A DNA stretch of 37,506 nt. It comes from Candidatus Pacearchaeota archaeon. GTDB taxonomy: Archaea; Nanobdellota; Nanobdellia; Pacearchaeales; GW2011-AR1. Both the position numbers and the translations under genes were made by a program. The notes below the pieces were generated by a model. That model saw nothing but the letters and a program-made list of their open reading frames with translations, was not told where the DNA came from and did not search any database. Each line of letters begins with the position of its first letter. Position 1 is the stretch's first letter. Below are positions 1 through 37,506 of this stretch, piece after piece. The stretch lies in NCBI GenBank assembly GCA_018304055.1, contig JAGVWY010000002.1, positions 1-37,506 on the forward strand, read 5' to 3'.

Positions 1-45
1 AAATATGGATAGCAAGAGGAAAATTATCTATCAATAATAAAATTT

Positions 46-85
46 CAATTTTTTATCTGATTATTGAGAATAATCAAATTGAATT
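46..85. repeat. Hairpin GATTATT-GAG-AATAATC nested in TTCAATTT/AAATTGAA
   Basis: two nested perfect inverted repeats. Confidence 0.5.
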
Positions 86-188
86 GTAACACAGCCTGTG
101 AAGTCTAGGGCGTGTTAGGGTTTTTGAGCACCTCAAAATTTATTTGGTCTAGATCATTTTATTAAAAACCTGATAATAAATGAGAATA

Positions 189-227
189 ACAAAAGGGAGA
201 GTTTCCTCTCCCAAAACCTTCTTTTGT
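189..227. repeat. Hairpin GGGAGAG-TTTC-CTCTCCC with outer ACAAAA/TTTTGT
   Basis: perfect 7-bp inverted repeat nested in a 6-bp outer inverted repeat. Confidence 0.6.
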
Positions 228-344
228 ATAATAAAAATAGGGTTTATTTAAATGATTTAGGTGATTCAATGTTTATTTGAGAAATAAAATATTGAAAACT
301 TTATGTTTGAAAATATATTTAAATTCTTTTTATTATACATTTTC

Positions 345-812
345 ATGGATAATCTTATAACAAAAGCAAAAATTGAGAAATATTATGTGATAACATTAAA
401 GGCGTTAGAAATTGCAAAGCAATCAGTTTCAATAGAGAATTTTGAAAAAATAGGAGTAACAAAATTCTCTAAGAAGGACTCAGAGAACAAGTTCTCTGAT
501 ACATTCAAAATCAGAGATTTTGAAGTCTTTGACGAATTTTCCTTAGGAATTAAAATTCCTAATCCTTCAACTTCAAAGAAGATTGAAGTCCTCGGAAAAC
601 AGGGTTATTCAAAGTCCTCAATAGGAAAAAAGAAACAATCTGAAGAAATCTTATTGATGGTTGAATGTTACTTGAAAGACTCGCTTTATTTCAAAGAAAA
701 AAAAGATTATGTTAATGCATTTGCATGTTTAAATTATGCCCATGGATGGTTAGATTGTGGAGCGAGATTAAAAATTTTTGATGTTAAAGATAATAAATTA
801 TTTAGTGTCTAG
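345..812 (+). CDS. DUF357-family protein interrupted by an in-frame hairpin-rich insert; start at ATG 345 preferred over 303
   Basis: C-terminus YLKDSLYFKEKKDYVNAFACLNYAHGWLDCGARLKIFDV matches the archaeal DUF357 pattern; N-terminal helix IEKYYVITLKALEIAK; roughly 65 extra aa between them. Confidence 0.75.
   Translation: MDNLITKAKIEKYYVITLKALEIAKQSVSIENFEKIGVTKFSKKDSENKFSDTFKIRDFEVFDEFSLGIKIPNPSTSKKIEVLGKQGYSKSSIGKKKQSEEILLMVECYLKDSLYFKEKKDYVNAFACLNYAHGWLDCGARLKIFDVKDNKLFSV
431..625 (+). repeat. Coding palindromic element, copy A (inside DUF357 gene)
   Basis: 12-bp inverted repeat TAGAGAATTTTG/CAAAATTCTCTA, further hairpins, 3' end CAAAGTCCTCAATAG; first 50 nt match 24335-24384 with one mismatch. 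Confidence 0.8.
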
Positions 813-815
813 AGA

Positions 816-1181
816 TTATTGTTTAGACAAAGCTTTCTTGATATTTTCAATTCTCTCCATTATAAATTTTGCAAGATAAGCTTCAGATATTCTATGGGTT
901 CCGGTTCTTCCAGGCCTTATTGAACTTTCCTCTCTACATATTTCTCTTCCATTTTGGTCAATAACTTCAAGCATGTTATAGTTTTCTTTTAATCCACCAC
1001 TTGTAATTGTTAGAGTAGTTTCTAATCCCTGAATTTTATAATAGATTATCCCTCTATCTTCTCTAGGATAATAATGATAAGAATTTGGAAATTCTCCTGC
1101 TTTTTGCTGAAGGAATCTAATTATAGACTCTCTAAGCTTTTGACATACATAATCAACAGACCTATATTCCTTCTCAGTCAT
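816..1181 (-). CDS. hypothetical protein
   Basis: 121-aa ORF, no overlapping competitor, downstream gene oriented away. Confidence 0.6.
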   Translation of the reverse strand: MTEKEYRSVDYVCQKLRESIIRFLQQKAGEFPNSYHYYPREDRGIIYYKIQGLETTLTITSGGLKENYNMLEVIDQNGREICREESSIRPGRTGTHRISEAYLAKFIMERIENIKKALSKQ

Positions 1182-1271
1182 GGTTACATCATTTAAAGTC
1201 TCTTAAAAACTATTATTATTCTATATTATATATGTGAGAATATTTAAATAATTTGCTTTTTTATTATTCAC

Positions 1272-1961
1272 ATGAAAGAGGTAGTAATTATTAGTCTTGG
1301 AGGGAGTTTAATAATTCCTGATGTAATCAACGTGAAATTTTTAAGGGAATTTAAAAAAGTTATTCTGAAAAATTCAAGAAGATATAGGTTTATTCTTGTT
1401 TGTGGTGGAGGGAAAACTGCTAGAAATTATATTAATGGATTAGAAGAACAGAAAATGTTTAGGAAAAGAATGTTTCAATCCTTGTTAGGAATAGAGGCAA
1501 CTAAATTAAACGCAAAATTTTTAATTTATTTTTTTGGAAGGAGATTTAATAAAACCATTCCAAAAGATATGAAAGATATTGAAGAGCATTTAAAAAAGTA
1601 TAACGTAGTTATTTGTGGTGCTTTAAGATATTCTAAAAAACAAACATCAGATTCAACTGCTGCAAAACTTGCAAAGCATTTTAACAGCGTATTTATTAAC
1701 ATGACAAATGTTCCTGGATTGTATGATAAAAGTCCTAGGAAATATAGAAATGCGAAGTTCATTCCTTATATTAATTATAAAGATTTTTTAAAAATGGCTA
1801 AAAAAATTGAATTTCGTCCAGGACAGCATTTTGTTATTGACCAAACTGCTGCAAAGATTATTAAAAAATATAAAATAAGAACGTTTGTTATAGATGGTGA
1901 TATGAAAAATTTTGATAATTTATTAAATGAAAAGCATTTTGTTGGAACGGTTATTGGATAA
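1272..1961 (+). CDS. pyrH: UMP kinase, archaeal type
   Basis: IISLGGSLI, VCGGGKTARNYI, TNVPGLYDKSPRKYRNAKFIP; amino-acid-kinase fold of archaeal UMP kinase. Confidence 0.85.
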   Translation: MKEVVIISLGGSLIIPDVINVKFLREFKKVILKNSRRYRFILVCGGGKTARNYINGLEEQKMFRKRMFQSLLGIEATKLNAKFLIYFFGRRFNKTIPKDMKDIEEHLKKYNVVICGALRYSKKQTSDSTAAKLAKHFNSVFINMTNVPGLYDKSPRKYRNAKFIPYINYKDFLKMAKKIEFRPGQHFVIDQTAAKIIKKYKIRTFVIDGDMKNFDNLLNEKHFVGTVIG

Positions 1962-2008
1962 GATTTTTTATTCATTAGTTTTTTAAATAAAATAAGTCTA
2001 TAATTATT

Positions 2009-2458
2009 ATGATAATTGATACTTTAAACATTAATGAAGTACGTAGGCAGATACAAAAAATAAAAAAAGAAGTTCCAAAAGAGGAAATTATTGTTATCTC
2101 CAAAGATGATGATTATAACAGAAAAATCCTTGAAATGAAAGATGTTGATGTTTTGCTTTTAAGTTTTCATAATAGAAAAGATAAACTAAAACAAAGGGAT
2201 TCAGGATTAAATGAAGTTTTTGCTAAATTAGCTAAAGAAAATAATATTAGAATTGGATTAGATATTAATGAATTAAAAAAATTAAATAAAAAAGATAAAT
2301 AACTTGTTTTAAGCAGAATCAAGCAGAATATTTTTTTATGTAAAAAAATAGGATGTGAATTAACTGTTTTTCCTAAAGAAAAATATAATAAACAGGATAT
2401 AATTAGTTTATTTTTAATTTTAGGAAGTGATACGAAATTGGCGAGAAGAGCTGTTTAA
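2009..2458 (+). pseudogene. rnp3: RNase P subunit p30 (Rpp30/Rnp3), interrupted by in-frame TAA at 2300-2302
   Basis: N-part VDVLLLSFHNRKDKLKQRDSGLNEVFAKLAKENNIRIGLDINEL and the same-frame continuation after TAA, LVLSRIKQNIFLCKKIGCELTVFPKEKYNKQDIISLFLILGSDTKLARRAV*, together resemble Rpp30. Confidence 0.75.
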
Positions 2459-2491
2459 ATTTTAATTGTTAACTGATAATAAATATCAAAC

Positions 2492-2953
2492 TTAATGATT
2501 GGATAATTTTATCGAATATTCTACGGCACCCTTTATTTCTTCTCTCATTCTGCGAATGTAATCAGGAATATCTCCATAACAAATTATATTTACACTAAGA
2601 GGATTAAGCATTATATCTAATTCTCCTGGGTACCATTCTGCCGTTTTAAAGCTTATAAATTGACAACGTTTTTTCATATTTTCCGATTCTCTAGTTTCTC
2701 TTTCTAATCTATATATTCTTAATAATTTATCTTTTGTTGGCTCAATAACTCTAGTTTCATAACAAACCGGGACTCTCTCGTCTAAATCTAAACCTAACTT
2801 TACTGTAATATCTCGGGATTGCCTCAATATATCAGAAGGACTAAAATCATATAACTCAACTTTAATAAAATCACATCTTGGATCAAATTCAGGAAGGTGT
2901 TTTAACACTCTTTCCATATCTTCTACAGACATTGGATCTATATCTACTATCAT
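2492..2953 (-). CDS. hypothetical protein
   Basis: 153-aa ORF with good composition. Confidence 0.6.
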   Translation of the reverse strand: MIVDIDPMSVEDMERVLKHLPEFDPRCDFIKVELYDFSPSDILRQSRDITVKLGLDLDERVPVCYETRVIEPTKDKLLRIYRLERETRESENMKKRCQFISFKTAEWYPGELDIMLNPLSVNIICYGDIPDYIRRMREEIKGAVEYSIKLSNH

Positions 2954-3062
2954 ATAATAATGGTTATTAGATAATATTTATACTTTACTATTTTTAACAT
3001 ATCTAGCTTTAATTTACTTATTTTTAGATTAATCTTATAAACCCAATAGTGCTTTATTTTAA

Positions 3063-4586
3063 ATGATAGATAAAGAAGATATCAAAAAGACAATAGAATA
3101 CCTAAGCCTTTTGGAAAGAAAGATAATTCCTTTTCTTAATGAAGGGAATTTGGACAAAATATCTGAAAAATCTGGATTAGACAAAACGAGTGTTATGAGA
3201 GCTTTAGAATTTCTCTCTAATAAAAAAATTGTTTCTTTGAAAATTGAAACAGAAAAGTTAGTTGAGCTTGGTATTAATGGTGTACTTTATTCAAGACAAG
3301 GGCTTCCTGAAAGGAGACTTATGAACCTTATAGCTGAAAGAAACAGTGTCTCATTGAATGACGCCAAGACATCAACAGGATTGAATGATAATGAATTTAA
3401 GGCCAGTATTGGAGTATTGAAAAAAAAAGCTTTGATTAATGTAGTTAATGAGAATATAATATTAACTGGAAAAAAAGAAGAGCTTTCTCATAAAAGTTTA
3501 GAGGAAAAATTCTTAGAGTCATTACCAAAAAAATTTGATGACCTCTCTCTAGAAGAAAAATATGCCTTTGAAAATCTGAAAAACAGGAAAGAAATAATTG
3601 AACTACAAGATAAAAAAATTGTAAATGTTATTGTTAACTATACATGGAAATTGCTAATGAAAGAAAGATTAGATGAAGAGCTTATAGAGTCTATAACGCC
3701 TGAAGTTATCAAATCTTCTGTATGGAAAAAAAAGAAACTAAGGAAATATGATATTATGAGTAGTGTTCCAAGAATTTATGGAGGAAAAAGACATTTTATT
3801 AACCAGGCAATTGATTATGCAAAAAAAATATGGCTTGAGATGGGATTCAAAGAAATGGAAGGAAATTTAATTCAAAGCAGTTTCTGGAATTTTGATGCAT
3901 TATTCACTGCACAAGACCATCCTGTTAGAGAGTTACAAGATACTTTTTTTATTAAATGGAAAGAAGTAAAGATAGATGATAAAAAATTAGTTGATAATGT
4001 TAGAAAAGCTCATGAAGGAAAAATAGTAGGAAAGGGGTGGGGAGAAAAATGGGAAGAGTCTGAAAGCAGGAAACTTGTTTTAAGGACTCATACTACCTGT
4101 TTATCAGCTCAAACCCTTAAGAAAATTAAGGAGAATAAGGAATTTCCTGCAAAATATTTTGCATTAGGAAAGTGTTTCAGAAATGAAACAGTTGACTGGA
4201 GCCATGGCTTTGAATTTAATCAAACAGAAGGAATTGTAGTTGATGAAAATGCAAATTTCAAACAGTTATTAGGTTATTTAAAAGAATTTTTCAAAAAAAT
4301 GGAATATGAAAAAATTAGAATAAGACCTGGCTATTTTCCTTACACAGAACCAAGTTTAGAAATAGATATTTTTCATCCTATTAGAAAGGAGTGGGTTGAA
4401 TTAGGAGGTGCTGGCATGTTTCGTCCAGAAGTTACAGTTCCTATTTTTGGAAAGCATATTCCTGTTTTAGCTTGGGGACCTGGATTTGACAGGATTATTA
4501 TGGAATTTTTTAATATAACTGATTTAAGAGAGATGTACAAGAATGATATTAATAAATTGAGAGAAATGAGAGTTTGGAATAAATAA
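3063..4586 (+). CDS. pheS: phenylalanine-tRNA ligase alpha subunit (archaeal)
   Basis: HPVRELQDTFF, LRTHTTCLSAQTL, GKCFRNETVDWSHGFEFNQTEGIV, LAWGPGFDRIIM; N-terminal HTH-like region. Confidence 0.95.
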   Translation: MIDKEDIKKTIEYLSLLERKIIPFLNEGNLDKISEKSGLDKTSVMRALEFLSNKKIVSLKIETEKLVELGINGVLYSRQGLPERRLMNLIAERNSVSLNDAKTSTGLNDNEFKASIGVLKKKALINVVNENIILTGKKEELSHKSLEEKFLESLPKKFDDLSLEEKYAFENLKNRKEIIELQDKKIVNVIVNYTWKLLMKERLDEELIESITPEVIKSSVWKKKKLRKYDIMSSVPRIYGGKRHFINQAIDYAKKIWLEMGFKEMEGNLIQSSFWNFDALFTAQDHPVRELQDTFFIKWKEVKIDDKKLVDNVRKAHEGKIVGKGWGEKWEESESRKLVLRTHTTCLSAQTLKKIKENKEFPAKYFALGKCFRNETVDWSHGFEFNQTEGIVVDENANFKQLLGYLKEFFKKMEYEKIRIRPGYFPYTEPSLEIDIFHPIRKEWVELGGAGMFRPEVTVPIFGKHIPVLAWGPGFDRIIMEFFNITDLREMYKNDINKLREMRVWNK

Positions 4587-4587
4587 G

Positions 4588-4848
4588 ATGGAAATAAAAA
4601 AGAAAACCTGGCCAGAACATTTTCAAAAAATAATAGATGGAAAAAAGAAATTTGAAGTTAGGCTAGCTGACTTTAGTATAAAGGAAGGAGATATATTAAT
4701 CTTAGAAGAGTATGATCCGGAATCAAAAGAATACACTGGAAGAAGTATTAAGAAAAAAGTAAATTTTGTTACAAAATTTAATCCGACCGAAATGCATGTT
4801 CTAGATGATATTAAAAAATTTGGATTTTTATTAATAGGAATTGAATAA
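4588..4848 (+). CDS. ASCH-domain / DUF3850-like protein
   Basis: WPEHFQKIIDGKKKFEVRLADFSIKEGDILILEEYDPESKEYTGRSIKKKV. Confidence 0.7.
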   Translation: MEIKKKTWPEHFQKIIDGKKKFEVRLADFSIKEGDILILEEYDPESKEYTGRSIKKKVNFVTKFNPTEMHVLDDIKKFGFLLIGIE

Positions 4849-4947
4849 ATGAAAGGAAAAATTAATATAATGGAGATTTTATTTTGGATATTAATTATAA
4901 TACTAATTATACTAGGAATATATGTATTATTTAGAAGTATAATATGA
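4849..4947 (+). CDS. small single-TM peptide (32 aa)
   Basis: MKGKINIMEILFWILIIILIILGIYVLFRSII*; starts directly after the upstream stop and overlaps the next start by ATGA; absent from ORF track. Confidence 0.5.
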   Translation: MKGKINIMEILFWILIIILIILGIYVLFRSII

Positions 4948-5249
4948 TAAAAATTGAAGATATAATATTTTGGATTCTTATTTCAGCTATAGTAGCTATT
5001 GCTTTATGGCTATTAAGCGGATCTCCACCAGAAATAGACGCATTGATTACTATTGCTTTATTTGTAGCTGCTTCAGAGATGCTTATCTGGAGAAAGATTT
5101 TTTCAATAGAAAAAAATACGACAATAGGATTTATGAGAGTAAAACATGATTTGGATGTTATGAGAAAAGAAATGAATTTCCAATTTATTAACTTGAATGA
5201 CAGATTTGATAATTTAGACAGTAAATTAAATGTAGTTATGAGAAAATGA
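4944..5249 (+). CDS. small membrane protein with C-terminal coiled region
   Basis: two hydrophobic helices plus heptad-like tail; overlaps the next ORF by ATGA. Confidence 0.65.
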   Translation: MIKIEDIIFWILISAIVAIALWLLSGSPPEIDALITIALFVAASEMLIWRKIFSIEKNTTIGFMRVKHDLDVMRKEMNFQFINLNDRFDNLDSKLNVVMRK

Positions 5250-6001
5250 AAATAGTTGCAATCGGAGGAGGTGAAATAGGAAGGCCTGGATATAAAATTG
5301 AAACGAGGAAAATAGATGAAGAGATTATTAAGCTTTCAAGAAAAAAACATCCAAAAGTTTTGTTTATTCCATCTGCAAGTGGAGATAGTAGAACATATTT
5401 TGAAATTTTCTCGAAATATTATGGAAAGAAATTAAAATGCAAAACCGATGTTTTGTATCTAATCTCAAAAAAAGATAGACTTCCTAAAAATGAGACAAAG
5501 AAAAAAATCCTAGATTCTGATATCATTTATGTTGGTGGTGGAAATACACTAAGAATGTTAAAAATCTGGAGGAAGCATGGAATAGATAAATTATTATATC
5601 AAGCTGGGAAAAAAGGGATTGTTTTATCAGGATTAAGTGCAGGTGCAATTTGCTGGTTTAAATATGGAAATAGTGATTCTATGAAATTCGGAAAAAAGAA
5701 AAGCAAGAAATTAATAAAGCTGAAAGCATTAAACCTTTTTAATATAATGTTATGTCCACATTATGATGTTGAAAAAAATAGAAGGTCATCTTTAAAAAAA
5801 ATGATAAAAAAACAAGGAGGATTTGCTATTGCTTTAAATAATTGCTCTGCATTAGAGATCATTGATAATAAATACAGAATAATAACTTCTTTAAAAAAAG
5901 CAAATGCATATAAGATTTATAAAAATGAAGGCAGAATTATAGAAAAACCTTTATTACCTATTAGAGATTTTAAACCATTGCAGGAGTTGACAAAAAGATG
6001 A
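5246..6001 (+). CDS. peptidase E-like (S51) / class I glutamine amidotransferase-like protein
   Basis: VLFIPSASGD, DIIYVGGGNTLRMLKIW, VLSGLSAGAICWF. Confidence 0.8.
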   Translation: MKIVAIGGGEIGRPGYKIETRKIDEEIIKLSRKKHPKVLFIPSASGDSRTYFEIFSKYYGKKLKCKTDVLYLISKKDRLPKNETKKKILDSDIIYVGGGNTLRMLKIWRKHGIDKLLYQAGKKGIVLSGLSAGAICWFKYGNSDSMKFGKKKSKKLIKLKALNLFNIMLCPHYDVEKNRRSSLKKMIKKQGGFAIALNNCSALEIIDNKYRIITSLKKANAYKIYKNEGRIIEKPLLPIRDFKPLQELTKR

Positions 6002-6804
6002 ATATAAAAACAAAAGAGACTAAACTAAGAAACTTTGCTAAGTCTGTGATAGATTATCCTAAATATAAGAATGAGATTAATTATCTATTATCAAAACTTG
6101 ATTTAACAAAAGACAAGGTTGTACAATCTTATGTGGATTATGATTTAGATATATCTAAATATGGAAATGAAATTTATGAGTCATTATCTATGAGGTTTGT
6201 TTTACATCTTCATAATTTATTGAAGGAAAGCTGGCATCAAGAAAGACAGAAAACTATAATGAAAATGATTAAAAAACTGGACATAAAAGACGCTGTAGAT
6301 ATAGGTTTTGGAGTTCCTACAAAATATATTAGAGAATCTGTATTAAAAACGAGAAAAATTAAATTAACTTTGGCTGATGTTTATGACTCTGCTTTCAAGT
6401 TTGCAGAGCAATTATTGAATTATTTAGACAGAAATTGGAAAGAAATAATATTTTTTAAAAAAGTGGATATGAATGATTATGAATATCCTGGAGATTATGA
6501 TTTGTATTTATTCATAGATTCAATTGAACACGTAAAAAATCCGAGTAAATATCTATCAAAAATAGTAAAAGAAAGTCCTGATAATTCTGTATTTATTTTT
6601 TCATTACCGATAGGTCCAAAAGTAAATACTCATTTTATAGAATGGAAAAACTATAAAGAAGCTGAAAAATGGTTAAATGGGCATGATTTAAAAATAAGAG
6701 TTTCTAAAAAAGTTTATGTTAATCCTAAAGTTGATTTGTTTGCTGAACAGTTAGATTATAAATTTTATAATTTAATATTAACAGCTGAAAAAATAAAAAA
6801 ATGA
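5998..6804 (+). CDS. class I SAM-dependent methyltransferase-like protein
   Basis: AVDIGFGVPTKYIRESV, YDLYLFIDSIEHVKNPSKYLSKI. Confidence 0.65.
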   Translation: MNIKTKETKLRNFAKSVIDYPKYKNEINYLLSKLDLTKDKVVQSYVDYDLDISKYGNEIYESLSMRFVLHLHNLLKESWHQERQKTIMKMIKKLDIKDAVDIGFGVPTKYIRESVLKTRKIKLTLADVYDSAFKFAEQLLNYLDRNWKEIIFFKKVDMNDYEYPGDYDLYLFIDSIEHVKNPSKYLSKIVKESPDNSVFIFSLPIGPKVNTHFIEWKNYKEAEKWLNGHDLKIRVSKKVYVNPKVDLFAEQLDYKFYNLILTAEKIKK

Positions 6805-8450
6805 CAATCCTTACATTAAATAGAAAAGAGCTGGAAAAGAAAATAGGAAAAATAGATGAGAAAATAGAAAATAGGATAAGTATGTTTGGAACTCCTATTG
6901 ATAGTATAAATGATAATGAAATAAGTATAGAAGTTTTCCCTAATAGGCCGGATCTTCTGTCATTGCATGGATTTACTAGGTCATTTTTAGCTTTTTTAGG
7001 AAAGGATAAAGGATTAATTAATTATAGGGTTGAAAAACCATTAAAAGACTATAGGGTAGTCATTGAGAAAAGTGTTAAAAAAGTAAGACCTTATACTGCT
7101 TGTGCTATTGTTAAAGGAATTAAATTTGATGAAAGTAAGATAAGGGAAATTATAGAACTGCAAGAAAAGCTTCATGCAAGTTACGGGAGAAATAGAAAAA
7201 AACTTGCAATAGGAATTTATCCTCTCGAGGAAATTAGACTTCCTATAACTTTCCTCGCAAGAAATCCAGAAAAAATTGCTTTTCAACCATTAGATTTTCC
7301 AAAAATAATAAATGCAAAACAAATTTTAAGCAAACATCCAAAAGGAAAAGAATATGGTTATTTATTGAAAGATTGTGAAGTATACCCTATTTTTGAAGAT
7401 TCAAAAGGAGAAATTTTGAGCATGCCTCCTATTATTAATTCAGAAAAAACCGGAAAGATAACTGAAAAAACAAAAGATGTTTTTATAGAATGCTCAGGAT
7501 TTAATAAAGAGTATCTCGATAAAACACTGAATATTATTGTAAGTGTCCTTTCTGATTTTAATGGAAGAATTTATGCTGTTGAAATTGAAGACAAAGGAGA
7601 ACGCAAAAAATATCTTTCTCCTAATCTGAAAGCTGAAAAAATAACTTTTTCTCCTGAATTTTTAAATAAAAATTTAGGGATGCATTTTAATGAGAATGAA
7701 ATAAAAGAGAATTTATCAAAAATGGGAATTGGATATTCAAAGGAAAAGAATAAATACTATGCCTTAATTCCATCATACAGAACTGACATTCTTCATGAAA
7801 TTGATTTAGCTGAAGAAATAGCCATTGCATATGGATATGAAAATTTTGAGGCAGAAATTCCTGCTATTTCAACAATCGGAGAAGAAAGTAAAACTGGAAT
7901 TATTAAAAGAAAAATTTCAGAAGTTTTAATTGGTTCAGGGCTTTTGGAAATCTCTAGTTATCATTTATCAACGAAAGAAAAGCAATTCAAAAAAATTGGT
8001 TACAAAGATTTTAGAGATAAATTGATAGAGGTTGTTGATTCAAAAACTGAAAGAAATATCTTAAGGGATTCCTTGTTAGCAAACTCAATAGAAATATTAA
8101 GCGAGAATACAGATGTTTCTTATCCACAAAAAATTTTTGAGGTAGGAACTGTTTTTTATAGTAACAAAAATGCTATTGAGGAGGAGGAAAGATTATGCAT
8201 TAGCTTATGCCATGAAAAAGCAAATTTTACTGAAATAAAGCAGGTTTTAGAATACCTCTTGAAGATGTTTACCTTATCTTATGAGATGAAAGAAAGTAGT
8301 CATCCAAGTTTTATTGATGGGAGATGTGGAGAAATTATTGTTAACAATAAAAAAGTTGGAATAATAGGAGAAATTCATCCTAGTATATTATATAACAATA
8401 AAATATTTATGCCTGTTGCGTCTCTTGAAATAGAAACAAGGTTTTTTTGA
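6801..8450 (+). CDS. pheT: phenylalanine-tRNA ligase beta subunit (archaeal)
   Basis: VEVFPNRPDLLSLHGFTRSFLAFLG, YRTDILHEIDLAEEIAIAYGYENF, GRCGEIIVNNKKVGIIGEIHP. Confidence 0.93.
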   Translation: MTILTLNRKELEKKIGKIDEKIENRISMFGTPIDSINDNEISIEVFPNRPDLLSLHGFTRSFLAFLGKDKGLINYRVEKPLKDYRVVIEKSVKKVRPYTACAIVKGIKFDESKIREIIELQEKLHASYGRNRKKLAIGIYPLEEIRLPITFLARNPEKIAFQPLDFPKIINAKQILSKHPKGKEYGYLLKDCEVYPIFEDSKGEILSMPPIINSEKTGKITEKTKDVFIECSGFNKEYLDKTLNIIVSVLSDFNGRIYAVEIEDKGERKKYLSPNLKAEKITFSPEFLNKNLGMHFNENEIKENLSKMGIGYSKEKNKYYALIPSYRTDILHEIDLAEEIAIAYGYENFEAEIPAISTIGEESKTGIIKRKISEVLIGSGLLEISSYHLSTKEKQFKKIGYKDFRDKLIEVVDSKTERNILRDSLLANSIEILSENTDVSYPQKIFEVGTVFYSNKNAIEEEERLCISLCHEKANFTEIKQVLEYLLKMFTLSYEMKESSHPSFIDGRCGEIIVNNKKVGIIGEIHPSILYNNKIFMPVASLEIETRFF

Positions 8451-8488
8451 ACAGAAAAGATTAAAAGTGATTATTACTAAAATTTTTT

Positions 8489-9352
8489 ATGAAACAGCTA
8501 GTTGAACTAGCAGATGAATATGAAGCAAATCCGAGAAAAAGAATCCCAGATACCTCTAAAGCCAGGGCAATAAGGACATACTACGAGTGGGAACTTCTTC
8601 CTTTCCGTGATATTAAAAAATATGAGAGTGTTAAAGAGAGATATATTAGAGATAAAAATGAAGCAATAAGAAGAATTGAATCGCTCGAGCATCTCGGTCG
8701 CAGGAAACAATTTGCTGAAGCTAAAAAATTAACAGAATGTTTGAATGATGAAGTAGGTGAAAACTATGATTTAACTGTAGCTTGTGGAATATGGGAAACA
8801 GATATAACTTTATTGAGCATTCTTGCTGAAAATCTAGATGATAATGATAGGCTAATTGTTGATTGTGGTTGTGGAACTGGACTTGATTTAAATGCACTTG
8901 CTTTACTTTTTCCAGATAAAAAATTTATTGGATATGACATATCTACAGAACAAATTGATGCTGCAAAAAAAAGGACATCAAGATCAGGAAATAAGAATGT
9001 AGGATTATTTGTTGGAAATCACAGGGATGACTTCTTTCCATTAGAACCAAACTCTGTTGATGTTATGTATTTTAAACACGCGACTTGGGAAGAAGAATTT
9101 ATTCCTGGTTATATGGAAGAAATAAGAATGGATAAATCTGCGAGGTTCAGATTGATGCAATCAAGATACAAAAATGCAAGAAGATTATTGAAAGATGACG
9201 GCACTTTAGTTCTAATGGGGATGATTAATTTACCATTAGATAAATGTAGATATATAAGTTCTCTGATGCCTGGATTCGAAAGAACAAATTCTATTTTTCT
9301 GGATGAACATAAAGTTATAACTTATTATATAGCTTCATATCAAAAAACTTAA
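8489..9352 (+). CDS. class I SAM-dependent methyltransferase
   Basis: LIVDCGCGTGLDLNALALLFPDKKFIGYDIS. Confidence 0.75.
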   Translation: MKQLVELADEYEANPRKRIPDTSKARAIRTYYEWELLPFRDIKKYESVKERYIRDKNEAIRRIESLEHLGRRKQFAEAKKLTECLNDEVGENYDLTVACGIWETDITLLSILAENLDDNDRLIVDCGCGTGLDLNALALLFPDKKFIGYDISTEQIDAAKKRTSRSGNKNVGLFVGNHRDDFFPLEPNSVDVMYFKHATWEEEFIPGYMEEIRMDKSARFRLMQSRYKNARRLLKDDGTLVLMGMINLPLDKCRYISSLMPGFERTNSIFLDEHKVITYYIASYQKT

Positions 9353-9375
9353 TTAGGTAATTTCACTAGATATAT

Positions 9376-9873
9376 TTATCCAAGATAACTCCCTTTAATT
9401 TCTCTATTTTCTCCATTAGTCTCATTAATCAAATTTTTAATTGATTTAATCAAATCATTTTTTATAGTGTTATTAAATGTATGAAATAATTTTTTTATAA
9501 ATTCTGCTTCGGCTTTTTCTGAATACTCTAAATCAAGAAGAATTGTTTCAGCTTCTAAATTTCCTATTTGTTCATATATCCTTGATAATAACGCGCGTTC
9601 TTCTGAATGTATATTTTTTAATTTTTTATGCAAAAATAATGGAGCCATGCTTGGATTAAGGATAATCTCTATAAATCTAAAGTAATTTGATATTTTTTCT
9701 ATTATTTTTCTTCTAATTATCCTTAATAAAAAATCTGTCTCCGGGTTTACTTCCTCAATGTCAAACAATTCATTCAATTTTTTATAATCTGGAAGAGAAT
9801 ATTTCTTGGATAATTTTTCGTATTCTTCTTTCAGTTTTTCTATATCATTAGGTTCTTTGCTTTTCTTGGCCAT
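9376..9873 (-). CDS. hypothetical protein, helical
   Basis: 165-aa ORF. Confidence 0.6.
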   Translation of the reverse strand: MAKKSKEPNDIEKLKEEYEKLSKKYSLPDYKKLNELFDIEEVNPETDFLLRIIRRKIIEKISNYFRFIEIILNPSMAPLFLHKKLKNIHSEERALLSRIYEQIGNLEAETILLDLEYSEKAEAEFIKKLFHTFNNTIKNDLIKSIKNLINETNGENREIKGSYLG

Positions 9874-10030
9874 GCTTTTCTTAAAAGAATTTTGTTTATA
9901 AAATTATGTATTCGTAAACTTTTGTTGAATCCCCTTATAACACACCAAAGTCCCTCACGTAAAACCAAAAGTTCAGTGTTCATTTTAAGTGGTGACTCAC
10001 GTTTAAATATTATTTTTCCCTTTAATTAAA

Positions 10031-10744
10031 ATGAAAAAATCTCAAACAGCTCCAGCTATAGCACTCTTAATTATTGTTATTATCTTAATAGGATTATTAA
10101 TCATATTTCTAGTAGCAAATCTTTCTGGTTTTAGTATTAAATATAGTGATGAAAAAAAAGAAGAAAATATTAATTACCCTGATGAAAATCTTATCCTGAA
10201 AATTGATTATGATAAAACTGATGAAATTTTATGTAGTTATCCATACATGAGATATGGTTCTGGTTGCTGTTTAGATAAAAATATTAATTACATATGCGAT
10301 AATGATGAACTTTCTGTTAAAGAAATAACCTATAATTTTTGTGAATATCCTTATGTAAAAATAGGAAATAAATGCTGTTATGATAATAACCGAAATGGCA
10401 TTTGTGATGATAAAGATGATTATAGAGACAGGGATAGGGATATCAACGAAGATGCTTATTTAGGCAGCCCTTTTTCTGTTTCTGATTTTGATATAAATAG
10501 TGATGAAATAACATTATGGATAAAAAATAGAGGAGATAAAACAGTAAGAATTGGGATGATAGAAATTGAAGACTGTGATGATTTTGATGAAGATGTTATA
10601 TTAGAAAAAAACGAAAAAGAAAGATTTGATTTTGATTGTGATAGAGATAATAGGTTTAGCAGGGATATTCGAGTAACATATAGTGAAGAAGGCTCTGATA
10701 AAGAAAAAACAGCTAGAGGAAATATTGAAAGAGATTACGATTGA
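10031..10744 (+). CDS. membrane-anchored protein with two tandem CC/Asp-rich modules
   Basis: N-terminal TM helix; CSYPYMRYGSGCCLDKNINYICDND and CEYPYVKIGNKCCYDNNRNGICDDKDD. Confidence 0.7.
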   Translation: MKKSQTAPAIALLIIVIILIGLLIIFLVANLSGFSIKYSDEKKEENINYPDENLILKIDYDKTDEILCSYPYMRYGSGCCLDKNINYICDNDELSVKEITYNFCEYPYVKIGNKCCYDNNRNGICDDKDDYRDRDRDINEDAYLGSPFSVSDFDINSDEITLWIKNRGDKTVRIGMIEIEDCDDFDEDVILEKNEKERFDFDCDRDNRFSRDIRVTYSEEGSDKEKTARGNIERDYD

Positions 10745-10754
10745 ACCTGTATAA

Positions 10755-10828
10755 AGCCACAGGGGAGGATTGAACTCCCGACCTCATGCTTACCATGCAT
10801 GCGCTCTCACCAACTGAGCTACTGCGGC
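10755..10828 (-). tRNA. tRNA-Thr(GGT)
   Basis: minus-strand cloverleaf GCCGCAG-TA-GCTC-AGTTGGTGA-GAGC-G-CATGC-ATGGTAA-GCATG-AGGTC-GGGAG-TTCAATC-CTCCC-CTGTGGC-T; loop ATGGTAA gives anticodon GGT; no encoded CCA. Confidence 0.95.
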
Positions 10829-10851
10829 ATTAAGTCATTGAGAAAAGATAA

Positions 10852-10863
10852 TTTATATATTTA
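10852..10863 (-). promoter_or_regulatory. TATA-like box for tRNA-Thr
   Basis: TTTATATATTTA 24-35 nt upstream of the tRNA 5' end. Confidence 0.5.
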
Positions 10864-10988
10864 ATAGTTTTTGGGTAACAAATTTTCAAATCTTCGATTA
10901 GCAAAAAATAAATCCTAATAAATTTCAAAGCGAAATGGTTTTAAATAAAATAATCTAAATAATATCATTAAAAAGAGTGTGATAGATA

Positions 10989-11171
10989 ATGTTTCCATTT
11001 AGAAACCCAAATATTCAAAGGGCATGGTCCATAGTTTTCATTATTTTGGGAGTTTTAATTATGATTGCAAAACCATTATATAGTCTAATTGAAAGTATTG
11101 GTTTAAATGCATTTGTAACTGGATTAATACTCGCTTTTGTAGGATTTTTTTATTTTATGGACGTTCAATAA
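10989..11171 (+). CDS. small membrane protein
   Basis: 60 aa, two hydrophobic helices. Confidence 0.6.
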   Translation: MFPFRNPNIQRAWSIVFIILGVLIMIAKPLYSLIESIGLNAFVTGLILAFVGFFYFMDVQ

Positions 11172-11172
11172 G

Positions 11173-11418
11173 ATGGTTACTATAAAACAGAAAGAGAAAA
11201 ATATTAAAGACTTAGAATATAATCATCTCTTAAACAAACAAAATATCTTTGTTATTATTTTAGGAACCGCAGTTATTTCTACTATATTAAGTGATAATTT
11301 ACCAGAAAATATTACTAAGGGTGGGTTGATCTTGGCTTTTATATTAGGTATAATATTATCCCTGTTACATTATAGTAAGAAGTTAAAAAATATGATAGAA
11401 GAAATAAGAAATATCTAA
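11173..11418 (+). CDS. small membrane protein
   Basis: 81 aa, two hydrophobic helices, directly follows 10989 ORF. Confidence 0.55.
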   Translation: MVTIKQKEKNIKDLEYNHLLNKQNIFVIILGTAVISTILSDNLPENITKGGLILAFILGIILSLLHYSKKLKNMIEEIRNI

Positions 11419-11423
11419 CAATC

Positions 11424-11624
11424 TTACTTTTCAGGAAGCCATTCCATCCTTATAAAATATCCAGTTAGTTCTTTTGTGTTATCAAAAATTTCAAATAACC
11501 ATGAAGTGTATACACTAAAAAAAGATTTAAAATTTTCAGTATTATTCATTTGGATATTATTTTCTGATATAATAAAAAAAGCTCCTACCAGCAGGAAAAA
11601 TACTATAAACATTATTATTCTCAT
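11424..11624 (-). CDS. small membrane-anchored protein, paralogue of the next ORF
   Basis: N-terminal TM; FKSFFSVYTSWLFEIFDNTKELTGYFIRMEW. Confidence 0.6.
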   Translation of the reverse strand: MRIIMFIVFFLLVGAFFIISENNIQMNNTENFKSFFSVYTSWLFEIFDNTKELTGYFIRMEWLPEK

Positions 11625-12010
11625 TTTTCATTCTGGGTTTTATTAGTTGATGCCCAATCCATTTTTATTGCTTTTCCAGTTATGTCTTTCATATTATGGT
11701 AACCATTAACAAGCCATCCAGTATATACTTTTATTGCGTTAAATACTCCTTTAGGAGATGAAAAATCAAGACTATTTTGTTTTGTTACTAAAATCATCGT
11801 GGAATAGAGAAAGAGAGCTATAAGTATAAGGAAAAAAATAAAGAATTTATGTTTTAAATGACTCATGCTTATAACAACTATACCTGTTATTACCAATATA
11901 AGTATAACAACTAAGCTTATTCCCACCATTTTGTTGTATATATTAGTTTTTAGCACTATAAAAATATTTGTGCTTTCATTGTTGTTTCCCAATTTTCCAC
12001 AAAGTTTCAA
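11621..12010 (-). CDS. small membrane-anchored protein; true start probably downstream of the listed one
   Basis: FNAIKVYTGWLVNGYHNMKDITGKAIKMDW parallels 11424..11624. Confidence 0.6.
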   Translation of the reverse strand: MKLCGKLGNNNESTNIFIVLKTNIYNKMVGISLVVILILVITGIVVISMSHLKHKFFIFFLILIALFLYSTMILVTKQNSLDFSSPKGVFNAIKVYTGWLVNGYHNMKDITGKAIKMDWASTNKTQNEK

Positions 12011-12725
12011 AATAGCTCTTAAAGCTCTTCACTATTTCTTCATTATAGATGAGAAATCCCGAGGGATTTTTAGTAACTAAATGAATAAAAGCTTTATCTT
12101 TGTAAAAAGTAATTTGCATTTTAGAAGCAAATAACTCTGGGAGATATCTTATGTATGCTTTTTTGTGAGTTGTTTTTTCCAAATTTCCTTTCACATTATA
12201 ATTAGCTAACATTTTTACTATAATTCCTTTTTTAGCTCTCTGAGAATGATAATTGTAAAAAAATTCTCTTAATCCTTTCACATCTCCATAATTTGCACCA
12301 ATAACATAATAAACATCATCTTTTTTCAATTCGTCTAGAATATTCTTAAAAAAATTTGTAATTGCCTTAAATCCTTCATATATTGTTGCATTTGGTTTCT
12401 TAGAAGAATTGCGAATCAACTCTAATTCAGGAAGTATATCATTAATGATAGTTCTTTCTTTTTCAATTTCCTCTTCTTTTTTATCTATGAATTCTGCTAA
12501 CCTTTTAGGCTCAATAGAAGAAAAATACTGTATTTTGCCTTTTGTTATTTGTCCTGCAAGTCCTTTGTTAATTAATCTATCAAGAATTTTGTATACTTTT
12601 GATGATGAAACTTGTGCTTCTTTGGCTAATGGTCCTGTTTTTGTTTCTCCTAATTTAAGCAAAGCTAAATATACTTTTGCCTCTCCTTGTGTTAAACCAA
12701 TGCTCTCCAAAAGTCTTAAATCCAT
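11976..12725 (-). CDS. TrmB-family transcriptional regulator
   Basis: LLESIGLTQGEAKVYLALLKLGETKTGPLAKEAQVSSSKVYKILDRLINKGLAGQ winged helix. Confidence 0.88.
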   Translation of the reverse strand: MDLRLLESIGLTQGEAKVYLALLKLGETKTGPLAKEAQVSSSKVYKILDRLINKGLAGQITKGKIQYFSSIEPKRLAEFIDKKEEEIEKERTIINDILPELELIRNSSKKPNATIYEGFKAITNFFKNILDELKKDDVYYVIGANYGDVKGLREFFYNYHSQRAKKGIIVKMLANYNVKGNLEKTTHKKAYIRYLPELFASKMQITFYKDKAFIHLVTKNPSGFLIYNEEIVKSFKSYFETLWKIGKQQ

Positions 12726-12859
12726 ATGCTAAATTAGATTACACCATTAATAAATCTTTCTAACTACAACCCCCTTATGAGACAATAAAATTAATAAAGC
12801 CCTTTATACTATCACTATTAAGTAAATAAAAAATAAATAAGATTAGAATTTAAGAAAAA

Positions 12860-13942
12860 ATGACAGAACAATCAACTTCAAATAAACCGAAGAAAAAAGC
12901 ATTATTATATTGCAGAGGAGAAAATCCTCTCTTTTTAGCACTTGCTCAAAAACTAGAGGATATTGTTGATTTAGAATGTGTAGATAATACAGATGAAAGA
13001 GTTCAAGATGGCAAAAGAAATGCTAGATACCTCTATGATATGATTACAGAAGAAAGATATGAACAGATTTTTACTGATAAAACCTTACAGATAATTCAAA
13101 TAGATGAAGATTATATTGGTGGTAATATGGATAATGATATTAGAAGCTATTTGCTAGGATTAGAAAGTCCTGAAGCAGCTCAATTAGATGAAAGATTTAA
13201 AGGATTAACTAGCGATGAAAGATGGAAGAAAGTTCGTGAAGAAAAAAAACTTAATGAAGAAGATAGACATTGTAATAAATATATGGATTATCGGAAAAAT
13301 TTAATTGATAAACTTAAAGGACATTTATGTGGTGTTTATGATTTATTAAAACTTGTTGGATGTGACCATGATTATGCTGATAGTCTTGATAGAGTAATAC
13401 AGCATTATAAAAAAGAAGGCAAGCAATTAGCAGTTATAGAGTATGGATTAGATGATCATTTATCCAGCAAGATGAAATGGCCAGATGGAGCATCAAATAT
13501 CTATCAATTTTTTGAAGCAAAAGGAGTTCCAATTATTGGACGTGATCATACAAAACTATCTAATTATCAGATTAGGGGATATAAATTAAATAAAGATAGC
13601 TATCAGTGGTATGGACATGGAAAAAGAATAGATGGTAATGTAAAAGAAGGTTTGTCACATGTAGGAATAGATCCTGATAAAGCAGTATTAATTGCTGATC
13701 ATCACATTTATAATATGGGAAGGGATGATGTTACAAAAACGCAAACTAATGAAATTCCAATTCAGCTTGTATGCCCTTGTTGTATAAATGGAACCAATTA
13801 TACTGATAATTCTTCAAGGCTGGGTTATACTCTACACCCAAGTCCTTTACTTCCTGAGAGTTTAGGAAACGAGCCTCAATTTATTGATGAACTCTCTGAA
13901 ATGATAAGAGAAGGAAACTATATTGGAAGATTATATTATTAG
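12860..13942 (+). CDS. hypothetical protein, 360 aa
   Basis: long ORF; motifs GVPIIGRDHTKLSNYQIRGYKL, AVLIADHHIYNMGRDDV, CPCC. Confidence 0.7.
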   Translation: MTEQSTSNKPKKKALLYCRGENPLFLALAQKLEDIVDLECVDNTDERVQDGKRNARYLYDMITEERYEQIFTDKTLQIIQIDEDYIGGNMDNDIRSYLLGLESPEAAQLDERFKGLTSDERWKKVREEKKLNEEDRHCNKYMDYRKNLIDKLKGHLCGVYDLLKLVGCDHDYADSLDRVIQHYKKEGKQLAVIEYGLDDHLSSKMKWPDGASNIYQFFEAKGVPIIGRDHTKLSNYQIRGYKLNKDSYQWYGHGKRIDGNVKEGLSHVGIDPDKAVLIADHHIYNMGRDDVTKTQTNEIPIQLVCPCCINGTNYTDNSSRLGYTLHPSPLLPESLGNEPQFIDELSEMIREGNYIGRLYY

Positions 13943-13955
13943 TTACTTAAGTGAT

Positions 13956-16523
13956 TTAGGTTTTCATCTTCACCAACTCCATAATAATAAAACCTAAAAA
14001 TCCTAACAGGATTATTGTGGACCATTCTTTTAAGTTAAGCGGAACAAACTGGAATACTAAATTAAGAGGAGAGTATAAAGCAAGAACATGTAGAAATAAT
14101 GAAAACGCAACAGCATAAAATAAATACTTATTAACAGGAGATTTGAAAACTGATTTTTCTGATTTTGAATTAAAAACAAGAAGCATTTGAAATACTATGG
14201 AAGAAGTTACTACCATTGTCCTCGCTTTTTCTATATCCTCTATATTTTTCACAAAGAAAAATAATCCTATCATAGCAGAAAGTATTCCACCAACAATAAT
14301 GAAGATTTTTATGCCATTTAAAATTTCATGCTTTGATGGGCCTCTTTTCATAATATTTTTTTCAGAAGATTCTGCGCTTAAAGCAAGGGCAGGAAAACTA
14401 TCAGTAACTAGGTTAATCCATAAAATTTGTAGGGGCAATAAAGGAAGAAGCTCTGGATTTCTCCAAATGAGAATTACTAACAAAACAATAGTTACTTCTG
14501 AAAAATTTGCAGCTAATAAATATTTAATGAATTTTTTTGTATTATCATAGATTGTTCTTCCTTCCTTAACACCTAGAATAATAGAAGAAAAATTATCATC
14601 TGTAATAATTATATCAGAAGAATCTTTCGCAACATCAGTTCCTCTTATACCCATTGCTATTCCAATATCTGCTCTTTTCAAAGCCAATGCGTCATTGACA
14701 CCATCCCCGGTCATTGCAACAATTTCATTTTTCTGTTTTAAAAGATTAATAATTCTTAATTTGTCTTGCGGAGAAATTCTAGAGAAAATAACTATATCTT
14801 TCATAATCATCAAAAGCGCTCTGTCAGATATTTTTTCTAATTCTCGCGAGTCAATAGACCTTCCCTGTAAACCAATTTCTTTTGCAACTGCTTCTGCTGT
14901 TAATTTTGAATCTCCTGTGATCATAATAACTTTTATCCCAGCTTTTCTACATAAAGCAACAGACTCTTTCACTTCTTTTCGTGGAGGATCAATCATTCCT
15001 TGAAATCCTACAAAAATCAAATCATTTTCAGCATTCTCTTCAGTTATTTCTTCCTTTTTCATGTATAGAGGAAATTCTTTATAAGCAAAGGATAATACTC
15101 TTAACCCCTGTTTTGCTATTTCTTCGTATACATTATACAATCTTTTTTTGTCCTTATCATCTATTTCAATTTTCCTTCCATCTATCAGTTCATACCTACA
15201 TCTTTCAATTATTTTTTCAGGAGCTCCTTTCACATATGAAATTATTTTTCCCTCTGATTTCCTGATAATAGACATCATTTTTCTTTCAGAATTAAAAGGA
15301 AATTCTTTTATTTTTGGTTCTTGTTTTGTTATTTCTCTTTTATCCATAAAATTATTTTGGGCAGATATTAAGAGAGCAATTTCTGTTGGGTCTCCTAAAA
15401 AATTATCTTTTCCATCTTTTTCTTCTACTTGGGCTTTATTGCATAATATTCCTATTTTTAGAAGAGCTTCTTTTCCTTTTAATGGATTTATCTTTCCATT
15501 TGCATAAATTGTTGTAACTTCCATTTTTCCTTCAGTGAGAGTTCCGGTTTTATCAGTGCAAATTACTGTAACTCTTCCAAGAGTTTCAGAAGACTGAAGC
15601 TTTCTTATTAACACATTATTTTTTATCATTCTCTTCGTTGCAAAAGCCAAACTAAGGGAAATAACTGCTGGAAGTCCTTCTGGAATTGCTGAAACTGCAA
15701 GACTTACTGAAACTAAAAATGAATTAAATATCTCAACTCCAGTAACATTCAATAAAAAGACTATCACAATTGAAATAAAAATAACTAATATTCCTATTTT
15801 TTTTGCAAAATTATCAAGCCTTTCTCTGAATGGATTTTTTTCTGGTTCTACTTTTTGCACTAGCTCTGAAATCTTTCCAATTTCAGTATTCATTCCTGTA
15901 TTAACAACTATCACCTTGCTATTTCCAGAAACAACCTCTGTTCCTTGATATACCATGTTTACTCTGTCTGCTAATGGTACATGGTTTATCAATTTTTCAG
16001 ATGATTTTTCAACAGGTATGCTCTCGCCAGTTAAAGAAGATTCATTAATTTTTAGTCCATTTGATTCTATAATCCTAGCATCAGCCACTATTTTATTCCC
16101 TTCTTCTATAATGAGAATATCTCCAGGAACTACTAATTCTGAATTAATAACCATAACTTTGTTATTTCTTAGTACTTTTGATTTATGAACTAATAACTTT
16201 TTTAGGTCATTAAGCGCTTTTTCTGCCTTGTACTCTTGCATAAAACCTAAACCTGCATTAATCATAACTATTATAAGAATGGTTATAGAATCTAATTTTG
16301 ATTTCATGAAAAAAGAGAGTAAAGCTGCGAGAATAAGTAGTATAATGAGAAATGATTTGAACTGGTCTAAAAACGTTTTTAACACGCTGAATTTATGAGT
16401 TTTCGTTATTTTGTTTTCTCCATATTTTTTTAATCTTTCAGATGCCTGTAAGTTGGTTAAGCCAGTCTCACTCGGACCTAATTTTTCGATTACCTCTTTT
16501 TCAGATAGCAAGTGCCAATCCAT
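13956..16523 (-). CDS. cation-transporting P-type ATPase (Ca2+/SERCA-like)
   Basis: VICTDKTGTLTEGKM, SSLTGESIPVEK, MTGDGVNDALALKRADIGIAMG. Confidence 0.93.
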   Translation of the reverse strand: MDWHLLSEKEVIEKLGPSETGLTNLQASERLKKYGENKITKTHKFSVLKTFLDQFKSFLIILLILAALLSFFMKSKLDSITILIIVMINAGLGFMQEYKAEKALNDLKKLLVHKSKVLRNNKVMVINSELVVPGDILIIEEGNKIVADARIIESNGLKINESSLTGESIPVEKSSEKLINHVPLADRVNMVYQGTEVVSGNSKVIVVNTGMNTEIGKISELVQKVEPEKNPFRERLDNFAKKIGILVIFISIVIVFLLNVTGVEIFNSFLVSVSLAVSAIPEGLPAVISLSLAFATKRMIKNNVLIRKLQSSETLGRVTVICTDKTGTLTEGKMEVTTIYANGKINPLKGKEALLKIGILCNKAQVEEKDGKDNFLGDPTEIALLISAQNNFMDKREITKQEPKIKEFPFNSERKMMSIIRKSEGKIISYVKGAPEKIIERCRYELIDGRKIEIDDKDKKRLYNVYEEIAKQGLRVLSFAYKEFPLYMKKEEITEENAENDLIFVGFQGMIDPPRKEVKESVALCRKAGIKVIMITGDSKLTAEAVAKEIGLQGRSIDSRELEKISDRALLMIMKDIVIFSRISPQDKLRIINLLKQKNEIVAMTGDGVNDALALKRADIGIAMGIRGTDVAKDSSDIIITDDNFSSIILGVKEGRTIYDNTKKFIKYLLAANFSEVTIVLLVILIWRNPELLPLLPLQILWINLVTDSFPALALSAESSEKNIMKRGPSKHEILNGIKIFIIVGGILSAMIGLFFFVKNIEDIEKARTMVVTSSIVFQMLLVFNSKSEKSVFKSPVNKYLFYAVAFSLFLHVLALYSPLNLVFQFVPLNLKEWSTIILLGFLGFIIMELVKMKT

Positions 16524-16553
16524 AAATAGATTAAAGAAATAAAGTTTAAAAGA

Positions 16554-17027
16554 TTAGCGTTTATTCCTTAATTCATGCAAAAAATCTAAAACCTCTTGTG
16601 CATGTCCTGTTGGCTTTACATTATCAAAAACTTTTACTATTTTTCCATTTTGGATAATAAACGTTGTTCTTTTAATTCCCATAAATTTCTTTCCAAGAAA
16701 ACTTTTTTCACTATAAACTTTATATTTTTTAGAAATCTCAAAATCAGGTTCAGACAATAATAGAACATTTAAACCATGTTTCTCGCAAAATTTAGTCTTG
16801 GTTTTTTCATTGCCTCCAGATATCCCGATTACTATGGCATCAAGTTGGTCAAACGCATCTTTATTATTAGTAAAATCAATTGCTTCAATAGTACATCCTG
16901 GTGTATTATCTTTTGGATAAAAATATAAAATAACAATTTTATCATTATAATTACTTAATGTATGGACTTTCCCATTTTTATCTTTTAATGCAAAGTCTAT
17001 TATCTTGGAATTTTTTTCTAGAGGCAT
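16554..17027 (-). CDS. peroxiredoxin, BCP/PrxQ type
   Basis: VILYFYPKDNTPGCTIEAIDFTNN. Confidence 0.88.
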   Translation of the reverse strand: MPLEKNSKIIDFALKDKNGKVHTLSNYNDKIVILYFYPKDNTPGCTIEAIDFTNNKDAFDQLDAIVIGISGGNEKTKTKFCEKHGLNVLLLSEPDFEISKKYKVYSEKSFLGKKFMGIKRTTFIIQNGKIVKVFDNVKPTGHAQEVLDFLHELRNKR

Positions 17028-17055
17028 GTTAGTATAAGAACTTTATTATTCTTTA

Positions 17056-18084
17056 TTAAAACAACGTCTTCTGTCCTTTTTGTTTTTCTATTTCATTTAG
17101 TTTTTCTAATTGACTATCAATTCTTTTTTCAGAAAATTCATAGTTTAATAAAAGAGTTTTAATTCTATTTTCATTTATTTTTGGAAAATCTATTTTTTGG
17201 TTTTTGTATATGTCTGGATTTTTTATGAGATCATATACAATGTTCCAGTCAAAATCTATCTCATATTTTTCAAATTTTTCATCTTTTTCTATAGCATTAA
17301 AAATTCTTTCTTTTGTTTTGTATTCCTGGACTATTTTCAGTGATTTTTTTGGACCAAGGCCTTTTACTCCTTTAGGATTATAGTCTGTTCCAGTTAAAAT
17401 TCCTAGACAGATAAGTTGCTCTTGGTTTAGATTTAATTCTTCTAGGACATTTTTTAACTCGATTACTTGAGGGAAAACTTCTTTAAAACCAGAGATAGTT
17501 TTTCGTTTTCTTGCAAGACTTAAATTTTGGATTAATTTAGGAGTTTCAAATAACAAGCAGTCATAATCTTGAGAGGCAACTGCGTAGGCTTTTCCTTCTT
17601 TAACTAAACAGCTTGCCTGCGCTTCTCCTTCTCCTGGAGCTTGTAAAACAGCAATGCCCATCGCAATTAAAAGTTCCTTACTTTCCTTTATTTTTTGCTC
17701 GTCTAAGGAGACATCTGACCTTGCATACTTTCCCATTGCTTTTATATCTTTTTCCTTAACTGCTTGTTGGTATTTTTCTCGTGCATAATCCTTTATTTCT
17801 TTTCTATTTTCCAAAGTTTTTCTTTTCATTTCAGGAGATTCGCCATCAAAAACATAGATTAATTTAATGTCCTCAAGAATAAGATTCATGTTTCTGTAAA
17901 ATAATCCTGACAAATGGCTGGTAGTGTTTCCTTTAGAATCTTTTAATGGAGTGCCATCTGGCTGCCTAATAGTTGTAAGAAATTGATAAATAGCATTGAA
18001 AGCATCAACTGCTATGATTTTTCCTTTTAAGTGAGAAAACTGGATTTCTTTTTTTGGAATAATCTCACCTATCTGCAAACCCAT
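17056..18084 (-). CDS. fen: flap endonuclease 1
   Basis: GKIIAVDAFNAIYQFLTTIRQPDGTPLKDSKGNTTSHLSGLFYR, APGEGEAQASCLVKEGKAYAVASQDYDCLLF, GTDYNPKGVKGLGPKK. Confidence 0.95.
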   Translation of the reverse strand: MGLQIGEIIPKKEIQFSHLKGKIIAVDAFNAIYQFLTTIRQPDGTPLKDSKGNTTSHLSGLFYRNMNLILEDIKLIYVFDGESPEMKRKTLENRKEIKDYAREKYQQAVKEKDIKAMGKYARSDVSLDEQKIKESKELLIAMGIAVLQAPGEGEAQASCLVKEGKAYAVASQDYDCLLFETPKLIQNLSLARKRKTISGFKEVFPQVIELKNVLEELNLNQEQLICLGILTGTDYNPKGVKGLGPKKSLKIVQEYKTKERIFNAIEKDEKFEKYEIDFDWNIVYDLIKNPDIYKNQKIDFPKINENRIKTLLLNYEFSEKRIDSQLEKLNEIEKQKGQKTLF

Positions 18085-18158
18085 TCATAAGAAAAACATT
18101 AGTAGTTAATAAAATTATGCTATAACCTTCTGCTTTAGAACTCTTTTTAATATTTTTT

Positions 18159-18608
18159 TTAACGATATTTCAATCTCCTTACTATATCCAAGAAAGGAAA
18201 TACATTTTTTGGATTTTTAACATCAACTCCTGCATTTAATGCTAATAGTCTTGCCTGTTCATATTCTGTTATTATTGATATGTCTTCACGTGTCATTCTT
18301 CCTCCTAGTTGAAGGTCTTCCTTTGTTTGATAAACTTCTACCTCTGGTAATTCCCTCTGAAAAGCATAATATTCTGCCCCCCCATACTGATTATCTAGCG
18401 CATACATCACTAATCCTATTAATCTTCTGTTTTGCCGTGCAACAAAATGTGAAACCGCTTGTCTTTCTGAAAACGCTTCTGTTTCTCCACTTAATGTTAA
18501 TGCATTATATCCTGGAATATCTACTTCTGCAGGCAACTGTACTTCATAGATATGTCTCTTTCTATTGTTACACGTGTTAATATTGTTTCCCATACTCAAA
18601 TATTCCAA
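18159..18608 (-). CDS. hypothetical protein
   Basis: 149-aa ORF. Confidence 0.55.
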   Translation of the reverse strand: MEYLSMGNNINTCNNRKRHIYEVQLPAEVDIPGYNALTLSGETEAFSERQAVSHFVARQNRRLIGLVMYALDNQYGGAEYYAFQRELPEVEVYQTKEDLQLGGRMTREDISIITEYEQARLLALNAGVDVKNPKNVFPFLDIVRRLKYR

Positions 18609-18630
18609 TTAGCATTTAAATAATTTGTGG

Positions 18631-19092
18631 TTACCTCTGCACTCTTTTGCTTAAAATCATTAAAAATTCTTTTGCTAACAAAAGATATTCTTTGAGAGTT
18701 ATAAGGTCAATAAATTCTGTTTTTAGTGAATTAGACATCATAACTACTTTTTCTTTTTTAACAAATTCCATAACACTTTGTGAATGTTTTTTATTTAATT
18801 CAATAATTTCATTTATTTTTTTTAGCTGTCTGTTTGAAACATTGTAGTTTTTAGCTATTTTAAAAAAACTTTCTAAATCATTGTTGAGATTTTCGTAAAT
18901 ATGCAGTTTTCTTATCAAATGTTCATAATAAAGTAAGGAATAAATACAGTTTACTATTGCCTTGTAGATTTCATCAAAAATTTTTAATAGAAGTCTTTTT
19001 TCATTAACTAAAGGAAAGGTTACATAAGTCATATGGTCTGCTATCCGAATATTTTTGATAGCTTCTTTCAGATGTTTTTGAAATTCATCCAT
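18631..19092 (-). CDS. hypothetical helical protein
   Basis: 153-aa ORF. Confidence 0.6.
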   Translation of the reverse strand: MDEFQKHLKEAIKNIRIADHMTYVTFPLVNEKRLLLKIFDEIYKAIVNCIYSLLYYEHLIRKLHIYENLNNDLESFFKIAKNYNVSNRQLKKINEIIELNKKHSQSVMEFVKKEKVVMMSNSLKTEFIDLITLKEYLLLAKEFLMILSKRVQR

Positions 19093-19151
19093 TTTACATG
19101 GAAAGCCATGATTATAAGGGAAGAGTTGTTAATAAGGTTATTTGTGTAAAA

Positions 19152-19319
19152 TTATAGTTTTTTAATACCAATAGAATCTTTTAAAAGGTTAATATTACAA
19201 CCTTTTGTTGCTTTGCAGAAATCCTCGCATCTCTGTGCAATTAATTTATCAAGATAAAAATGACCACATGCCTCGCACTGAAAATATGTTTGGCCTTTTG
19301 TATGAAATTCTTTTACCAT
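19152..19319 (-). CDS. small zinc-ribbon-like protein (55 aa)
   Basis: MVKEFHTKGQTYFQCEACGHFYLDKLIAQRCEDFCKATKGCNINLLKDSIGIKKL*; CxxC...CxxxC; absent from ORF track. Confidence 0.6.
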   Translation of the reverse strand: MVKEFHTKGQTYFQCEACGHFYLDKLIAQRCEDFCKATKGCNINLLKDSIGIKKL

Positions 19320-19397
19320 ATTCTATATAAGATAACAAATTTAATAAATGTTTCTGATTGTAATAACATTTAAATAAATCAATATCCTAATTTAATA

Positions 19398-19991
19398 ATG
19401 GAAAGAGAGATGTCCATTTCACTAAAAGATTCGTTGGTTGAAGCCTTTAAATCATTTCCTGTTCCTATAGAATGTGGGAGAATACAATTAACTTATGAAG
19501 ACGTTCCTTTGTGTGATAATCTTCAGTTACACATTGCTAAAGCACGCGAAAAAGGAATTATGCCCTGTTCAAATGTTGAATTTTATTATAATGAAAGAGA
19601 AAATCGTTTTTTAATTCAAAATTCTTCCCTAGATAATCTGATGATACATCGATATTCTGAAGATGACCTAGATAGTCATGTGCAAATCATGGAAGGAATT
19701 AAACTAGGAGGAAAATGGTACTCTCAAATTTATTCTTATACTCCCAGATATCCTAGTGAAGATGAGAAACATCCTACGAGAATGTTTTTTAATCAAATTG
19801 CACAAGAATTAAACAGAGGATATGTAATTAATAATGGGCGCTGTATTATAAAAAGAGGAGAAAATCCTCCTAAATATAGATTCCTTGAATTAATATTTAC
19901 TCCTAACTCTCATTTAATATTTGGAGATTTTGAACAAAGTGAAAAAGGTATTAAACTAAAAGAATGGTATAAGCAATTAACTCAAGCTTAA
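19398..19991 (+). CDS. hypothetical protein
   Basis: 197-aa ORF. Confidence 0.6.
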   Translation: MEREMSISLKDSLVEAFKSFPVPIECGRIQLTYEDVPLCDNLQLHIAKAREKGIMPCSNVEFYYNERENRFLIQNSSLDNLMIHRYSEDDLDSHVQIMEGIKLGGKWYSQIYSYTPRYPSEDEKHPTRMFFNQIAQELNRGYVINNGRCIIKRGENPPKYRFLELIFTPNSHLIFGDFEQSEKGIKLKEWYKQLTQA

Positions 19992-20312
19992 AATAGCCTC
20001 TGCTAAATCGCCACTTGATTCCTCGAGGGCTTTTCTGGCATCTTCTTCTGTACACTTTGTTTTTTCCATGATTGTTTGAACATCTTCTTCTGCTTTGTCT
20101 TCGCTTTCTTCAATTGGTTGTTCTGAAATATCTCCTGAAACCTGAAAATTTTCCTGTCCTTGCATTTTTATTTTTATTACAGAAGGATTATCAATAATAA
20201 TTTTTTTATCGTCTGTTTCAATAATAACTCTCTTGGCATCTAATTCTTCTTGAGCAATTCCTAATTGCCTCATCATTGCTTGCATTTTTTTTGGGTCTAA
20301 ATTCGGAAGCAT
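19977..20312 (-). CDS. nac: nascent polypeptide-associated complex protein
   Basis: NLDPKKMQAMMRQLGI, NAC domain, C-terminal UBA TKCTEEDARKALEESSGDLAEAIL. Confidence 0.92.
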   Translation of the reverse strand: MLPNLDPKKMQAMMRQLGIAQEELDAKRVIIETDDKKIIIDNPSVIKIKMQGQENFQVSGDISEQPIEESEDKAEEDVQTIMEKTKCTEEDARKALEESSGDLAEAILSLS

Positions 20313-20364
20313 AGATTAAGAAAAGAAAGAGATTTTATAAAGGTTTAGATAATATTATGTAAGT

Positions 20365-20970
20365 CTACAACAAATCTTTTTTATGTGCCCAGTAATTGAT
20401 TGTATAACCTTGGTAACGAGAATTAATAGTAGTCAAATAAGAAAGGACTGGGGATTTATATCCAGGTTTATGAAAAGCTATTCTATCCTCTGAGCTTAAA
20501 TTTAATTCTACGGCAAAATGAAACTCCATTCCTTCATCTTCGTCATCTCTTGGATTCTTATCAGGATCTTCTCGCATAACTATTAAAGTCAGCTTACTTT
20601 TTTCAGGACTATCAATTTCTATTAATCCTTTTTGTTCAATTTCCTTATAAAAATCATAAATATAGTAAGGGATTATTATAGTAGATCCTTGGTGTATATA
20701 TTTTGATTCCAACAAATCCATAACAAAAAAAGCAGCGCCATCACAGACGAAATTTGCATAGTCATTAAGAAGAACAGGATCTACTGGCTGTGGTGGAAGC
20801 AGACTTTCAATTCTGTCAAGTGTCTCACAAGGTGATCTTGACAATCTTTTCACTTTTTCCCAGAGATTTCTTGCAGTTTGGAAATTTCCAATATCCCAGC
20901 CATACCAATTTGGTGAATGCAATAATTTTTCCTCTAATTGTGTGAATATTTTCTTCATTTTTGAATTCAT
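20365..20970 (-). CDS. hypothetical protein
   Basis: 201-aa ORF. Confidence 0.6.
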   Translation of the reverse strand: MNSKMKKIFTQLEEKLLHSPNWYGWDIGNFQTARNLWEKVKRLSRSPCETLDRIESLLPPQPVDPVLLNDYANFVCDGAAFFVMDLLESKYIHQGSTIIIPYYIYDFYKEIEQKGLIEIDSPEKSKLTLIVMREDPDKNPRDDEDEGMEFHFAVELNLSSEDRIAFHKPGYKSPVLSYLTTINSRYQGYTINYWAHKKDLL

Positions 20971-21048
20971 TAAATTTAGTTAAAGTGGATTGATCTAACT
21001 GATTAATATTTGAACTATAATATATTAATCATTTAAGTTTATTAAATT

Positions 21049-22167
21049 TTAAGGAAATTTATGATTAACAATTTCTAAGGGAATTATTACAGCCGCCATT
21101 GTTCCGCCTAAAGCTAATGCTTCTAAGATTATACCTGAATTTGCTTTTAATAATTCTGAAGATGATGAATTGTGTAAATTTTCAGTTGCTACTGCACATT
21201 TAATAACATAAGCTAATTCTGAATTAACTTTTCCTTCTAAAAAATTTCTAAGATTTTGATAATGTGTTCTACCAATATTATTTACGCTTTCAAAACAATT
21301 TCTCACATTAATATTACTCACACCATTAATTAAAGTATTCTCAATAATTTTAATATCTTCACTTACTAAATCAATTACTTCTATTGGAGATAATTTAAAA
21401 TAATCTTTAAATACTTGTTCAGATGAAATATCTGACAAATTTAATGAGCTTTTAATTTCATCTTTTAATTTAGTCTCTCCTCTTTTAAGTTCATTATCGT
21501 TATATCCTCCAATTATACCCGCAGTAATTACCCCACTTAATGCAGCGCCAATTTTAAAAAAGCTTCTTCTATTAATTTGCCTCTCAGAATCCATTTCACT
21601 TACTTCTTGGCATCTTAATCTTGCAATAAGTTCTTCATACCCTAATAATAATCCTATTTCAGTTCCATAAATACCAAGATTTAAGATTCCTTGACCTATT
21701 TTACTAGCAGTATTTTTTTCTACTCTAATATCTCCAATCTTTGAAATATCTACTAGAGGTTCATTTATTAAAAAATAAAATTTTTTTGTTAATTCACATT
21801 GTCTATCTCTCCATGTAAAAACTTCTTGATGTCTCGGGATTCCTGATTCCTCATCCCAATAGTATTCGGTTCTAAACTTAGTTTTAAAATGTCCCTCATG
21901 ATCTATAGATGGATAAGATACTAGTCTCGATTTATAATAAGAATCTCGATAAGTAGAAACAAGATTTTCTAATGAATCTAAATAAGATTTTTGGCTAGAA
22001 TAAACTGATTGAAGAACATTTTTTCCTCTACCTCTTGATAATTCAGTATCGGAAAAATCTAAAGAATAGTATTCTCTACTTCTAAAGAAATTATTTGCAA
22101 GAACTCCAATTAAAGGAATTGTAGATGCTAATTCAACACCTCTTGCTAAAACTTTTCTTCTTTCCAT
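21049..22167 (-). CDS. hypothetical protein with two twin-arginine-like hydrophobic segments
   Basis: MERRKVLARGVELASTIPLIGVLA and NRRSFFKIGAALSGVITAGIIGG. Confidence 0.6.
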   Translation of the reverse strand: MERRKVLARGVELASTIPLIGVLANNFFRSREYYSLDFSDTELSRGRGKNVLQSVYSSQKSYLDSLENLVSTYRDSYYKSRLVSYPSIDHEGHFKTKFRTEYYWDEESGIPRHQEVFTWRDRQCELTKKFYFLINEPLVDISKIGDIRVEKNTASKIGQGILNLGIYGTEIGLLLGYEELIARLRCQEVSEMDSERQINRRSFFKIGAALSGVITAGIIGGYNDNELKRGETKLKDEIKSSLNLSDISSEQVFKDYFKLSPIEVIDLVSEDIKIIENTLINGVSNINVRNCFESVNNIGRTHYQNLRNFLEGKVNSELAYVIKCAVATENLHNSSSSELLKANSGIILEALALGGTMAAVIIPLEIVNHKFP

Positions 22168-22263
22168 ATCTACTTGTGATATATTATTTATTATAAATCA
22201 AGAACTCTTTTTCCTAAGTATTATAACAAATAACTATTTATTCTTTAAAAACTTTTTTATTTC

Positions 22264-22503
22264 ATGAAAAAATTAAAATCTCTAGAAAGCAAGATTCATT
22301 CTCATTTAACAAAAGATATAAACAGGATACAAAAAAGATGTGAAGAGTTAATGAAAATTAATATTTTAAGAAAACATCAAATAAAACTGCTAAATGAATT
22401 TCTTGAAAAACTTTTGAAAGAAGGAAGAATCACAAAAGAGGAATTAAGAAAATATATGCCGAAGAAAAAAGAAAGCGAGAGGAAATTGTTTGGGAATAGT
22501 TAA
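22264..22503 (+). CDS. hypothetical basic helical protein
   Basis: 79-aa ORF. Confidence 0.5.
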   Translation: MKKLKSLESKIHSHLTKDINRIQKRCEELMKINILRKHQIKLLNEFLEKLLKEGRITKEELRKYMPKKKESERKLFGNS

Positions 22504-22673
22504 ACAGCTGCAAGAGGCCAGAAAATTTTTAAAACTGAAACAAAAACAACGATTACTATAACAAATAGGATAATAGATTCAGGACTAAATTTGAAAGGGC
22601 TTTCATACTCTTCATTATATCTCATCAAACCTCCAAAGCTTGAAGGCATGCTGATTCCTTGTTGTTGTGCCAT
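22500..22673 (-). CDS. secG: preprotein translocase subunit Sec61-beta (SecG-equivalent), 57 aa
   Basis: MAQQQGISMPSSFGGLMRYNEEYESPFKFSPESIILFVIVIVVFVSVLKIFWPLAAV*; GLMRY motif plus C-terminal TM; absent from ORF track. Confidence 0.82.
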   Translation of the reverse strand: MAQQQGISMPSSFGGLMRYNEEYESPFKFSPESIILFVIVIVVFVSVLKIFWPLAAV

Positions 22674-22946
22674 GTTTTAAATAATGATGGCATATTTTTA
22701 AAGTTTGTTATTTAGCAAGTATCCCTGAATAGATATTATTTTTGAATAAAAATTATATCTTGTTTTTATTAATTTGCATATTTTGCATGAGCAAAACATG
22801 TTAATCTTTTATATATTGGTAATCTAATGTAGGACAAGAAAGGAGTTTAAAATTAGAAGTTGTACTTACATTTGTTATTAACAAATATTATCTAGTTTGG
22901 ATAGTAATATGATAAACTTTAAAACATCTTCTAATGTTAGATTATT

Positions 22947-25364
22947 ATGTCTCAATACAATCATCAAGAAATTGAATTAAAAATTTTGGAATTTTGGAGA
23001 AAAGAAAAAATCTATAAATTTAATGAAAAAAGAGATAAGATTTACAGCATTGATACTCCGCCACCAACTGTCTCTGGAAAAATGCACATGGGCCATGCAT
23101 ATTCATATTCTCAACAGGATTTTATCGCTAGATTTAGAAAAATGAAGGAAAATGTTTTTTATCCTTTTGGGACAGATGATAATGGATTGCCAACTGAAAG
23201 GTTAGTTGAAAAACTTAAGAAAGTTAAAAGCAAAGAAATGTCGCGAAGCGATTTTATAAAACTCTGTCTACAAACTCTCAAAGAAATTACGCCTGATTTT
23301 ATTCAAGACTGGAAAAATCTTGGAATAAGTTGCGATTTTGATATTTACTATTCAACAATAGACGATAATTCCAGAAAAATTTCACAAAGCTCTTTTATTG
23401 AATTATATAAAAAAGGTTTAGTTTACAAAAAAGAATTTCCCACACTCTGGTGTCCTGAATGCCAGACAGCGATTGCACAGGCAGAATTAGAAGATAAAGA
23501 ACTGGAAAGCTTTTTCTCTACTTTAATGTTTTCTTGTGATAACAAAGACTTATTCATAGCTACAACAAGGCCTGAAATGTTAGAGGCGTGCAGAGCTGTT
23601 TTTGTTCATCCTAAAGATAAAAGATATAAAGATTTAATAGGGAAAAAAGCAAAAGTTCCTTTATTTAACTTTGAAGTTCCTGTTATTGCTGATGAATCGG
23701 CAGATCCTGAAAAAGGAACAGGGGTTTTAATGGTTTGCAGCTATGGGGATAAATTTGATAGTGATGCAATTAAAAGACATATGTTGGAAAGTAAGATAAT
23801 TCTAGGAAAAAATGGCATTATTAAAGAAGGAAGATATAAAGGATTAAAGGTTAAAGATGCAAGGGAAAAAATTTTAGAAGAACTTGAAAAAAACAATTTG
23901 GTAAAAGAAAAAAAGATAATAAAACATGTGGTTAATGTGCATGATAAGTGTGGCACTGAAATTGAATTTCTTCCTACAGAACAGTGGTTTATTAATCTTC
24001 TTGATAATAAAAATAAATTTATTGAACTTGGTAAGAAAATACACTGGTATCCAAATTACATGTTTAAACGCTATGAGAATTGGGTTAATGGACTAGAATG
24101 GGATTGGTCTATATCCAGAGATAGGCATTTCGGTATCCCTATACCTGTATGGGAATGTAAAGATTGTAAGGAAATTATTTTAGCAGAGCAAAAAGAACTT
24201 CCAATAGATCCATTAGAAGTTAAAAAAATTTGTAAAAAATGCAAAAAAGAAGCTAATGGAGAAGAAAGAGTCCTTGATACATGGGCAACAAGTTCTTTAA
24301 CGCCACAAATTGCTTCATCTTTAATAAAAAATAAAATAGAGAATTTTGAAAAAATAAGAGTAACAAAATTCTCTAAGAAGGACTTTGTTAAAATTTCCCT
24401 CGGAAATCGCAATTATGCAAAGTTCTCAATAAAAATGCCTTACTCATTAAGACCTCAAGCTCACGATATAATAAGAACCTGGGCGTTTTATACTATTGTG
24501 AAATCATTTTACCATAAAAATAAGATTCCATGGAATGATGTTATTATCTCTGGTTATGCTACCTTAAAAGGAAAAAAAATGAGCAAAAGCAAAGGTAACA
24601 TAGTTGAGCCGCAAGAGGTTTTAAAAAAGTACGGAGCAGATGCCTTGAGATATTGGGCTGCTGGACCTAAACTTGGAGAAGACTTAGAATATCAAGAAAA
24701 AGATTTAATAGCTGGAAAAAAATTGCTTACTAAATTATGGAATGCAACAAATTTTATTTTTATTAATTTAAAAGACTATGATTTTAAAAAACCGAAAAAA
24801 TTAGAAAAAATTGACGAGCTATTATTAATAAAACTGAATGGGTTAATTAAAAACTGCACTGAATATTTTGAAAATTACGATTATTCTAAGGCAAAACAAC
24901 TTACGGATAATTTTTTCTGGAATATTTTTTGTGATAATTATTTAGAGATAATTAAAAAAAGAATTTATAACGAGAAAGGAGACAAAAAAAAGTCTGCTCA
25001 ATATACTTTATACAAAAGCTTGTTAACATTATTGAAATTATTTGCTCCTATTATTCCTTTTATTACCGAAAATATTTACCAAGAATATTTTAGAAAAAGG
25101 GAAAAAGAAAAAAGCATTCATTTAACAAAATGGCCTAAAGCTGAAAAAATAAAAAAAAGCACCGAAGAATTGGATTTTTTCCTAGAGATTTTATCAAAAG
25201 TAAGACAGGAAAAATCTGCTCAGAAAAAGCCTATGAATGCAGAGATTATATTGTTTTTAGAGAAAAAAGAAAAAAATAAAATAAAAGAATTATTAGATGA
25301 CCTGAAAAATGTTAGCAATGCTAAAGAAATAAAAGAAGGGGAATTTAAAGTGGATATTTTATAG
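22947..25364 (+). CDS. valS: valyl-tRNA synthetase, with in-frame palindromic insert
   Basis: PPPTVSGKMHMGHAYSY, TTRPEMLEACRAVFVHP, LDTWATSSLTPQIA, LRPQAHDIIRTWAFYTI, GKKMSKSKGN. Confidence 0.95.
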   Translation: MSQYNHQEIELKILEFWRKEKIYKFNEKRDKIYSIDTPPPTVSGKMHMGHAYSYSQQDFIARFRKMKENVFYPFGTDDNGLPTERLVEKLKKVKSKEMSRSDFIKLCLQTLKEITPDFIQDWKNLGISCDFDIYYSTIDDNSRKISQSSFIELYKKGLVYKKEFPTLWCPECQTAIAQAELEDKELESFFSTLMFSCDNKDLFIATTRPEMLEACRAVFVHPKDKRYKDLIGKKAKVPLFNFEVPVIADESADPEKGTGVLMVCSYGDKFDSDAIKRHMLESKIILGKNGIIKEGRYKGLKVKDAREKILEELEKNNLVKEKKIIKHVVNVHDKCGTEIEFLPTEQWFINLLDNKNKFIELGKKIHWYPNYMFKRYENWVNGLEWDWSISRDRHFGIPIPVWECKDCKEIILAEQKELPIDPLEVKKICKKCKKEANGEERVLDTWATSSLTPQIASSLIKNKIENFEKIRVTKFSKKDFVKISLGNRNYAKFSIKMPYSLRPQAHDIIRTWAFYTIVKSFYHKNKIPWNDVIISGYATLKGKKMSKSKGNIVEPQEVLKKYGADALRYWAAGPKLGEDLEYQEKDLIAGKKLLTKLWNATNFIFINLKDYDFKKPKKLEKIDELLLIKLNGLIKNCTEYFENYDYSKAKQLTDNFFWNIFCDNYLEIIKKRIYNEKGDKKKSAQYTLYKSLLTLLKLFAPIIPFITENIYQEYFRKREKEKSIHLTKWPKAEKIKKSTEELDFFLEILSKVRQEKSAQKKPMNAEIILFLEKKEKNKIKELLDDLKNVSNAKEIKEGEFKVDIL
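24335..24431 (+). repeat. Coding palindromic element, copy B (inside valS)
   Basis: TAGAGAATTTTG/CAAAATTCTCTA hairpin; AAGGACTTTG...CAAAGTTCTC second arm pair; first 50 nt match 431-480 with one mismatch. Confidence 0.85.
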
Positions 25365-25425
25365 GTGAAATTTGTTGATTGTGGATGACCAAAAGGTTTT
25401 TATAATATAAAGAATTTTTGTAAAG

Positions 25426-25917
25426 ATGGGAAAAGGCATTGTTACCGTTGTTATTGCGCTTATAGTTATTGTAGGAGTTTTATTTTTTATATTTAATAAT
25501 TATAATAGTAAAGGTGGTACGAGTGATACACAAGAGCGATTAAGATTAAATGAAGAAGAAAGTTCTGTTAATGTCCCTAGTGTTAGCGAAGTTAGTGAAA
25601 ATGAAAAAAGCTATACTATTGAGATTAATAATGGATTTAGTCCAGGTAGATTGGAAATAAACAAGGGTGATACAGTAACTTTTGTTAATAATGGGGATGA
25701 AAATTCATGGCCTGCAAGTGCTGTTCATCCAAGCCATAAAGTATATCCTGGCTCTGATATTGCTAAATGTGGTACTGCTGCTATTATATTTGATGCATGT
25801 GATCCAGGACTATCAAAAGGAGAAAGTTTTAGCTTCACGTTTAATGAAGTCGGAGAATGGAAGTATCATGACCATTTGAATCCTAGTTTAAATGGAGTTA
25901 TTGTTGTTAAAGGATAA
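25426..25917 (+). CDS. secreted/anchored cupredoxin-domain protein
   Basis: N-terminal TM; EINNGFSPGRLEINKGDTVTFVNNGDENSWPASAVHPSH and EWKYHDHLNPSLNGVIVV. Confidence 0.82.
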   Translation: MGKGIVTVVIALIVIVGVLFFIFNNYNSKGGTSDTQERLRLNEEESSVNVPSVSEVSENEKSYTIEINNGFSPGRLEINKGDTVTFVNNGDENSWPASAVHPSHKVYPGSDIAKCGTAAIIFDACDPGLSKGESFSFTFNEVGEWKYHDHLNPSLNGVIVVKG

Positions 25918-26005
25918 AAAAAATTTTTACAAAGTTTTTTAAAGGCATATTACTACTTTTTTACAGCCCAAAAGCCTAGATTCAGAATAGATAGTTATTC
26001 ATGAT

Positions 26006-26036
26006 CCTGGTTTAGAGGGAGATTAAATTAACCAGG
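26006..26036 (+). promoter_or_regulatory. Hairpin abutting the ribosome-binding site of the 26044 ORF
   Basis: CCTGGTT...AACCAGG, 3' arm runs into AGGAGGT 4-9 nt before ATG. Confidence 0.5.
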
Positions 26037-26043
26037 AGGTAAG

Positions 26044-26232
26044 ATGGATAATTTTGGTAGAAGACGCGGGAATTTTAACCGAGGCAGGGGATTTAATAGA
26101 GATTTTGGACCAAGGCAAATGCACAAAGCTGTGTGTTCAGACTGCAAGCAGGAATGCGAAGTTCCTTTCAAACCTGTGGAAGGAAGACCTGTTTATTGCA
26201 ACGATTGTTTTAAAGCCCACAGAAATAACTAA
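26044..26232 (+). CDS. small CxxC..CxxC zinc-binding protein with Arg/Gly-rich N-terminus
   Basis: GRRRGNFNRGRGFNRDFGPRQMHKAVCSDCKQECEVPFKPVEGRPVYCNDCF; strong SD AGGAGGT. Confidence 0.82.
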   Translation: MDNFGRRRGNFNRGRGFNRDFGPRQMHKAVCSDCKQECEVPFKPVEGRPVYCNDCFKAHRNN

Positions 26233-26249
26233 GTTTTTATTGTCAATTA

Positions 26250-26336
26250 AGCACATCAAAATTGCTTTGCAATTTTAAGATACAGAAAATATAAAATTTT
26301 CTGTGTGCTCATAATTCCATAGAAATTTGGACATTT
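26250..26336. repeat. Intergenic multi-hairpin element E1
   Basis: AGCACA/TGTGCT outer arms, AAAATTGC-TTT-GCAATTTT, ACAGAAAAT-ATAAA-ATTTTCTGT, then AATTCCA...TTTGGACATTT. Confidence 0.75.
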
Positions 26337-26370
26337 CAAAAAATTTAAATAATGTTTTTTCTTATTTAGG

Positions 26371-26398
26371 ATAGAGAATTTTAAAAGTTCTCAATAAG
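26371..26398. repeat. Minimal copy C of the coding palindromic element
   Basis: ATAGAGAATTTT + AAAAGTTCTCAATAAG, joining the left and right ends seen in copies A and B. Confidence 0.5.
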
Positions 26399-26407
26399 AG
26401 GTGATAC

Positions 26408-27487
26408 ATGAATATTAAAAATAAGCTTTTATTAATTCCTAAGGATTTTATTCCTACTTTTGAAAATTGGAGAGTAGAAGGAGTTTTTAATCCTGGAGTA
26501 ATTAGACTTTCTGATAAACGAATAATATTATATGTGAGAGTAGCTGAAAGTGTTGTTGATGGAAAAGGGCTACAAAGAACCTGCCCGGTCATAATTTCAG
26601 ATAAAAATTACAAGGTTTATTACTCTCATGTTTCCAAAAAGAAAATCTTAGATAGGGGTAAACAAGTTACTTTTCTTAAAGGGAGTATATGTAGATTAAA
26701 TACTATTTCGCATTTCAGAAGAGTATGGTTAAGAGAAGATGGTTTTCAGGTTGAAAAAATAGAGGAAATCCCTGCTTTTGTTGGTACTCCTGGATGCGGA
26801 GATTTTGGTGTTGAAGATCCAAGAATAGTTAAAATAAATGGTAGTTATATAATGACTTATGTTAGTGTTTCTTTGCATGAAGGAGTTTGTACTTCACTAG
26901 CAATTTCAAAAGATCTGAAAAATTGGGACAAAAAAGGAATTATTTTCAGACAACAAAATAAAGATGTGGTTATATTTCCTGAAAAAATTAATAACGAATA
27001 CGTTGCCTTGCACAGGCCAGAAGGAACTATGAATTTCAGCAAGAAATCTATTTGGATTTCTCATTCTAGGGATTTAATTTATTGGGGTAAAGAAAAAAGC
27101 ATTTTAAGGGCGCGGTCAGGAAGTTGGGGAAGTGACTGGGTTGGTTCAGGACCTCCTCCTTTTAAAACAAAAAAAGGTTGGTTATTAATTTATCATGGTG
27201 TCAGAACGATAAAAAATAAAAATATATATTCTGTTGGCGCGGCTTTATTGGATTTAAAAAATCCTTTAAAAGTAATTGCAAGAACTCCTATTAACAGGCC
27301 ATTGATAAAACCAAAAGAAGAATACGAAAAAAATGGCTTTATCAATGATGTGATATTTCCAACAGGATTAGTAGAGGATCTTGATAAAAAACATATATTG
27401 CTGTATAGTGGTGGAGCTGATAGAATCACAACAGTAAAAAAATTGAATTTAAATGAAATTCTTGATAGTTTGCAAGAGGTTACATGA
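26408..27487 (+). CDS. GH130-family glycoside phosphorylase / beta-mannoside phosphorylase-like
   Basis: VEGVFNPGVIRLSDKRIILYVRVAES, DFGVEDPRIVKINGSYIMTYVSVS, LLIYHGV. Confidence 0.82.
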   Translation: MNIKNKLLLIPKDFIPTFENWRVEGVFNPGVIRLSDKRIILYVRVAESVVDGKGLQRTCPVIISDKNYKVYYSHVSKKKILDRGKQVTFLKGSICRLNTISHFRRVWLREDGFQVEKIEEIPAFVGTPGCGDFGVEDPRIVKINGSYIMTYVSVSLHEGVCTSLAISKDLKNWDKKGIIFRQQNKDVVIFPEKINNEYVALHRPEGTMNFSKKSIWISHSRDLIYWGKEKSILRARSGSWGSDWVGSGPPPFKTKKGWLLIYHGVRTIKNKNIYSVGAALLDLKNPLKVIARTPINRPLIKPKEEYEKNGFINDVIFPTGLVEDLDKKHILLYSGGADRITTVKKLNLNEILDSLQEVT

Positions 27488-28215
27488 AACTCATTATTCT
27501 TAATAATAAAGAGGATGTTGTTAAAAAAAGCGCTTTGATGTTATTTGAGGAAATTAAGAAAAATCCTTCTATTGTTTTGGGTTTAGCTACAGGAAATACC
27601 ATGAAGCCAATCTACAAAAAATTTGTTGCACTCGCACAAAAGAACAAGTTAGATGTATCAAAAATTATTACATTTAATGCTGATGAGTATATTATTGATG
27701 ATAAAAATAAGAGTATGAGGTATTTCATGGACAGATTTTTGTTTAAACCACTTAAAATTAGAAAGAATAATATTCATTTTCCTGAGCATAAGGTTAATGG
27801 AAGAAATGCCAAGAGGATATGTAAAAAATACGAGGATAAAATTATGGAATTTGGAGGAATTGACTTTCAGTTGTTAGGTGTTGGTAGAAATGGGCATATT
27901 GCTTTTAATGAACCTGGTTCAAATATAAAAAGTAAATGTAGAATTGTTAATTTGCATAAAGCAACTAGGGAGAATATGTCTAGAAATTTCAAGGGCTTAA
28001 AAAAAACTCCTGAAAAAGCTTTAACTCTGGGAATAAAAAATATTTTGGAAGCTAAAAAGATTATTTTAGTTGCGTTTGGTTTTAGAAAAGCTGAAGCAAT
28101 TAAGAAAGCTGGTGAAGAACTAATTACAAAAAAAGTTCCTGCAAGTTTTTTGAGAAAACATAAAAATGTTACTTTTATTATTGATAAAGAAGCAGGAAGT
28201 TTGCTAAAAAAATGA
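27484..28215 (+). CDS. nagB: glucosamine-6-phosphate deaminase
   Basis: LGLATGNTMKPIYK, TFNADEYI, DFQLLGVGRNGHIAFNEPGS. Confidence 0.92.
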   Translation: MKLIILNNKEDVVKKSALMLFEEIKKNPSIVLGLATGNTMKPIYKKFVALAQKNKLDVSKIITFNADEYIIDDKNKSMRYFMDRFLFKPLKIRKNNIHFPEHKVNGRNAKRICKKYEDKIMEFGGIDFQLLGVGRNGHIAFNEPGSNIKSKCRIVNLHKATRENMSRNFKGLKKTPEKALTLGIKNILEAKKIILVAFGFRKAEAIKKAGEELITKKVPASFLRKHKNVTFIIDKEAGSLLKK

Positions 28216-28218
28216 AAG

Positions 28219-28899
28219 ATGAAAAAAGCTTTGGTTATTGTTGCTCATCCTGATGATGAAATTATCTGGATGGGGGGATTTTTATTAAAGAATAAAGCAT
28301 GGAGTTGGACTATTTTTTCACTATGCCGTTTTGGAGATGATGATCGAAGACCTAAATTTTTTAAAGTATGTAAGTTGCTTGGAGCAAAAGGCATTATAAG
28401 TAATTTAGATGACGAATTATTAGAACCTATAGAAGAAAAAAAGATTATAAACATGATTCTGGACAATTTAAAAGATAACGATTATGAATATATTTTCACA
28501 CATGGTGAAAATGGAGAGTATGGGCATATAAGACATAAAGATGTTCATTGTGCTGTAAAACAAATGGTTAAAAATAATTTATTAAAATGCAAAAAATTAT
28601 ATTTTTTTAATTATTCTCTTGGGAAAAACATTCCTTACCCTGCGTTAATCACTCCTTCAGCTATTGATAGTGGTGATTTAATTATTAAATTAAGTAACAA
28701 AGAATTAAAAGAAAAAAAGAGAATTGTAAGAGATATCTATGGTTATCCTAATGAAAAAGGGTTTGAATTGATGAGTTGTGGAAGGAAAGAAAGTTTTTCA
28801 GAGACTGACAGTTATAACGGAAGACTTAAATTTTTAACCAATTTATCTAAGTCTTCAGAACATAGCAAAAGACATTTTGGTAAATATCAAAAACTATAG
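28219..28899 (+). CDS. PIG-L / LmbE family deacetylase
   Basis: VIVAHPDDEIIWMGGFL, THGENGEYGHIRHKDVH. Confidence 0.9.
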   Translation: MKKALVIVAHPDDEIIWMGGFLLKNKAWSWTIFSLCRFGDDDRRPKFFKVCKLLGAKGIISNLDDELLEPIEEKKIINMILDNLKDNDYEYIFTHGENGEYGHIRHKDVHCAVKQMVKNNLLKCKKLYFFNYSLGKNIPYPALITPSAIDSGDLIIKLSNKELKEKKRIVRDIYGYPNEKGFELMSCGRKESFSETDSYNGRLKFLTNLSKSSEHSKRHFGKYQKL

Positions 28900-28928
28900 G
28901 TCAGAAACCTGTTGTATTTTTTTAATAT

Positions 28929-29064
28929 GGTTTTTGAACACATCAGAAATTTTTCAGAAAATTTCTGAACGCCCCAAAAAACTTCTGATAGTTTTTTGGT
29001 GTGCTCCGAATTCCACATGCTATTTTTTACTACATGTCTTAAACGTGTGGAATTCGGACATTTT
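28929..29064. repeat. Intergenic multi-hairpin element E2
   Basis: TCAGAAATTTT-TCAG-AAAATTTCTGA (11 bp), CCAAAAAACT-TCTGAT-AGTTTTTTGG (10 bp), CCGAATTCCACA...TGTGGAATTCGG (12 bp). Confidence 0.9.
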
Positions 29065-29121
29065 AAGAGTCTTTTGCTATAAAACAAAAATAATTATAAA
29101 CCTGTTTTAAATTATATTATT

Positions 29122-29517
29122 ATGAGAAAATTAGGTTATGCAGCTTTAGGAATTTTATGGGCCGGAAGCGTGATAGGGGGGTTTGTTTTAGGGGGATATT
29201 ATTATGCTCGTTCAGATTATAGTGATATGATAAAAAAATTATCTGAAAAGCCGAAAATTGTTTATGTTTCGCGACCATTAACTCCTTCAGATCTCCAAAA
29301 TCTAGTGGATTCAACTGAATCTGAGAATAATGGAAGAAAGCTTAAGGATAGATTAAATTTTAAATTATTAACCGCTGGTTATAATAAAACAAATGCCTTA
29401 GCACGAGGGATTGTTATTGGTGATGATGGTTATGCATATCTTATTGATTTTGATATACATGGAAAAAGTGGAAGTGTAGAAGAAATTGCCATTCCAGAGA
29501 ACTATCGCCTAGAGTAA
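29122..29517 (+). CDS. hypothetical membrane-anchored protein
   Basis: N-terminal Gly-rich TM segment; 131 aa. Confidence 0.6.
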   Translation: MRKLGYAALGILWAGSVIGGFVLGGYYYARSDYSDMIKKLSEKPKIVYVSRPLTPSDLQNLVDSTESENNGRKLKDRLNFKLLTAGYNKTNALARGIVIGDDGYAYLIDFDIHGKSGSVEEIAIPENYRLE

Positions 29518-30309
29518 ACTTGCTCCTATTAATTCTGGATGTTCTATTCTGCTGTAATATATCGGTGTTTTTTTAGGTATAATAACATATTTGTGGGTTT
29601 CACGACGTACGCTATTTAGATAACGAACACCATTATTCCTTCCACCCCCAGTAATAACAATAACCTCTGGATCAAAAATATTTATTATGGATGCAAATCC
29701 CTGTGCCATATGTTGTATATTTTCTTTTACCATATCATTTGCTTTTTTATTATTCATCTCCATCAGTTCTTTAATGAAAAATTCTTTTCCAAAATATTTT
29801 TTGCTTTTTTTTCTATGTAACTGCCAGTAATATTCTAAATCCCTTCCATTATCAATAATCATGTGACCAAGTTCAGACGCATAACCTTCTCCTACATATA
29901 ATTTTTTATTGATGATAACGCCACAACCAACACCAGTTCCCAAGGTTATAACCACAAAATTACTTTTTTTAACACCATAGTATAATTCAGAAAGAGCTGC
30001 ACAATTTGCATCATTTTCAACAGCTATTTTTTTCCTGAACTTGTTTTCTAAAAATGTTTTCAAATCAAAATTTTTCAAAGGAAGATTTGGTGGATTTTTT
30101 ATGATACCATTTTTCACTGGACCTGCAACACTTACACCAATTTTACTGATGCTGAAAGAATTAAACGCCTTAATACCATTAACAACTTCATTTAACAACT
30201 TTTTTTCAGAGGAAGGAGTTTTTATATTTTTAAATTTTAATACTCTTCCTTTTTTTATTAATGCAATTTTTAAATTTGTTCCTCCAACATCAACTACGAT
30301 TATTTTCAT
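29509..30309 (-). CDS. ROK-family sugar kinase
   Basis: VVDVGGTNLKIALI, VENDANCAALSE, VVITLGTGVGCGVIINKKLYVGEGYASELGHMII. Confidence 0.92.
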   Translation of the reverse strand: MKIIVVDVGGTNLKIALIKKGRVLKFKNIKTPSSEKKLLNEVVNGIKAFNSFSISKIGVSVAGPVKNGIIKNPPNLPLKNFDLKTFLENKFRKKIAVENDANCAALSELYYGVKKSNFVVITLGTGVGCGVIINKKLYVGEGYASELGHMIIDNGRDLEYYWQLHRKKSKKYFGKEFFIKELMEMNNKKANDMVKENIQHMAQGFASIINIFDPEVIVITGGGRNNGVRYLNSVRRETHKYVIIPKKTPIYYSRIEHPELIGASLL

Positions 30310-30358
30310 CCTCTTTTCCTCTCCATAAATAAGAGTTTATTGTTTAAATATTATTCTC

Positions 30359-30838
30359 CTATTCCCTTACCAATAAACATCCTTTAATCATAGAAGACCT
30401 AATAGAGGTTAAGTCACATTTCCATTCTCTATATCCTGCTTCTTTAAATTCTATCTTTACTTCTTTTGTTTCACTAGGAGACAAAGTGATGATATCAGAT
30501 TGTTTCACAATGGTTTCATCAAGGGTTCTACATATAAAAGAAGCCTGATATTGCGCACTTTGTTCTTGACTCGGATTTTTTAATTGTATTTCACATTCAT
30601 TACGTTTAAACAATGCACCTTTTCCATTACAGCTTTTTTCACCTACAATTTCATAATCTGCATTAACAGAAATAAAATCACATCTAAAATTAGATTCATC
30701 AATTATTGCAAATCCGGTTAATCCTATTAGAGATAAAAAATATAAAAACAAACCCCCAAGTATAATTCCTATTATAAATACAAAAACTAATAAGAGTGTT
30801 TCTCTACTATTCATGTTTATATGGATAAGAAAAAACAA
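30359..30838 (-). CDS. hypothetical membrane-anchored extracytoplasmic protein
   Basis: N-terminal TM followed by beta-rich Cys-containing domain. Confidence 0.6.
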   Translation of the reverse strand: MFFLIHINMNSRETLLLVFVFIIGIILGGLFLYFLSLIGLTGFAIIDESNFRCDFISVNADYEIVGEKSCNGKGALFKRNECEIQLKNPSQEQSAQYQASFICRTLDETIVKQSDIITLSPSETKEVKIEFKEAGYREWKCDLTSIRSSMIKGCLLVRE

Positions 30839-30875
30839 TTTTTAAGGATTTACTATATTTCTTATTAAAAAACAA

Positions 30876-30924
30876 GTACATTTTAATGTACATAAAGTTT
30901 ATAAATAAGTGCATCATAATGTAC
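30876..30924. promoter_or_regulatory. Pair of operator-like 16-nt inverted repeats flanking a TATA box
   Basis: GTACATTTTAATGTAC (30876-30891) and GTGCATCATAATGTAC (30909-30924), 33-nt spacing, TTTATAAAT between. Confidence 0.6.
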
Positions 30925-30978
30925 ATATAAAATTAAATAAAAAATCCATCGGGCTTTAGCCAGAGGTATTTTTTAAGC

Positions 30979-31029
30979 CAAAAATTTGGAATGTCGCCTT
31001 AAAAGGCGAGGTATTAAACCAAATTTTTG
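30979..31029 (+). promoter_or_regulatory. Nested leader hairpin upstream of ATPase
   Basis: CAAAAATTTGG...CCAAATTTTTG (11 bp) enclosing TCGCC-TTAAAA-GGCGA. Confidence 0.65.
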
Positions 31030-31037
31030 CAATAAAA

Positions 31038-32291
31038 ATGGAACGAGTAAAACTAGAAGAATTTAATCATTGGTGGATAGAAAAGAAAGTAGACCCAGAA
31101 TTAGCCTTGCCATTTAAGAGAGAGAGCTTTTTAGAAATAGAAAAAAATGTTCACAAGAAATTTATAACTGCTATAGTTGGATTAAGGAGAGTTGGAAAAA
31201 CAACAATAATATACCAGATTATTGATAAACTGATAAAAGAAAAAATAGAGGCTACAAACTTATTATTTTTCTCATTTGATGAAGTTTCAGCAAAATTAAT
31301 TGAGGTAATAGAAGCATATAAAGAGATACATAAAAAAAATTTTAGGGAGGAAAAGATATATATTTTCTTAGACGAGATACAAAAATGCGAGAACTGGGAA
31401 AATCAACTAAAAAAATATTATGATCTCTACCCTAAACTTAAATTTGTTATAAGCGGATCAGAATCATTATTTATCAGAAAAAAAACAAAAGAAACTCTGG
31501 CAGGAAGGATGTTTGAATTTAGTTTATATCCATTTAATTTTAAGGAATTTCTTAAATTCAAAGGAGTAACTGAAAATGAATTTAAATATGAATCAAGAAT
31601 TAAGCCATTTTTTATTGAATATATACAAAAGGGTGGATTTCCGGAAACTTTTTCCATTAAAAGCGAAAGAGAATCTAAAGAATATATAAGGTCCATAATC
31701 ATTGACAAAATAGTTTACAAAGATATTCCTTTTGTTTTTAAACTAGATGATCCGCGTTTCGTTAGTATCCTTTTGGAGATTATATCAAGTAATCCTGGGA
31801 TGTATATTGACTATCAATCATTAAGTAAAAAGCTTGGAAGAGATAGAAGAGTAATAAAAAATTATATTTCCTATATTCAAGAAAGCTTTTTGATAAGGCT
31901 TTTAGGAAATTATAGGCATGGTAGTATGACTACTTTAAGAAAAATGAAAAGAGCATATCCGACAGATAATTCCTTTATTAACTTATTTAGTCCAAAAATT
32001 GATGAAAATCTTTTTGGAAGAATGGTTGAAACCGCCGTAATAAACAAACTTCATGCAATTTCTTTTTGGAAGAATGGAAACGAAATAGATGTAATCCATG
32101 ATAATATTCCTCTTGAAGTTAAATATCAGGAAAAGATTAATTTATCAGATTACAAGTCATTGTTAGAATTTATGAAAAAGTTCAAAGTAAAAAAAGCAAC
32201 TTTAATAACAAAAAAAGAAGAAAAAGATGTTAAGGTAGAAGAAGGAATAATAAAGCTGATTCCTGCTTGGAAATGGTTTTTAATGGATTAG
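31038..32291 (+). CDS. AAA_14/DUF4143 family ATPase
   Basis: Walker A GLRRVGKTTI, Walker B IYIFLDEIQKCENWE, ISGSESLFIRKKTKETLAGRMFEFSLYPFNFKEF, C-terminal EVKYQEKI nuclease-like motif. Confidence 0.9.
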   Translation: MERVKLEEFNHWWIEKKVDPELALPFKRESFLEIEKNVHKKFITAIVGLRRVGKTTIIYQIIDKLIKEKIEATNLLFFSFDEVSAKLIEVIEAYKEIHKKNFREEKIYIFLDEIQKCENWENQLKKYYDLYPKLKFVISGSESLFIRKKTKETLAGRMFEFSLYPFNFKEFLKFKGVTENEFKYESRIKPFFIEYIQKGGFPETFSIKSERESKEYIRSIIIDKIVYKDIPFVFKLDDPRFVSILLEIISSNPGMYIDYQSLSKKLGRDRRVIKNYISYIQESFLIRLLGNYRHGSMTTLRKMKRAYPTDNSFINLFSPKIDENLFGRMVETAVINKLHAISFWKNGNEIDVIHDNIPLEVKYQEKINLSDYKSLLEFMKKFKVKKATLITKKEEKDVKVEEGIIKLIPAWKWFLMD

Positions 32292-32341
32292 GTTTTTATT
32301 ATACTAAATTATTATGAGTAATACTTTTAATAATAATTTTT

Positions 32342-32599
32342 CTAATTGTATGCTCTTTCTCTTTTGTCAATATCTGAAACGAAAATAGTGTTTTTATCAT
32401 AAAAAACGCTATACTGAATTCTATAATCCCCAACTCTAACCCTGAATATTTTCTCCTTTTTTCCAACAACTCTTTTAACATCAGAAGGAAATGGCTCAAT
32501 TTTCAGCTTTTCTATTTTTTCAATAATTCTTCTAGCAATTTCCTTATCTGTTTTCTTGATAAATTTTTTGGCGTCAGAACCAAATTCCGCAGAAAACAT
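32342..32599 (-). CDS. RelE/ParE-family toxin
   Basis: DAKKFIKKTDKEIARRIIEKIEKL, VGDYRIQYSVFYDKNTIFVSDIDKRERAY. Confidence 0.88.
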   Translation of the reverse strand: MFSAEFGSDAKKFIKKTDKEIARRIIEKIEKLKIEPFPSDVKRVVGKKEKIFRVRVGDYRIQYSVFYDKNTIFVSDIDKRERAYN

Positions 32600-32600
32600 T

Positions 32601-32804
32601 TTACAACTCCAGTTCTTTCTTCAAATCCTCAAGAGGAATAGTTTTTCTTTCTTTATATTCTTTCATTGCCCTCTCAAATCTTTCTTCTTCTTCAGTTGTC
32701 ATGATAGTATCTGGGTCAAACATATGTGTCTTTATGAATTGGACTTCTTTTCTTAGAGCTAAAATCTCCCTATACATTTTTTCCATGTTTATCGTTTCTG
32801 CCAT
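32601..32804 (-). CDS. putative antitoxin paired with RelE
   Basis: 67-aa acidic/helical ORF immediately upstream of toxin (1 nt gap); ERAMKEYKERKTIPLEDLKKEL. Confidence 0.72.
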   Translation of the reverse strand: MAETINMEKMYREILALRKEVQFIKTHMFDPDTIMTTEEEERFERAMKEYKERKTIPLEDLKKELEL

Positions 32805-32981
32805 GATATTTAATATTCCTAATCTATATAAGGTTTTCTAAAACGTAACAATAGATACATTTATTTTTAGGAGTTTGATTGATCTAGGATAAAAGGAAGG
32901 AATAATTATTTATTTTTTTATTACTAATTTCAGATAAAAATCTCTGAAAAACTATATATATTATTGATTCTATGGGATTTA

Positions 32982-35900
32982 ATGAAAAGAAAAGAGGTTG
33001 TTGTAATTTGTTTGATTTTGGTAACTTTTGTCTATGCACAATTTTTAATCGCAGAAGAATTTATAGAATTGTCAAGAGAAGACTTATCTCCTCCAATTAT
33101 ATTTTTAAACGACAGCAATTTTGAGAAAATAATTTATAAAGAAAGTGAAGAAATTTTCACAGTTTACATTTTAACATTCCATTCAGAAGATTTATTAATT
33201 GAGAAAATTAATTATACCTTAGACGAAATTGATAGAATAGTTACTAAGGACTATAACGGAAGCTATATTTCTATTTATGAAAATTATATTGAATGGATAA
33301 GTAAAGAGAAAATAATTCATATTGAAGGCTCAGGTAAAGAAAATATCATTAATAGCGATTTATTGTCAGATTATTTAATTAAATATCAGTCGAACACAAA
33401 CGATTATGTTAAAAAATTGCAGTCAGAAATTTTTTCTACGAATATTATAGTTTTGGCATCTGATTGTGATAAATGCGGAGAAGGTTGGTTTGATAATTGT
33501 GAAAAAGATGAATGCTACGATTTAGGATCTTCTTGTTATTTGGGATGGGCATCATGCACTGGTTTTGGAGATTGTTATTGTTATGATGGTTCTAGCCTCC
33601 AAAATGGAAATGATGCATATTGTAATTATAAAGGGCAAAGAGAAAATGGATGCGATTATGAGGAATATGATTGCGATTTTGATAATCAATGTTCTGGAAG
33701 TTTAGATTGTGTGGATTTTGATGGAGGCGTTTGTTTATTAGGATTAGAATGCGGTTGTTGTAATGTTAGAGAAAAATGGAACACTCAAATGAATAAATGT
33801 TATATTAGAATGGAACATGAAGATTATGATTGTGATTCTAATTCTGATTGTAAGCCTGGATTAATCTGTGATGGAAACACTCCAGTAACGGATTTAGAAA
33901 ATGAAGGATGCTGTTACGCTTATGAGAATTGGAATACTAACGATTTTATATGTAATAAGGCTGTAAATGGTGAGATATATTCAGTTACTCAAGTTGGAAA
34001 TAAATTTATTGATTCTAAATATGTAAATTTAAAATTAAGAGTTTTTGTTGAAGATGACGATTTAATTGAAGACGACGTTGTTGATTTTTTTGATATTTAT
34101 GTAGATTCTAATGGTAACTTTAAATTTAATCCTGAGAGACATATAACTTGGTGGAATAATCCACCTTTACTAGTGGACTACAAAATAGATAGTATATTTG
34201 CAATTGAAGGAAATGAAATCATAGGAAAATGGACAAATAAATTTTCTAATAAAGAAACTTTTCAATATGCAGAAGATTGGGTTGAACAAATTATAAGAAT
34301 TCATAAAGATAAAAAAACCTGGAGAAAAGTCAAATTTCCTGAATTAGATTCTACAACAATATTATCAACTAATAATTATAATACCTTAGATTCAAATGAA
34401 GAATATGTCCATTTAAAATGGAACGGATTATTAAATTTAAGCAATATAGGAGAATATAAATTACTGTTCAATTCTACTGGAAGTTTAAAATTATCAATTA
34501 ATAATATTACATTGATAGATACAGAAAAAAGAATTAATGAAGAGAAACTCATAGGTTTAATTATAAAAAATAAATCTAATAATTTAGAGTTTGAGCTTCT
34601 TGAAAAAGCTTCAAGTATTCCAAGAATATACCTATCTTATAATAATAGCAACTTTATAGAAGTTGATAGATCAATATTAATAAAAAAAGAGACTCAAATA
34701 AAGTTTATAAACAAAAAAGAAGATGCTTTGTTTACTAATGATATTATAACCAATACACAACCAGATTACATAATCTCTTTCTTAGAAAAACCAAAAACTA
34801 TCAGAAAACAAAAACCTCTAATTTTTGTTCATGGTAAACATGGAGAATCAGGATATTGGAGTGAAAACAATTCTCAAGAGTATTTTAATAATAAAGGATA
34901 TGATGCATGGGAATTTTATTATCCTGGAGACGATTATATTAACATGAGTGGAGCTTTACTTGGAGACGCCTTAGATTATCTAAAAAGAAATTATTATAAT
35001 TCATCTCAAAAATTCGATTTAATAACTCATTCGATGGGAGGATTAGTCGCAAGAAGTTATGTTCAAAATATTTCTCCATATTCTTACAAAAACGATATTA
35101 ATCATTTAATGATGATAGGATCACCTAATTATGGAAGTGGGGGAGCTTCAGGAGTAAATTTTAATTGGTATTATGGAATTTTATCTTATAGATATTTTGA
35201 AGGATTATATAGAGGAGATCAAGAGATTTACAAGTCTCCAATCTATCAACAAATGTCTTTGGGAAGTGAATTCGTTAAAGATTTAGAATACACAAATATT
35301 TCTAACATCAATGCACTTATTGTCACGGGAAATAAAAATTCAGTAGATTTTAAAAGTATAAACTCTTGGTTATGTTCAATAATTGATAATATTGGCCATA
35401 AAGAGGGTGATGATAATGAACAGGATTGTTTGGTATCAATTGCAAGCTCTAGCTTATTAAATAATAATATACCTATTGCAATTTTATCGGATAAAAACCA
35501 TGTAACTGAAGTTGATAGAATAACAGACTACTCAAATTTAATAACGTCATTTTTATTAGATTCTCCAGACAGCACATTAGCCTTTTATTCATATGCATAT
35601 CATAATTCAAAAACAGGATATAAAAAGAATTTTAATTATAAAGAAGGCTCTGTTCAAATAAGATTATTAGAAAATGATAAAATTTGGAATGAAAATTCAT
35701 ATAAAGATTTACAAATACGAAAATTAGATTCCCCACATCAAGGATTTATCTTTAATCTTACTAGAAATATTCAATCAAAAAATTACTTTCACTTTAATAG
35801 AAAAAGTGGAGTAGTAGATTCATTCTATACAATTCCTGCCGGAAATTATAAATTAATAATCCTTGGATATGAAGATGATGAGAAATTGCGTTTCACAGTA

Positions 35901-37166
35901 AAGCCTATGGAGACAAATTTTTTAATAGTAGAATTAAGTGAAATGGTTTCAGACATTCCCTCTCTCTCCATCCTCTCCCCTCAAAACAACTCCATTATTA
36001 ATTCTTCAAATATCTTTGTTATGTTTAACACATCTAACTGGAATATTGGAGGAAAAGGTGATAAACATATTCATTTCCATGTAGAAGGAATCCCTGGATT
36101 AAGTTTTTCAGACCATCTAATGTTTTATAATGGAGATGATAAAATCGTTGAATTTAATTTTCAAAATGGAAAAAATCCATTTGCTAGCTGGGTAAATAAA
36201 AACACAATAAGATTAAACAATTTATCAAATGGAAAGTATAAAGTAAGGGCACATTTGGCTACTGAATCACATCAACCTCCTGGAAATAAAGAAGCTGATG
36301 TGATTATCTCTTTTATAGTGAATGTTTCGAAAGAAGATGGCCTTTGTACTATCAATGCCCCATTAAATAATCTTATTAGTAAAGAAAGAAAAATTGATTT
36401 TGATATAATAGCTTCTGAAAAATTAGCGAGTATCGAATACCTAGATCAAAATGATAGAATTCCAAGATGGAGAAATTTATGCAGAAATTGTAATAAATAT
36501 GATAAAGGTAAAAGCTTTTCAGATGGTGAACATAACATTTTTATTAGATGCAATAATTTCTTTGGAAATAAAAAAGAACATGAAAAAAAGATTATCGTAG
36601 ACTCCAAAACCCCAAGAATTTCAAAAACAGAACCAAGTAGAAGATTTGCATCAAGTATTTTTAATGTAGAATTTACAGAAGAAAATCCTACATCTTTAAT
36701 TTTGTTTTATGGAAATAGTATAAAAAATAAATCTTTAAACATTAAAAATGATTGTAATCTCGATAGAACGCGATATATATGTAAAAAACAAGTTAATTTA
36801 AGTGATTTTGATGGACAAGAAATTAGATACTGGTTTGAACTCACTGATATTGTTGGAAATAAAGATGTTTCAAGAGAAAATTCATTAAAAGTAGATACCT
36901 TATCTCCCATTTTAAATTCATTCAACTATTTAACTAACAATAAAAGAGTTGAATTTATCTTTAATATTTCAGAAGAAAACTTCGACGAGATAACTTATAT
37001 AGATCATACTGATAGTAAACCTCGCGAAAGAAGATTATGCTCTAGATTGAGAGACAGTATTTGTCAACAAAGAAAAACTTTTAAATCAGGACATCACGAA
37101 TTAACCATCTTTGTAAAAGACAAAGCGGGAAATGTTTTAGAAAAAAACATTTTTTTCATGGTTTAA
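32982..37166 (+). CDS. large secreted cell-surface protein: signal peptide, Cys-rich region, PA14-like region, alpha/beta hydrolase (lipase-like), Ig-like repeats
   Basis: signal-like MKRKEVVVICLILVTFVYAQFLIA; KPLIFVHGKHGESGYW and FDLITHSMGGLVARSYVQ (GxSxG); ATG 32982 preferred over TTG 32964. Confidence 0.8.
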   Translation: MKRKEVVVICLILVTFVYAQFLIAEEFIELSREDLSPPIIFLNDSNFEKIIYKESEEIFTVYILTFHSEDLLIEKINYTLDEIDRIVTKDYNGSYISIYENYIEWISKEKIIHIEGSGKENIINSDLLSDYLIKYQSNTNDYVKKLQSEIFSTNIIVLASDCDKCGEGWFDNCEKDECYDLGSSCYLGWASCTGFGDCYCYDGSSLQNGNDAYCNYKGQRENGCDYEEYDCDFDNQCSGSLDCVDFDGGVCLLGLECGCCNVREKWNTQMNKCYIRMEHEDYDCDSNSDCKPGLICDGNTPVTDLENEGCCYAYENWNTNDFICNKAVNGEIYSVTQVGNKFIDSKYVNLKLRVFVEDDDLIEDDVVDFFDIYVDSNGNFKFNPERHITWWNNPPLLVDYKIDSIFAIEGNEIIGKWTNKFSNKETFQYAEDWVEQIIRIHKDKKTWRKVKFPELDSTTILSTNNYNTLDSNEEYVHLKWNGLLNLSNIGEYKLLFNSTGSLKLSINNITLIDTEKRINEEKLIGLIIKNKSNNLEFELLEKASSIPRIYLSYNNSNFIEVDRSILIKKETQIKFINKKEDALFTNDIITNTQPDYIISFLEKPKTIRKQKPLIFVHGKHGESGYWSENNSQEYFNNKGYDAWEFYYPGDDYINMSGALLGDALDYLKRNYYNSSQKFDLITHSMGGLVARSYVQNISPYSYKNDINHLMMIGSPNYGSGGASGVNFNWYYGILSYRYFEGLYRGDQEIYKSPIYQQMSLGSEFVKDLEYTNISNINALIVTGNKNSVDFKSINSWLCSIIDNIGHKEGDDNEQDCLVSIASSSLLNNNIPIAILSDKNHVTEVDRITDYSNLITSFLLDSPDSTLAFYSYAYHNSKTGYKKNFNYKEGSVQIRLLENDKIWNENSYKDLQIRKLDSPHQGFIFNLTRNIQSKNYFHFNRKSGVVDSFYTIPAGNYKLIILGYEDDEKLRFTVKPMETNFLIVELSEMVSDIPSLSILSPQNNSIINSSNIFVMFNTSNWNIGGKGDKHIHFHVEGIPGLSFSDHLMFYNGDDKIVEFNFQNGKNPFASWVNKNTIRLNNLSNGKYKVRAHLATESHQPPGNKEADVIISFIVNVSKEDGLCTINAPLNNLISKERKIDFDIIASEKLASIEYLDQNDRIPRWRNLCRNCNKYDKGKSFSDGEHNIFIRCNNFFGNKKEHEKKIIVDSKTPRISKTEPSRRFASSIFNVEFTEENPTSLILFYGNSIKNKSLNIKNDCNLDRTRYICKKQVNLSDFDGQEIRYWFELTDIVGNKDVSRENSLKVDTLSPILNSFNYLTNNKRVEFIFNISEENFDEITYIDHTDSKPRERRLCSRLRDSICQQRKTFKSGHHELTIFVKDKAGNVLEKNIFFMV

Positions 37167-37245
37167 TATAGTATCTCCGAATAAGATTTAGCACTATAAG
37201 ATTACTCCATAAAGCTTATATACTTAACCTATCTATTAGATAGGT

Positions 37246-37404
37246 ATGAAAAGAGTAAAAGTCATAGAAAAATCAACGCTTACTCTGAAAGGAATAAAAT
37301 GTTTTCTTGAAAGAGAAGTCAAACCTTTTGGAACAAGTGCGAGAATAGACTTTCCAAAAGAATTCATCGGTAAAAAAGTTTATGTGATAATTGCCGATGA
37401 ATGA
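37246..37404 (+). CDS. DUF2080-type transposon-associated small protein (52 aa)
   Basis: MKRVKVIEKSTLTLKGIKCFLEREVKPFGTSARIDFPKEFIGKKVYVIIADE*; FLEREVKPFG..A.[VI]D.PKE[FY]IGKKVYV resembles DUF2080. Confidence 0.72.
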   Translation: MKRVKVIEKSTLTLKGIKCFLEREVKPFGTSARIDFPKEFIGKKVYVIIADE

Positions 37405-37506
37405 AGACAAGCTCTGTTTTAGTTTGAAGATGATAAAAAAGCATATTAATTATGCTCTTGGTTTATCCGACGACAAAAATGATATTACGGGATATGAATT
37501 ACTTCC
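37397..37506 (+). CDS. start of an overlapping ORF truncated by the window (possible transposase N-terminus)
   Basis: MNEDKLCFSLKMIKKHINYALGLSDDKNDITGYELL..., open to window end, 8-nt overlap with DUF2080 ORF. Confidence 0.35.
   Translation, partial: MNEDKLCFSLKMIKKHINYALGLSDDKNDITGYELL

Follow-up and report, generated by a model that had tools for sequence, protein, structure and literature searches.

A double-hairpin mobile element with 4-bp target duplications lies in frame within valyl-tRNA synthetase and other genes of a Pacearchaeota-type archaeon

Palindromic DNA inserted into protein-coding sequences has been a Rickettsia curiosity since 2000, with sites mostly common to orthologues, and the double-hairpin elements of fungal mitochondria are small mobile hairpins in genes. 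Protein-coding palindromes, reviewed in Rickettsia, Wolbachia and M. jannaschii (PMC2996958, PMC2229807, PMC10969869, PMC3767692), are a kind already known in one archaeon, the last of these. The RPEs of Rickettsia occur in frame in housekeeping genes, including that of the aminoacyl-tRNA synthetase PheT, at sites reportedly common to Rickettsia orthologues (PMC3767692); a guanylate kinase that carries an RPE is both translated and active (reviewed in PMC2229807), and target duplication by RPEs was listed as unknown in a 2007 review (PMC2229807). Judged by description, the element reported here is like the RPEs (RPE-1 to -3 and others) and the Wolbachia palindromic elements in being a short multicopy palindrome found both in and between genes, and in lying in frame in solvent-exposed segments of conserved housekeeping genes; it differs in belonging to another domain of life, in its clear 4-bp target-site duplication (TSD), and in a valyl-tRNA synthetase (ValS) site that is private to one species. 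The Methanocaldococcus repeats, likened to it again by description, are also archaeal protein-coding palindromes, though from a distant archaeal lineage, and the byps of fungal mitochondria (PMC5009743) are likewise small mobile hairpins in genes. Contiguous ORFs occur in many MITEs of bacteria (PMC2229807), and prokaryotic MITEs (Correia/NEMIS, RUP, ERIC, Haloquadratum MITEs and SMRs) share with our element terminal inverted repeats, a TSD, AT-richness and the lack of a transposase gene; in contrast to them, it consists of two adjacent hairpins, has modular nested insertions that often keep the frame, and has yielded no matching transposase. What is new, then, is the DPANN host, the defined 4-bp TSD, the frame-neutral nested modules and the recent, species-private insertions.

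The window, by which we mean the whole 37,506-nt stretch of DNA analysed, is contig C72 of a Pacearchaeota-type (DPANN) genome of 1.23 Mb that is 92% complete (G000 below; G003, G005, G012 and so forth denote genomes of relatives, and C a contig). Its ValS has the catalytic and anticodon domains of class I synthetases, and the nearest ValS from a named organism is 67% identical to it in the best segment. The original prediction had placed a palindromic segment within valS at 24335-24431; its coordinates and both arm pairs proved correct, and a covariance model built from 22 aligned full copies matches exactly this interval (E ~1e-19; Table 1). Hairpin 1, whose outermost TA falls within the TSD, has the arms TAGAGAATTTTG/CAAAATTCTCTA, and hairpin 2 the arms AGGACTTTG/CAAAGTTCT with an apical hairpin of ATTTCC/GGAAAT; the RNA fold of the element has a z of -4.5, with 0/200 shuffles equally stable. 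That valS and a second locus of the window, copy A, carry the same element was borne out by 98% identity between the first 50 nt of the valS segment and copy A at 431-480; the valS copy is also 91% identical over 105 nt to one on contig C30. The net insertion of 93 nt (89+4), or 31 codons, encodes E465-I495: the inserted protein segment that had been proposed is real, but its limits had to be redrawn to these 31 aa, the I of IENF belonging to the 5' target copy.

Table 1. Coordinates of the element copies and their host genes in the window
Feature	Position	Strand	Basis
valS, valyl-tRNA synthetase, 805 aa, host gene	22947..25364	+	Pfam PF00133/PF08264
89-nt double-hairpin mobile element inside valS	24339..24427	+	22-copy alignment; covariance model match 24335-24431
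5' TSD copy of valS element, AATA	24335..24338	+	sequence; family-wide 62/75 identical 4-bp flanks
3' TSD copy of valS element, AATA	24428..24431	+	sequence; family-wide 62/75 identical 4-bp flanks
Hairpin 1, arms 24337-24348/24364-24375	24337..24375	+	RNA fold, covariation
Hairpin 2, arms 24379-24387/24418-24426; apical hairpin 24393-24398/24402-24407	24379..24426	+	RNA fold, covariation
Copy A, 185-nt long form, nested 48-nt modules at ~481-528 and ~545-592	435..619	+	sequence comparison
5' TSD of copy A, AATA	431..434	+	
3' TSD of copy A, AATA	620..623	+	
DUF357 (PF04010) gene, in-frame host of copy A	345..812	+	Pfam

The element is dispersed in many copies: BLAST against the genome returned 63 matches, including several reverse-strand echoes of palindromes, and the covariance model recovered about 50 distinct places, some of which are halves of long or nested copies. 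The 89-nt unit reads GAGAATTTTG (loop) CAAAATTCTC, a linker TAAGA, AGGACTTTG, the apical hairpin and CAAAGTYCTC, with the termini GAGAAYTTTG...CAAAGTYCTC; its terminal inverted repeats, GAGAACTTTG...CAAAGTTCTC, are perfect in many copies from G005 and G003 and carry one to a few mismatches in the window's genome. Across the 22 copies, the structure is maintained in 98% of the pair cells, 20 cells showing a change on either side of the pair, and it is destroyed when the pair partners are slid. A compensatory G-C/A-U change affects one pair of hairpin 1 (five copies), and a compensatory change is also seen at one pair of hairpin 2 (10 copies); a measure of further pair types gave no excess over shuffles in the same alignment, and as the covariation concerns few pairs and partly reflects subfamily differences, we use it as support only. 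In long forms, hairpin 2 or its apical loop houses additional pairs of hairpins, which usually measure 44 nt and come with a near-duplication of 4 nt (e.g., GACT...GACT or GTCT). One such form, copy A, makes a net insertion of 189 nt (63 codons) in the DUF357 gene, where positions 21-73 of the PF04010 profile match residues 91-145 of the protein, downstream of the insert. At the other extreme, a form of 50 nt in G005 consists of a single hairpin and has a 4-bp TSD of its own; it lies at C17:28130 (TTCA, antisense) and C20:4344 (TGAA, sense), both copies (L203, L204) being in frame inside genes; this form is perhaps the minimal mobile unit. The element is patchily distributed, being present in 14 of the order's 180 genomes, and it multiplied separately in G005, G111 and G163; exact-pattern scans of a named genome collection and of viral contigs, from which the window's genome is perhaps absent, gave 0 copies. 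Other palindromes were also encountered. An intergenic cluster at 28963-29058 of the window, TCCGAATTCCACA...TGTGGAATTCGGA, probably represents a second repeat family, since its motif GAATTCCACA recurs beside element copies at G000:C45 ~6165 and C1 ~6113. Similar double hairpins, TATAAAGATT...AATCTTTAAGA, follow one another in tandem at 7138-7426 in the Nanoarchaeota UBA9966 (L332) and are possibly distantly related to the element.

The flanks of the copies bear directly on how they spread. Taking all genomes together, 75 copies are strictly delimited, and 62 of these have identical 4-bp flanks as against a mean of 16.5 and a maximum of 27 upon shuffling of the 3' flank, and identity at 3, 5 or 6 bp is no better than chance in these same copies; counted separately with shuffles, the figures are 27/37 in the window's genome and 31/43 in the relatives. 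The direct 4-mers include TATA, TTAA, TAAA, TATT, TTTA, AATA, TGAA, TGTA, TTCA and CCAA. Therefore, the duplication is a real 4-bp TSD and the unit a MITE-like mobile element. It shares several features with MITEs: a TSD of fixed length, terminal inverted repeats, short size (89 nt), about 50 copies and no transposase gene. An alternative is that it is a REP/RAYT-type palindrome, spread through single-strand chemistry by a Y1 (TnpA-like) transposase. Its palindromy and high copy number would fit this, as would the one Y1_Tnp protein encoded in the genome (G000:C49). However, REPs are typically extragenic and Y1/HUH insertion is not known to make a target duplication; hence, we reject this route on account of the 4-bp TSDs and consider it very improbable.

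The second issue is why copies in unrelated genes share a phase. The original prediction had taken this to imply that frame-compatible insertion is selected for or brought about by some mechanism, a conclusion that we do not uphold. Read frame by frame, the consensus element with its TSD is stop-free in the sense frame GAG AAT TTT alone; the next sense frame meets TGA, the third meets TAG (formed by a TSD ending in TA and the G of the element), and nearly all antisense frames hold stops. Nested modules usually add 48 nt. With a net length of 93 nt, the downstream frame is preserved whatever the phase of insertion, but usually only one of six readings is passable; thus, element and TSD together making 31 codons with usually one open frame, the loss of harmful insertions is enough to account for the shared phase, and no guiding mechanism is needed. 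In keeping with this arithmetic, 10/10 intragenic copies in the window's genome are open with net lengths of 93, 141 or 189 nt as against 4/21 non-genic ones (Fisher p = 2e-5), and in the relatives the net length is a multiple of three in 11/11 intragenic versus 28/67 other copies (p = 2e-4, by hand tally), with the proviso that both p-values are partly circular, the 'genic' class having leaned largely on ORF continuity. The presence of conserved host domains on both sides of the insert is the better argument. Copies that break the frame or contain stops are common outside genes. A mechanism of insertion that chooses the frame was rejected: other-frame and antisense copies exist where those readings are open, as in an archaeal TGT (G163) and a HAD-family protein (G040), which read the element in another frame, and a C-methyltransferase of G005 with the antisense 50-nt form.

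The genes that host the element are diverse. In the window's genome they encode ValS, Fic, a LysA-like decarboxylase, a PrmC-type methyltransferase, ThpR, the DUF357 protein, an AlkD-like protein, the N-terminal part of a MoxR, a C39-like peptidase, an MtaB-like protein, in which the element is near the C-terminal region, and a C-methyltransferase/cupin fusion. The hosts elsewhere, which were named by eye from the sequence, we take to be uL10 (G006), TrmY (G013), the tail of uS3 (G005), LeuS (G111) and TGT (G163). As in the protein-coding palindromic repeats, the element is in frame within conserved protein genes, namely those for ValS, Fic, LysA-like, PrmC, ThpR, MtaB, DUF357, LeuS, uL10, TrmY and TGT. 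In the fusion (G000:C30:3062-3158; L002), it is situated between the C-methyltransferase (PF08484) and the cupin domain in a single ORF of 593 aa, and may have fused two genes. The thpR copy (G000:C32:20053; L167) is seemingly nested within another palindromic insert of a different kind, CAGAAATTTC...AAATTTCTG, and the ThpR of a relative is without about 70 residues at this place; two nested elements may thus have entered this gene.

Two further alternatives concern what becomes of the insert after transcription, and the state of the host frames weighs against both. Under programmed translational bypassing, akin to that of the Magnusiomyces mitochondrial byps, the ribosome would hop over the hairpin and the peptide would be absent from ValS. 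The strong hairpins in the mRNA and the identical ATA codons at both junctions, which could serve as take-off and landing sites, would suit such hopping, and so would one copy (G000:C20:6308-6404; L009; TSD TAAT) that interrupts a poorly known ORF with two in-frame stops while the flanks join in frame, although that gene is probably broken by the element. Yet bypassed inserts need be neither stop-free nor multiples of three, whereas internal copies in conserved genes are both and non-genic ones often are not. Moreover, known byps are ribosome-skipped and largely frame-disrupting (PMC5009743), whereas copies of the element keep the frame and are open when they lie in conserved genes. We found no frame-disrupting insert inside an essential gene: the 88-nt frame-shifting copy in ribosomal protein uL4 is at the very C-terminus, for which reason the shift is likely harmless. 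Bypassing is therefore, in our estimation, very improbable. Removal at the RNA level, as an archaeal bulge-helix-bulge or another mRNA intron, would be in line with the precise boundaries and the structured RNA, but sits poorly with the dozens of intergenic copies, with genic copies that keep the frame and are without stops, and with a structure of two adjacent hairpins lacking a bulge-helix-bulge at the junctions. An Rfam scan of the window matched no known intron or ribozyme family, its only match being one tRNA, and we give this explanation scarcely any weight.

Comparison with relatives revealed the empty sites. The original prediction had expected only a short linker at this point in archaeal ValS, and the linker indeed measures 15-24 aa in 66/66 scorable ValS genes of named relatives (Pacearchaeota, Woesearchaeota and kin) as against 48 in the window. 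For most of the 54 relatives with a match in tblastn searches, the alignment of ValS is broken at about 464/494, with almost nothing between the two pieces on the contigs, and an alignment of 14 sequences shows exactly 31 residues that are present in the window protein and absent from 13 relatives. The claim that a mobile palindrome had inserted into an essential synthetase is thus upheld: it is multicopy, has a 4-bp TSD and its site is empty in every relative examined. Likewise, Fic is without the insert at four loci in three genomes (G003 twice, G006 and G058), and empty sites were also found for the LysA-like decarboxylase (G003) and ThpR (G001). As judged from the sequences, the valS insertion is recent and private to one species. 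An ancient lineage-specific ValS insertion with coincidental palindromy, for which the 15-24 aa variation of the linkers might speak, is practically untenable in view of the DNA identities to copy A and the C30 copy, the TSD and the absence of the insert from all relatives examined. An AlphaFold2 model built on 47 ValS sequences (mean pLDDT 88, pTM 0.84) has its best PDB match in Thermus thermophilus ValRS (1gax, TM 0.85). Because the fold is confident, matches 1gax, and falls below a pLDDT of 50 only at 462-494, between the helix 452-461 and the strand 499-504, the insert is predicted to be a disordered excursion from an intact core. Thus modelled on ValS, it comes out as a disordered loop, and the protein most likely carries an extra floppy loop of 31 residues derived from the element.

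Hence, we propose with considerable confidence that this is a non-autonomous MITE-like double-hairpin element, which duplicates A/T-rich 4-bp targets, is frame-neutral and would be ordinarily translated within ValS. Briefly, the element would insert at an A/T-rich 4-bp target and duplicate it, presumably moved by a DDE-type transposase acting in trans; ordinary translation would then give a ValS with a disordered loop of 31 residues, whereas insertions in other phases would destroy the host gene and be lost, unless that frame happened to be open. Three PF01609 transposase loci are found in the window's genome, and none of the 28 such loci of the genus (18 incomplete genomes) has the terminal repeats of the element; assembly often loses IS elements that are present in multiple copies. 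One IS of a relative (G012:C240; L269), presumably IS1182-like as judged by eye, is bounded by perfect terminal repeats, TCCTAAGCAGGC, and has duplicated a 4-bp target, TTAA, but its ends are unlike those of the element; a contig-cut transposase in the window's genome (G000:C46:91-549) is similar to its transposase. More speculatively, selection might have adjusted the 93 nt of unit plus TSD and the 48-nt modules such that they are frame-neutral and have one open frame, one burst after another donating new peptides to essential translation and tRNA-modification proteins with the aid of a dedicated, unrecognised transposase, a scenario that we regard as rather unlikely.

As the proposed MITE-like element offers species-private insertions with intact TSDs, sites that are empty in close relatives and essential genes as hosts, it makes the question of how a selfish hairpin comes to be in frame directly testable. 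The answer on the reading that we favor is the arithmetic of length plus TSD, together with a filter for the one open frame. Such segments are a warning for annotators and structure modellers alike. More generally, these insertions suggest that mobile DNA supplies the translation machinery of very small genomes with new disordered segments.
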